Position numbers and translations under genes: made by a program
Notes under the pieces: model-generated
The model's database searches: none
What the model was told of the DNA's origin: nothing
The model's input: the letters and a program-made list of their open reading frames with translations, nothing else
Source: Haliotis asinina
Taxonomy: Eukaryota; Mollusca; Gastropoda; Lepetellida; Haliotidae
NCBI RefSeq assembly: GCF_037392515.1
Contig: NC_090295.1
Span: 17,765,501 to 17,829,500 of the forward strand
Length of the DNA: 64,000 nt
Direction of reading: 5' to 3'
In this document: positions 1-64,000 of the stretch, piece after piece
Layout: every line of letters starts with the position of its first letter
How positions within the stretch are numbered: position 1 is the stretch's first letter

Positions 1-550
1 AGGACGGACAACTTCCGGTTAAGCATGGACGGGGCTTTCCCCCTGTGGTTAGGGTTGAATAATTAAATTTGTATGAATTTTGAACTTGGAAATGTGCCAG
101 ACGTCGAAGAAGAGCACCACTCTGTTATCAAACATCAGGTCACGTGGTTCAAAATTTACTGTCACGATATGACTATACCAAAGAATAAAACACCGATAAT
201 TGCATATGCTAATAAAGATAATCCACACTATCTGAATTGATTGCAATATAGTATACACAATCAGACACAGCGAGGCGATGTGATATATTTGTTGGTCATG
301 CGACTGCTTGCCACCATTGAAGGGTCATCCATCACCGGACTGTTTGCACTGCAATTACCAGGCTGGTTAAATGACCAATCAAAGCCTGTCCCTTTGCGGT
401 TTAACGGCACGGTCACCACTGTTCTAGTTAGATGATGACAGCTTGTAAATAACCGAGTAATAGATACCATGACGAACGCCTCCTGCCGTTGGGGTACGCT
501 GACATCCATCAATCACTCGAAAATTTGGATCCTCACCCGGCAATCACTTC
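1..550. other. Intergenic DNA, nothing recognised
   Basis: The short open frames on both strands overlap one another and show no domain, signal peptide or splice context. I see no gene here. Confidence 0.5.
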
Positions 551-559
551 CATTTCTTG

Positions 560-682
560 GGACTTGGGATACCAGTTGCGTAGATCGGTGCTCCTGCTGT
601 TGATCACTGTATTGTCTGGTCTAGGCTAGATTAGTTATATACCATCTCCGTAGCTGGAAAATAGCTGGATTGCGGTGACAAA
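560..682 (+). repeat. SINE-A, degraded fragment
   Basis: Recognisable from the stretches matching 'tgttgatcactg', 'attgtctggtc' and the 'tagctgga' tail region. It is strongly diverged and lacks both the head and the ACTC tail. Confidence 0.55.
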
Positions 683-861
683 CATAGATTGAACAACATC
701 AAGTAATCAAACAAACACAACGTACGTCTTACAACCGTGTGCCACCTGATAACTCTGAAATGACAATTTGAAAAATCACCGAGAATATTTGATCACATTA
801 TCTTGAAGACACAAAGACATATGATGTATTGTATATTTTACGTGCGATTCAATGTTGCGGC

Positions 862-865
<4 letters not shown>

Positions 866-915
<50 letters not shown>

Positions 916-940
916 AAGAGAGAGAGAGAGAGAGAGAGAA
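866..940. repeat. (GA)n microsatellite
   Basis: An almost pure GA dinucleotide run with one short interruption. It produces Arg/Glu and Ser/Leu open frames on the two strands that are not genes. Confidence 0.95.
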
Positions 941-1638
941 GGGGGTGGTGGAGGTGGTATCTATCTGGGATCGAGTCGCTAGAGGGTATCTTCCCATTAG
1001 TTACACGCGTCATTAGTTAGACAAACCATATACAAACAACTTTACATATAATTGCACATCTACTCTCCTTCCTATTACCTTGAAAGTTTAGAATGGAATC
1101 ACTCATACTTGTGTATTACGATATTTCTATAAATATTTACTGGAACGGAGAATAAGACAAGAAAAAAAAGCGAAAAAAAAAGCAAAAAAAAAAAAGCAAA
1201 ATAAAATTCATATAAAATACTGAACAGCTTTGTTGGTTGTTATTGTTAACATGTTATAAGGCAGGATGGGTCTAAATTGGATTCAATACGAGAGTTGGTG
1301 TTGTATGAAAAAGATGACACTGATTAAATCTTTTTACACAGTTATCATAATCACATATTTTCCCATCATAATCGATTATGTCTCTATGTTACACCTTTTC
1401 ATGTCATTGACGTATATAAAACTGTTTCACTCGTTATTGCTTTGCACAGGAACCCAGTATCGCTATTTAGGTCAAACATAAACCATAGATCTACACGCTA
1501 CCTAGCGATATCGGGTTCCTCTGTAGCATTGTTGTACTAAATAGATTGTGGCATTATCTCTTCACTACATCAATCTTTGAAGGGCATTTAGAAGTGGAAT
1601 GCACTTAAAAAGGAGGATTTATGGATGCCACGTTATTT

Positions 1639-1710
1639 ATTGTGAATGACACGACGTTTCACCTGATGAAGAAGCAAGCATACGCCCCGAAACGTCGTGT
1701 CATTCACAAT
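1639..1710. repeat. Short palindromic repeat with CTGATGA/GAAAC loop
   Basis: Perfect 22-bp inverted arms lie at 1639-1660 and 1689-1710, closed by a 28-nt loop. Imperfect outer arms around 1617-1630 and 1721-1735 extend the symmetry. The loop holds CTGATGA, followed after the stem-II-like stretch by GAAAC, as in hammerhead cores, but there is no stem I. Repeats of this look are known in invertebrate genomes; the class is not assigned here. Confidence 0.7.
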
Positions 1711-1739
1711 GAAGAAGTTGACATCCATAAATCTGTCTT

Positions 1740-3899
1740 TTCTTCTTCACTTGAATCTGTTTTCACCATTATCCCAGCAGTTCAGGTATGTTGACCAGGA
1801 GGAGAGTACTTGCTCCCAAAACCTATTATGAATGCGATGAGGAATTTTCCCATAATATGAATAGGATTTGCAAAATAAAGTTCATTCAGATCTTTGATGT
1901 ACCTGAAACCAGATTTGTCCAAATAGCATTGCTACAGATTAATCTGTTAATCCGAGTCATTTTTTAAAATTCAGGAACACTGTAACCACTATTTTAAGGG
2001 GTATTTGCATGCTATCTCTTTGGATTTTATCGGTTCTTACCTTTTCAGATTTCCTTAATAATAATATAACCAATTATAAACAATAATTCCTAACTAACTG
2101 ACATATTAGATTCATGTGGTTTGAAAGCAGAACCAGGCATAATTAGGCAACACTATAGACATGTCATGGCAGAGCAATAGCTTGGCACTAACTTAGCAAA
2201 TGCTACGTTTTGGCCACACCCAGGTCTGGCATTATTCAGTCTTGAAACAGAATAACTTACAAAATCTTAGTTGACTATTCATGTAACTGGAATGAATATT
2301 GAAACATACATTTAGTCCAGATTTGATGTAATGCTTCTTAGAAATCACCATCTTTTGAGGAGGTTACCACTGTTTCATCACTGAGCCAAAGTGTTGTTTA
2401 TTAAGATGGACAAATTGTTCAAGGTTTATTGGTGCATGGTTACGTGGAAAATTAGCTTCATATTAAATTGCACACTGGTTTGCAGGATGCGAATGCTTTA
2501 GGATATTTTCCTGAAGTTATGTTCTGACTTTTACCACATTTTGAAACAACTTGAATGTGTTTTTGGTAACATTTCTAAGTATTCCCGAAAAGGAAATAGA
2601 TATGGTCTCAGATATAATAAAACAAAGATTTCTAGAATCATTAAGAAGCAATGATGTCTAAATGTAATTTTATTGACACAACCCTTTGAAACGTGGAGGT
2701 GTTCTTTGCACCTTATGTACGTTAGTAATTATCTCTGAAGAAACCTAGTTATTTTTGTTTTGGTAACTGTGGATCCTCTGTTCAGAGATTACTACTGTTT
2801 CTGGAAGATGGGTCAGTGTACAGGTGCAGAGTGTATCTTGGATCTTCTTTGTGTTATGGTGGTGTTATATACCTGAACATAAACGCTGGCAGTTCATGAA
2901 GTCCAGTATTGTGGAAGTTTGTAAATTAGAATTCCACAACAAAGTACACACAGAAAAATAAATTGAAGAGAATGATTAAAAGAATATATTTCCATATATT
3001 TAGTGTCATTTTAGGATGGTGTAGTAATTTGAAGATTGAAATTTTATTGAAAACTTGATACGATTAGCTGCTGAATATTTGCTTCTGGGTAGATCTATGT
3101 CCAGATACATCTACTAGTATGTAAATAGTTTTCTGCTTTGTTAATCAAAGGTATAGACCCATGATTTCACATAAATGATTGAACTAAATTTGAAATGATC
3201 TGCAACTTGAACATGTGGCAGTGTTCACGGTTATTACAAAATTACGATGGGAATTTAGAGGGAAAAAACCTAAACAACATACTTCAGTTTCACTTCCCTG
3301 ATAGTATCTTAGACGGACTTGAATTGCCAGATAGATTAATCATTTCGAAAGAAAATGCACTTCCTACACGCAGCCACTGGCCGAGACGATATTTCATCGG
3401 GCATGTAAAGTATTTTCACTCGCTAATTACAGTCTGTCAGTTATGATATATCAAAAATAAAATACGTGTAACTTTCCGCTTTAAATATCATTCACAAACG
3501 ACGGATACCAAAGTACCACAAGCAGTAGTCATCAACTCCATTCATACGTTTCGATGGCGGTGACACCATTGTTATTAGTCAGAGGTTGTCCCCCCTAACG
3601 TCAAGAAACGAAGTGGGCGGGGCTTATCGACCCGGACTAGATCGGTCTATTCGTTAATGGCGTGACATGACTCAGGTGACTCATTTACATAAAATGACAC
3701 GCCTACCAAACCATTAGCCATCTAGCATAGAGCACCCCCAAACAGCTGTCGGTCAATCAAGCTAACATCGGGTGGCGAATCAGAGCGGAAGAACACAACG
3801 TGACGCGTTCCGATAACGGCAAAGTTTCAAGTTCAAACATTTAAATTACTACCAGCGACCTTAAAGACACAGTTTGAAAAGTGAGCCCGATGACATGAA
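1740..3899. other. Long gene-free stretch
   Basis: AT-rich sequence with stops in all frames. Small open frames such as 3195-3446 (+) have no recognisable domain or splice signals. I see no gene and no clear repeat. Confidence 0.5.
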
Positions 3900-3944
3900 G
3901 CAAAGACGTATATTAATATAATCTTGTATAATATACGTCTTTGC
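3900..3944. repeat. Tiny hairpin insertion
   Basis: The sequence folds on itself: GCAAAGACGTATATTA at 3900-3915 pairs with TATAATATACGTCTTTGC at 3927-3944. The hexamer ATGAAG stands on both sides, which looks like a 6-7-bp target duplication around a 43-bp hairpin. Confidence 0.6.
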
Positions 3945-4436
3945 ATGAAGTTAGTGGCACTAAGATTGTTAGTGGCAACAGTATTTGCGCCAGTGGAAAG
4001 AGGCCATGAACTGATGTTCCATCGTGCGCATGCTCTTGTCCAGGCGTTACAGCGTTATTAACGTTCACGGATAATTTTGAGTTGTTTGTTTATGTTAACC
4101 ACAATGTATCACTTCAATGTTTATCCAAAGTTCATTAAGGTACCCGATCGCGCGCGAGTACAATGGAATTCCCTCGCTCTGTAACGGTATTCCCCGACAT
4201 TCCTCAGGTCCGAAAGTAGTCCGGTTCGGTGGGCGTGGTTTATATTTTTAGATTCAGTGGGAAATGAAATCAAAAGACATGTTCCCGGTTAACCAATCAG
4301 ATTGCCAGAATATTAACGAACACAATAAAAATTTGATTATTTAACTTTGTAGCAAAGAATCAATGTTAACACAGGGTCGTGAAAGGTACATGAAAAAGCA
4401 TGAAACATGAAAGCATGACGGTTGAGCTCAAGTGTC

Positions 4437-4617
4437 TACTGAGTCACTGGGGGCGGCGGGGTAGCCTTGTGGTTAAAGCGGTTGACACGCCGCGTTCGAC
4501 TCCAAGCATGGGGACAGTGTGTGAAGCCCGTTTATGGTGTCTCGCGCCGTGATATTGCTGGAATATTGCTAAAAGCGACGTCCTTCTAAACTCAACCAAA
4601 TATTACTGAGACACTGG
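4437..4617 (+). mobile_element. SINE-B (tRNA-derived) with target-site duplication
   Basis: The body (4451-4603) carries a tRNA-like head with A-box-like 'gtagccttgtggttaaag' and B-box-like 'gcgttcgactcc', then the conserved tail 'gatattgctggaatattgct'. Flanking 14-bp copies TACTGAGTCACTGG and TACTGAGACACTGG (one mismatch) at 4437-4450 and 4604-4617 are the target-site duplication. Confidence 0.85.
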
Positions 4618-4974
4618 AACACTGGCAGCACATCGCTGTATCATGCAGTATCATATACATGCTTTCCTATATATTGTTATGAATTAACTACCGTATATAC
4701 CGAACACTGATAGTACGAATTATCTGTTACAACAAACAAATAGACAGGTCCCTCTGTGCTATTGCACGCGTTGATTCACGTGTTTACAACGAACAGCTGA
4801 TCCGAATCCACTCACGTGTCATCAGTTAGCTTGTGAAAACAAACAGGCTTCCTCACATGGGATCAAGGGGATAATAAAATAAACTTAAGTCAGCATGGAA
4901 GGCTTGTCACGGAAACGTAAAGCTCTAGATCTCGACACAAAATACCAAAAGTGTTTGGTCCAGACTCCATTACT

Positions 4975-5045
4975 TACAGACTGACGTCATATGGTTGAAA
5001 TATTGCTGCAAACGGCGTTAAACAATAAACCAACCAACCAACCAA
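4975..5045 (+). repeat. SINE 3'-tail fragment with (CCAA)n end
   Basis: The stretch 'gaaatattgctgcaaacgg' followed by CGTTAAAC and CCAACCAACC is the mollusc SINE tail seen in SINE-A and SINE-B, here ending in CCAA repeats instead of ACTC. No head is visible. Confidence 0.55.
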
Positions 5046-6146
5046 CGGCAACACTACGTGACAGATCCCTAAAAGCACATGCCATTCCACAACTTTAATG
5101 CACGTCATTTGAATCAGCGGTGTCGGAGTTGTCGGGAACGTCAATATTAATGTCATGTTTTCTTAGGAATCGCTCCCTACTTTCAGACAGAAGTATGTCT
5201 TGAAAGCCAAGATAATCTATGGCCAACATTGACAAGATTGACGATGGTTATAAGAAAATGCTGCTTACTGTCGAGGAAAATGTTGCAAATCAATTAGATC
5301 TCATTCCCAATCATATGTCACTAAAGAGTTCCACAAAAGAACATTTGCCTGACTAGAAATACTCCAAAAGAAGAACGTTGCATCTCGCTCCCCTGTGTGA
5401 CTGAATGCAGGAAAATCGATCACAGTCAGATAGCACAACATGTCAGTCGATCGAGTCTTTAAGTTGTTTACTTGTACTTGGTTGAGTGGTTGCTGTTTCT
5501 GACGCATTTTCCCGTCACTGCTGAACTGTAATGAAGTAGAGAACATTGAAGCTTATGGTGTAGTTCAACTAGCAATCCGTGGCCACTCAATTATTAACAA
5601 ACATATCTGATATGACAAACACACTTGTGATGCACGAACCCAGATGTTGGCACTTCTCTTTGTCTGCGCTATATTCACGGAACACGCTTTGTCTGTCTTT
5701 GTGCAGGCGAGGTAAAATATACATGTGTGCTGTGTGTGTTTGTTTCTGATGACATCCTGAGCGCTGGCCTCCTTTCATAAAGCACTTAAGCGATCGTAAC
5801 TCACTAAGGTAATCCGAGTGCAGTGTCAAAGAGTGAGAATTAAGATTAAGGGAAAGCTTAAAGATCAGTTTATACCAATTGTCCTAATATTCACTTAAAT
5901 AAAGCACCTTTTAGTATTGTGATCGTGTTATAATTGTATGTTCTAGCCCACAGGGTCTCTTTCCGAGTGATTTCTTTCACTGGTAGAGAGTATTTAAAGG
6001 TCCCTTAAAGTGATGAACTCACACTTTCGTAACATGCCAAAAGACAATACTGATCAAGTCTCCAAACAGAGCCCATAACTGCGTGAAGAGAGTTAGAATG
6101 ATCTCCACACAATCAATCTTCTTATAACTTTGAATATAACGTGAGA

Positions 6147-6445
6147 TGTAAGGAAAGAGTGAGTGAGTGAGTTTAATTTTACGCCGCACTCAGCAATATT
6201 CCACCTATATGGCGGCGGTCTGTAAATAATCGAGTGTGGACCAGACAATCCAGTGATCAGCAACATGAGCATCGATCTGCGCAATGGGGAACCGATGACA
6301 TGTGCCAACCAAGTCAGCGAGCCTGACCACCCGATCCGGTTAGTCGCCTCTTACGACAAGCATATGCATAGTCGCCTTTTATGGCAAGCATGGGTTGCTG
6401 AAGGCCTATTCTACCCCGGGACCTTCACGGGGCTGTAAGGAAAGA
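6147..6445 (-). mobile_element. SINE-A, full-length, with target-site duplication
   Basis: A complete copy (6159-6433) running from its (ACTC)n 3' tail at the low-coordinate end to the CCCGTGAAGG head. The 12-bp sequence TGTAAGGAAAGA is repeated exactly at 6147-6158 and 6434-6445, marking insertion by retroposition. Confidence 0.93.
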
Positions 6446-6754
6446 TTTAGCATGCCTAGCTGAGCTGTGGGTCAGACTATAGTGGAAAGGTTCACAGGTT
6501 ATAGAACCTCACGACTCCAGTTCATCGCGGCTTATCATTGGCCATCCAAAAATCAAAAAGAAAAGAAAAAGGAAAGCACACGAGACTGATCGTTCAATTT
6601 GGATTGGCAGTTTTAACAAAATTTTCAAAGACAGATATCTTATGAAAGGACCACCATTTGTCTTTTGCACCACAAAACATAGATTAAACAACAGTCTTGT
6701 TTCTTTTTGACTGGGTTCCGTCCTGCTGTGCACCTTAGTGCAGTACCTTTTAGA

Positions 6755-7025
6755 CTAATTCATTGAAATGAATGCCTAAATATTAATCAGTATGATTTGA
6801 TACATCTAAGCACTTGTATATTGCAACTGCACTCCTTTTAATCCTTGCAAACACGTCGTACAGCGACCTCTGTCGTACAGCGAGCTCTGTCAAACGGAAA
6901 CAGAGAAGTCATGGAAACCTGAAAACAAGACTCTGCCGCTTGAAACGTTTGGCGGTCTTTTATGGAATTGATATTCGGATCGACTGATAAGTAGGTCATT
7001 GTCTAAATAGGTTTATCAGACTCAC
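6755..7025. repeat. Dispersed repeat, copy 1
   Basis: Segments 6755-6852 and about 6955-7025 match 51880-51972 and 52449-52505 in the same orientation; the distal copy is split by a SINE-A. No coding potential is seen and the class is unknown. Confidence 0.5.
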
Positions 7026-7417
7026 GTTTCGGAATGCACAACGCATGGTGTGCACGCGTACAACGCAGAAGCCCCATGCGCGTGCATGGAGTGTCATTCT
7101 TGATTTTGACGGTTTTCAAGGTCAATAAATCATCTGTTGACCATTAACTTTGTCAATCATGCTGCATCACACAGTCGTTAATGTTAATCTAACAATTGAC
7201 GTTACTGAATATATGAACCGACAATATGCAATGTATATGACATTCTGGTTTAGTCAGATTTATATTAATGTCTGAGGTACCTTTTCAAGTTGTATTACAG
7301 TCCAGCACTCGTTATTTCGCATGGTCCTGGAGTACTAAAGTACAAAAATGTCTCCCATACTTGGCCTTGAATGCTGAGTGCTGGTGAAAGTAACAACTGG
7401 AGCCATATTTAAAACAT

Positions 7418-8575
7418 TGTTACGGTTATAAATTTGCCGTGACAAAAGATGTAAGAAAGCCCCTGGGAACCAGCAAAACAGAACAAAGACAAGCCAAAAA
7501 CGTTCAAATAATGTATTATTGAGCAAAGAGAGCAAGTTATACAAAGTCACACGTCAATTTAACAATACTGATTTCAAATACAATACAAATGAGATAAGAT
7601 CCAATGCAGTGGGTCACAAAATATATAGCAAATTCTTGATTTACACAGAGAGTGAGAAACAGTTATGCAGAATGTAACACAGCGAGCAGTCAGGCAGCGG
7701 TTATGTAGATCAAGCGTTGTCGAAGCAGTTTGATATTACTCCAGTTAAACTCTGTGTGTCCCTTTTGTGAGCATTCCTGAACTTTTGACCATAAGCTTCG
7801 GGCACTAACTCATAAGCTTTCAAAAGTGTCCTCTCGACAAGATCATAATCTGAGCTTTGCTGCATTGACAAGACAGTTTGCAGTAACATAGTCCATGACT
7901 CCCTAGGCCACTTGAGATTTGTGAAAAATGTAGAAAATATTTGTCAACTTCTTTCTCATTAAACAGGGGTACAAACCTAGCATGCCTTGTAATGTCAAAT
8001 GGGGAAGAATCTGAGGTTTGAGAAGGGTCTTCAAGGTTTTTCAACTTAATTTCTCTGTCAATTTCCAATTTTTTTCAGTTCTATTTCTCTTTCTTTCTCC
8101 ATCTCAAACTTTTTCATTTCAATCCTTTTCAGTTCTTCCTGTTTTCTGTTTTCTTCTGTTGCTTTTCTCAATTCAATTTCTTCTCTTTGAATTTGCAAAA
8201 TAATGAATTTCAAGCTTCTTTATTTCCAATTGATGTGAACATTTCCTTTAACCATTTCCAAACCACCATGTTCAAAAATTCCCTCATCAATATAGTGGTT
8301 CAAAACAATTTTCAAAATCTGAAATTTCCTCATTGCATCAAGTTTGAAATGTGAAGAAATTTGCAACAAATCTGATTCCGCAACTGACTGATTGTCGCAG
8401 AATCAGAGGACAATACAAACTTCCCAAGTTCAAACACCATTTAGCTCGTTCCATAATTAACTTGTTGCAAAAGTGCAAAAATTTGAAATAAATTTTACAA
8501 AAGGTCTCAGATGTCAAATGAATTCTATCCCGGACGAGCCCCCGATTTTGTTACCATTAAAAATTAACAGTAACA
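7418..8575 (-). mobile_element. Fossil gypsy-type LTR retroelement, broken
   Basis: A fragment of an LTR retrotransposon on the - strand. An LTR-like block begins at 7418 with TGTTAC. The interior carries gag-like coding traces rich in Lys/Glu, and a primer-binding site at 8527-8544 matches the 3' end of tRNA-Pro at 17 of 18 positions, next to a second TGTTAC edge at 8549. No pol region is seen, so most of the interior is gone and the remainder is broken several times. It looks old. Confidence 0.7.
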
Positions 8576-8845
8576 CCATCCTCATTCAAGTCACTCTCGC
8601 TTCATAAATCATCTAACCGATTAAACCTGACGACAGAATTGATGCAGAGGTCCTCTGGAAGCTTTTGATGGAGTTCTTGCATTTTAAAGTTTCAGACCTG
8701 TCAATTTGTCTATACGATTTCCCCCAAATCTGAGTCGCACTGCGAACAAACCTTCGTGGCTGCGACCGTTATCTTTGTTGACACTGGCCTTAGCTAATTG
8801 GCTGCTGTGAAAATGCGGAGCCAGCCAAGGGAGGTAATAAAATCG

Positions 8846-9138
8846 AGGTAATAAAATAGTGAGTGAGTGAGTTTAGTTTTACGTCGCACTTAGCAACATT
8901 CCAGCTATATGGCGACGGTCTGTAAATAATCGAATCTGGACCAGACAATCCAGTGATCAACAACATGAGTATCGATCTGCGCAATGGGGAACCGATGACA
9001 TGTGTCAACCAAGTCAGCTAGTCTGACCACCCGATCCCGTTAGTCGCCTCTTACGACAAGCATAGTCACCTTTTATGGCAAGCATGAGTTGAAGGCCTAT
9101 TCTATCCCGGGACCTTCACGGATCAGGTAATAAAATAG
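8846..9138 (-). mobile_element. SINE-A, full-length, with target-site duplication
   Basis: Body 8860-9124. AGGTAATAAAATAG is repeated exactly at 8846-8859 and 9125-9138 (14 bp). The (ACTC)n tail sits directly against the left copy. Confidence 0.93.
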
Positions 9139-9148
9139 CCTTAGATGC

Positions 9149-9192
9149 ATCCAGGGTATAGTAGAGACTTATCGTAACGTATACCCTGGAGA
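9149..9192. repeat. Short inverted repeat
   Basis: CCAGGGTATA and TATACCCTGG lie about 20 bases apart, forming a 10-bp or longer stem. Function unknown. Confidence 0.5.
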
Positions 9193-9577
9193 TATCGAGG
9201 ACGTATTTCAACGTATGTATTTCAATGTATTTTTGACTAGAGCGTCAGCTACATGCTTAATGACCTCCGGGAATCTGATTGGTTAAGAATGCAAACTGCA
9301 ACTTCACGTGGGTGGGTGTGTTTTGTACACAATAGTGTTAGTCAATGAGATCCCCGGATCTAGTTTTGACGACCTAGTTTTGTATACTTCCGGCACAGCA
9401 ACTCGGTCTTTGGCGATTTAATAAAAAACAACAAGTGCATCCCCTCGAAAGGCCTGAGTACATGCCTCCAAGACACATCAGAAATGTGGACAGAAGCTTC
9501 TGGTACTCGTAAGACTTTAAAAATACGATATATTCAATAAAGAGAGCGAAATTGTCCTGTTTTCGATCACGTCGCTG

Positions 9578-9730
9578 TGATTTGGTGATGCACGGTTCCC
9601 AACTGTGCAGATCGATGCTCATGTTTTTGGTCACTAGCTTGTCTGGTCCAGAGTCGATTATTTACAGACCGCCGCCATATAGCTGGAATATTGCTGAGTG
9701 CGGTGCAAAACTAAACTCACTCACTCACTC
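9578..9730 (+). mobile_element. SINE-A, 5'-truncated
   Basis: The copy starts within the 'cggttcccaactgtgcag' part of the consensus and runs to an intact (ACTC)n tail. Loss of the head with a retained tail fits incomplete reverse transcription. Confidence 0.85.
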
Positions 9731-9809
9731 CAAAATATCCAGGTGTTTACTCACCGTTGTCATGGTTGTAACGTGTGCAGTGTACCATGCGCCTTGTGCA
9801 TCACCCTGA

Positions 9810-10018
9810 AGCGAGCGAACGCTAAATAGCATTCGGGATCGTTCGGGTACGAACCTTTTTGAGATAAAAAGTTCAAAAGGTATGTGCGATTTTCCACTTT
9901 CGCGATTTGGTAAGCTGTGTTCTGACTGGCCAATCTCAAAGGTTACCAGACGCGACCTCCCATAAGGTTTTGTCAGACTCAGTAGTGGAGTGTAAAGAAA
10001 AGTACTGAGGCTAATTTA
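9810..10018 (+). repeat. Dispersed ~210-bp repeat, copy 1
   Basis: Matches 43062-43275 in reverse orientation along its whole length, including the segments around 'tttcgcgatttggtaagctg' and 'agtagtggagtgtaa'. No coding content; a non-autonomous element is likely. Confidence 0.75.
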
Positions 10019-10073
10019 CTTAGACTGACTGGCATGTAAAATAGCATGGACACGGCAGAGTTGCGTTCTTTCT

Positions 10074-10318
10074 CAGTGAGTCGGTGAGTTTAGTTTTACG
10101 CCACACTCGGCAATATTCCACCAATATGGTGGCGATCTGTAAATAATCGTGTCTGGACCAGGCGATTCTGTGATCAACAGCATGAGTATGATTCTGAGCA
10201 ATTGGGAACCGATGACATGTGTCAACCATGTCAGCGGGCTTAACCACCGATCCCGTTAGTCGCCTCTTACGACAAGCATGGGCTACTGAAGACCATTTCT
10301 AGCACGGATCTTCACGGG
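10074..10318 (-). mobile_element. SINE-A
   Basis: Near-complete copy with the conserved 'ttagtcgcctcttacgacaa' block and a CACGGGTC head. The tail is degraded and no clear target duplication is seen. Confidence 0.88.
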
Positions 10319-10648
10319 TCTCTTTATCAGACTGAGTGTATATACAGTCATGCATTTAAGGCTTAAATGCATCTGACTTCTAAAGTGTTATAATGACTAC
10401 ACGAACTTAAGAATGTCGCTAAAGTATGTCCGAGCCACCATATGTCGATTTCGTTCATTTTTGCTCCGATACTTGAGTTGCTTCTCGGATATCTATCGAT
10501 AATCGATCGATAGTCATTAAACAATGATCGAGCGCAATGATCTGTATATTGATATGAAGCCCTAACCACGTCATCAAGTCGTTTGCCACTGGTGAAACAA
10601 AAGTTGCATTATGGCTTGACTTGAAATGAGAAGAGTTTGTTTTGAATT

Positions 10649-10950
10649 GTGTCTCTACAGACATCGCAACACACCTACACACGCGTGTCCCGATTAACTC
10701 AAGGACATCGTGTCTCCACAGACATTGCAACACATCAGAACATGTGCGCCCCGATTAACTCAAGGACATCGTGTCTCCACAGACATTGCAACACATCAGA
10801 ACATGTGCGCCCCGATTAACTCAAGGACATCATGTCTCCACAGACATTGCAACACACCAGAACATGTGTGTCTCGACTGACTCAAGAAATGTTGTCTCTG
10901 CAAACATTGCAACACACCAGAATATGCGTGTTCCAACGGACGCCAGACAA
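10649..10950. repeat. 61-bp minisatellite, about 4.7 copies
   Basis: Units of 61 bp begin with GTGTCTCCACAGACATTGCA. Two central units are almost identical and the outer ones diverge. The period is not a multiple of three, so the open frame that runs through it reads each unit differently and is not a repeat protein. Confidence 0.9.
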
Positions 10951-11543
10951 CACTTGCAATTAGGAACAGATTATGTCACAGTGCCTCTGAACGTTTGCTC
11001 TTCAAGGCTCGCGCAGTCAAGTGCTCCCTGTTACAGTGGCAACTAGGTTCTTATTCTTTATTCGTGTAGACCTTTGTAGCTGAACATGAAATCGAAAACA
11101 TCCCTGACTTTAATTAGTTCCCAGAGGGTATAAATATTTATGAAGAGCTTTACTGTGTAAGTAACAGTGAGATTTGATTGTGTCAGTTTAAAAGATGAAA
11201 GATCAGTTTGCACAAGAAAGACGTCATCGTTACATGTGAACAGAATGAGGTTGCCATGTGGAATTATATAAACATTTACACACCATTCTGGTTGTCTCAT
11301 TTGAATTCCCACAATATTCATTGTTTCGGTATGCAAACATAGGGAATGATCGATTGGTCATATCATCTGCAGGAAGATTACTCGAAAGAAATGCGTGATA
11401 AGAATCAAATTGCCAAACAGACTGGAAAGAATGATCAGGCAGATTTATCTGATTGTTACAGGTGATAATTTTCGTCTCCTCGGATCTGTCATTAATATTT
11501 GGATATGGCAGTGAGCCCTTATGAACAAATGATTAAGATTTGT

Positions 11544-11681
11544 GGTTGCTTTATTGTTTAACGCCGCAGACAATCCAGTGACCAACAGCATGAGTATCGG
11601 CCTACATCAACTGGGATAAGATGACGTGTGTCAACCAGTCAATTGAGCCTGACCACCCGATTTCGTTATTCGCCTCTTACA
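11544..11681 (-). mobile_element. SINE-A, partial
   Basis: Carries 'gacaatccagtgaccaacag' and 'gcctgaccacccgattt'. It has a deletion near its tail and lacks the head. Confidence 0.75.
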
Positions 11682-11689
11682 ACTTTATC

Positions 11690-11858
11690 TTTCATAGGCT
11701 AACTTAGTTTTACGCCGGTTTTAGCAATACTCCAACAATATCACAGCGGGGGACACCAGAAATGGGTTTCACACATTGTACCCATGTCGGGAATGGAACC
11801 TGGGTCTTTGGCGTGACGAGCGAACGCCTTAACCACTAGGCTACCACTACCGCCAGTT
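11690..11858 (-). mobile_element. SINE-B
   Basis: Reverse-strand copy: the tail 'ttttacgccggttttagca' comes first and the tRNA-like A-box 'cttaaccactaggctacc' last. Confidence 0.85.
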
Positions 11859-11920
11859 AAGGAGATATGGAAGATGACTGACTACGAAACCTCTGAATAT
11901 TTTAGTTTACTGCTTCCGTA

Positions 11921-12662
11921 TCCACTGCAGTATCCACATCCGCATCTGCATCCGCACTCACTTCCGCACCCACATCCACATCTGCACCCACATCCGCATC
12001 TGCATCCAAATTCGTATCCACATCCACATACACTTCTCCATACAGTGCAGTGCCAGCGCCACATTCAAAATAGCAGCAACATCCGCATCCACATCCCTAA
12101 TCCCATCCACATTCATAATCGCATCCACATTCATATCCACATCTGTATTCGCGTCCATATCCATCCATATGTCCATCCCCATCCACAATCGCATCGACAT
12201 CCACATCCACATCCACATCCAGTACCCGCACCCACATCTATATCCACATGCACTGCAGTATCCGAACCCACATGCACACCCACATGCAATCCACATCTAC
12301 ATCCGCATCTACATCCGCATCTACATCCACATCCAGTGCAGTACCCGCATCCGTATCCACATCCGTATCCGTATCCACATCCGTATCCGCATCCGTATCC
12401 AGATTCAGATCCAGGACAGTACCCACATCCACATCCACATCCAGGGCAGTACCCGCATCCACATCTACATCCACATCTGTATCGGCATCCACATCTACAT
12501 CCAGTGTAGTACCCACATTCACATCCACGTCTGCATCCGCATCCGCATCCAGATCCAGAGCAATACCCCATCCACATCAACATCCACATTCAGTGCAGTA
12601 CCCGCATCCACATCCACATCCGCATCTTCATTCTCATCCACATCCATATTCACATCCTTGTC
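11921..12662. repeat. Degenerate (CATCCR)n hexamer array
   Basis: About 740 bp built from CATCCA/CATCCG hexamers, with a longer-range repeat in which 'cagtgcagtacccgcatcc' recurs about every 60-120 bp. Because the unit length divides by three and holds no stop, several frames on both strands stay open (Pro/His, Ser/Thr, Asp/Val and Cys/Gly types). I treat these as artefacts, not genes. Confidence 0.92.
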
Positions 12663-12716
12663 ATGGTGTGTTGTCCTTTTTCATCCATCATCTCAGATAT
12701 GCCCTTTAAACCGCAT

Positions 12717-12961
12717 CCCCGTGAAGGTCCGGAGTAGAATAGGCCCTTCAGCAGCCCATGCTTTCCTCTAGAGTTAACTTACAGGATTGAGTGGTCAGGC
12801 TCGCTGACGTGGTTGACACATGTCATCGGTTCCCTTTTGCCAGATCGATGCTCATGCTGTTGATCGCTGGATTGTAAGGTCCAGACTTGATTATTTACAG
12901 ACAACCGCCATATAGCTGGACTATTGCTGAGTGCGGCGTAAAACTTAACTCACTCACTCAC
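12717..12961 (+). mobile_element. SINE-A
   Basis: Complete from CCCGTGAAGGTCC to the (ACTC)n tail, with a degraded 30-bp stretch in the head region. It lies directly after the hexamer array. Confidence 0.9.
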
Positions 12962-13042
12962 TTTAGTCTGCATAAAGTGTGCGGTCTCTGTGAGTCTCGA
13001 TATCAGGTTGTTTACTTTCCTTACTTAGACATATTATGATAT

Positions 13043-13150
13043 TGTGGTGGTGGTGCTGGGTGTGTGGGTGTGTGGTGGGTGTGTGGGTGTGTGGTGGGGG
13101 TGGGGGTGGGGGTGGTGGGGGTGGTGGTGGATAGGTGGAGGGGAGGAGGG
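13043..13150 (+). repeat. G/T-rich simple repeat, quadruplex-prone
   Basis: GTGTGGGTGTG passes into several runs of GGGGG separated by T or GT. The pattern satisfies the usual four-G-run rule on the + strand. Confidence 0.8.
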
Positions 13151-13939
13151 AAAATGGGGCGCTCAAAAAAGTATGGCGGAAGTGTGTGTGTACTAAAATC
13201 GGCGTACAAACTGAACTCACTCACTCACTCATTCATTCACTAACTTACCCACCCAAGAATTGGCACGTATCCAACAATGTCATCAGCACCATGATTTACG
13301 TGCAGCCGTCATACCAATGACTGTGTCATCTTAAATATTGATTTTGAATTAGCTCAGAGTTGTACCTTTACAGCTCATTTCACTTGATCTTTTGTTTGGT
13401 CTCTATATAACTTTATGCACTTAAAAATACCCATGCTAAAATGGCACTCGGTCCAGGACCCAGTTGCATCAAACTTCAATGAAGCACTAACGGGCCATAA
13501 ACGTGGATTAAGTAAGATGAAATGACGTCGTCGTCAATAGCGTGTCATTACCTTAATTACCTTAATGAAGGTTCTGGGGTATTAATACTGTGTCAGTAAC
13601 TTCCTGGGTGCCGAGTTGATCTTTCTGATGCACATTCCCATAACATCTGAAAAATGAACGTTGCGCATCAGTGGGTCTACTCACAGGTATGAGATAACAC
13701 AAAAATAAAGAACATTAAATTTCCTATCCATTGTTTCAACTTCAGTGCATATACTTCGGTGGTTTGAAAAAAAGACATCTAAACATTATTCGAAATGCGT
13801 TGAAAAAGTAAAGATATATATATATGGTCAACGGGGAATAATTAAGATGATGTGTACATTGACGAAGAGGAAGGGATAATTGAGTTCAAGCTTCTTTAGT
13901 TGCTTACACAAGACATGGAAACCAAATATAATGAATGAG

Positions 13940-14397
13940 GTATGCGGAGTTCCGGCTGATCCGCAGGGCGTTTCCTTGGAACGGAATATACCTGCTCGCG
14001 GTCGTCCCTTTACAGACCGCCGGAATTCCGGGCTCCACTTTGACAATATAGATGCGAGCGTACGTATACGTTTTGTGACAACAATATACAGTCAAACACT
14101 CAACGATGGACAGATAGAGAAACAATATTATAGCAGTTCCTTGTACAGTTGATGTGATGACACAATCAAGGCGGATGACCAATTAAGGCCATAAATGTTA
14201 TATACAATAATCAATGACAGCGACAGTATGGTACAGGGTGTCTGAGAAGACAAGGTGCAATGCGGCTGTGATAAGGATCACGAATGCAGATTAAATAATA
14301 AGAATTCAGTTTCACATGGCTTGGCTACATTGTTTTTGGTCTTTTGGAAATTAGTTGGGCAATGTCTGTCCGAAATTAGACGCTGTAACCAAAAGCA
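13940..14397 (+). repeat. Dispersed ~450-bp repeat, copy 1
   Basis: Matches 54972-55397 in the same orientation over about 430 bp, including 'cctgctcgcggtcgtccct' and 'agttgatgtgatgaca'. Frames are closed; the class is unknown. Confidence 0.75.
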
Positions 14398-15299
14398 CTG
14401 TGCGGCCATTTTTATGATATGACATCTTTACAGAAAGTGTGAGCGAACAAGATACTTTCTGATATCTTAATGCATGAATTCAGTCTGAAACATTCAGCTT
14501 TTGATATTTAAAGCCTGCACATTTGCTGATGATGTCATAATGAACTCATTCAGTTTGAACATCCGTGTATGTCCCATATCCTTACCATTAAATGAAGTGT
14601 AATGGATTCATTTACTGGTGGCACAAAACCCATTTAACCCCACATTGGATCGTACTGATATGGGACACACACGTATGCTTCATTAATGCATCAAAATATA
14701 TATCGGATGTAAATATCAAGATTGCCATATACAATTACTGATTTGCTCTACACGAACACATTAGCATGAAAATCTTTTTATCTGTTTCATGTTTGAATAT
14801 ATTTTTTCTGAAATAAATGCCCTTGCATTGTCATGAACTTGTATCCTTTATTCTATTTATCATAAAACATATACATTAATATCTGAGAGCAAACATTATA
14901 ATGGCTTCATTATCTATAAAACCATATGCAACAGACCATAAAAAGTTAAGCATAACACGTTTAAACATCTTATGTGCGTATAGACACATTATGTTTGTTA
15001 TCACTACAAGCAATTTGTCAGTGGCTGATCTCTGAATACAAAATCGACTTTCATTTCTTTTCATAAATTTCAAAAGCCGCAAGTCCAAATGCATTAAAAT
15101 AGTGTGCAAAACAAATCTCATCAGAAGAGTGGTATTGTGAGAGGGGTTTTGGTTGGGACGTTTTTGAATGAATGATTGTTCATTAAGCTTAGTCTGCCTG
15201 TCCATGAAGGAAGAATCAATTCTTTAACAACTACTTGGGAATGTTGATATCTCTTTGGTCAAACATGGGGATCAGAATTAAGTCAAGTGTCAATGGACT

Positions 15300-15551
15300 C
15301 TCTTTCTCTCTCTTTGTGTTTGTGTGTGTAAGTGTGTGTATTTGTGTTTGTGTGTGTCTACAGACAAGACAAGCATGTATGTGTGTGTGTATGGACGTCT
15401 ATTGCTGTGCATGGACTTTTTTGTCTGCGTGTGGATATCTGTGCATGTGTGGATGTGACTCAGTGAGGACGTCTGTTTGTGTGGACGTCCTTTGTGGTTG
15501 GATGTGTGTGTGTGTGTGTGTGTGTGTCTGTGTGTGTGTGTGTGTGTGTGT
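15300..15551. repeat. (TG)n-rich microsatellite region
   Basis: A long imperfect TG tract ending in an almost pure run at about 15505-15551. The Cys/Val open frame through it is an artefact. Confidence 0.93.
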
Positions 15552-15552
15552 T

Positions 15553-15745
15553 GTTACGTTAATTATTGCCGGTATAAGAAACCCCCTATGAACCACCAGA
15601 ATATAACAGACATGTCTAAAATATTCAATGATACACTGAGCAAACAATGAGCAAGACAGTTTGAATAACAATACAGATTTCTTGTACAGTGCAAATGAGT
15701 CACACAATGTAGGTAAAATGTTTTGTTTCACACGATAGTTCGCCG
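15553..15745. mobile_element. LTR-like fragment, fossil
   Basis: Begins TGTTACGTTAATTATTGCCGG and matches the LTR-like block at 7418 and the one at 27988, with shared text around 'cccctatgaacca'. It stands alone, so it is best read as a solo or broken LTR of the same gypsy-type family. Confidence 0.55.
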
Positions 15746-15927
15746 CTTTAAGCTGTGTATGTGAATTCTATATCTGTTTCACATTTACATAATTCTTTGT
15801 GCTTTACTCTATACTCTTTGATGTACTCTGTCGATGCTATTGTGACTTAACCTATTTGCTTGCGTTGTTTGTGGCACTAACATGTAGCGTTAAAACTGTT
15901 TACAAATGACAGTGGTTAATCTGTTCT

Positions 15928-16069
15928 GAGTGAGCATGTTCTCTTAGCAATATTCCAGCAATATCATGGCGCGGGACACCAGAATGGGCTTTACACATTG
16001 TGGAAAATCGAACCTGGACCTTCGGCCCCACGAGGAAGAGCTTTAACTACTAGGCTACTCCACCGCCCC
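15928..16069 (-). mobile_element. SINE-B
   Basis: Tail 'gcaatattccagcaatatca' first, tRNA-like head 'taactactaggctac' last. It has small deletions in the middle. Confidence 0.82.
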
Positions 16070-16308
16070 AATGTGATCTGGAAGTTGGATTTAGACAAGT
16101 GTTGTGATTTAGATTTAGAAATGAGAATATGTCACATCAACTGACTGACCTTCACTGTGACCTGCATTAAATGTAGCTGTTTCCGACTTAAAAATCCGGA
16201 AAAAATGGAATATCCGTGAAATGGTAAAACAGTTTTCCACTGACCTTCACTATCACCATCATAATCATCGTCATCGTCATCGTCATCGTCATCACTCTTC
16301 TGTCATCA

Positions 16309-16447
16309 ATGCACCCATGAAGGTCCGGTACTTGAGGAACCCATGCTTGTCGTAAGAAGCGACTAACAAAATCGGGTGGTGTGTCATTGACTTGGTTGAC
16401 ACATGTCATCCGTTTCCACAGTGCAGATGGATGCTCATGCTGTAGCA
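16309..16447 (+). mobile_element. SINE-A, 3'-truncated
   Basis: The head and the 'gtcgtaagaagcgactaac' block are present and the copy breaks off after 'gatgctcatgctgt'. It is preceded by a (TCATCG)n microsatellite at about 16257-16292. Confidence 0.8.
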
Positions 16448-16869
16448 CACCTGCCAAATTACATAATCTGACAGAGACAGGACTCGGGTTCACGGGTCAT
16501 AGACAAATTTATTTTGTTTATGGCGTATAGCATGTTAAGGTGTTAAGTCCAAATCGCATGTGCTCAATGATTGAAGCTGTGTTTTGTTTATTGTCTTTAG
16601 CAGACAGGTAGGCAAGCATATAGGTGTCATTGAACCAGACATTGAGCTTTCTCTGTGACAGAGGCTGTGGGAATGAGGCAGTTGTTATTCCCCATTTATA
16701 AAAGAAACCAAAAGTCAAAAGAATTATGTCTGAGCATTTAATACACCCAAACTGAAACAAAACAGTAAAACCAATGAAAAATCCCTACACACTGCACATT
16801 CACCAACACTGTGAATGCTATGACTTCTGTATAAATATCTTCCCGATAATGGAAGCTATTTCTTAATAC

Positions 16870-18460
16870 TAACGCAACTGTAACCCCCAGGCTGGTACTC
16901 TATACGGCCGTCTTTGTCCCGCAACAGCCATCTAACCAACTACCAGCCTGTCGCTATGGACACGAAATACACGGGATATTACAACCCACGTGCATGTACG
17001 CACAGCGACGGGTGCATTCGGGGACGCTGACCCTTGTTTGTACACAACCAAGACCAGACTACTCCTCGTGTAAGTTCAAGGTGTTACCAGCCCAATTGGA
17101 TTTTGCCAGATCAGACACCATGATGTGAATGTGATGTATGGATGTTTCACCACACCATCGGGTTGGCTAGTTGTTAATTTGAACCGTCTGTCAGAAATCA
17201 AGCCCGTTTCGTTCGTTCGGACGGACCTTATTTCATGCAATGGTTGTACACCCGAAACATTATCATTTAAGCTGATTGGATTAAGAGGGACCAGTGCGGG
17301 AACGCATACGTGTTCATGGGCCTCTCTGGGATGAGTTGTCAACAAAGTGTGAAAACTCAGAAAAGAGAATAGAAAGACTCAGGCGTATTTATACATACCA
17401 AAAACAGATATTCACTCAATGTTTGAGTTTTTTTGACATGTTTTTCTTAAAGGAATATTTTTTCTTAGAACGTTAACCTTCACCCGAGTATGATGATCAA
17501 ACAAAACATAGTTATGTAATGTTGACGGTGTTTAACTTATAATACGGGTGTAATAGTGTTGTGCCTTCTCAGATGAAACGATGCCTAGAAACATTTCAAT
17601 AACGTATGTAATTTTGTGGTCACATGTATACAGTCGAACCCGAATGTCTCGAACTCGGTTGAGACGGATTCTCGGCTGTGTCGAACCCATCTCTCGCAAT
17701 CACTTCTCCCTGAAGATACACGATTGAAACCTGAAGGGCATGCTCTTTACACAACAATAACTATGTAGACTATATACAAGAAGAAGTAATATTATTTTTA
17801 CCCTCATGTCTCGAACTAGATGAGTCGAGTTCACGGCTGTGGCAAACTCACTTTAGGGTCCCCAAATGTCCTCACAAGTACAGACTGATCCTTTTGTCTC
17901 ACACTGTCAAAGTTGCTTCATACAATTCATTCACGTAATTAACGATCATACTCACAAACGTGCTACTTTCTTTTGGTCGAAAGAGTGTGCAAACCCAAAT
18001 CGTTTACTCGACATGCTCAATGTTCTTAGACAAAAGGGGATTTAATTACTGTCAAACATGTTTTTGTGAGGATGATTTCATTTGGAGATTTAGCTGCATT
18101 GATATTAGAACTGGTAGAAACTGGAAACAGTTCGTTCAGAGCGTGATAAAATATTCACGTCATGGGACACTAATAAGTAATTTGTGATTGTCACAGTGTG
18201 TCCGGATGCACCGTGAACACAGCCCATTGACTGAAACAGCTCAACGTTCCTTTCAGCAAACAACTTATATCGCCTTCTGAATAATTCCTGACCCATCAAG
18301 TGAATTCTGCAGCGTCCCTACAGAAACAATGTCGTCATGTCTCTTGCGACAATGTTCATAAATATTGATTCTGTCTTACCTACAACATCAATTCTGAAAC
18401 CTTCCAGTTACACGGTAGTGTTGCTGCTCCAGGAAGAGTGTGACGAGGGTCATGGTTTCA
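16870..18460. other. Gene-free stretch upstream of the PAN-GON gene
   Basis: Overlapping small open frames on both strands around 17076-17345 have no recognisable domain. A CTATATT element at about 18470 could be a TATA box for the gene that follows, but this is weak. Confidence 0.35.
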
Positions 18461-18560
18461 GACAGGGAGCTATATTGTGACATTGTTATTTCGAATTACA
18501 TAAGAAAGAAACTTTGGACACCCAAAATCTGAATACCAAGGATCACCATCATACGAAAGG

Positions 18561-18876
18561 ATGAAACTAACTTTGAATGTTATTACGACAATTCTGTTTT
18601 TAGTTCAAGAAGGTTGTGGAAGTGGTTGCGGAAAAGGCAAGTTTCAGAAAATAGGAAGCATTCTTCATCCAAAGAGAAACGGCGGCTTCCTTCTGACTAC
18701 CACGGCCATTGTTGTGGATTGTGCTTCTCAGTGTTGGAGGAGAGAGCAGTGCTGGTCATTCTATCACAATCCAAACGACCAGGCGTGTTTCCTCGCCACC
18801 AGATATCAGGCTGCTGTGCCGGACACGTCTTTCACAGATACAAGTGCCAACTACTTTGATCTGTACAGGAAGCCAG
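18561..18876 (+). CDS. PAN-GON secreted protein, exon 1
   Basis: First coding exon of a secreted protein. Residues 1-18 form a signal peptide (Lys2, then a hydrophobic stretch ITTILFLV). Residues 20-103 look like a PAN/apple-type module, with Cys54, Cys58, Cys64 and Cys76 spaced as C-x3-C-x5-C-x11-C and the hallmark 'CWSFYHNPNDQACFLA'. PAN modules bind proteins or glycans outside the cell. The exon ends at a GTAATG donor in phase 1, matching the acceptor at 19774. The ATG at 18561 is the only start giving a signal peptide. There is no metalloprotease or thrombospondin repeat, so this is not an ADAMTS enzyme despite the GON domain that follows. PAN assignment is moderate; exon structure is strong. 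Confidence 0.8.
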
Positions 18877-19773
18877 GTAATGAAGGATATACTCCGCTGT
18901 TTCGATAAAATGGGGTAGTTTAAGAGGAAGGCTTAGAGTACACCTTAATTGTTCATTCCTGGAAGTCATATACTAAAGTTACAATTCAACAGACCACTCT
19001 AAATCCCCATGACCTTACAACAGTCAAGTGAGTGACTGCACGTTTACGCCGCTGTTAACAATATTTGAGCAACATCACGGTTGTAAAACACCAGAAATGA
19101 GCTTCACACATTGTACCCAAGTGATAAATCGAACGCTTTAACCACTAGGCTACCCCATCGCCCATCAACTGTCAAGAGGTATTTGGAAATGTACCCGCTC
19201 ATTTTGTACTCTGCCCAATGTTGATATGTCTGTTAAACCATAGGAATGTTTTGACTTTGAGTCTCTCTAAAACGTGTTTATCAGACATTTGGCCACACGT
19301 CTTCGCCAACCCTACGTGTCCTAAATGCTCAACCACAGAATTGACAAAGATTTTCCCTGCGAGGAAGTAATGTATTTCACATCTTGAAATATCCGTAAAT
19401 ATCACATGGAAATTGCTTTCACTTTTGACAAATCGTTCTGACTCCTTAGAGGCACTATGTCAGAACAAACTTCTCTAAAATAAATAGTGCATTTCTCTCA
19501 ATAATACTAACTTTCAGCCCTTAGGGAAGGTACAATATAATTTATTCCTCCCAAAATGCGAATGAATTAAAGTAATATTGCATTAAATCGACTATCCCGC
19601 CATCTACCGGCCGAACATTATTTCAAGCAAACGCGAGTCATGTCCCTTGGAACTCTCTTTACGAATACGCTTGGTACTGAAACCAGCCTGGTTCCCTGGG
19701 TATGTTGCGCTTGCGCAACGCTCCGATACATCCCCTCATAGATTTCTGAGCTGTGTTAACACGACTTTTACAG
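18877..19773 (+). other. Intron 1 of the PAN-GON gene
   Basis: A GT-AG intron in phase 1. It contains a SINE-B on the - strand at 19028-19164 and otherwise nothing recognised. Confidence 0.75.
19028..19164 (-). mobile_element. SINE-B in intron 1
   Basis: Degraded copy: tail 'tttacgccgctgttaaca' to A-box region 'ctttaaccactaggctacc'. Confidence 0.8.
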
Positions 19774-20060
19774 GTGGGTACTCTACTTGCAAGGACCTTC
19801 GACTGGCCAACCCAAGTGTCACAGATGGGGATTACTGGCTCTATCCCACGGCAAGTCAGGTCCACTACAATATTGTGAAGATGTACTGCTACGGCATGGG
19901 GACCAGCAACCCGGGGGAGTTCATCACTCTGCCTACGCCCAACCGCGGAGAATATCCGAACGAGACCTACCAAAAATGCATAACTCATGTGTTCTACCTA
20001 TCAGGTTGTCCTGGACAACAGGGCGTCTATATCTACTCTAAAATTGAGATCGACCCAACT
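19774..20060 (+). CDS. PAN-GON secreted protein, exon 2 (GON part 1)
   Basis: Codes for residues 106-201. The sequence holds typical GON-domain text: 'CKDLRL', then 'DGDYWLYP', 'VKMYCYGM', 'PGEFITLP' and 'YPNETYQKC' (one N-glycosylation site). In GON-1 and ADAMTS9/20 this domain lies at the C-terminus and acts in extracellular-matrix contexts and secretory transport. The exon starts after a pyrimidine-rich acceptor (ttttacag) in phase 1 and ends at GTAAGT in phase 0, matching its neighbours exactly. Four cysteines lie in this part. I infer a secreted, disulfide-rich protein that binds matrix or glycans. Confidence 0.85.
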
Positions 20061-20139
20061 GTAAGTGACATCATTGTTTTGATTGAAGTTTTGCGTCTTA
20101 GCGGGGATCTTTCACACACCTTTACTCACTGGCACTCAC

Positions 20140-20275
20140 TTAAGGGGTGGTGGGGTAGCCTAGTGGTTAAAGCGTCAGCTCGTCACACTGAAGACTCGGG
20201 TTCGATTGTTCAGTGTGTAATGCCCATTTCTGGTTTCCATTGCCGATGTGTCGCTGGAATGTTGCCTAAAACCAC
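20140..20275 (+). mobile_element. SINE-B in intron 2
   Basis: Head 'ggtagcctagtggttaaagc' and B-box 'gggttcgattgttc' are clear; the tail is degraded. It lies 80 bp downstream of the exon 2 donor. Confidence 0.87.
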
Positions 20276-20452
20276 AGTTTTATGATACTGTCGTCCCTGG
20301 TGATTTGGACAACAACGACAACAGTGTGGCATTTTTCCATGTAGGCCATGAGATGATTCTGATCACGGGATAGTCTGGACCAGACTCGGTTGAAGTCGTT
20401 GTCCGAATGCAGTATTACTTGGCGCTCCATTGTGCTACCCGTTCTGTTTGTT

Positions 20453-20580
20453 GTTGTTAAACGCCGCACTGCAGCTTTATGGCGGCGGTCTGATAATAAT
20501 CAGTTCTATACCAAAACAACGGATGATCTACACGATCAAAATACGATCACAACCAAGTCAGCGGGCCTTAAGTTACGATA
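20453..20580 (-). repeat. SINE-A, degraded fragment
   Basis: Recognised by 'taaacgccgcactgcagct' and 'atggcggcggtctg'; the rest is heavily diverged. Confidence 0.6.
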
Positions 20581-21009
20581 AGCATAGGTCTGATGATTAC
20601 GCTCACTGGAGTCTGACTGGAACAAAGATCGAGACTGACAGTCCTCTGACTGCAACATAGGTTGACACTGACAGGAACGGGTTGTATGGGACATGACAGA
20701 CCTGTCAACTATCAAGCTTTGGGTTTCAGAATCACGCCTTAATTACTCATATCACCCTCTGATAAACTCAAGCCCCAAACCAGTGACCGCATTTTGACCT
20801 CTTGACACCACACATGACATTTCATTTTTTCAACTTGCATTTCTTTTGCTGTACAGTATACAACTTCCGTATCCACTGCTTGCCTCGAAGTGGGAATATT
20901 GCTGACTGATTCATATGGTTATGTTTGCTCACCTAACAAATATATCCTGTTTCATTGGAAGTAAGTCGCATTTATGACATTGACGTATTAAGATCCGTGT
21001 TAGAATTGA

Positions 21010-21185
21010 TCTTCAGTAACCCATGCTTGTCGCAAGAGGCGACTATCGTGATCTGGTGGTTAGGCTTGCTGATTTGGTTGACACATGTCATCGTATCCCA
21101 ATTGCGTAGGTCGTTGCTCTTGGTGTCAGTCACTCGATGTGCTGGTCCAGATTTGAAAATTTTTAGCCCGCCAAAGAGGTACAAA
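21010..21185 (+). mobile_element. SINE-A, partial
   Basis: Runs from 'cccatgcttgtcgcaagag' to 'gtccagatttg'; both head and ACTC tail are missing. Confidence 0.78.
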
Positions 21186-21380
21186 TAGACATACTTGTGA
21201 CAGACTTTGCTATTTCAGGTGTCCGCCTTTGCTGGAAACCATACTCACCCTCTCTTTAGATTGAAGAGATAAAAGATAAGTAGGCGTTGTGAATTGTACA
21301 GTAATACATTGCAGGAAAATATATTGCTGCGTTACCGAGCCATATCTGATATGAACAACTTATAGCATGGACACTGCATG

Positions 21381-21650
21381 GATTATTTGGGTGAGTGAGT
21401 TTAGTTTTACGCCGCGCTCAGCAATACTTCAGCCATATGGCGGCAGTTTGTAAATAATCGAGTCTTGACCAGACAACCCAGTGATCAAAGGTATGAGCAT
21501 CGATCAGCGCAGTTGGGAACCGATGATATGAGTCAACAAAGTCAGTGAGTCTGACCACCGGATCCCGTTAGTCGCCTCGTACGACAGGCATAGTCGCCTT
21601 TTATGGCAAGGCCTGTTCTACCCCGGACCTTCACGAGTCGATTATTTGGG
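21381..21650 (-). mobile_element. SINE-A with target-site duplication
   Basis: Body 21392-21639. GATTATTTGGG is repeated exactly at 21381-21391 and 21640-21650. A short internal deletion lies near the head. Confidence 0.92.
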
Positions 21651-21684
21651 GTGTTTGCTATTATTCTTAGTTCGTTCTTTTTCT

Positions 21685-21828
21685 CCTGGTGGTTAAAGCG
21701 TTCGCTGATCATGTGGAAAACCGGGGTTCGATTCCCTACATGGGTAGAGTGTGTGAAGTCATTTCTGGTGCTCCTTGATATGATGTATTTTTTGTTTAAA
21801 GCGGAGTACCAAATTCACTCACTCACTG
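21685..21828 (+). mobile_element. SINE-B ending 22 bp before exon 3
   Basis: Carries 'ggtggttaaagcgttcgct' and 'gggttcgattccctac', and ends in (ACTC)n at 21828. The splice acceptor of exon 3 is at 21850, so the end of this SINE occupies the place where the branch point and pyrimidine tract would normally lie. Confidence 0.82.
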
Positions 21829-21850
21829 ATTCTTTTTCTCACATCTGTAG

Positions 21851-22021
21851 ACCATGAATGTGAACAGGACAACCAGGACCTTCATGACAGGTACCGGGAA
21901 GTCACGTGACTACGCATGGGTTGGAGATTGTTTCACAGAGCTTGACAATTTCTACACGTGCGGCCCTAAAGGAAGCTTCACCATCAACACTTCTGGCACA
22001 GGTCTCATTGTCGACCCAGCG
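21851..22021 (+). CDS. PAN-GON secreted protein, exon 3 (GON part 2)
   Basis: Codes for residues 202-258, phase 0 at both ends (acceptor 'cacatctgtag', donor GTGAGC). It contains the GON core 'WVGDCFTE...CGPKGSFTINTSGTGLIVDP', close to the family pattern of a Gly-Asp-Cys followed by a Gly-Xaa-Phe-Ser/Thr-Ile-Asn block. Two N-glycosylation sites (NRT and NTS) fit a secreted protein. Confidence 0.87.
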
Positions 22022-22369
22022 GTGAGCTTGAAATTACGACTTTTTGTTTTTTGTTTGTTTGTTGTTGACGAGACACGCACAATATTCTAGTCATATGAAC
22101 TTTTTTTTAAATTCCTGTAAAATTCCATTTCCATCAGCCCCACTGGACTGAACAAAATTGAAAATTAGTTTGAAATGAGAAATCAGTTGAAAGTCATACA
22201 TGTATAGCAGTTATGAATGCATTTGAAGCTACCTTCTCTTATCCAATATGCATGGCCTTTTAACTGTGAAGCAAAGAATCAATGCAGACACAGGGTCGTG
22301 AAGGGTACATAAAAACGGTGATGCTCATGAGAGCATGACGTTTGAGGACCCAAAGCGTTTTAGTCACTG

Positions 22370-22465
22370 GAGACGGTCTTGTAGCCTAATGATTAAAACG
22401 TTAACTGGTTAGCCGTTTTATACGCCTGGGTTGCTGAAGAGCATTTGTATCCTGGACCATCACGT
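22370..22465 (+). repeat. SINE-B/SINE-A mosaic fragment
   Basis: Starts like a degraded SINE-B head ('gtagcctaatgattaaaacg') and continues with text resembling the SINE-A head ('gggttgctgaag', 'gaccatcacg'). Confidence 0.5.
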
Positions 22466-22479
22466 GTTTGGAAACTGTA

Positions 22480-24160
22480 TGAAACACAAAGGTTTACCAG
22501 GTTTACTAATATACCATTTGCGCCTTTCCATAACAGTTTCAGTACTCAGTTTGAAAAACAAATTATTTCATTTTGTTACCTGCATGACGCTCACCATGAA
22601 GGAAAGAAACAAGGTTGGGCATGTTGTGCGTAAATCGGTTATTTCAATGACAAATAAACGTATTTGGTTATCCGTTTGCCATGGTGTACTGTGGCAATAA
22701 AATCGACATAACATCGGGCTAATTAGACGGGCCAAAGGAAGTATGTTCATCAAATGTGTGATGGAGGAATATCAACACAATGGATTAGAGGCATCATCCC
22801 CACAGATTTAGTCGTTGAGGTCGCATGTCACGACATGCCATACCACCATCCCGCCACCACATGGATGCACTTTCGGTGGATGCACTTCCGGTAAGCATCA
22901 TGGCGCCAGTCGCCCCTTACCTCGTCCAAACCATTCGTAACTACTTGCCTCTTTCTGTGGCCCATAAGAAGACTCGTATTTGCATAGTACGCCATTATTC
23001 CCAAGAATTGTGGCAAACCAGTCAGATCGTGCGTAGTAAAATGTAAAATGAGGTCAAATAGTTTCTTTTCAATTATCGATTTTCAATACGATTTTCGTGA
23101 TTATAACATTATCTTGTTACTGGTGTTTGTTAGTGACATAGGAAACTTACTTATAGTGACTATCGTGGTGTGTTACGATTTGTTAGGAGTTGCCATGTTT
23201 CGAAATTCAGAGTTATCTTTCCTTCGAAACAGTCCTGGACTATTTTGGTCTCGGTGCCCGTATGCGCTTAGACAAATCCCAGTCGTGAATATAGTCACGA
23301 GATGCGCCGTGAAGCAGCGAAAATATAGCTTGATATAATTATTTAATAGGCACAATCTTCTTTCATAAATCATGGGGCAGTCAAGGATTCACGAATCGTT
23401 GTACAGATCCAACGACACACGTTCAAAGGTCAAGGTCACTCCATGGAAGGGTGCGGTAGTCTTGAAAAAGTCGAAGCATGTCCTCCCATGCGGTTGCTCC
23501 CATTTCCGTTCTTGGGAGGAAGTATATACAAAGTGCGCAATTTCCAGCGCTAATAACATAAATGAGCTGTGGAAAATAGTACCTCGTAAAATGGATTTAA
23601 AATACAACACAAATATTTTTTATGAAAGAATATATTAACATTTGTTAAAATGATAAAATGATATTTTAAATGCAGTATCATTGAACTTCGTAATAGCTAA
23701 AACGTCAAGTAGGTCAAGTCATTGCGCCGGAATATCGTTCATTCACGACTGACATGTGTCTTGAGACAGGTTACGGTGTAGTTTTGAAACACACTATGGT
23801 AAAATCTGTCATTTTGGGGGAAAGAGTAAGGTTAAAAGTTGGGAAATCTTAAAAACAACAATCCTACAAATGCATCTCGAAAAAGCTTTTCTGCCAAGGA
23901 ACTAAACAGGTTTGAAGATGAAACATTTTGTTTTGTGGAAGGCGTGTTACGTCATTGGCTCCAATCGAGTACTGCCGTTCCAAGAAGGACAGCACTAGTC
24001 TGAATCCGCGTCAATGACAAGAATATGCCTTTTAGCAGCAAATGGTCGACTGACAGAGGAGTCTTTGTGGTGGAATACACCACCATACATTGGACCTGAG
24101 AATAGTGTATACATGTACAGAATGAAGATTTACGGCATGCCACAAAGACTGTGACGTTCA
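22480..24160. other. Intronic stretch without a gene
   Basis: Only short overlapping frames. Segment 23185-23310 matches 51290-51425 in reverse orientation and is a dispersed repeat. Nothing else recognised. Confidence 0.45.
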
Positions 24161-24166
24161 ATAGCA

Positions 24167-24322
24167 TGTATGTATGTATGTATGTATGTGTGTGTATATG
24201 TATGTGTGTGTGTGTGTTTGTTTTTGTGTGTTTGTATGTATGTATGTATGTATGTATGTATGTATGTATGTATGTATGTATGTATGTATGTATGTATGTA
24301 TGTATGCATGGATGCATGCATG
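24167..24322. repeat. (ATGT)n microsatellite
   Basis: TATG units with a TGTG-rich interruption at about 24188-24235, followed by a near-perfect tetranucleotide tract. The Tyr/Val/Cys/Met frames through it are artefacts. Confidence 0.95.
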
Positions 24323-24454
24323 TGTGTATCTACTCATACTTTTCATACAACTGCAAGGTGTTTGTTTAAAGGATGATAGGCTTAATCAATGGAAACCATG
24401 TGCCCCGATCTGTCAGTATAGCAGCATACATGATGTCACACTGCCTCACATGGC

Positions 24455-24720
24455 CTCAATGAAGGTCTGGGGTAGAATAGGCGTTCAGCAACCCATGCTT
24501 GCCATAAGTGGCGACTACGCTTGTGGTAAGAGGCGACTAACGGGATTGGGGGGTCAGGCTCGCTGAGTTGGTTGGCACGTCATTGGTTCCAAGTTACGCA
24601 GATCGGTGCTCATGCTGTTGATTACTGAATTGTTTGGTCCAGACTCGATTATTTACAGACCGCCTCCATATAGATGGAATATACCTGAGTGCGGCGTAAA
24701 ACTAAACTCACTTACTCATT
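24455..24720 (+). mobile_element. SINE-A, near full-length
   Basis: Runs from ATGAAGGTCTGGGGTAG to 'actaaactcacttactcatt'. It ends 68 bp before the Tc1-like fossil. Confidence 0.92.
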
Positions 24721-24787
24721 CTTAAGATGCTACTTGAGGAACGGATCCAGCTTACGTCTACATTCGCATTTTCATGCAACAGAGAGC

Positions 24788-25825
24788 ATGCCTCGTTTAA
24801 GTGCTAACGAACATCAGAGAGCAATAAGGAATATGCGCTTGTGGGCGTGCACAGGACATACCATTTTCATCGTTTCCCCTTAGTGTCTAGTAAAGCCTTT
24901 CACTACACATCCATAAGGTTGGAGAATCCAACGCTTTGCTAGGCATTGTAGAACACATCAGTTCACCATCTATAGACTACGGGATCGCTATCAGCACGCA
25001 CCGTCACTGACCACCGACGTAGAGGACGTCCACGTGTAACGTCATTCCAGCAAGACCGCTGCATTGTGACCTCTCACTTGCGAAATCGCTTCAAACCAGC
25101 TACACAAACATTCCGTAACACCATGGACATGGCCATCAGCGGCGTGACTGTACGTCGCCATCTCACTCAGGCTGGTTTACGTTGCCGTCGACCATACGTT
25201 GGTTCACGTTCGACGCCACGACACAGGCGGGCTCGACTGAACTTCGCAACGGTCAGCGGCAGGACATCGTCTTCTCAGATGAAAGATGCTTTTGTAAAGA
25301 TACCGGAGATGGCAGAGTGAGAATATGGCGTCGTCAAGGTGAAAGATTCTCAGAACCCCGTGTTTTAGAGAGAGGTCGTTGGGGAGGGCCTTCCCTCATG
25401 TGATGGGGTCCCATATGCTGGGGACGTCATGTTGAAGAACAACCTTTCGGAACAATTGGCGTAGAGGTGTTACTGCTCAGCGCTACAGCGTTGAGACCAG
25501 TAATTCGTCCGTTTTTCAGCAAGATAACATGAGAGCGCTCACAGCGAGACTGACACAGACATTCCTCTAGAACTACAAGATCCAGACGATGGTCTGGCCC
25601 AGGTTTGAATCCCATCGGACACGCCCTGGTTGAAATGGAAAGACAAATTCACCAACAGCAAGTACGCCCAGGTAACCTGCAACAACTGCTATGGTGTGTT
25701 AATTTGTTGACGCTTGCAAATACATTCCCAGGAGGTTCATTCGACGTCTCTTCAACAGCATGGGGAGGAGATATGCAGCTGTGGCTTATGCCAGTGGAGG
25801 TCACACCCGTTATGGATGTCAGCGT
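24788..25825 (+). pseudogene. Tc1-like transposase, decayed
   Basis: Remains of a Tc1-type DDE transposase. 'MPRLSANEHQRAI' gives the usual N-terminus; 'GRPRVTSFQQDRCIV' and 'VTVRRHLTQAGLRCRRP' come from the paired HTH; 'IVFSDERCF' holds the first catalytic Asp; 'RPGLNPIGH' is the degraded LNPIE end. It has several in-frame stops (for example TGA at 25402) and frame changes, so it is dead. The stretch 24853-24912 has no counterpart in Tc1 proteins and matches 40802-40866, so it looks like an inserted repeat. No inverted ends were found. It lies on the sense strand of intron 3. Confidence 0.85.
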
Positions 25826-25829
25826 TTTT

Positions 25830-27820
25830 AAGGACAGTACTTAAAGTCATGCGTTATGTGGTTTCCATATTGATTGACTTAATTTTTCAGGCCATCTGGG
25901 GAATAAACACACCAAGCGCTTTCCTCGTCTGTTGTGAAAGTAAAGTTAGTAGAAAAAGTGCCATGTTTTCACTCATTGTGAATACCATCATTTCACACTA
26001 TTCCCGTTTCTTTTGGTGGTGAGTATATATAGTGCCTGATCACTGTATGATCGTCATGGCACATGTTTATATGCAGAGTGTTTTGACATTTGTCTGGATA
26101 ATTTTTACTCGAAACGCTCAGTCATTGAGCGTAGCCTGTGAAATGTGAAGAACTTTGTAGAACTCAGATGGTTGTCTCCCGTTAGTTACACGTGACATAG
26201 TTACACAGTTTGAAATTGCCCTTTGCTACACAGTCAGATTAGAACAATACCCAATATCATTAACAGACTGATAAATCAATCAAGCCAACTCCGTTCATAC
26301 AATGCGAAGCGGTTACATGTTATTCCACTCAATGCGAGAGGAAAATGGGCTGGTCACAGACTCAATTTAAGACTTGGTATTTGTTGTTGATTTACATAAT
26401 ATGACAGAATTGAAGTTTGACAAATTGTTTTAGGAAACTGAAGAGGAAATGGCAGGGTGGACGAACACCCTTGGGAAGAAATATTGTATTGGAGTCAGTA
26501 CAATTTCCAGAACTTCACCATTTGTTTACTAAGTAATACTAGCCCCTCTGAGAAAACAGAGGACGTTTTTCAAAAGAGGTGTTATTAATTCATTTGAAGT
26601 CGTAAAACTGAGAAAATCCAAGGAAACAGGGTTATGCAGTTACCGCCAAAATATGGTGGCAACAGTGCTCCTGAAGTAAACACTGTTTTTGCAGCACACA
26701 AAAAATCTGAGTTGGAATAAGAACCTTAGCAATGGACAAAACTGGTTTCAGAATGTATCAAAGATTTCAATGTAGATCCCATCTATATTATAGAGAGGAT
26801 TATTCCTTGCTTTCATAATGGGTTTTGCAAGGGGGTACTGTCCTCACGGTCACATACTTGTACTGCTGTGGTAATGGTTTGTGTGCTTTTGAAACGAATA
26901 ATGATTATGCTGCTCATATTGGTTGTTTGTTTGTTGTTTAACGCCAAAATCTGTACCAGGCAATCCGGTGATCAACACAATTCTGTTAATATGTGATAAG
27001 TAAATTCCATGATCTTTTTATCGTATAACAGACGATGTACATTTACGTGCTTTTAAATAGCTCAGAAATAATGTTGCTCCACGGGACAGGGACCAGTAAA
27101 ACGCTTACTCACTGTTTGATCTAAAACAATATAATGACTTCAAATTACATTTAGTTCAGTTCTTCCGAAAAGGCGATGAGGGGATGTATATAAATCTATG
27201 CATATGAGCAGAGCGAGTTTTCGCTGCGGTTTGATTCCCATCTAAACCATGGGATTGGTACCAGACGACATCGGGATTTTACGTAGTTGTCTGTAGACTC
27301 AACTCACTGAACAGCATTTTTGTCCTAAATAAATGTTCGTGAATGTCCGTTAACTATTCGACCTTTTCCGTCCATGCCCGCAACAGTTAGGGCATAGTTT
27401 AATAGGTTGGTTGTTGCTATTCTTACAAGTCCACGAGGACGCGTCCGGCTCAGTCTCACTAAACTAGGCGCTTGACTTAAGAGATGTTTCCTGGACAGAG
27501 ATCACTCTCGCAATAGGTTTATTCTTTATTCCAAAGAAGGTCCATAAAATATATTACTTATAATGTCACCTACGTGTGTTAAAACATTTCATGACAATTT
27601 AGATTATTTTTTTACTGTCATCTTCAACTCCCTTTGGTGTACCAGGAACCTCTAATCAAATGTTCTAATCCCGGGTCGCTCTGATAATGTTCAGCATTAC
27701 ACCCATGCTCAAAGCTCTGATAATGTTCAGCATTAAGCCCATGCTCAGCTCAAAGCTCTGGTCATGGTCAAAGCAAAAATTGTAAACGTTTAATGATGGA
27801 TCTCCTTCCAAGCTGATTAG
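25830..27820. other. Intronic stretch without a gene
   Basis: AT-rich, with a SINE-A scrap at about 26930-26975 and no convincing coding exon on either strand. Confidence 0.45.
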
Positions 27821-27825
27821 GAGTG

Positions 27826-27965
27826 GTGTTATAGCTGAAGATTAAAGCGTTCGATCGTCACTCTAAAGGCTCGGGTTCGATTACCCACATGGGTATGATG
27901 TTTGAAGCCCATTTCTGGTGCCCACGCCGTGATATTGCTGGAATATTGTTATAAACTCACTCACT
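27826..27965 (+). mobile_element. SINE-B
   Basis: Head 'gattaaagcgttcgatcgtc' and B-box 'gggttcgattacccac', then 'gatattgctggaatattg' and a short ACTC tail. Confidence 0.87.
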
Positions 27966-27987
27966 TCATCTGGATTAGACGTAATGT

Positions 27988-28250
27988 TGTTATGGTTAAT
28001 AATTTTCCGTGACAAAAGGTATAAAAATCCCCTATGAACCAGCAAAACATAACACAGACAAGTCTTAAATATTCAATATTATGTATTGACGAAAGAGCAA
28101 GATACAATGATTCACAATAGGCCTTTCTAGTACAATGCAAATGAGACAATCTAAAGTAATGGATCACAAATATAATCGACTCACCAAGGTTTTGGTTTCC
28201 AGTGGGAAGCAGTTCTACTAAATCGTTCACTGCGAGCAATCTTGAATGCA
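27988..28250. mobile_element. LTR-like fragment, fossil
   Basis: Starts TGTTATGGTTAATAATTTTCC and follows the 7418 block throughout ('cccctatgaaccagcaaaa', 'gcgagca'). It abuts the broken 3' end of the LINE. A solo or broken LTR of the gypsy-type family; no interior is seen. Confidence 0.55.
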
Positions 28251-28257
28251 TTTATGA

Positions 28258-28507
28258 TGGAAACCACTTTAACACGTTACCACATAGCCCAAAACGGTCC
28301 TCTCAACACGCAATGGGCGTGTTGTGGTCTAAAGTGTCAAAGGCGGCAGACATGTCGAGAAGAACAAGCACGCTAACTTGCCCTGAGTCTGCTGCCTCAA
28401 GTAGAGCATCCATATCACTGATCAGTGCTGTTTCCGTGCTGTGATTTGGTCTATAAGCTGACTGAAAAGGATCATTAAGACCATTGTCACAAGACGAGTC
28501 TTGACAG
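28258..28507 (-). pseudogene. CR1/L2-like LINE, downstream RT piece
   Basis: On the - strand this encodes 'NDPFQSAYRPNHSTETAL' and 'VLVLLDMSAAFDTLDH', the RT motif block with the first catalytic Asp (LDMSAAFD), then 'DRFGLCGNVLKWF' in a shifted frame. It continues the RT interrupted at 38436. It is cut at its 3' side by the LTR-like repeat, so the YADD box and the 3' end are lost. The SAAFDTLDH text is typical of the CR1/L2/Rex side of the LINEs rather than RTE or Jockey. Confidence 0.85.
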
Positions 28508-28669
28508 AACACGTCACAATTTAATTCTGGACTCACAAAAGTCCAGAAACTCTCAGCACTGTGGCCACTCTCTCACAAGGGATTTCGCAAAATTAAACAG
28601 GCAGCTGTTATGTATATGTGCTAAGGACGAAAAAATGAAAAAATTTTTTTTCGAAAACTCAAAATTTAA

Positions 28670-29960
28670 ACTCGCTCGCCCATGGGCACGCCCATGGGCG
28701 AACAGTGGCCAATGAGTAGGCCTATGGGCAGGCCCATGGGCGAAAGTGTTTAATTTCATCCAGAAAAAATGTTTTGGAGGTTGTAAATGAATGAAAAAAT
28801 GTTAATAAGTATCATGACACAAATTTCAGCTTGTTGTGACTTGACTCTGCTAACTGACAGCGATTTTAAAAAATCTCGCCCATGGGTGAAAAACATGTTG
28901 GCCCATGGACGAGAATACTTAATTTCATTGAAACTACATGTTTTTTTTTCAGGCTTTGCAGTTTTTCAATAAATGAACGTGTATTTATTAGTGTCTTGAC
29001 ACGAAATTAAGCTTAGTTTGACTTAATTCGGCTAATTAAGAGTGATTTTTCAAAAAAGTCTCCCCCATGGGCGAAAACCATTTGGCCCATGGATGAGAAT
29101 ATTTACCTTTACTCAAAATACACCTTTTCCCATGTTTTGGAGGTTGTGAATGACTGAAAGTATGTTCATAAGTATCATGTCACAAAATTCAACTCATTTT
29201 GAATTAATTCCGTTAATTTAGAGCTATTTAACAAAATCTCACCCATGGGCGAAAAACATTTTGGCCCATGGGCGAGAATATTTCCTTTTACCCCAAACAC
29301 ATCTTTTCCAATATTTGGAGGATGTAAATGAATGAAAGTACATTTATGAGTATCATGACAGAAATTTCAACTCATTTTGACTTAATTCCTCTAAATGAGA
29401 GCAATTGTGAAAACTCTCGCCCATGGGAGAAAGACAGTTTGGCCCATGGGCGAGAATATTTGCCTTCACTCAAAATACATCTTTTCCTGTGGCTTGGAAG
29501 TGTAAATGAATTAGGATATATTTATGAGTATCATGGCACAAAATCCAACTCATTATGACTTAATTCTGCTAATTGAGACCGATTTTCAAAAACATCTCGC
29601 CCATGGGCGAAAAACATTGGGCCCATGAGCGAGAATATTTCCTTTTCACTCCAAATACATCTTTTCTAATGTTTTGGAGGATGTAAATGAATTAAAGTGC
29701 CATTATGAGTATCATGACACAAAATTCAACTGATTTTGACTTAATTTTGCGAGTTCAGGAAGATTTTTAAAAATATGCCAGAATAATTACTTTTACTCAA
29801 AATACATCTTTTCCTGTGTTTTGGAGGTTGTAAATGAATGAGGATACATTTGTAAGTATCATGGCACAAAATTCAACTCATTTTGACTTAATTCTGCTAA
29901 TTTGTAACAAGTACAAGAATCTGGACTTCCACTTAAATTTTCATAGTTTTTTTTATTGTC
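28670..29960. repeat. ~180-bp tandem units with GCCCATGGGC hairpins (left arm)
   Basis: Six or seven units spaced 170-188 bp apart (hairpins at about 28877, 29059, 29247, 29417 and 29597, with degenerate units after). In good units CTCGCCCATGGGC and GCCCATGGGCGAG flank a loop of about 13 nt, giving a 13-bp stem. Between hairpins runs a conserved ~140-bp spacer ('gagtatcatgacacaaaatt', 'cattttgacttaatt'). Confidence 0.88.
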
Positions 29961-30146
29961 TTGGGGGTTGAAAATATATGAATGAAAGTGTGTTTATAAA
30001 TATCATGACCAAAAAAATGAAATCATTCCGGTCTTAATTCGACTAATCTCGCTCGTGGACGAAAATATTTTCGTTTGCTTGTTTTCTTTATTTTGCAAAC
30101 ATGTGGTTTAAAAATAGATGAAATTCTAATGACAATTCAGTTTAAT

Positions 30147-30380
30147 TTCGTGAGTTTAGTTTTATGTCGCACTCAGCAATATCCCAGCAATATGGCGGCG
30201 GTTTCTAGATAATCGAGTTTGGATCAGACAATCTAGTGATCAACAGCATGAGCATCGACCTGCACAATTGGGAACTGATGACATGTGTCAGCAAAAGTCA
30301 GCGAGCCTGACCACCCCATCCCGTTAGTCGCCTCTTACGACAAGCATAGTCGCCTTTTATGGCAAGCATGGGCTGTTGAA
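30147..30380 (-). mobile_element. SINE-A inside the left arm
   Basis: The counterpart of 37084-37345 in the other arm, so it was present before the arms became inverted copies or was spread by conversion. The head end is deleted here. Confidence 0.88.
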
Positions 30381-30966
30381 GCTCTTTACTTCCAGCAACA
30401 TATACAGTACACTTAGAATACTACGCCTTGAGATTCTTTTGAATTTAGGTATTCAACCTATATCTATGAAGTTGAAGTTATTTGTGAAAGCCCTAATCAA
30501 GAGTGACCAAACTCCAGTGACTATGCTGGGACACATCAGGGATACTCTCTATATAGGCTCCCTGGACACATTAATAAACGGTGTTGTGAGATCTTTAAAC
30601 TGTATTGAAATATGTCTTGTCAATTCCACTGACATTCGCCAAATGTACCTACCTAGTAGTTTTAAGTGTACCTACCCAGTTTAGCATGTTTCGTTTTAAT
30701 AGTGTGGTCTCCATTTTTAGTAATTCCCGTTTGCCAGTCCCGGCTTTTCTTCGTCCGAGGTTGTATGGGGTATTCTCCTATTTGTCAGACCAGAAATTAT
30801 CTACAACAGGGGTAGGTCACTCGCTTGTTTTCTGTACCATTTGTACTAATTAGTATGCGCCTCCTCATGCTCCAATGCACACAGTGACCTGATTCGTCTC
30901 CATCGCAACTTAGGCTGCGTTTAACAGTACTTCAGCTAGTTTACTGTATCAGTCGAAATCTTACAA

Positions 30967-31150
30967 TGAATGAATGAATGAATGAATGAATGAATGAATG
31001 AATGAATGAATGAATGAATGAAGAGCAAGAAGTATATGTGAATGAATGAAAGAAATGATAAAAGAAAGAAGTACATATGTGAATGAATGAGAAAGATATA
31101 ATAAAAGAAAGAAGTACATATGTGAATGAATGAAAGAATAAATGATACAC
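30967..31150. repeat. (AATG)n microsatellite and derived repeats
   Basis: A 56-bp run of TGAA units, then looser 'gtgaatgaatgaaagaa' repeats. The right arm has the mirrored tract at about 36417-36510, much shorter. Confidence 0.92.
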
Positions 31151-31455
31151 CACGGCTATCCCTTCCAAAAGAACGCAAAACTATCGTTAGATCACATGTG
31201 TTAACATCAGCTTGTTATTGTCTCCCTGGTCAGACGTAACAATTGTCAGACAGGCTAAAACAACAAACTATCTGGTTGACTGCACAGCTGCCTGTTGACG
31301 TAGTATACCCACATCACCTACTTTTCCTGCGTAACCTTCATCTACATCACCACCCATTAATCTTAAAACATCTAACAAGCTCAACGCATGCATCTTTTTA
31401 TTAAAATGTGATGTTATACATAATCATAAGAGTATTTTTATGTATTATTCAGTTG

Positions 31456-31559
<104 letters not shown>

Positions 31560-32247
31560 ACACGCTGGACAGGTTTAGGGCATTTTGTGTTAATTTACCA
31601 TTACCATTTTCATAATGCTTTAAAAAGACACTCATTAATCTATCACAGAGTTTTGTCATTCCTTCACTCCAACATGGTTGCTAAATCCCCTATGATCATA
31701 GTATATCGACTCTACCATACCCAATTCACCGAATCCTGAGAAATCAACCAGTCATGACATACCCACATCGCCTAAATAATTTTCCGTACCTATCGAGTTA
31801 AAAATACATAAAATGGGAGGACGCCTTGTTAACTAATGGGAGTGAGTCTTGTAGGGAGTACCCTCACTCTCACAAACCCACGTATTGAGGAGAAGCGGCC
31901 GTGTTTGTCGGGGATTTTTCTGGCTTTGCTAAATAAATCGTACATAAACATGTAAAATATTTTGCTTTGATTCTGTAACTACCCACATTATGACACTGAG
32001 ACCAGTTTCATTTATCTAGTAAAATACGATTGAATAGTTTTGAGTTTGAATCTTGCCACTTTAGCGCTCTATCTTTTTAAATGATGCATGCATGCTAATA
32101 TTTAGGTGGTTTTTAGTATTCCATCTATTTGTTTAAATTAATTGATTTGTCTGTTTTTGCTTTGTTTGGTTTTTTTATTGCTAGTGGCCTAGCGAGTGAG
32201 TCTGCTTTGGTACCTGTAAATTTATTCGGACGTTTGACGAGCGGGAC

Positions 32248-35200
32248 GTAAACAAGAACATATATGGAGCCCCTGCATCAGTACTTATTAAAGTGTTTGA
32301 AACATTATTCTAGACCAGTATTTGTACACAACTGATGAAATGTACCTGAAAGATCAAGGTTAATAAGAACGTACAGGGCACATTTCTCCTACCCCATTTA
32401 AGAATGTCCATTTCTGATTGGTTCACGTGGCCTTGCGAGGGATAATAGATCATTAAGTTTTACCCCGCCACGTGGGAAAAGCCTGCATCCTCGGCAGTCA
32501 GTGAACTGTAAAGCAGTGGTTCGAATCGAGTATAGTTAGTACCATCTTAATATAATACATGGTTCCAGCTTGTTTTGAGGCTCTATTTACATAAAGTGAT
32601 ATTTAAACATTCGTTATGGTAAATACGGTCTAGCAATGTGATGAAGAGTATGCGGGTTTTCTTCATCACATTTCATCCACCGATGAGAATGGTGGTATCC
32701 TCTTTTGGTTCACACCCGGATTGTCGATTGTTTTATCAAATACACAACAGGACTGTCGAAAAGCAGTGGAGTGTGACAGTGCTCAACACTGTTCTAATGA
32801 CACCCGGAGCGTCGACTGCCTTGGAGAACTTGTGCCCGAGAATAGCAGAAGACTCGTCTCTACGCTAATTAACGAGCTAAAACACACACACAAAGACATC
32901 GGTGAAAGAATGAGCTGTGGAACCAATTCCTGAAAGATAGTCGTCGCACGAACAGTAGTCGAGAAAGTTGGCGTCATCGTGAATCGAGGGTCTGAGAGCA
33001 TTGTAAACAGCATATTGTGACAGGGGCCACAATAAAGAATAAAGAAGAACTTGACAGAAGGCTTCAGCGTCTCAACGAGCAGCTCCAAAGACAAGAGATT
33101 TCCGTAATGAGCTGTGCTCATCAGACCGTCTGCCTCGCTCATAGTGACCACATTACTGTACTTTATAACGTATTTGGTTTTCCTTCATGTTCGGAGCGTC
33201 GAACGCCATAGTGTTGACACCTGATTATCTCCTCACGTAATACCCGAAACATCGAATTTACAAAAATTTCAATTCAATTTTAGACAGCCCAGGCAAGTCG
33301 TTTGTTTAAGGAGTAAGAGGATTAGGAGACATGGTCGACTAGATTTCTTTGTTTAATTAATCCCACACGGCCTTCACCAATAGAGGGAATGATTTCTGTT
33401 CAGTTATGACATTGCTGTTCTCCATATGTCTCCATTTTCTCCACACATCTCCATGTTGTTGTATATTTGTGTGTTTTGTAACTCTGATTGGGACTGGTGA
33501 ACAAGCTTTACAGTACCTCACCCATACAGCATATAATACAAAATATAAATGAAGCATGTGTCGTCATCCATATGAACTATCATATAATAACAAAGGCATA
33601 CATATCATTACATCAAATACAACTATCACATAAGTAAACATGAAAAATAGAGTTATGGTTTGTTGTGTCTGACTAGCTCTTTGTAGAAACACTGAACATT
33701 TGTGAGAAGGTTTTTGACAAGTTAATTAGTTTCCTGTTAAAAAATTAAAAATCAAGCTTTGTGTTTTATGATAAAATCGTAGACGGATTCAACTATTTTC
33801 TGGTTTTCACAGTGAATAAGTTCTTTTCCGTTCACCGATGTCATCATAGACCACAGTGAGAAAAGGTCGATCTTCAAGCAGTAAGGAAGACCATGATAGC
33901 GTATGGAGTACGTGTGTCTTGGTCATCTCCTCCGTTACCCCCTCCCCCGAATCCACACCCCACCAGGGCGTGTAGGACTTGTCTCGGTGGATAAAAAGGG
34001 ACTCCTATAGCCCCATATATCCCTAATCACAATGCTATAATTTGTCGTGTTTGTGTATCCGGTTTTGTGTATTCTGTAATATTGTATAGTACTGGTGAAG
34101 TGTTAATCAAAGCAATATTTTACTTGCTAAACGAACCACGTTCTTTGAGAATCAAAATATGTTTTAAGCACATTTCCAAAATTGAAATGCAGCATGCACA
34201 CAATAACTAAATTGGAAGGAATATCGTGCCGGACAAGGTTTTCCAGAGCACCTGCACATAAATGTCAATGTCTTTCAAAGACTAATATGTGCAGGTCTTG
34301 CAAAAGGACAAAGCAGGTATGCTTGACAAAGTTCTTGCGAAGGAGGTTTATACACAACACCAAAACCAACTGGTCAGCTCGACGCCTTATAAAACAATCA
34401 ATTCGAGATTTCCTTTGAATGTGAGATATTTGGCTGCGCGTCTTGCGCAATCAGTCTTTTTCATCCATATACACTCACGAACACCTGTTCATTTCAAAGC
34501 TGGTGTCCCCTAATGACCTAATGTGATCCATGGATGAATTTTGTATATGACAAGTAAAATACACTTGAAAGCGGCAGCTGTTTTACTCCAATAAACAAAC
34601 CAGCGGACGAGACATGACTTCCGGTGCAAATTGTCGTAGGCGCTTTGCGGAAATTACGTAAGTGAACGCGGAAGAAACAGAAAGCGTCATCGTTCCGCTC
34701 AGTTTCCATTGTCTTTGCGAGTTATGCTGAGATATTCAACAAACTGAGATAAAAGTCAAAATGATGAAAAAGTGGAAATCAGTGTGTGGATTAGAACTTG
34801 AAAATCACTCATGAAGTCTTTGACAAAGTAATATCTGTTCAGGTCATGATCATTTGGAAAAAAACACGAAAGTTCTATGGATATACAACTTCTTATAAGG
34901 TAAGCAGCATTTCGGCGTAGCTGTTAAACTCGTTATCAAGAAAGGGATATCTTACAGGTAGTCCTGTAAGTTAAACATTTGTTTTAGGTCGAGGTCAAAA
35001 TCGTTTGGTGTAGTGACAACGGTGTTGTTTTATGGGATTAGACACGGATTTTCTATAAAAAAAGTAAAATGTGTGTCCTCAGGAAACGAAATAAGACACG
35101 TGTACCAGAATGTAAGTGAATCGATGTTAGCGAGTTCAGTCAGTGACTTCAGTTAATAAAATGGGCTTTCAGTTCACTCCTTCCATTAGTAATGAGTTAT

Positions 35201-35744
35201 TTAGTTTCTTGATAAAATTGCTTGCAAGGTGAATGTTGAAAATGACAGTTTTCAGGATCATTTTAACAACGTCAGTTATGGCAAATGTGCTGCTATGCTA
35301 TGTCCTACTTATTTTACGGGAAGATACCTTTGTGTAAACAGCTATATGTTCATTTTGAGAACTGGTAAAAAGGGAGAATATATCTCGTGAAAATGAATTT
35401 TGAAAGACTGCAGATCAACAGTTCTAGTTGTCTCAACAACATAATTTCTAAAATACTTAGAGACCACAATCACGAAAGCCAAAGTAAATCTTTTCGAGTG
35501 TAGCAAAAATAGTGAAAATTTATTTAAAAAATAGAAAAGTAAACGCAAAGTCAATCTTGATTACATTACGTATTCCTCATAGCCCGATATAATGATTACA
35601 CATTAATAGTATGGATACGGTAATCTATAGTTTAAACTAATCTCCTCAAGTAATCGGGACTGGATTGGCAAGCATAAACATACATATCAATGGCGCTCCA
35701 TACCAATAATATAATTACATAACATACATGATGACAACACTTCA
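32248..35744. other. Unique core of the foldback element
   Basis: This 3.5 kb lies between the arms. No DDE, tyrosine recombinase, Rep or RT motif was recognised on either strand. Small open frames with some protein character are 32721-32933 (+; 'LVPENSRRLVSTLINELKH'), 33017-33211 (+; a coiled-coil-like 'KEELDRRLQRLNEQLQRQ') and 34182-34418 (+; Cys cluster C-x-C-x6-C-x2-C-x6-C within 'KCQCLSKTNMCRSCKRTKQV'). They could be scraps of one decayed or spliced gene, or captured host DNA. Stops separate them, so no intact gene is claimed. Confidence 0.5.
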
Positions 35745-38431
35745 TGTTCCGCTCGTCAAACGTCAGAAATAAATTAATAAATCCAAATGAATAGATGGAA
35801 TACTAAAAACCACCAAAATATGCACGCCCCCTTTAAAAGGGCAGAGTGCAAAAGTGGCAAACCGGTAAAATATGCCAAGATTCAAACTCAAAACTATACA
35901 ATCGTATTTTACTCGATAAATCAGAATGGTCTCAATGTCATAATGTGGGTAGTTACAGAATCGAAGCAAAATATTGTACACATATGTATCATGAAATAAT
36001 AATTTATCAACTGAATAATACATAAAAAATACTCTTATGATATGTATAACATCACATTTGAGTAAAAAAATGCATGCGTTGAGCTTGTTAGATGTTTTAA
36101 AGATTAATGGAATAGGTAGGAAAGGACACCCCCACTTGGGAACTTGGGAGCAGAGAGACGCCACGGTTCAGTGGTTACAGCTATAGGGCCTTCTGTGCTC
36201 TCTGCTCAATATATTAAGGGTGGTGATGTAGATCAAGGTTACGCAGGAAAAGTAGGTGATGTGGGTATTCTACGTCAACAGGCAGCTGTGCAGTCAACCA
36301 GATAGTTTGTTGTTTTAGCCTGTCTGACAATTGTTACGTCTGACCAGGGAGACAATAACAAGCTGATGTTAACACATGTGATCTAACAATAGTTTTGCGT
36401 TCTTTAGCATGTTTTTATTCTTTCATTCATTCACATATGTACTTCTTTCTTTTATCATTTCTTTCATTCATTCACATATACTTCTTGCTCTTCATTCATT
36501 CATTCATTCATTGTAAGATTTCGACTGATACAGTAAACTGGCTGAAGTACTGTTAAACGCAGCCTAAGTTGCGATGGAGACGAATCAGGTCACTGTGTGC
36601 ATTGGAGCATGAGAAGGCGCATACTAATTAGTACAAATAGTAAAAAAACAAGCGAGTGACCTACCCCTGTTGTAGATTATTTCTGGTCTGACAAATAGGA
36701 GAATACCCCATAAAACCTCGGACGAAGAAAAGTCGGGACTGGCAAACGGGAATTACTAAAATTGGAGACCACACTATTAAAACGAAACATGCTAAACTGG
36801 GTAGGTACACTTAAAACTACTAGGTAGGTACATTTGGCGAATGTCAGTGGAATTGACAAGACACATTTCAATACAGTTTAAAGATCTCACAACACCGTTT
36901 ATTAATGTGTCCCAGCATAGTCACTGGAGTTTGGTCACTCTTGATTAGGGCTTTCACAAATAACTTCAACTTCATAGATATAGGTTGAATTTTGGTATAT
37001 TTATAGAATACCTAAATTCAAAAGAATCACAAGGCTTAGTATTCTAAGTGTACTGTATATGTTGCTGGAAGTAAAGCTCTGTGTTCGGGACCCGTGAAGA
37101 TCTGGAGTAGAAGAGGGCTTCAACAACCCATGCTTGCCATAAAAGGCGACTATGCTTGTCGTAAGAGGCGACTAACGGGATGGGGTGGTCAGGCTCGCTG
37201 ACTTTTGCTGACACATGTCATCAGTTCCCAATTGTGCAGGTCGATGCTCATGCTGTTGATCACTAGATTGTCTGACCCAAACTCGACTATCTAGAAACCG
37301 CCGCCATATTGCTGGGATATTGCATAAAACTAAACTCACGAAATTAAACTGAATTGTCATTAGAATTTCATCTATTATTTCATCTAAAGAAAACAAGCAA
37401 ACGAAAATATTTTCGTCCACGAGCGAGATTAGTCGAATTAAGACCGGAATGATTTCATTTTTTTGGTCATGATACTTATAAACACACTTTCATTTATAAA
37501 TTTACAACCCCCAAGACAATAAAAAAAACTATGAAAATTTAAGTGGAAGTCCAGATTCTTGTACTTGTTACAAATTAGCAGAATTAAGTCAAAATGAGTT
37601 GAATTTTGTGTCATGATACTTACAAATATATCCTCATTCATTTACAACCCCCAAAACACAGGAAACGATGTATTTTGAGTAAAAGTAATTATTCTGGCAT
37701 ATTTTTTAAAAATCTTCCTGAACTCGCAAAAGTAAGTCAAAATCAGTTGAATTTTGTGTCATGATACTCATAATGGCACTTTAATTCATTTACATCCTCC
37801 AAAACATTAGAAAAGATGTATTTGGAGTGAAAAGGAAATATTCTCGCTCATGGGCCAAATGGTTTTCGCCCATGGGGGAGACTTTTTTGAAAAATCACTC
37901 TTAATTAGCCGAATTAAGTCAAACTAAGCTTAATTTCGTGTCAAGACACTAATAAATACACGTTCATTTATTGAAAAACTGCAAAGCCTGGAAAAAAACA
38001 TGTAGTTTCAATGAAATTAAGTATTCTCGTCCATGGGCCAACATGTTTTTCACCCATGGGCGAGATTTTTTAAAATCGCTGTCAGTTAGCAGAGTCAAGT
38101 CACAACAAGCTGAAATTTGTGTCATGATACTTATTAACATTTTTTCATTCATTTACAACCTCCAAAACATTTATTCTGGATGAAATTAAACACTTTCGCC
38201 CATGGGCCTGCCCATGGGCCTACTCATTGGCCACTGTTCGCCCATGGGCGTGCCCATGGGCGAGCGAGTTTAAATTTTGAGTTTTCGAAAAAATTTTTTT
38301 TCATTTTTTCGTCCTTAGCATATATACATAACAGCTGCCTGTTTAATTTTGCGAAATCCCTTGTGAGAGAGTGGCCACAGTGCTGAGAGTTTCTGGACTT
38401 TTGTGAGTCCAGAATTAAATTGTGACGTGTT
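35745..38431 (-). repeat. Right inverted arm of the foldback element
   Basis: Reverse complement of the left arm. It is shorter by about three 180-bp units and lacks the TA tract, but holds a private insertion of about 110 bp around 36108-36222. The outermost kilobase differs from the left arm at only a few positions. Confidence 0.87.
37084..37345 (+). mobile_element. SINE-A inside the right arm
   Basis: Full head (ACCCGTGAAGATCTGGAG) to tail; the mirrored partner of 30147-30380. Confidence 0.9.
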
Positions 38432-38435
38432 ACAG

Positions 38436-39605
38436 CCTTTTCCAAGAGCTTCAACACATAGGAAAGGTTAGATACGGGTCTATAATTAGCTAGATCTTCG
38501 GTATCTAGTCCATTCCTCTTCAATATAGGTTTCACTAAAGCACTTTTTAAAGACGATGGGACATACCCAATGGAAAGACTGAGGTTTATCATCTTGGTAA
38601 AAACTGGCAAATGAATATCCAGGAATTCAAGCATAAACCATGTTGGAATTGGAGCCAGAATGCAGTAGGTGTGTTTTGATTGAGCAATGATTTTTCTAAC
38701 TTCAGCCTCACTCAAGGGTATAAAGTTGTCAAGATGAGTCTGACAAGAGGAATGTGAGAGTTGTGGAATGGAGGCTGGAACAGTTCCATCCAAGTCCAGG
38801 AGGATCTTGGGAATCTTGTTTGAAAAGTGATTACAAAATTCTTCTGTAAGAGATGATACATCTGATGTGTGTGGAAGACTAGAGTCCTTCTTGCCCAGAA
38901 CGGATGACATGAAGTCATAGAGAGCCTTCATGGACGTGGACTCCTTCACTTGAGACAGACAATAATCTGCCTTGGCTTTCCGAATCATCATGGCTGTTGA
39001 GTTCCGTGCCGACTTAAAGATCTGTCTGTCGACTTCCAGTTTAGACTTTCGCCAATTCCTCTCAGTCTTTCTGCGATTTTTCCTTTCAGTAGCAACTTCC
39101 TTGGAGTAGAAAGGGATGCTCAATCTCTCTGGGATACTCTTGATAGTACAGGGCGAATGTTTCTCAAGGAGTTGAGTCATGGTGGTGTCGCATGACTCAA
39201 AAAAGGACTCAGCATCTGAAAAGTCCTTTTGTAAGAGGTCTGACTGCAGAAGATCATGACGAAATTCTTCTCTATTCACGCGTTTGATCTTACGGTTGCT
39301 TGATCGGTGGTTCAGGAAGTTTCATGAAGAGGGTTGCTAATACAGCATGGTGATCAGACTGACAGCAGACATCTGACAGTCGACAACTGACATGTTCTTT
39401 ACAAGGTTATCATCTAGCCGGGTGATCACCCAGTCAAGAGTGTGTCCATATCGATGGGTTGGTTCTGCCACATGTTGGACTAACTCATGAGATTCCAGAA
39501 GCTTGACAATTTTCTTCACTGTTGGGTCATGGGGGTTATCATAGTGAAGATTGAAATCTCCTAGTAATAGAAGATTCCTCGGTTTGATTTTCATTAGGAG
39601 ATCGG
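38436..39605 (-). pseudogene. CR1/L2-like LINE, endonuclease and upstream RT piece
   Basis: Reading on the - strand from 39594, 'LLLLGDFNLHYDN' and 'THRYGHTLDWVITR' are the C-terminal part of an APE-type endonuclease. After a frame change at about 39310-39340 the linker and RT N-terminus follow (39279 to 38436), ending in 'LANYRPVSNLSYVLKLLEKA'. The copy is 5'-truncated at about 39605. An apparent 351-codon frame runs on into the foldback arm down to 38224; those last residues are not LINE. The RT resumes at 28507. Confidence 0.87.
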
Positions 39606-39774
39606 ATAGTTCATAAAAAATAGAGCATAACTAAATAACTATCACTCAAAACTCTAAAAATTGTCACCCAATAATAACTATCACTTAATCAATAACAACA
39701 GAAATTACAGAAAGCACACTCTCGTAACAATGTTCCTTACTCCATTCGCTCACTTTATATATCTCATATTTCAG

Positions 39775-39919
39775 CTGACATGGAAAAAGTCAGGATACAA
39801 GTCCAAAGTGGTGATGACGAAGTCAGATGGTGACGCCGTCATCAACCTCATCTGTGGCGGATACCCGGGTTCATGTGCGCCTCTCTATCAGATGCAACTT
39901 CACATCAGCACAGCAAATT
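39775..39919 (+). CDS. PAN-GON secreted protein, exon 4 (GON part 3)
   Basis: Codes for residues 259-306 in phase 0 after the acceptor 'atatttcag'. It carries the GON closing block: 'LTWKKSGYKSKVVMTKSDGD' and 'ICGGYPGSC', which matches the family's C-G-G-Y-x-G-x-C signature. The donor GTAAGT leaves one base (T), phase 1. In ADAMTS9/20 the protein ends shortly after this motif, so only a short tail is expected. Confidence 0.87.
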
Positions 39920-39989
39920 GTAAGTATTTGTCACGAAACTATGCACACAGTGTCAGAGTAGGAATAATACGGTCACATCACAATGTGAC

Positions 39990-40375
39990 ATATCGCATCA
40001 AATGTATCACATCATATAACATCACATTACACATACTGTGTCGTATCACATATCATAAGATCCCCATATTACATCATATCATATCATGTATCATATCATA
40101 TCACACCATACCATATCATATCATGCTATATCATACCATATATCGCATCATGCCACACCATGTTATGTGTCATATCACACCATACAATATCACATCATAT
40201 CTCACCATATCATATATCATATCTCACTATTTCATATCATATATCACACCACATCATATCATACTATATCATACCATATATCACATCATACCATATTAAG
40301 TGTCTTATCACACCGTACAATACCATATGATATCACACCATATCACATCGTATCATCAAATCTATGCCGTGAGTT
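39990..40375. repeat. Degenerate (ATCAT/CATAT)n satellite-like tract
   Basis: About 390 bp of 'catatcataccatatcatatc' type sequence just behind the exon 4 donor. Its His/Ile/Tyr/Ser open frames are artefacts. Confidence 0.88.
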
Positions 40376-40379
40376 GGTG

Positions 40380-41960
40380 TCATTATAGTGAAGTTTAATT
40401 TTAAATTTAATATCTTCACTGACAATGTCGCTTTCTCTGGTTCGTTCTCGCTTAACGGTACGATGTAGTTTGCTTTCCATCAGACAAAAAATTCGACTTA
40501 CATGTAATCTGTAGATAAGCCGACCCATTTATCTAGCTGAATGTTTTCACTAAATCAAAACAAAACAACACGCATCGAATCGACTTGCTGCCATGTTGAC
40601 ACCAGCTGATGGTTTGACCTCAATGCACCGCACGTTACTAAAGGCTTGTCGATGCACGCTTTTCTCACTTCGCGTCGTCACCGAGGCGTAGCGGGGTGAT
40701 ATGATTTTCGTAGCGGGAGTAAACGACTTTTATACTCCCGCTGGCGGATCGTGATGGATGTACATAGTATTTTATCAGAGTCACGTGGACCAATCAAAAC
40801 TATGGCATACCATTTTCAGCGTTTCCCCTTGATCTCTGGTATGACCATTCGCTACACATCCATAATGGTCATGAAGGGTGAACTAGATGCAAAGACAAGA
40901 AATACAAAACTTTAGAATAATACAAAACGAATTCGAACACAATGAATATACCCTCTTCCCCAAATGGAGCTTTCTAACCCATAACGAGGCTCTGATGAGC
41001 CAATCAGCAATTTTTAACGACTATCACAAAGGACGGGTCGGTCAACCTGTGACCCTTAATTTTCTGTATTGTGTGACGTCAGTGCAGTAAGTGTGCGAGA
41101 GGATAAGGTCCTAGTTTAATGATAAGTCATTATGCTCCTAATATAATATGTAAATCAGCATCCACACTTTGTCAATTTCATGAACGTATCAATATGAACA
41201 TTGACGTATTTCTCCACGATCTCTCAGCACTATCCTCGTATTTAGTATTATAGTATTTATGTCATGCTTCAACTTCGCGATTTCATAAACGTTTCCATAT
41301 GAATATTGACATTTTCTCCCCAACCTATCAACATTACCCTTGTTTTTCGTAACGTATAGTAGATATTACATAACAATAAAACAGTATAAATTGTGTAATT
41401 TTCCTCCCTGATCTCAACACTATCCTTGTATTTCGTAATGCATACTATATTAGTATATACAAAGTATGTCATATTTTGCAGCAAGACAGTTTCATAAGTA
41501 TATCAAATTAGATATTGACATTCCTCTTCATCTTTCCACAATATCGTAATTATTCCGACAATATTCCTTTCCTGTAAATCCTTCCCACTCTCTGACATAG
41601 ATAACCCGCGGAACCAATTATTCTCTCCTGTTGAATATCATCTCTGTTACCTTACGCGTTCTGATAATTTCTTCTATTTAAAATTAGCTGGAGTAGCTCC
41701 GTCCTAACTTTTGTCCTAAACCAACAACCAATAATTCCTTGTGTAAAAAGGCTTTCCAATCATGTCTCTTCTTTCCAAATCCCATTTAACAGAAAAAGTA
41801 ATTGATGATTAACACAAATACCATCATGTTCATTGTTCTTATTTTATCGTTCTGAATAATTTAGCATTTCCACTAAAAAACTGAACAATAGAAAGCGTGT
41901 GATTTCATCTTTCTCAACACAATAACAGCATCCGCAGTTATCCGGGAAATCATGTTCTAT
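40380..41960. other. Intron 4, gene-free part
   Basis: Contains a small hairpin (CGGGAGTA and TACTCCCG at about 40712-40739) and a 65-bp repeat at 40802-40866 shared with 24853-24912. No coding exon recognised. Confidence 0.45.
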
Positions 41961-41967
41961 TCTTAAC

Positions 41968-42147
41968 CCCTCAAATGTTACAATGAATGAATTTAGTTTT
42001 ATGCCGCTTTTAGCAATATTCCAGCGGGGGACACCAGAAAATAGGCTTCACACATTGTGCCCATGCGGGGAATCGAACCCGGGACTTCGGCGTGACGAGC
42101 GAACGCTTTATCCACTAGGCTACCCCATCGGCCCTCAAATGTTACAA
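41968..42147 (-). mobile_element. SINE-B with target-site duplication
   Basis: Body 41984-42131. CCCTCAAATGTTACAA is repeated exactly at 41968-41983 and 42132-42147 (16 bp). B-box and A-box are intact on the - strand. Confidence 0.93.
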
Positions 42148-42195
42148 GTTTCATGAAAAGGTAACAAGCCAGATTGCGTTAAATGCATCAAAATG

Positions 42196-42325
42196 TGTGC
42201 TGTCTAGTAGTAAAAGTGTCCGCACCACATGCTGAAGACCCGGGTTCGATTCCCCGCAAGGGTGCAGTGGTCCCTGTTGTGGCATTGCTTGAATATTGTG
42301 GCATAAAACCATATTCACCCGCTCA
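42196..42325 (+). mobile_element. SINE-B
   Basis: 'gtagtaaaagtgtccgcac' head and 'gggttcgattccccgcaag' B-box, with a shortened tail. Confidence 0.85.
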
Positions 42326-43061
42326 CGCTTTTCAAGGTTTGTCTGTAATTGTGCGTGGCTATTCAGTTTTGGTATGGGTGTATGTGTGACACTTCAATTT
42401 TATTTGTTTTTACACATTTCTGTTATGTTGTTAGTTATCAAGTTTCATATCTGACAAAAAACAACCTTGATTAATAAAACGTGTTGAAAGGCTTGTCGCA
42501 ATAATCGGAGACATTGACAACCTTTACTATCTGGGCACCCTCTATATTATATTTGACCCAGATGAGAAGCCGGAACTAATAAATCTCTTATTATAAACAA
42601 TATCACGGTTTCCGTACGTGTTCTGAAAATGACATTTATTTAAGATCAGTTGTATTAGCTTCGGCACATTTCTACTTTTGTTTAAAATAACTTTGCAATA
42701 ACAAGCCCCTTCCTTTCAAATTCCATCTGGGAAAAGTATAACTGATGGTTAAAACAAACATTACAGTAATGTCTATTATTCAGTAGCAAGCTTTTCTTAT
42801 TCCCTTCTGAACAATTTATCATTTCCTTTTCAAAAACTAACAGTAGAAATCGCCCGACTTCGCTTTTCTCAAAACAAAAACAGCACTCGCAATTACCCGG
42901 AATTATGTTTCCATTCTTAACCCCGGATATGTTAGTTCGGTCTGCGGAAAGGCAATGCGTCAAAATACCGGTAAAATACGTCAAAATGTGTAAGTAAGAG
43001 TGTTTTTTTAATGGATGTCATCTGCTTTACCATGAGAAACAGCGTTTCGAGGTGTACTTTT

Positions 43062-43275
43062 ACACAAGTCTACGTAAACTTAGTCTCAGTACTTTTCGTT
43101 ACACTCCACTACTGTGCCTAACAAAACCTAGAAGAGGTCGCGTCAGGTAACCTTTGAGATTGACCAATCAGACCACAGCTTACCGAATCGCGAAAGTGGA
43201 CATTCACACATACATAATGAACGTTTATCTCGGAAAGGTTTGTACCCGAACGATTCCGAATGCTATGTTCCATAT
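43062..43275 (-). repeat. Dispersed ~210-bp repeat, copy 2
   Basis: Reverse-oriented partner of 9810-10018. Confidence 0.75.
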
Positions 43276-43690
43276 GATCGCTGCCGGGTAATGCACATGG
43301 GGCAGGCTACAATACTGTGAACAGTGACTTAGCAGTCGCTGAAAATAGCGTTTTTGTCAATATTCAAGGATGTCAGCTTGCGGAAATATTAGCTAATGGT
43401 AACCGTGTCATCAGAAAACCCTAAGCATATATACTGCAGGTCAAATACCTGTGTTTTATGCGGATTTTCGTTTATTGAGGGATCATTGTCATTTTTTAAA
43501 GTTCCGCCTTAAACAGTATCCGTTTTCTTGCTGGTTAAATCCGTTCAGTATTCTCGTGTTTGATTGGACGGTCAAAGGTCGCTTAAATATTATCTGACGC
43601 GATCTCATACTCGGTTTTGTTAGTATTGTTAGATTCGGTTGTGCAGTATAACGGAAAGTACAGCCAGCACTTTACTGTTTATTATTGCAG

Positions 43691-43815
43691 ACCAGAAACT
43701 CTGTTGATGTATCGATCCAATATAATGTGGAGACCTGTACAATGGACAACTGTTCAGGGACCTACTTCCTAGCAAATTCAATCAACGTAACTGGCGTCAT
43801 TTCCATTAAAATTTA
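43691..43815 (+). CDS. Candidate last exon of the PAN-GON gene (phase conflict)
   Basis: After a good acceptor (tttattattgcag) an open frame of 41 codons runs to TAA: starting TRNSVDVSIQYNVE, with 'CTMDNCSGTYFLANS' and an N-glycosylation site NVT. It reads like extracellular protein. However it needs a phase-0 donor, whereas exon 4 ends in phase 1; in phase 1 it would add only five codons (YQKLC) before a stop. Either an unseen exon intervenes, the assembly is off by two bases here, or this is not the true exon. No AATAAA follows within 400 bp. Confidence 0.4.
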
Positions 43816-43844
43816 ACCCCACAGAACAAAAACAATTTAAGAAC

Positions 43845-43925
43845 AAAAACAACAACCCCCTCCCCCCAACGGTCCCCTCCCATCCCCATTCACACACAGA
43901 AACACACAGCCCCCTATACCCACGT
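43845..43925. repeat. C-rich low-complexity tract
   Basis: CCCCCTCCCCCC and similar runs; the - strand would satisfy a G-quadruplex pattern. Confidence 0.7.
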
Positions 43926-44336
43926 CCACACACACCATCATCCTTCCTCATTTACGTCATTTACTCGGAGACTGGTTGACATCATCAAAAAATAATGTTC
44001 TGCAAACACTTACTGTGGTATACACACACCCAGACACCCTGCACTGCCATATATTTGTTTTGAACAGCATTTATATAGAAATATAACCAAGGGAGACATA
44101 AATCGCCTTTAGCTGTTGTACTAGGTTGAATGGCGTCTTTATCATGTCAGAAGAAACATGTAATATCCTTGATAATTCGTCAAAGAGTTGAACTGAAAAT
44201 CACCAGAGTATTTTGTGTTAAGGACACTGATTAACGCCCCGTTACTTTAAAGAGGAAACGTTTCAAGCACAATGATCGCGAACTTGATTTACACCGAGCA
44301 CCATCTTTGACATCAGTAAATCGGCGTGCACTATGT

Positions 44337-44533
44337 TTGAGTGAGTGAATTTAGTTTTACGCCACACTCAACAATATTCCAACTATTTGGCGACGGTCTG
44401 TAAACAATCGGGTCTGGAACCACTGACTTGTGTCAACCAAGTCAATGAGCCTGACCACCCGACCCCGTTAGTCGCCTCTTACGACAGGCATGGGTGACCG
44501 AAGGCGAGTATGCTAACCCAGACCTTCACGATA
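44337..44533 (-). mobile_element. SINE-A, internally deleted
   Basis: Tail and head are present; the stretch between 'aatcgggtctgg' and 'ccactgacttgtg' lacks the usual 60 bp. Confidence 0.87.
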
Positions 44534-44561
44534 AATAACAAACCTACAGACAACGTTTCAG

Positions 44562-44716
44562 GTTGGCAGGGTAGCCGTGTGGTTAGAGCGTTCACTCGTC
44601 ACGACAAAGATCCGGGCTTGATTCCCCACAAGAGCACACCGTGTGAAGCCCATTTCTGGTGTCTCCTGAAGTGATGTCGCTTGAAAATTGGTTAAAACGC
44701 CGTAAAAACTCATACT
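44562..44716 (+). mobile_element. SINE-B
   Basis: 'gggtagccgtgtggttagag' head; tail degraded to 'aaacgccgtaaaaactcat'. Confidence 0.85.
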
Positions 44717-44852
44717 CCAATTAGTCTTTCGGTAATCCGGGTGTCGTGAATGGCGGGATGTGAACCCAAAACGAGATTTTATGGCGCTTCCCAACTTTGA
44801 ATCGCATTTGTTTCAATGAGTAAATATTAATTGTTGTTTCCGCGCGTTTCAG

Positions 44853-45245
44853 ATGTGAATCCTGCCAGTGCAACCTGGATGACTTGAATGAGTCGCCATG
44901 ACAACACCCAGACTGTGATGACGTTGAAGGCAGGGACTTAACCCTGTTGATAGCAAACAAACTGCAGACACTGGAATTAGCTCACGGAAATAGTTTGTGT
45001 GCTGTTTGGTCAAACAAGCCAAGGTATGGATGTGAAAGCTGTCCAGCAGAAATTCCCGACAAGGTGCCCTCACCATCTATTAATGCATCGGTCCACGTGG
45101 TGTTGTTCTTGATCCTTTTCGCTTGGTTCCAGCTGCCAGTTCCCATGGTGTTGAACATATTCTATCCTCAATGTTAAAGAGATGGAGACCTAGATCTCCA
45201 AATGTGGACACTTTTCCCTGTTAGTTAATAAATTATTGTGTTTTG
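44853..45245 (+). CDS. Alternative terminal exon with polyadenylation signal
   Basis: The acceptor 'cgcgcgtttcag' opens at 44853. Joined in phase 1 to exon 4 it adds the short tail YVNPASATWMT and a stop at 44885. An AATAAA lies at 45227-45232 with a T/G-rich stretch behind it, a credible transcript end. A second frame, 44947-45177, encodes 'CESC' and a hydrophobic C-terminus (VVLFLILFAWFQL) resembling a GPI signal, but no phase-compatible join to exon 4 was found. Which frame is used is undecided. Confidence 0.4.
45227..45232 (+). terminator. Polyadenylation signal AATAAA
   Basis: Canonical hexamer followed within 10-20 bp by TTGTGTTTTG. It is the first good signal downstream of the GON exons. 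Confidence 0.5.
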
Positions 45246-45292
45246 AACGGTTTGGCTTTTTTATGTGTAATGAGTGTAAGCTATGTACACGC

Positions 45293-45430
45293 TGAGTGAG
45301 TGAGTTATTTTAGTTTTACGTCGCTTGTAGCAATATTCCAGCAACATCACGGCGCACTACTCACACACACACACACACACCATGAATGGGCTTCTCACAT
45401 CGTGCCCATGTGGGAAATCGAACCAGTGTC
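45293..45430 (-). mobile_element. SINE-B with internal (CA)n
   Basis: Tail 'ttttacgtcgcttgtagca', a (CA)n expansion of about 20 bp at 45361, and a truncated head. Confidence 0.83.
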
Positions 45431-45849
45431 GTTTATGACATTGTCATTGTTTAAATGATGAAAATATATAATTATCCTTTTATTGAAAATACAAAGTAGT
45501 TGCATTAGAAAGTTTTCATTTTTTCATAAAATAAATAAATTAAAAACAAAAACAGCAATACAATATACGACTGATTCGATGATATAAATAAAACCAGAAT
45601 CAAACAGGAGCAGAGTTATCGTTCTTGTTTAAAATAGTTCTGATGTTCATGAACATGAAATTCTCCCAGGGGGTCTCGAGTTGCTATTCGGCTTGTCCCG
45701 GAATAACATGAGTGGGTCACGAACGCACCCTATCATTTAGGGAGTCCCTCTTGTCGTGCATAGCAGGGAATCTACCTCAAACAGTGCAACGAGGTGGCGA
45801 TGACATCGGGTTTAACATAAGACACAGAAACACATGGAAGTCCGATTTG

Positions 45850-46365
45850 AACTATTATTTATTTCTGTAAAGCATTTGATTCTGTGCACAGGTGTACAAT
45901 GTGGAGATTATTAAATGTACATGGGTTAAGTTCCAAAACAGTGACAGTTTACGTAGTCTGATATGTTGAAACGGGTGTTCGAGACAAGTGATGTCTGATA
46001 ATTTAAATACAAATTTGGCGTGCGAAAACGAAGTTCTTAGTCCATTTTTGTTTTCTGTTTCAAATGAATTAGCATCAGAAGTCCACAACAGTTGTGCATA
46101 TTCACCTAACGCTTAGTCCCTGAAAATATTTAATTTTTATCGCCATGAAGAAACCCATTTAAATTGAAAAGGTGCCCCAGTCAGTTGGAAGATGCAGCCC
46201 TGAACCTGGGGTTATCTGGACTCAGTGGAGCAGGGACTGAGAGACAGACAACTACTTCCTGATGCCCCTCTCCTTCTATCATTACTTGCAGGTGATATTA
46301 TCACAGACTCAAGCACAGCTAGTGACTTGCAGGAGCAAACTGCAGTTAGAAAATTGTTGTGATAA
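45850..46365 (+). pseudogene. RTE-like LINE reverse transcriptase, decayed
   Basis: 'KAFDSVHRCTMW' near 45866 is the first RT catalytic block of RTE-type elements. 'GVRKRSS' plus 'FVF' near 46019-46053 stands where GVRQGCxLSPFLF is expected. 'AGDIITDSSTASDLQEQT' near 46289-46345 is the YADD-region block (ADDI). Frames change repeatedly and stops are common. A possible continuation lies at 46795-46950, behind an inserted SINE-A. Confidence 0.6.
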
Positions 46366-46510
46366 TGGATAGTAGTCTTTGTAAATAGAGTCTATCTCAA
46401 GTATTCGTTTCCTACATGCAAGTCTTGAACTTTCCAAACATTAAAAATGGTCCTTTAAAGGTGAAAACTTTGGATATGGCTAAATATTATATATGTTTGG
46501 GTATTTGGTC

Positions 46511-46790
46511 CTGGTCTGGATACCCGTGAAGGTCACGGGGTAGAATAGGCCTTCAGCAACCCATGCTTGCCATAAAAGGCGACTGTGCTTGTCGTAAGAG
46601 GCGACTAACGGGATCGGGTGGCCAGGCTCGCTGACTTGGTTGACACATGTCATCGGTTCCCAATTGCGCAGATCGATGCTCATGTTGTTGATCACTGGTT
46701 TGTCTGGTCCAGACTCGATTATTTACAGACCGCCGCCATATAGCTGTGGCGTAAAACTAAACTCACTCACTCACTCACTCTGGTCTGGAT
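46511..46790 (+). mobile_element. SINE-A with target-site duplication
   Basis: Body 46522-46779. CTGGTCTGGAT is repeated exactly at 46511-46521 and 46780-46790. Part of the 'tattgctgagtg' tail block is deleted. Confidence 0.93.
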
Positions 46791-47144
46791 CTTGACAAAG
46801 GAATCCTTGAGACGTCAGCCCAGATCAGTAAGAATGTATTTGGAATAATGCATTCGTATTCTTGTTCATGAAAGTTGCAAGTGATTCGTGCTGATTTCTG
46901 GAGTCAAAAAGCCCAGTTTTACTTTACGATCGTGCAATATGAGGATTATGTCACAGAATTATCATAGAGGTTCAGTCGTACACGTGCATGTATGTGAACG
47001 ACTTTGGTGTCAAATTCAACACTGGCTACAATGAGCACACTTCTTTAAGTGGCATTTTAGAAGTTTGTATGGTGAGGATGAAGACTTTAAATATTTACAG
47101 ACAGACAACTTCTTTCTTGCAGTGGATGTGACGTTTGGGCGTAG

Positions 47145-47215
47145 ATTAGAATTCTAACACAGGTATCAAGCACAAGATAACGGTGTTAGAATGTACACCG
47201 AAACGTCGCAAGAAA
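47145..47215. repeat. Nested inverted repeat with GAAACGTC end
   Basis: Outer arms GACGTTTGGGCG and CACCGAAACGTC enclose inner arms ATTCTAACAC and GTGTTAGAAT. The outer end resembles the palindrome at 1639-1710. Confidence 0.6.
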
Positions 47216-47887
47216 GAAGACGTTTATCTAAAATAGTCTACATCCTTACAAGCTGCACATTCGGAAAGGGTATTTATCAGTTCTTCTCTATGAAGGCTGA
47301 AATTGATGTTTTCATTTTCATTGCCATAATCCTATCAAAACGCTGACTCCTTTTCTGGAAGTAGATGTTCTTGAAGATTCCAGATTACCCCCCGGCCCCT
47401 CAAAAACAAACAAACAAACAAACAAAACAACAACAAACAAAAACAAAGAAAATAAAAAAGATAAACAACAAAAAAACCCACACAAACCCAAACAAGTAGT
47501 TGTACTTTCCTGGCAAGGAGTTATTGAACAAACAACAACAGAATACACTTTAAAAACAATAAAGGACACTGTTGAGCAGATATTCTCATGATTCAAATTT
47601 CCTGATTTTGAACGGTGAAGATATATTAACACTTACTGCTAGACACATATTAGATGATCCTGCGCACTAAACGCATTTGTGACAAGAGAGGCGGTACAAC
47701 GAATTGGGCAAATACACTTGGCTGCTACAGGTAGCTTGGCAATTATGCACGTGCAATACATGCTAACCGTGACATGAAATCAACACCGCTACTGATAAAC
47801 ACCTGTCTCGCTCCTGTGTAACACCAGTCTCGCTACTGTTTTACACCTGTCTCAATACTGTTAAACAGATTTCATTTGTGGTAAAAA

Positions 47888-49184
47888 ATGTCCAAGATAG
47901 GAATACATGGGCAAATAGTTCATTCTCAGGCAAGGGAGACAGCATACAGTGTTATCATGTATATGGACAAAAATTGTGCAACCAAAGCAGATACTGTTTT
48001 ACAAAGTAGCCTTGCTACTGGACTCTCAACGGCAACTTTAAAGCGCATTAAGGCAGAAGGTGGTAGAAGTGCGAGTGAACCTACATTTATCAGTCCCACC
48101 AAGTTGCGCAAACCCAAAACTTTCGGTTACAAACTTGATGATTTCGACCGGTGTGCAGTCCTTCAATTTGTGCAAAGTTTATATGGCGTGAAAAAACAAC
48201 TACCCACTCTGGATACGATGTATGATATGGTAAAGTGCCAGTTGAACTATAAGGGTTCTAAGGAAAGTTTTCGAAAAAATCTCAAAGACATGGGGTTTAG
48301 GTAGAGAAAAACGCAGTCAAACCGGAAACTTTTTATGGAACGTAAAGACATTGTTTCCAAGCGTTTGCAATACTTGCGTGCAATAAAGAATTACAGAGAA
48401 GAAAATCGAACACTCATCTTTATCGATGAAACATGGTTGCATGTACACCACATTGTCCCAAAGTGTTGGGGTCCAACCTCCATCTGGCACCGGACCTCGG
48501 CTTATTGTGGTTCATGCAGGGGGTGAGAACGGTTTTGTTCCAAATGCTTTGCTTGTTTTTGATTCCAAACTCAAATCAGCAGACTATCATGACGAGATGA
48601 ACTTTGATACTTTTTCCAAATGGCTCCAGGAAAAGTTGATCCCAAACCTTCCACTGCACTCTGTCATCGTTATGGATAATGCACCATATCATAGCAAGCA
48701 AGTGGACAAATTTCCGACAACCGCCAACAGAAAAGATGACATAAAAGCGTGGCTACAAAGGCACGATATCTCATTTGATGAGAAAATGCTTAAAGCCGAA
48801 CTATTGTTTCTTGCAAAATCCAACAAATCGGGCCCTGTCTACAGAGTAGACACGATGTTGAAGCAACATGGTCATGATGTACCACGTCTCCCTCCATACC
48901 ACGCAGAACTAAACCCGATTGAGTTAATTCGGGCAAATGTGAAAAATTATGTCGCTTCACAAAACTTGCAGTTCACAAAAAGTTCCTTAAGAGTTACCAT
49001 AATTGAAAGGACGTCTACAATCGCTGCAAAAGAATGGTCGGAATGTTGTAAACATGTTAAAACAATTGAAGATGGTTACTGGCAACGCGAAACCGCAGTA
49101 GAAAGGGAAATTGACAGACTAGTGATTGACTTAGGACTTGCAAGTGATTCAGACACCGAGACTGATTCAGAGAGTGATAATTAA
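47888..49184 (+). pseudogene. IS630/Tc1/mariner-type DD(82)E transposase, lightly damaged
   Basis: A plain DNA-transposon transposase of about 430 codons. The N-terminal HTH part (47888-48301) includes 'GLSTATLKRIKAEGG'; the catalytic part holds 'FIDETW' (first Asp), 'VIVMDNAPYHS' (second Asp) and 'LPPYHAELNPIE' (Glu). Second Asp to Glu is 82 residues, the spacing I recall for the DD82E (Sailor) group. The C-terminus is acidic (SDSDTETDSESDN). Two lesions: a TAG at about 48302, where a Trp codon would fit, and a one-base frame change near 48465-48482. No inverted ends or TA duplication were found. It lies outside known genes and looks recently active. Confidence 0.85.
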
Positions 49185-49189
49185 AGCAT

Positions 49190-50580
49190 AAATCAGTAAG
49201 TCCGCCTAATTTTCTAGCATTGTTGTGTCTTGTATAATAATTGACACATATTATATCAGGTTTTTACTGTTCCCATACTTTGTCATAAAAAAAGAGTATT
49301 AATCTTTGGTGAGTTGTCTGTATTTTATATTTTCCTAGTCACTGATAAATCTACTGAGTCTGGTGCTGAGTAATCCCCAAACCGACAAATTTGTGTACAA
49401 AGATATTTCTCACTGACTTATCAATGTCAAAAGGTATTTTTAGTTTTCTGTACAGAATTTTGGTGACCATAATAAAAGTATGACAGAAATTTGGAAATAC
49501 TAACCATTTCTCTGGAACCGGTTATATAAATTTCCAAGACATGTATTCCCGGTCGATCACCAGCGGAATTATGGACGAAAATCAGCCCGTACAGAGAAAT
49601 AGGAACAAAATTATGGGATAAAAATATTTCCCCCTTGCTACACTGATTTAGCCACCACCATTCAGTAACAGATAACTTTTAACATATTAAAAAGTTAAAT
49701 GAAACACATTTAACTATATGTAGTTATTATCTATTTAATATTTAGCAGACGAAAAGTCAACTTTACTCATTAAAACAACACCGCATATTCCTTCGAAGGA
49801 TAAAACTGCCATTTCAGGCATAAGATTCAGATATTCCACTCTAACCTTTTGTTAAGACGAAGACAAATAGATGATTAGGGCATTGACAAGCATTTTAGAT
49901 ATTCAACAATTTTGTTAAAAAAAACCCCAGGAAAGTGTCATTTGCTTCGTGAAATGGATCGGTGGTCCTAAACATATTTGCTCAGTATATTGTGTTGATT
50001 CAATTAGTTGGGATTGTACCTGTTCCCAAATCGAGTGTGCTATAATAATTCATGCGTGAAACGCACGGGGAAAATGAACTTCTCGATATTCATCAGACAA
50101 CCTGTCTCTCTCTTGTTTCAAGTGGATCGTTCTGTGGGGCGTTCCCCAGTATGCAAATTGGGGTCATTTGTCAGGTCGTGGATCATCTTATATGTGTTTA
50201 CCAGTAACAAACCATGATTCTGCATATTGACATGTTTGTTTGACAGTGAAAGCGATGGTGCACAACGTGACATTTTACGAAACTTCAAATAATTGCACGC
50301 TCACTGAAAGCGGCAAATCGGTTCAACATGACACCAATTTCGACCAATCAAACTGATATAATTGACAAAACCGTTTTATGTCACCCGGTTTCTTTGTAGG
50401 GTGGGTTTAAATTCACCTCACATACGATAACAGGATACCAAGTTTTCTCCCAGGAAAACATATTTCCTTGCTGAGGGTATAACAACCAACAGATGTTAGG
50501 ATGCCTGAATGTCTTTGGAGCTGTTCAATTTTTGTACCGGGAAAACATTTTTAAAATTATTTTTGCATTGCATATTCTGT
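49190..50580. other. Gene-free stretch behind the transposase
   Basis: AT-rich; probably holds the 3' part of the transposon, but its end could not be placed. The 50008-50217 frame has no recognisable domain. Confidence 0.4.
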
Positions 50581-50584
50581 TACG

Positions 50585-50760
50585 CTCGGAAATATTCCAG
50601 CTATATGGCGGCGGTCTAAATAATCATGTCAGAACCAGACAATCCAGTGATCAACAGGATGAGCATTGGTCTACGTAACTGGGATACGATGACACGTGTT
50701 AAACAAGACAGTGAGCCTGACCACCCTATCCTGTTATTCACCCCTTTCGAGAAGTTTATA
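50585..50760 (-). mobile_element. SINE-A, degraded
   Basis: 'gctatatggcggcggtct' and 'gacaatccagtgatcaacag' are clear; head and tail are lost. Confidence 0.8.
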
Positions 50761-51084
50761 TTACTGATTATAAATTTGAATCCTGGACTTCACGGATGAC
50801 GTCTTCTACACGTGCATTCCAGTATAAGGCGGGGTATGGTCGCCAGTTTGGAATAAAACGTTTACAAATGGCTTTGGATGCCGGGAAAGATCCATCAATG
50901 GTCAATTATATATACTGGACAAAAATAATTAGGGATATATGTAAATTTTGAAATCATTAATAGTGATATATTTATTTACTGGCACTCTGATAAGATATCA
51001 ATAACAAACATACCAATATCCTTAACTTATGTGGTCCAGTATATGTTAATGTCCATAGTAATATTACGTCTGTGATATATCCGG

Positions 51085-51640
51085 CCATTTAAAACAAACA
51101 TTTTGACACATCTGGCGCTAAATGATTAAAAAATATCACGAGGATAAAGCTTATTTCGAAAGAAATACCGCTGACAATTGTAGTCTTTCCGTATTTGGCA
51201 TGCATGTCACAACGAATCATTTGAGTACGTGGGTACACACATTCTGCATCGCAACGCTACATTCGTAACTACTCGTGTCATTCCGCCAAGCCGGATGGCG
51301 TCTCGTACCCCTATCGTGGCCATGCTTACGACTGGGTCCTGTCTAAGCGCAAACGGGCGTGAAGATGAAAATAGTCTAGGACTATTATCCACGAAAGCTA
51401 GCTTTGAATTTCAAAACATGGTTCATGGAATATCTACATCCCGTGGGCAAAACAGCAATACAGCCATTTAAAACAAACATTTTGACACATCTGGCGCTAA
51501 ATAATTAAAAAATATCACGAGGATAAAGCTTATTTCGAAAGAAATACCGCTGACAATTGTAGTCTTTCCGTATTTGGCATGCATGTCATAACGAATCATT
51601 TGAGTACGTGGGTACACACATTCTGCATAGCAACGCAATA
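51085..51640 (+). repeat. Partial tandem duplication, 375-bp period
   Basis: 51085-51257 recurs at 51460-51632 with about four differences over 173 bp. The interval between (51290-51425) matches 23185-23310 in reverse, so the unit belongs to a dispersed family. Confidence 0.85.
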
Positions 51641-51879
51641 TTGTGTATTCATAATGTTGTTCTCAATTGAAGCGTAGAAAGTATTCATTTGGGAACTTTA
51701 ACGATCATATTTCAGACTCTCTTGTGCTTGATCTATTGTAATTTGCCTTTATTCATCGGGAGGATGAAGGGACACCTCCCACGCACTGTAACAAAATCCG
51801 TTTGTGGTCATGGACAAAAACATTGATTACAATGCAGTGTCGTTTCCCGAAGGACTAGACCCGATATTTAAGACCAATT

Positions 51880-52505
51880 CATCGAACTGGATATTCAAAT
51901 ATAACTCAGTATTATATGATACATCTAATCACTTGTATATTGCAACACTACACTCCTTCTAATCCTTGCAAACAGACCCGTGGAGGTCCCTGGGTAGAAT
52001 AGGCCTTCAGCAGCCCATGCTTGCCATAAAAGGCTTCTGTGCTTGTCATAAGAGGCGACTAACGGGATCGGGTGGTCAGCGTCGCTGACATGTCATCGGT
52101 TCCCAAAGGTGCAGATCGATGTTCATGTTGTTGATCACTGGACTGTCTGATCCAGACTCGATTATTTACAGAGCGCCACTATATAGCTGGAATATTGCTG
52201 AGTGCGGAGTAAAACTATACTCGACCGCTAGGAATGTTTGGTGGTCCTGTACGGCCTTGATATTTTATCAGTCACATTGTTTGCTACACAAATACATTTA
52301 ATAATACAGGAAACACAATAACAAGTGTAACCAGTGAGCCATATGAATTGTTAATCATTAAACGATCTCATCAAACAGGGGCATTACCACTAGAAGATCT
52401 TGCAGCCATGATTTATTAATGCGTCTCTCTTTCTCTTTCACACGAGAAAATTCGGATCGGCTGAAACGTAGGTCATTGTCTCGGCTGACTCATGACTCAT
52501 GTTTT
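51880..52505. repeat. Dispersed repeat, copy 2, split by a SINE-A
   Basis: 51880-51972 and 52449-52505 correspond to 6755-6852 and 6955-7025. Confidence 0.5.
51976..52222 (+). mobile_element. SINE-A
   Basis: Near full-length, from ACCCGTGGAGGTCC to 'taaaactatactcg'. Confidence 0.9.
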
Positions 52506-53142
52506 GGTTTGGGTGACAGATTAATACGCCTTGAAAAGTTAAGGCACGACCGTTTAAAACAAACTGGTTGGTAAAAATAAACTGGTTGGTAAAACAACAA
52601 ACACTATAATTGATGGTGGTTAAAGAAGAAACCAGAAAGGGTTCGATGGAGATGTACTTGATACCGGAATGATAATAAGGGTACGATGTAGGAAATACGC
52701 ACTTGCACTGTTGTGAAAGTACGTGAACGTTTAAGATTTGGGGTAGTCTGTAGCTAAGATACATAGAGTTCATTAGCACGAACGCTTTGCTGCACCTCAA
52801 TATGCCTAGTTAAAATACACTGATTTTTACTAACATGAACAGTGTTAGCAGGGTACTCTTTCACACAGACCCTGAAACAAATACATTTTAAACTTGACGT
52901 ATCTCAGGATTTGCACTTTTCTCTCTTGCTTCGACGCTGAGTGGAGAACTTTCCCTGTCTGCCTCTTGTCTCGTCTTGTCTGCCTCGTGTTTCACGGGCT
53001 CTCCTTATTTAGTCCCACGCTGAGCATGCAGCACGCCCCCTTATCTGCCCACGTGACTACCTCAGTGATCATTCTTCTTCTTGTCGCACCACTGTGTGGA
53101 CGTGATGTGAGAATTCTCAAATGCAACCATTCTCTTCCCACA

Positions 53143-53554
53143 GAGGTTACTTGTCATATCTTCCTACGAACCTCTGTTCTAATACGGCCATAATTCGCGG
53201 TTCTCATAAAATCCCCTAGCGGCAGAAAATGGCAGCAGATATATTTCCATTTTTTTTTCTGTCCAGTTAGAACACTTGTTATATCGACTTAGATTCAACT
53301 TGACAAATGCAAGCAATGTGGAGAAACATGACTGAGTTATGTCTAGAAGAAACATTTGAGTATCGCGAGCGGGAAGAGGTTCTAGTTTTCACGATGCATC
53401 CGGAAATTACCGAGATCTTGCGATGACTTTTGAAACAAGGTCGCTGATTGCACTACTAAATCTGATTGCCTCCAATCACGAATCTTGAACACTCGCACCA
53501 TGAAAGGGTCGTATTAGAACAGAGGTTACGTAGGAAGATATGACAAGTAACCTC
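53143..53554. mobile_element. MITE-like element, 412 bp, ~47-bp inverted ends
   Basis: GAGGTTACTTGTCATATCTT at 53143 onward is mirrored at the right end (53507-53554) over about 47 bp with few mismatches. The interior has no open frame. A target duplication is not evident. Confidence 0.8.
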
Positions 53555-54315
53555 CGTGAGATGCAATGGACTACTCCTGTTTTGTAGTCAGTCACTAGAA
53601 CATGCGGCAAGTCTAGATTACCACAGGAATGAAAATAATGAGAGCCTCTGGATACTTTTCATTATACTTTATGCTGATCATTTATGAACCCGTTGTTCTG
53701 TGAAATATGTTCATTTAAGAGAATAGATGCCAGACTAGATTTCGAGGTCAGGTCCGGTTTCCAAGTTTGAGCTCTCTTTCGCCCGGCATTTACAAAGCAT
53801 ATAAACATAATCTAGCCTTGGAAACAATGGACGAAGAGATCACTCTGACCTGGGAACATATAATCCGTTTGCATGCACAGGTGTGCAGACTTTACCTGAC
53901 GGATCTTGCTATTTCTTAGCTCGAATGTGCATAGTCAGAATGTCATCTTAACGTAATTCCCCATTCGGTATACAATTGTTGCTTTTTTCGTCTGTTTTCC
54001 ACCTGAACGCATATCCACATGCTCGGGTAATCTGACAATGGCAATTCGATTAACGGTTTATGAAACGCCTGACTGGGCACGTTCTCACAGGAGTACATTT
54101 CAGACTGTACCGGTGGAAGACCGTCTTTAACGATTCTTTGTTTAACGCATGATAGAACATATACTCAAATGTCAGAGAACACGTATTTCACTGGTTTCAG
54201 TATACATTTTTCAGATTAAAACAGTTTGTTTTGTTTTTTATTAAAAAGGGCGTGAAAGTCTGTATTGTGCTGTTTTATTTTAGTTTCCTTATATTTATCT
54301 CGCATTACACACACT

Positions 54316-54606
54316 ACATAAAGTACAGACCCGTGAAGGTCCCTGTGTAGTATAGGCCTTCAGCAACCCATGATTGCCATAAAAGGCGACTATGCTTGTC
54401 GTAAGAGGCGACTAACGGGATCAGGTGGTCAGGCTCGCTGAGTTGGTTGACACATGTCATCGGTTCCCAAATGCGCAGACCGATGCTCATGTTGTTGATG
54501 ACTGGATTGTCTGGTCCAGACTCGATCATTTACAGACCGCCGTCACATAGCTGGTATATTGCTGAGTGCGGCGTAAAACTAAACTCACTCACTCACATAA
54601 AGTACA
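54316..54606 (+). mobile_element. SINE-A with target-site duplication
   Basis: Body 54328-54594. ACATAAAGTACA is repeated exactly at 54316-54327 and 54595-54606. Confidence 0.94.
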
Positions 54607-54853
54607 AAGGTCACCCTGATTAACACCTATTTTACAAAGAAATCACGTCCTTGAGACCATCCTGTACTTCATTTTAAATCTAAAATTCCTAGCTTTATTC
54701 TGTCAACGCGTTCATAAGTGGTCGACGTGATTGACCGGAGAATTATACATGCGATATTTTGACGAAATGATGAATGCATAGTTGAGTTTGAACTTACACA
54801 AAACATGACAAATAAGTATACTTGAATGAGGTGAGTAGACTTCCAGCTAAACC

Positions 54854-54954
54854 CTAGATTTTCGAAGCTCTCTTAGCTCTAAGATAGTCGTAAGTTCATG
54901 TTAATGTATGGCACTTACGACTATCTTAGAGCTAAGAGAGCTTCGAAAATCTAG
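54854..54954. repeat. Perfect 41-bp palindrome with 19-nt loop
   Basis: 54854-54894 and 54914-54954 are exact reverse complements, starting CTAGATTTTCGAAGCTC. Weaker relatives with AAGCGATCGAAGCG text occur near 57635-57715, so it is likely a small palindromic repeat family. Confidence 0.95.
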
Positions 54955-54971
54955 GCCCTGGGCCTTTCCTA

Positions 54972-55397
54972 CGAGCGGCACAATCCTGCTCGCGGTCGTC
55001 CCTACACAGACAGTCGGAATACCGGGCTTCCTCACTCTCCAACTAGAGGTGAGCGTGCGCACACACATGTATATTATAGTTTTTTAACAACAATGGACAG
55101 GCAAAGATTCAACAATGGACAGATAGAGACAATAGCACTTCCTTTTATAGTTGATGTGATGACAGACACAGCCAAGGGAGATGATCAATAAAAGCCAGAA
55201 ATGTCATATACAGTAATTAATGGAGGTGACAAAGAGAAACAAGGTAGCCGACAAGACAATGCACGCTGTGGTAGTGATAAAAATTAAGAATGAAGATTAA
55301 ATAATAACAAATAAGTCTCAAATGGCTTAGTTACTTAGTTTGGGAATTTTAGAAATATCTGGACGATGGCTGTCCTGAATTAGACACTATAACAACT
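54972..55397 (+). repeat. Dispersed ~450-bp repeat, copy 2
   Basis: Partner of 13940-14397. It begins directly behind the 41-bp palindrome. Confidence 0.75.
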
Positions 55398-55424
55398 TCC
55401 CTCCGTTCCGTAAAGCTTGGACAA

Positions 55425-55603
55425 TCCAGTGACCAACAGCATGAGCACTAATCTGCGCAACTGGGAACCAATGACATGTGCCAACCAAGGCAGCGAGTCT
55501 GACCATCCGATCCCGTTAGTCGCCCCTCACGACAAACAGAGTCACTTTTCATGGCAAGCATGGGCTACTGAAGGCCTATTCTACCCCGGGTAGACCTTCA
55601 CGG
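55425..55603 (-). mobile_element. SINE-A, tail-less
   Basis: From 'gacaatccagtgaccaacag' to 'agaccttcacggc'; the 3' tail region is missing. Confidence 0.85.
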
Positions 55604-56194
55604 CTATCTTCCAGCCAACGAAGAGGTACATGCGGGCAGAGTTGCTCATTAGAATTTCGCTTGGAACATAATCATATAGCTATGGTTTTATCACAGTTGA
55701 GATTTAAACCAGACACGTTAGCGATTGTATAATAACATAGATAAGTTCAGATAATCCCTTTTCAGATCCTTCAAGTGAGTGTACAGTTAGTATCATCTGC
55801 GTACTGAAAAATGAGGCCTTCCACACCCTTTATCTGAACTCCTTTCACAATCTTATTTGTTCAAACTGAGATAGTTAGTCATTCGACACAAGCAACAAAG
55901 ATCTACGGGGCGACCGGGTCACATTGATGACAAACACACCCTAAGAAGAAAAAGTCTGATATATACCAAAACTGATAATAAAGCAACAGCTATTCCCTTG
56001 AAAATGTCTAACCCAAATCCTAAGTACAGGGCCAAAGATGAAGGCGTCCAAAGTTTTGTCAAGGAAGTAGCACTCAACCGCATCGAATGTTTTTTCAATT
56101 AATTGCGACCAAAAGACCAGGTACTTCACTATAGTGCATTAGATCATACAATGTTCTAGTATTTTCCCCAATAACTTTATTTTTTTTAAATAAC

Positions 56195-56272
56195 TGGAGG
56201 AATAAAACCCGGGTCATCGATGCGACGAGTGAAGCTTTAACCACAAGGCTACCCTCGACCCCCAAACATTTA
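56195..56272 (-). mobile_element. SINE-B head fragment
   Basis: Only the tRNA-like part is present ('cccgggtcatcgatgcgacg', 'taaccacaaggctaccct'). Confidence 0.75.
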
Positions 56273-56324
56273 GAACTGGGTAATCACATTTTCTAGACGC
56301 CCCTCAATAACTTTCTGACACGTG

Positions 56325-56584
56325 ATGGTCCCTGGGTAGAATAGGCCTTTAGCAACCCATGCTTACCATGAAAGGCGACTATGCTTGTCGTATGAGGCCA
56401 CTAACGGGATCGGGTGGTCAGGCTCTTTGACTTGGTTGACACATGTCATCGATTCCCAATTGCGCAGATCGATGCTCATGTTGTTGATGACTGGATTGTC
56501 TGGCCCAAACTCGATTATTTACAGACCACCGCCATAGGGCTGGAATATTGCTGAGTTCGGCATAAAACTAAACTCACTCACTCA
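56325..56584 (+). mobile_element. SINE-A
   Basis: Near full-length with (ACTC)n tail. Flanks 'taactttctga' and 'taacttttgag' may be a decayed target duplication. Confidence 0.9.
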
Positions 56585-57365
56585 GTGACTAACTTTTGAG
56601 CAAAAATATGGCAAATATGCAAATATTCCCAAACAGCTTGGAGCCATTTTACATATTTTCTGCATATAAACATACATCACTTTCATACAGTATCATCAGC
56701 AGTTACTTGGCATGTGTATACATGCACCTGATCATTCAAACGACTCCATGTTCCCTTTCAAGACAAGCTTTTCTCACATAAGTATTGCACATCAACAGAG
56801 AAAGGTATTGTTACAACCCGAGTGTACACTAAAACTCCATTAGTGCAAGTGCGCAGAGCGTTACGACAACAATACCATGCGTTGTAACATTATGTAATCA
56901 ATAGATACATACTCGATGGATACGCCTGGTCTCGAACGGACGGCAGTCTTTCACAGGAACCTGTTTGAAGTTTACTTGAGTACCTCGTTGGGCTTCAAGC
57001 TACGAGATTGATGTTTTCTTGAGAGGGTATTTGGCGTCCAAGGATGTGAAGAACAAAAGTGTAGAGATGGTGATAAAAGAAACTGTTAGAGCTAAGCACG
57101 CTTTGTGAAACGGGCCCCAGAAGGTGTTCACTGACAGGCATGGTTGCAGAATCGGCTTTAATTAGATTTTAACAACTGCGTACTAACTTGACGCCATACG
57201 GACTATGTATTATGTGCACAATCTATGACGATCGAAGCTACTGGGCTTGGGTTTTCAATCGTGGATATAGGGACATTTCCATGATAAAAAATAGCTTAGA
57301 ACATCTTTAACTGATGCGATGAAAGCCCTTTCATTGCGCGTGAAGGATGTGTGCATATTGCTCAA

Positions 57366-57545
57366 AGAGGCTGTGGGATAGCCCAGTGGTTAAAGCGATC
57401 GCGCGTCAGGCTGAAGACCTAGGTTCCATTCCCCACATGAGTACATTGTGCGAAGTCCTTTTCCTGTGTCCCCCGCCATTACATTGCTGGAAACTCTCGT
57501 AAAACTATACTCACTCACCAAAAAAAAAAAAAAAAAAAAAAAGAA
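57366..57545 (+). mobile_element. SINE-B followed by poly(A)
   Basis: 'gggatagcccagtggttaaa' head, an ACTC tail, then an A run of about 25. The A run may be part of the insertion. Confidence 0.87.
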
Positions 57546-57549
57546 AAAG

Positions 57550-58320
57550 AAAAATTAAAGAGAAAATAAACCGTAGCAGTTGGGCTGAGTTCATTTAATC
57601 TTCGTCAAATTTAAAAGGCATAAGCTCCTGGGTCCTGTTACATAAAGCGATCGAAGCGTTACTGGCATCGTATCTCCCGTAGACTTACGACAGTCGTAGC
57701 GTTTTGTAGAACGAGACTCTAAAACGTTTAATCAATAGTCTCTCTATTGACAGTAACAAACATGTCTTACCAGACACATTCCATGTAAATAAGTGGCATT
57801 GAGAAACTTTCAGTTTATCTCCATAGTCTAAAGCTGAAGTGATAATAAATGTATGTCCATGAACAGTCTCTATTTATGTCTTGGTTGTAGGTTTCAACGA
57901 GATGGTAAACAGACACCAAATACATCAATTGATCGAGCGATTCTTGGATTCAGGCTTCAACAAAAATATTACATATCAAAACATTGAAGGAACACTAGGA
58001 TACTATAAAACATGAACATGTTCGGGAAATATTTACGTTGTTGTTAAAAGCTTTTTAGGGGTGGGGGGTGGGGGGTGGGGTGATGGTGGTGGTGGTGGTG
58101 GTGGTGGTGGTGGGGTCAGCCGCATACAGAAGTTAATGCTGTCAAGTGAGGTTTACATTGATGGTGAAGTGATAGTGAACAAAGAAATCCTTAAAAAGTG
58201 ATGGTGGAATGAGGTGAAATTGGGTTTAGGATCACGCTCAAGGTTAAAGTATTTCAATGCATGCGTGCATCTGCGCGCAAAGTGCCTTATTACGACAGGA
58301 CTAGTTTTATAATGATAGCC
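57550..58320. other. Gene-free stretch with GGT/GGGGT repeats
   Basis: At 58058-58112 GGGGTGGGGGGTGGGG passes into (GGT)n, a G-quadruplex-prone tract. A diverged palindromic repeat is at 57635-57715. No gene. Confidence 0.6.
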
Positions 58321-58321
58321 C

Positions 58322-58542
58322 ATCGGGATAGTGAGTCAGTGAGTGAGTTTAGTTTTACGTCGCACTCAGCAATATTCCAGCTATATGGCGGATGTCTGTA
58401 AATAATCGACTCTGGACCAGACAATCCAGTGATCAACAACATGAGCAACGATCTCCGTAGTTGGGAATCGATGACATGTGTTACCCAAATCAGCGAGCCT
58501 GACCACCCGATCCCTTTAGTCGCCTCTTACGATCGGGATAGT
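58322..58542 (-). mobile_element. SINE-A, 5'-truncated with target-site duplication
   Basis: Body 58333-58531. ATCGGGATAGT is repeated exactly at 58322-58332 and 58532-58542. The head beyond 'cgcctcttac' is absent although the duplication abuts it, so the truncation happened during insertion. Confidence 0.94.
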
Positions 58543-58757
58543 ATACACATATATACACATGTATACTGACTCCGTGTTACAGAACGGCACACTTTAGACA
58601 GGGTGACCAAAAGTACCCTTCTTTTACTAGACGGACCGCCGACACAGGCGCACTACCAACAAGACCACCGGTGTCGGTGTGTGCGTGTGTGTACATGCGT
58701 GCGTGTGTGTGTGTGTATGTGTAGTGGGGTGTAGGGGATAGGGTGTATAGGGTTGGG

Positions 58758-58905
58758 GAGCGGGGGTTGCCTAGTGGTTAATATGTTCACTTGTCACACC
58801 TAAGGCCTGGATTCGATTTCCACAAAGGCACAAAGTGGGAAGTCAGTTTCTGCCGTTGCCCGTGGTGATATTGCTAAAAGCTGCGTAAAACAACTCCAAG
58901 TTATC
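58758..58905 (+). mobile_element. SINE-B
   Basis: 'gggttgcctagtggttaata' head; tail 'gatattgctaaaagctgcg'. Preceded by a GT-rich microsatellite at 58678-58725. Confidence 0.85.
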
Positions 58906-59305
58906 CAATACGTTGCTACCTTACGCGAACAAGGTTATCATGCATGACTGACTGGATCGATCCCAAGAATAGGGATGAATGATGTGTACCACTGGATCAA
59001 GTGCATGTGTGAGGCGCAATAACGGAAGTTGACGCAGATGCTCAATTCCCAAGACAATTGACTCGCTCGACTGGCATGGTAAGTGGGGGATAGTTTCAGC
59101 ACTTCTCGCCTTGTTCCTCGTCAGGCCGATTTAAGTTGATCAAGCAGTCATAACAATAACCAGGCAAGCGAGGCACTGGCTTTGTTCTTGGTAACCTTAT
59201 CAAACGGTTTTCAACAATCATTTCAGCCGTTATGTTCATGAGAACCACCCATGGTGTTTCGGGAGCATATATGTCATAGCATTTGATATCATATCAAACA
59301 AGAGT

Positions 59306-59412
59306 GGGCGTGAGTGAGTTTAGTTTTACGTCGCATTGAGCAATATTTCAGTTGTATTGAAGCGGTCTGTAAATAATCTAGTCTGGGGAAGGCAATCAAG
59401 TGATCAACAGCC
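59306..59412 (-). mobile_element. SINE-A, 5'-truncated
   Basis: Only the tail half is present ('gagtgagtttagttttacg' to 'gtgatcaacag'). Confidence 0.85.
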
Positions 59413-59524
59413 CCCTCCCACTCCTGAATTGACATAATACGTTAGGATATGACATAACACTGAAGGCTTTGAGAATTTAATTTTACAAAAATAATTTGTT
59501 TTAAATTTACAAAATGAGAAGATG

Positions 59525-60631
59525 TCACCCATGCCCTCTATACAATGTTTTCAGCTCGCTGGGAGAACATTCTGTCAGTCGGTGCCCCACAACACAGAAG
59601 AGTCCCTCGGACGTACCTCGGACGTAGGCAGCAAGGCGTCCATCGCCACTGAACGTCAACACCAGTACGTCGCAGGTCATCAGGACGTGGTGGTCGTATA
59701 CCGCGTTCTCAAGACCTTGACAGCCAAGCACAGTATCATCCATGTCGTATACAGACATTCCTGTGTCTATAATTTGACCAGGGAATAATATTTTCGCGTT
59801 ATTTCGAATATCTTCCGAATCGGATGTGACGAATACTTTGTATCTCATGACGTCACTATATTGTCCGAGGAAGTTCCATATTAACTCGACGTCATCTAAT
59901 GTGGTTGCTCGGTGTCCGAATTCCGATACCCTTATATGGGCACATATCAGCTGATAATCCGAATTTGGCCTCGCCTTGGAAATGAAACCTGTTAATGATC
60001 TATTGAGACTGGGAGAGAGTTGAAATATATCTTTATAAGCTTTTGCAAACACTTGATCTGTCGTCATGTCCCTCATCCATGACAGAGGACCGTCGATATA
60101 ACGTGAGTTCGTTTTAAGCGAATCGACATAGTCGAGGTTGGATGTGATATAAGTGACATCATGTCTTAACCATTTGTCGAAGTCAACTGTTTTCGCACGA
60201 AGCACAAGATTTGCGTTTTTGTACAAATTATGGAAACCTTTGGACGCCGTATGCCCAAGATGTGCAACCTCGTCTACAACCGAATACCAATCTACTAGGT
60301 TAGGTGTTACGTATGACGTAAGATTGCATGGTGGTGACGTCATTTCGATTCCAAATTTCCGATTGGTTGCGAGCGATATTAGATACGTCATCAATATTCC
60401 CATAACACGGTCAGACCAGCCACCACACAGTCCAAATCTGCCGCCACAGTGGTAGATAATGTAACGACTGCGTGTTTGTTTTGCCGCCAACGGCGTCATC
60501 TCGACATCCGTGACGTCGACGTCGGTAACCTTGATCTGTTGGTACAGGAAGAACATTACGGGCAAGACGATCAACAACTTGACAACTTTTATCTGCAACA
60601 GAAAGATAAGATAAGATAGTAGATATCGCAT
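59525..60631 (-). CDS. Fucosyltransferase-like type II glycosyltransferase
   Basis: A 368-codon frame. Residues 16-30 (VVKLLIVLPVMFFLY) form an N-terminal membrane anchor, giving a Golgi type II layout with short stem. 'HCGGRFGLCGGWSDRVMGIL' (about residues 60-80) resembles the G-x-G-x-x-R loop of GDP-fucose enzymes. 'ICAHIRVSEFGH', 'FVTSDSEDIRNNA' and 'CDVLVLTFSGDGRLAAYVRG' follow in the order seen in NodZ/GT23- and GT11-like folds. The expected role is transfer of fucose to glycans; the acceptor is unknown. A strong splice acceptor (pyrimidines, then TTGCAG) lies at 60593-60594, so residues 1-13 may be intron and the true start may lie in an upstream exon. An ATTAAA lies about 45 bp past the TGA. 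The family call is moderate. Confidence 0.65.
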   Translation of the reverse strand: MRYLLSYLIFLLQIKVVKLLIVLPVMFFLYQQIKVTDVDVTDVEMTPLAAKQTRSRYIIYHCGGRFGLCGGWSDRVMGILMTYLISLATNRKFGIEMTSPPCNLTSYVTPNLVDWYSVVDEVAHLGHTASKGFHNLYKNANLVLRAKTVDFDKWLRHDVTYITSNLDYVDSLKTNSRYIDGPLSWMRDMTTDQVFAKAYKDIFQLSPSLNRSLTGFISKARPNSDYQLICAHIRVSEFGHRATTLDDVELIWNFLGQYSDVMRYKVFVTSDSEDIRNNAKILFPGQIIDTGMSVYDMDDTVLGCQGLENAVYDHHVLMTCDVLVLTFSGDGRLAAYVRGTSEGLFCVVGHRLTECSPSELKTLYRGHG

Positions 60632-60914
60632 GCATGTTGACTATTTCAAAACATCTGTTGCATTTATAACACCTAGAGGTAAGGACTGTCCAGATCTGTT
60701 TGTTGTAAGGGGAGGTAATCCAAAGCGGAGATAAAATATGGGAACTATCATTTCTAATTTAGTTAACTTTTCGATAATCTGGCGCTCATGGATAAAGGGA
60801 ATATATTCGAAACAGAACTTTTGTCAGCAGTATTAACAATTTTGAAACGTTTGTTGTTTTTTTTTTTGGGAGCAGACAGAAACCCCCTACCAACATAAAA
60901 ACTGTAGGTGACCA

Positions 60915-61080
60915 AACTTTTAAAAAATACTTGATAGAAACACGGTAATTATAGTTCTGTCAAAGGAAAGGTTTCTCAAGCGGCGAAGAAAATGAAGTCG
61001 CTGTTGGTCTCTGTGTAAACGTGATCGCTGTGTTTCGAAAACGAGAGTTTTGAATCTATAATAACACCGAGATATTCCGC
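60915..61080 (-). pseudogene. LINE C-terminal fragment
   Basis: On the - strand 'ISRCYYRFKTLVFE' in one frame corresponds to YLGVIIDSKLSF in another, followed by 'QQRLHFLRRLRNLSFDRTI', the well-known region behind the RT of CR1-like LINEs. It is cut by the SINE-A at 61078. Confidence 0.7.
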
Positions 61081-61257
61081 GACTAACGGAATCAGGTAGT
61101 CCAGCTCTCTGACTTGGTTGACACATGTAATCGGTTCCCAACTGATGATCACTGGATTGTCTGGTCCAGACTCGATTATCTACAGACCACCGCCATTTAG
61201 CTGCAATTTTGCTGAGGGCATAAAACTAAACTCACTCACTCACTCACTCACTCATTC
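61078..61257 (+). mobile_element. SINE-A, 5'-truncated
   Basis: Starts within the 'gcgactaacgg' block and ends in a long (ACTC)n. It is inserted in the LINE fragment. Confidence 0.88.
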
Positions 61258-61833
61258 ACGCCACAAACAATGAAAGGATGGGTATCTCACACAGGTGAGT
61301 CACCTGGGTATAAACACCTGAAGTTAAAGTTGTAAAATGTTGTATCGGATGGGGCTACTCATTATTGTTATTACAGTTATTGTACTCGTAGGCGCAGCAG
61401 TTACATAACATGTATGATAAATACACTTTCAAACAGCAAGCACTTTCAAATGGAACAGCAAGCAGGCACTGATTAATCCATATACCTAATCCACCGTACT
61501 TTGAGTGCTAGAAAAATCGTTAACTGCTTGAAGACCACAAGAACCTACACGCCTTGAAGACCTAAAGAAGATACACGTCCAGGTGCGTATCTCCAGAACA
61601 AATTCAGAGGCGCAATGCAGTGTCCATGGCCAGTGACAACATGTCCATTTATGTTCAGTTAGTGTTGACTTAAAACGTCTTGGATAAAACCCCCACGACC
61701 AGCAAAGTGGTTCCAAATGTCTTATAGATAAAACACGCTTGGTTTGCTACTTACACTGAGTCACATTACGATACATGCCATTCGAAACAAAATCAAATAA
61801 AAACATGAAATATTAATATCAACCAACGGTACC

Positions 61834-62046
61834 TTGTATCTGCCGGAGTGTACCACCATCGCCGAACAGCAGTGTATTTCATCCACCGTGCCGAAATATT
61901 CACCGTGTTACTGGCAAATGTTAAATGGATCGTTCGGCATCAAAGCCAAAAGCTACATGTGCAATATCGACGTGAGCACGTTTGAAGCCCACATTGATCA
62001 CATGATACTCTGTGAACACTTCAGTGACTACAGCGAACTTCAGTAG
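61834..62046 (+). CDS. Small Cys-rich ORF, possible exon
   Basis: The frame reads 'YLPECTTIAEQQCISSTVPK', then 'YSPCYWQMLNGSFGIKAKSY' and a tail with two more Cys, ending at TAG. Six cysteines and an N-glycosylation site (NGS) suggest extracellular protein. No clear acceptor precedes it; it could be a 3' exon of a gene on the + strand. Not recognised. Confidence 0.3.
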   Translation: MYLPECTTIAEQQCISSTVPKYSPCYWQMLNGSFGIKAKSYMCNIDVSTFEAHIDHMILCEHFSDYSELQ

Positions 62047-62511
62047 TTAAGTTCTCTTCATGATATAATGCTCGACTAGGGCAAAGCACCAGTCAAGCGT
62101 TCCCTTGGGTGGTTATTGTTGTACTGTCAAATGAATTATCGGATTACAGTTTCTTAAGGTTTCTTTCTGATGTCATAGTAACGTAACGGAACTCAACAAA
62201 ATGTTTTAATTCTAGTGAAATTACATTTTCAAATAGTTTTTACTTGTTTGAAAAAAATAGCTTTTAATGTAAACTAATTATATTTTGGATGAGACTATAT
62301 TTTTGCAGAACTAAGGGATGCGCACGTCTGTGTTCATGTGAAAATGGGAATGAGGTGTCACGTGGCCACAATCATTTTGTACACACGTTTAGGCAAGTCT
62401 CTCTTGCAGTGTCACATGCGTTATCACCATTTTGTCAAATATTTCAAAATTGGAACATTAAGACATACAGTCTGAACACAAAACATAAATATCATTCACT
62501 AACACCAGGTG

Positions 62512-62650
62512 CAGTGGGGTAGCCTTATGGTTAAAGCGTTCGCTCGTCACGCCGAGGACCTGTTTCGATTCCTCACATGGGTACAGTGTGTGAAGCCCAT
62601 TTCAAGTGTGATATTGCTGGAATACTGCTTAATGCTACGAAGAACCATAC
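62512..62650 (+). mobile_element. SINE-B
   Basis: 'ggggtagccttatggttaaa' head, 'gtttcgattcctcacatgg' B-box, tail 'gatattgctggaatactgct'. Confidence 0.88.
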
Positions 62651-62659
62651 ACACGCACC

Positions 62660-64000
62660 TTCATACTGATAAGTCACACTGTAACTAGTGATCGTTTCCT
62701 TCTGTTAAATAAAGGTGTTCAAGCAAAGATGCATGGCAACAAGGTCACACATCTTACTGCTTGACATCAATTCATTTGATCTACCTAATCTTAATAAAAA
62801 GAAATACAACGTGCATAAAATATTTCAATCTGTGACTGTTCTAATAAAAAAAACCAGGTCAGATATAAAAATATGTAAGTTTACTAGGTAGAGAGGCAGC
62901 CAGACAGGCAGGTAGGTAGGTACATAAATAAGACATATATCTAGTCTGATTTTTGCGATCAGCCAATCACTATCTTAGAACTGTTGACAAAAATTATACC
63001 ACATACAATTATATTTAGAATTGCTGAGTGCGGCGCTGAACAAGCTTAGGAGTAAAAATACTGGAAGCCGTTTCCGGAAGATGTCTGTTGTCGTTTTCGA
63101 TTCAACCGTTTGACAGGTGCTTGTCTCTTTCGTGGGCAAAATACACTGTGTTGTGTCTCTGATATTACATATATAAAACATTTTGAATACATCGATTAAA
63201 TGTTTACGTTAGACTGTTGAAATTACACCGCGAAATAGCATTATTTGACGGATCCGTAATCCGCTCAGTAGAGTCAATATCGCGAGAAACTCCGAGACTT
63301 CGTTGCTACAACATCAATGGCCGACGAAACTTGTGTTTTGAGTTGAAGGAATTGTTACATTGTGATTTTGCATCCATAATTTTCAAAGTAAGATCTCAGT
63401 ACTTTTCTTATTGCCAGTGGTCGTTTAAGCATGTGCATATTTGACAAAATTGATAAACCAGAGTCGTTGTCACTTATTCGTCTGCTGCAACCGTTCTTTT
63501 TTATTCTCGTGGGTTGCCCTTGTCCTGCGAATCCGATATTTTACTATTATCATTCTTGAAATATGACAGCCGAACATGTTTACCAAATTTTGTACAATTC
63601 GTAGTTCTTCCGTGAATAGTAATTATGATTGATTTTATACCAATAAATAGTAAAAAAATATATGTAATGCTCAGAAATTTCATTTGGAACCAAAACATGA
63701 TTTAATGTTAAATAACGTGAGATGATCATGATACAACTTCAGTCACAAATTGTTCCAAGTGATGTTTATCAATGGACTTACTTCTTCAATTGTAATTCAA
63801 TATGTAAAAAGGAACAGATAAAAACATCAGCAAAACAACAAATACCACATCAGCTGTTTAGATATTATTGTGTTTAAAAAAATCATCGTTCTTGAAATAG
63901 TTATTTATTTCATTGTCTAGTCATAGAAACATTAAAGTACTCATCTTCGCAATAACTTGTAGAACATTTTGAAACTAATATGATGCCTAGCTCTTTAGCA
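62660..64000. other. Gene-free stretch to the window end
   Basis: A 75-codon frame at 63217-63444 (+) contains a possible donor (AAAGTAAGATC) near 63386, so a 5' exon cannot be excluded, but no signal peptide or domain is visible. A SINE tail scrap (attgctgagtgcggcg) is at about 63021. Confidence 0.4.

Follow-up and report, generated by a model that had tools for sequence, protein, structure and literature searches.

Foldback (FB) elements of Drosophila carry inverted arms of kilobase length, made up in part of tandem repeats, and generate 9-bp target-site duplications, and duplications of 4 bp are made by the Academ, Sola and Chapaev transposons. Galileo, a member of the P superfamily in Drosophila, is described in the parts of its account used here as having terminal inverted repeats that reach 4.2-4.7 kb in a 9-kb copy lacking the transposase segment, with arms of roughly 140-bp tandem units and pieces of foreign transposable elements; non-autonomous copies are abundant, the 191 copies in D. 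willistoni are strongly variable in structure, the duplications are 7 bp (8 bp in three copies), and the element is classed by its P-type transposase (PMC4168063). KolobokP, according to portions of its description, has RR..YY termini, is flanked as a solo-LTDR by duplications of 3-4 or 4-5 bp, shows no strong preference for a target sequence, and is reported from two Haliotis species (PMC9587614). Ginger1 and Ginger2 are given, in part of the source, 4-bp duplications and TGTNR ends, with Ginger1 targeting CCGG or CCGT (PMC2836005), and Academ and Sola are reported only from bivalves among the molluscs covered by another survey (PMC10294476).

A description of the family reported below was not found in the open-licence literature, represented mainly by titles and the beginnings of abstracts and with Repbase outside the scope, nor in portions of PMC2836005, PMC11071193, PMC9587614, PMC4168063 and PMC10294476. 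Haliotis combined with foldback gave no match in the open-licence literature, and the matches listed there for the 10-bp end as text look unrelated by title.

Structure of the Element

The window, a 64,000-nucleotide stretch of Haliotis asinina contig NC_090295.1, contains at positions 28508-38431 a palindromic foldback element of about 10 kb that interrupts a LINE. Its features are as follows.

28303..28506, minus strand: interrupted host LINE, reverse transcriptase fragment (RVT_1, E 4.5e-5, 23.7 bits, under the curated cut-off of 29.6)
28504..28507, no strand: left target-site duplication ACAG (read in the sequence; empty site in paralogues)
28508..32148, plus strand: left inverted arm, 3.64 kb, matching broken by gaps (self-comparison)
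28508..28742, plus strand: outermost 235 bp, starting AACACGTCAC, 98.6-98.9% between-copy identity in 8 copies
28525..28548, plus strand: perfect 9-bp hairpin TTCTGGACT / AGTCCAGAA with a 6-nt loop, close to the element end (predicted fold)
28768..29746, plus strand: 178-bp tandem units, 5.4 copies, left arm
30150..30390, plus strand: dispersed SINE-like repeat (named by eye), left arm
30965..31022, plus strand: (AATG)n microsatellite, left arm; right-arm counterpart shorter
31462..31556, plus strand: (TA)n microsatellite, inner side of left arm; none listed for the right arm
32149..35770, no strand: unique core, gene not recognised (ORFs, Pfam, copy alignments)
35771..38431, minus strand: right inverted arm, 2.66 kb (self-comparison)
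37089..37339, minus strand: mirrored copy of the SINE-like repeat, right arm
38432..38435, no strand: right target-site duplication ACAG (read in the sequence)
38436..39321, minus strand: interrupted host LINE on the far side of the element (open frame, no Pfam match)

Self-comparison of the window showed that 28508-28947 and 37992-38431 are 99% complementary over 440 nt. Inward of these outer ends the arms continue, among the pairs listed (25 of 66), as colinear blocks of 80-327 nt each at 90-100% identity, the remaining listed pairs being 71-85% matches in which different tandem units are paired. The innermost arm block (78%) stops at 32148/35771, and since the matching, gapped on the way, reaches these positions, the arms measure 3.64 and 2.66 kb and the core 3.62 kb. 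An earlier note on this DNA had put these lengths at about 3.7, 2.7 and 3.5 kb and had described nearly identical outer ends with ACAG on both sides, all of which agrees with the measurements and with the duplications at 28504..28507 and 38432..38435; its comparison with the long repetitive arms of FB and Galileo elements, at a different duplication length, is likewise borne out by the tandem-unit arms and the 4-bp duplication.

The termini read 5'-AACACGTCAC...GTGACGTGTT-3', and the spacing of the unit motif indicates fewer tandem units in the right arm than in the left. Kilobase inverted arms with tandem repeats around a core, the structural hallmark of foldback elements, were found here and again in seven other full-length copies. 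The SINE-like repeat of the left arm has many more matches across the rest of the window. An Rfam search of 28001-39000 returned nothing at the gathering score.

Insertion Sites and Abundance

The joined flanks of the window copy match 16 other places across the junction, and base-by-base alignment of two of these, the paralogous LINE copies L111 and L112, revealed a single ACAG at the insertion point. Flanks were read for 22 end pairs, and 20 had a direct duplication of at least 4 bp (exactly 4 bp in 18, five in one, and seven in one that lies in a microsatellite); one of the two exceptions had no exact duplication and the other had inverted flanks. The 4-bp duplications vary in sequence among copies, and TTAA, which marks classic Kolobok and piggyBac elements, was absent among the 22 pairs. 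The same ends with different 4-bp flanks, which the earlier note had proposed looking for elsewhere, are thus present in 20 of 22 pairs read. Precise ends, variable 4-bp duplications and an exact empty site in two LINE paralogues are direct observations, and duplications of constant length with inverted ends in many copies are the signature of cut-and-paste class II transposons.

Recurrence of the ends, on which the earlier note had staked its interpretation, is extensive: in the 1.14 Gb of genome surveyed, the 27-bp end occurs exactly 654 times (332 forward, 322 reverse) and its reversed-pattern control not once, which is more than chance or assembly artefact would give. A first look gave 1141 candidates with the outer 201 bp as query and 670 with 801 bp of the core, 40 being scored in each case. 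The exact 17-bp end is found at 730 places, against 654 for the 27-bp end, so there is no large second family with the exact 17-bp end in common; a scan of IMG/VR for the 20-bp end gave none. Among 100 ends listed (of the 654) there were at least 33 opposite-strand pairs, 27 of these 33 spaced at 8.8-12.6 kb, while 34 of the 100 lacked an opposite exact end inside 33 kb. Core sequence was obtained in 25 of 28 end pairs sampled internally, and a different core was recognised in none of them; eight unpaired ends probed 4.5 kb inward yielded core (three), LINE (four, by eye) or no match (one). Seven more full-length copies elsewhere have the layout of the window copy. The ends and core are therefore present at several hundred copies, and coding capacity was undetected in the copies read.

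Coding Capacity and Larger Copies

None of the eight full-length copies contains an ORF longer than 163 aa, ten ORFs searched against Pfam gave nothing above cut-off, and neither did a six-frame Pfam search of the window copy with stops read as X, which was also free of any transposase trace. The probable non-autonomy claimed by the earlier note fits these results; its expectation that longer copies would show the transposase was disappointed. Among the ends listed there were five longer pairs, 18.9-32.8 kb apart: one was read whole, three were sampled, and the fifth, C2:32461870-32494662, equals C2:32331881-32364673 in size. The pair read whole, C2:32331881-32364673, was rejected as a transposase source: it is a standard copy between AATA duplications, enlarged by nested retroelements that include three related LINEs, the one scanned encoding endonuclease, RT and RNase H, and one further LINE with RVT_1, which we take to be CR1-like. 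The recurrence of the nested LINE suggested target specificity, but its insertion points differ in core position in this copy, so that idea was discarded and it is taken as an abundant LINE. The sampled pairs gave a core/arm edge and a LINE piece (C1:16669855-16688719), a LINE piece and arm (C1:9289578-9312296; LINE by eye in both), and LINE, Polinton-like DNA, arm and core (C1:12593401-12625530), the last with a DNA polymerase B fragment (PF03175, E 1.1e-5, 25.0 bits, cut-off 25.8). The 30 bases outside one end of C1:12593401-12625530 are the exact reverse complement of the other side, so this is not a simple insertion but an inverted duplication on a larger scale, whether genuine or produced by the assembly.

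The 17-bp end has 76 extra exact occurrences, and the six listed (L113-L118) were read. Family arm sequence is carried by L115 (92%) and by L113 and L114 (about 79-81%), the match in L113 spanning less than 200 bp. In L117 the family end adjoins a BEL/Pao-like RT fragment (by eye), in L116 another repeat is joined at base 64, and the 42-bp end of L118, diverged to 86%, sits on DNA that occurs once in the genome and whose next 2.15 kb gave no Pfam match above cut-off.

PF20700 has 48 matches in the genome, and six of these loci scanned for the 20-bp end gave one match at 5 mismatches and none closer. In a KolobokP-like element at C4:78168171-78172242, a PF20700 match that contains two stops and, on the opposite strand, a His-Me nuclease lie between direct repeats 91% identical to each other; the repeats start near GAAGTACTGTGG and finish near CCGCTTC (boundaries by eye), unlike AACACGTCAC. 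A partner transposase was not found at the PF20700 loci scanned, in the KolobokP-like element or at the places sharing the 17-bp end, so mobilisation in trans and the type of enzyme are no more than inferred.

Divergence Among Copies and Arms

Three copies are 99.47-99.72% identical over 10.4-10.5 kb and lie between different duplications (TTTG, AAAA and CTAT), in keeping with the young family proposed in the earlier note; the remaining copy pairs compared are 95.98-98.24% identical. The core aligns with those of the seven other full-length copies in main pieces of 94-98%, with one 368-bp piece at 92%. In the 8-copy alignment diversity is 2.44% in the core, 3.09% in the left arm and 2.66% in the right arm, and the element ends are the lowest-diversity windows, at 1.16% and 0.60% versus 1.26-7.20% elsewhere.

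Mean arm divergence is 1.44% within a copy, and between copies 2.18% for the same side and 2.30% for opposite sides. Random re-pairings of arms were equally close in 4 of 20,000 trials. Arm-to-arm exchange is not uniform: the nearest relative of an arm was its own partner for only 7 of 16 arms (1.07 expected), in the youngest group (C12a, C12b and C3a) left arms group with left and right with right, and in inner2, one of four arm segments, the within-copy identity of 97.61% is not above the left-left value of 97.62%. A copy at C5:7122496 was considered as a fresh daughter, its core being 100% identical (rounded) over 801 bp, but the remainder is 98.2-98.5% identical and the piece examined did not show its right end, so it is no fresh daughter copy.

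Origin and Affinities of the Family

It seems highly probable (roughly 0.88) that the block in the window is a member of a young, high-copy, non-autonomous, foldback-like DNA transposon family that is moved in trans. A transposase encoded elsewhere in the genome would recognise the terminal couple of hundred bp, excise the element and insert it where the target has been cut with a 4-base stagger. The arms may have grown by gaining 178-bp units and by a SINE-like insertion, occasional exchange between them, by gene conversion or within-chromatid recombination, could carry changes across from arm to arm, and the core would be a noncoding spacer that is carried along.

A known superfamily with 4-bp duplications of variable sequence could have given rise to the family as a non-autonomous derivative, a doubtful possibility for which Kolobok/KolobokP is the best lead. 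KolobokP is known from abalones, a KolobokP-like element is present in this genome at the locus described above, and the window family shows both a duplication of 3-5 bp without fixed sequence and 5'-RR...YY-3' ends, with AA...TT termini in the window copy and seven other full-length copies, although RR..YY is only a two-base criterion and holds by construction in any pair chosen with the 27-bp pattern. Against this, the ends of the one KolobokP-like element examined differ from ours, the 20-bp end came no closer than 5 mismatches at 6 of 48 PF20700 loci, and the long repeats here are inverted, whereas those of KolobokP are terminal direct repeats around a transposase and a His-Me nuclease, genes not recognised in the window element. 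Classic Kolobok differs further in its TTAA target, in place of the varying 4-bp duplications found here. That the family stands for a transposase superfamily or deep lineage not yet described is unlikely; such a lineage would be characterised by the AACACGTCAC ends, the inner 9-bp hairpin, 4-bp duplications without fixed sequence, and a 10-kb noncoding foldback form, as distinct from short MITEs, amplified to several hundred copies.

Very unlikely, in our view, is a core that holds or lately held a gene belonging to the family, split into many small exons or decayed, so that the family would be or have been autonomous. The core is present in all eight full-length copies, is slightly less diverse than the arms and was replaced by a recognisably different core in no sampled pair, but its conservation is explained by youth, repeat-rich arms align less easily, the ORFs are short, and the six-frame search of the window copy was blank for transposases. 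An assembly artefact or a lone local inverted duplication has a negligible chance of accounting for the family, since the single end pair with inverted flanks among 22 (C1:12593401-12625530) stands against hundreds of exact ends, direct duplications in 20 pairs and a clean empty site, and for the window copy this explanation is refuted by its duplication and empty site.

In this probably non-autonomous, trans-mobilised family of foldback-like DNA transposons, a single 10-kb form in which no gene was recognised has multiplied to several hundred copies, which at about 600 x 10 kb might roughly amount to 0.5% of the genome. Palindromes of kilobase length scattered over hundreds of sites could serve as substrates for inversions and ectopic recombination, both of which have been reported with Galileo in the parts of the literature consulted (PMC4168063, PMC2775673), and they offer a natural system for measuring arm-to-arm exchange. 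The transposase, if found, would assign the family to a superfamily with 4-bp duplications or found one.

Among described systems, Ginger1 and Ginger2 are alike in their 4-bp duplications, with the differences that the ends here begin AACAC and the duplications are variable. FB elements are alike in the build of their arms and differ in duplication length, 9 bp there versus 4 bp here. Galileo is the closest structural analogue: it differs in its 7-8 bp duplications, compared with 4 bp in the window family, and in its transposase, which was not found here, and it shares with this family the long inverted arms, the tandem units, a foreign repeat inside the arms and an abundance of non-autonomous copies.

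Anatomy of the window element

The foldback transposon proposed in the earlier note, with long inverted arms and ACAG on both sides, is real: the flanking ACAG, complementary arms and core were all found in the sequence.

28504-28507, left ACAG flank
28508-38431, element, 9,924 bp
38432-38435, right ACAG flank

Comparison of the element with itself showed 99% complementarity between the outermost 440 bp of the two arms, with more arm blocks of 80-327 bp each, matching at 90-100%, further inward. Colinear matching, with gaps, extends inward as far as 32148 (left) and 35771 (right), where it closes with a block at 78%. The arms therefore measure 3.64 and 2.66 kb and the core 3.62 kb. The left arm contains 5.4 tandem units of 178 bp; judged by the spacing of the unit motif, the right arm has fewer. 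A (TA)n tract was listed for the left arm only. A dispersed SINE-like repeat sits at corresponding positions in the two arms and recurs many times elsewhere in the window; matches to the repeat in arm segment 30150-30390 occur at many places between 572 and 61235, on both strands, at about 70-90% identity.

Insertion sites

Flanks were read for 22 end pairs (eight full-length copies, including the window copy, two short copies, ten further pairs and two long pairs). An exact 4-bp duplication was present in 18; one duplication reads 5 bp and one, inside a microsatellite, 7 bp, and one pair has flanks without an exact duplication. In the last, C1:12593401-12625530, each flank, as far as read (30 bases), is the reverse complement of the other. 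Duplicated bases are AT-rich and differ between copies. A 1.5-kb short copy with TATT on both sides lies at C15:3022300-3032200, a stretch that also has 2,701 N, possibly a gap.

The window copy interrupts a LINE whose reverse transcriptase fragment gives a weak match to RVT_1, under the cut-off (E 4.5e-5). Of 18 places scored with the joined flanks as a query, two are the half-sites of the window itself and 16 match across the junction. Two, L111 and L112, were aligned base by base and have a single ACAG, uninterrupted across the insertion point, with a 13-bp difference from the window copy 19 bp away from ACAG.

Copy number and content

In the 1.143-Gb genome, the exact 27-bp end has 332 forward and 322 reverse occurrences, against 0 for a reversed-pattern control. 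First-look candidates numbered 1141 for the outer 201 bp and 670 for an 801-bp core piece, counts that are rough because 40 candidates were scored per search; together they suggest a family of roughly 600 copies. Among 100 listed ends, pairing in opposite orientation within 33 kb gave 33 end pairs, spaced at 8.8-12.6 kb (27), 18.9-32.8 kb (five) and 1.2 kb (one), and left 34 ends without an exact partner inside that distance.

Inner samples were taken from 28 end pairs, 16 on contig C1 (20 stretches) and 12 more. Core sequence was found in 13 of the C1 pairs, one with merely 54 bp and one mostly arm, and in all 12 additional pairs. First samples from two other C1 pairs contained other elements or arm only, and later samples from one of these, C1:12593401, also contained arm and core; the remaining pair is the 1.2-kb derivative, with no core. 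Sampling 4.5 kb inward from eight unpaired ends led to core (three), LINE sequence recognised by eye (four) or nothing recognised (one).

No stop-to-stop frame exceeds 163 aa in any of the eight full-length copies. In Pfam searches with 10 core and arm ORFs, and with the window copy translated in all six frames (stops written as X), nothing scored above the cut-off.

Unusual copies

The two exact ends of C1:12593401-12625530 are 32.1 kb apart and enclose LINE, arm, core and Polinton/Maverick-like DNA with a polymerase B fragment (PF03175, just under the cut-off). Either an assembly error or a larger inverted duplication, perhaps arising through the foldback arms, would account for this locus. 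The copy at C2:32331700-32364900 is enlarged to 32.8 kb by LINEs. Three of them are related and lie in one orientation; they have a gag-like ORF in which zinc knuckles were recognised by eye, endonuclease, reverse transcriptase and RNase H, and a tail of TGAG units. An additional LINE is presumably CR1-like. An end pair of equal size 130 kb away is possibly a segmental duplication. At C2:4775297-4778000, a diverged 42-bp end, 86% identical and with its inner hairpin broken, adjoins DNA that occurs once in the genome and has no Pfam match above the cut-off. It may be a relic, or a relative present in a single copy.

Age and arm exchange

Three copies, inserted at separate sites and each with its own duplication, share 99.47-99.72% identity over 10.4-10.5 kb; identity in the other copy pairs is 95.98-98.24%. 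Measured in 200-bp windows, the copies vary least at their two ends (diversity 1.16% and 0.60%, against 1.26-7.20% for the rest). Over whole parts, the core (2.44%) is slightly less diverse than the left (3.09%) and right (2.66%) arms.

Arm exchange was tested on three concatenated segments from 16 arms with 20,000 random re-pairings. Mean divergence was 1.44% between arms within a copy and, between copies, 2.18% on the same side and 2.30% on opposite sides; the real pairing was equalled in closeness by four re-pairings, and an arm's own partner was its nearest relative in 7 of 16 cases (1.07 expected). Counting against exchange, the youngest group shows arms clustering by side, left with left and right with right, and when four segments were compared singly, within-copy identity (97.61%) was not above left-left identity (97.62%) in one. 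Exchange would therefore be periodic, or have taken place in source copies, and not be constant. The mirrored SINE-like repeat, present in 15 of 16 arms, is compatible with an arm having been duplicated early on as well as with later transfer from one arm to the other.

Mechanism and relation to known transposons

The family has precise ends, 4-bp duplications, an empty site and a high copy number, with no coding capacity detected. A transposase supplied in trans probably acts on the terminal 200 or so bp, which are conserved, and would cut target DNA with a 4-base stagger; the arms would lengthen or shorten via tandem units, sometimes evened out by exchange.

This is a new family of a structural kind already known, standing out by its abundance, uniformity and youth. 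It is assigned here to no superfamily, and it is unlikely to represent an undescribed one. KolobokP elements have RR..YY ends and 3-5 bp duplications and are found in abalones (PMC9587614). A KolobokP-like element in this genome (C4:78168171-78172242) has ends, set by eye, unlike those of the window family. It carries a PF20700 (Mutator) match with two stops, a match to a His-Me finger nuclease on the other strand, and direct repeats about 440-475 bp long that are 91% identical; PF20700 and His-Me matches occur together again about 8 kb downstream. Ginger shares the 4-bp duplication, but its termini are TGTNR (PMC2836005). The anatomy is like that of Galileo, of which a copy of 9 kb is described whose arms measure 4.2-4.7 kb, with tandem units of roughly 140 bp and pieces of other transposable elements (PMC4168063), although Galileo is described as duplicating 7 bp and the window family duplicates 4.
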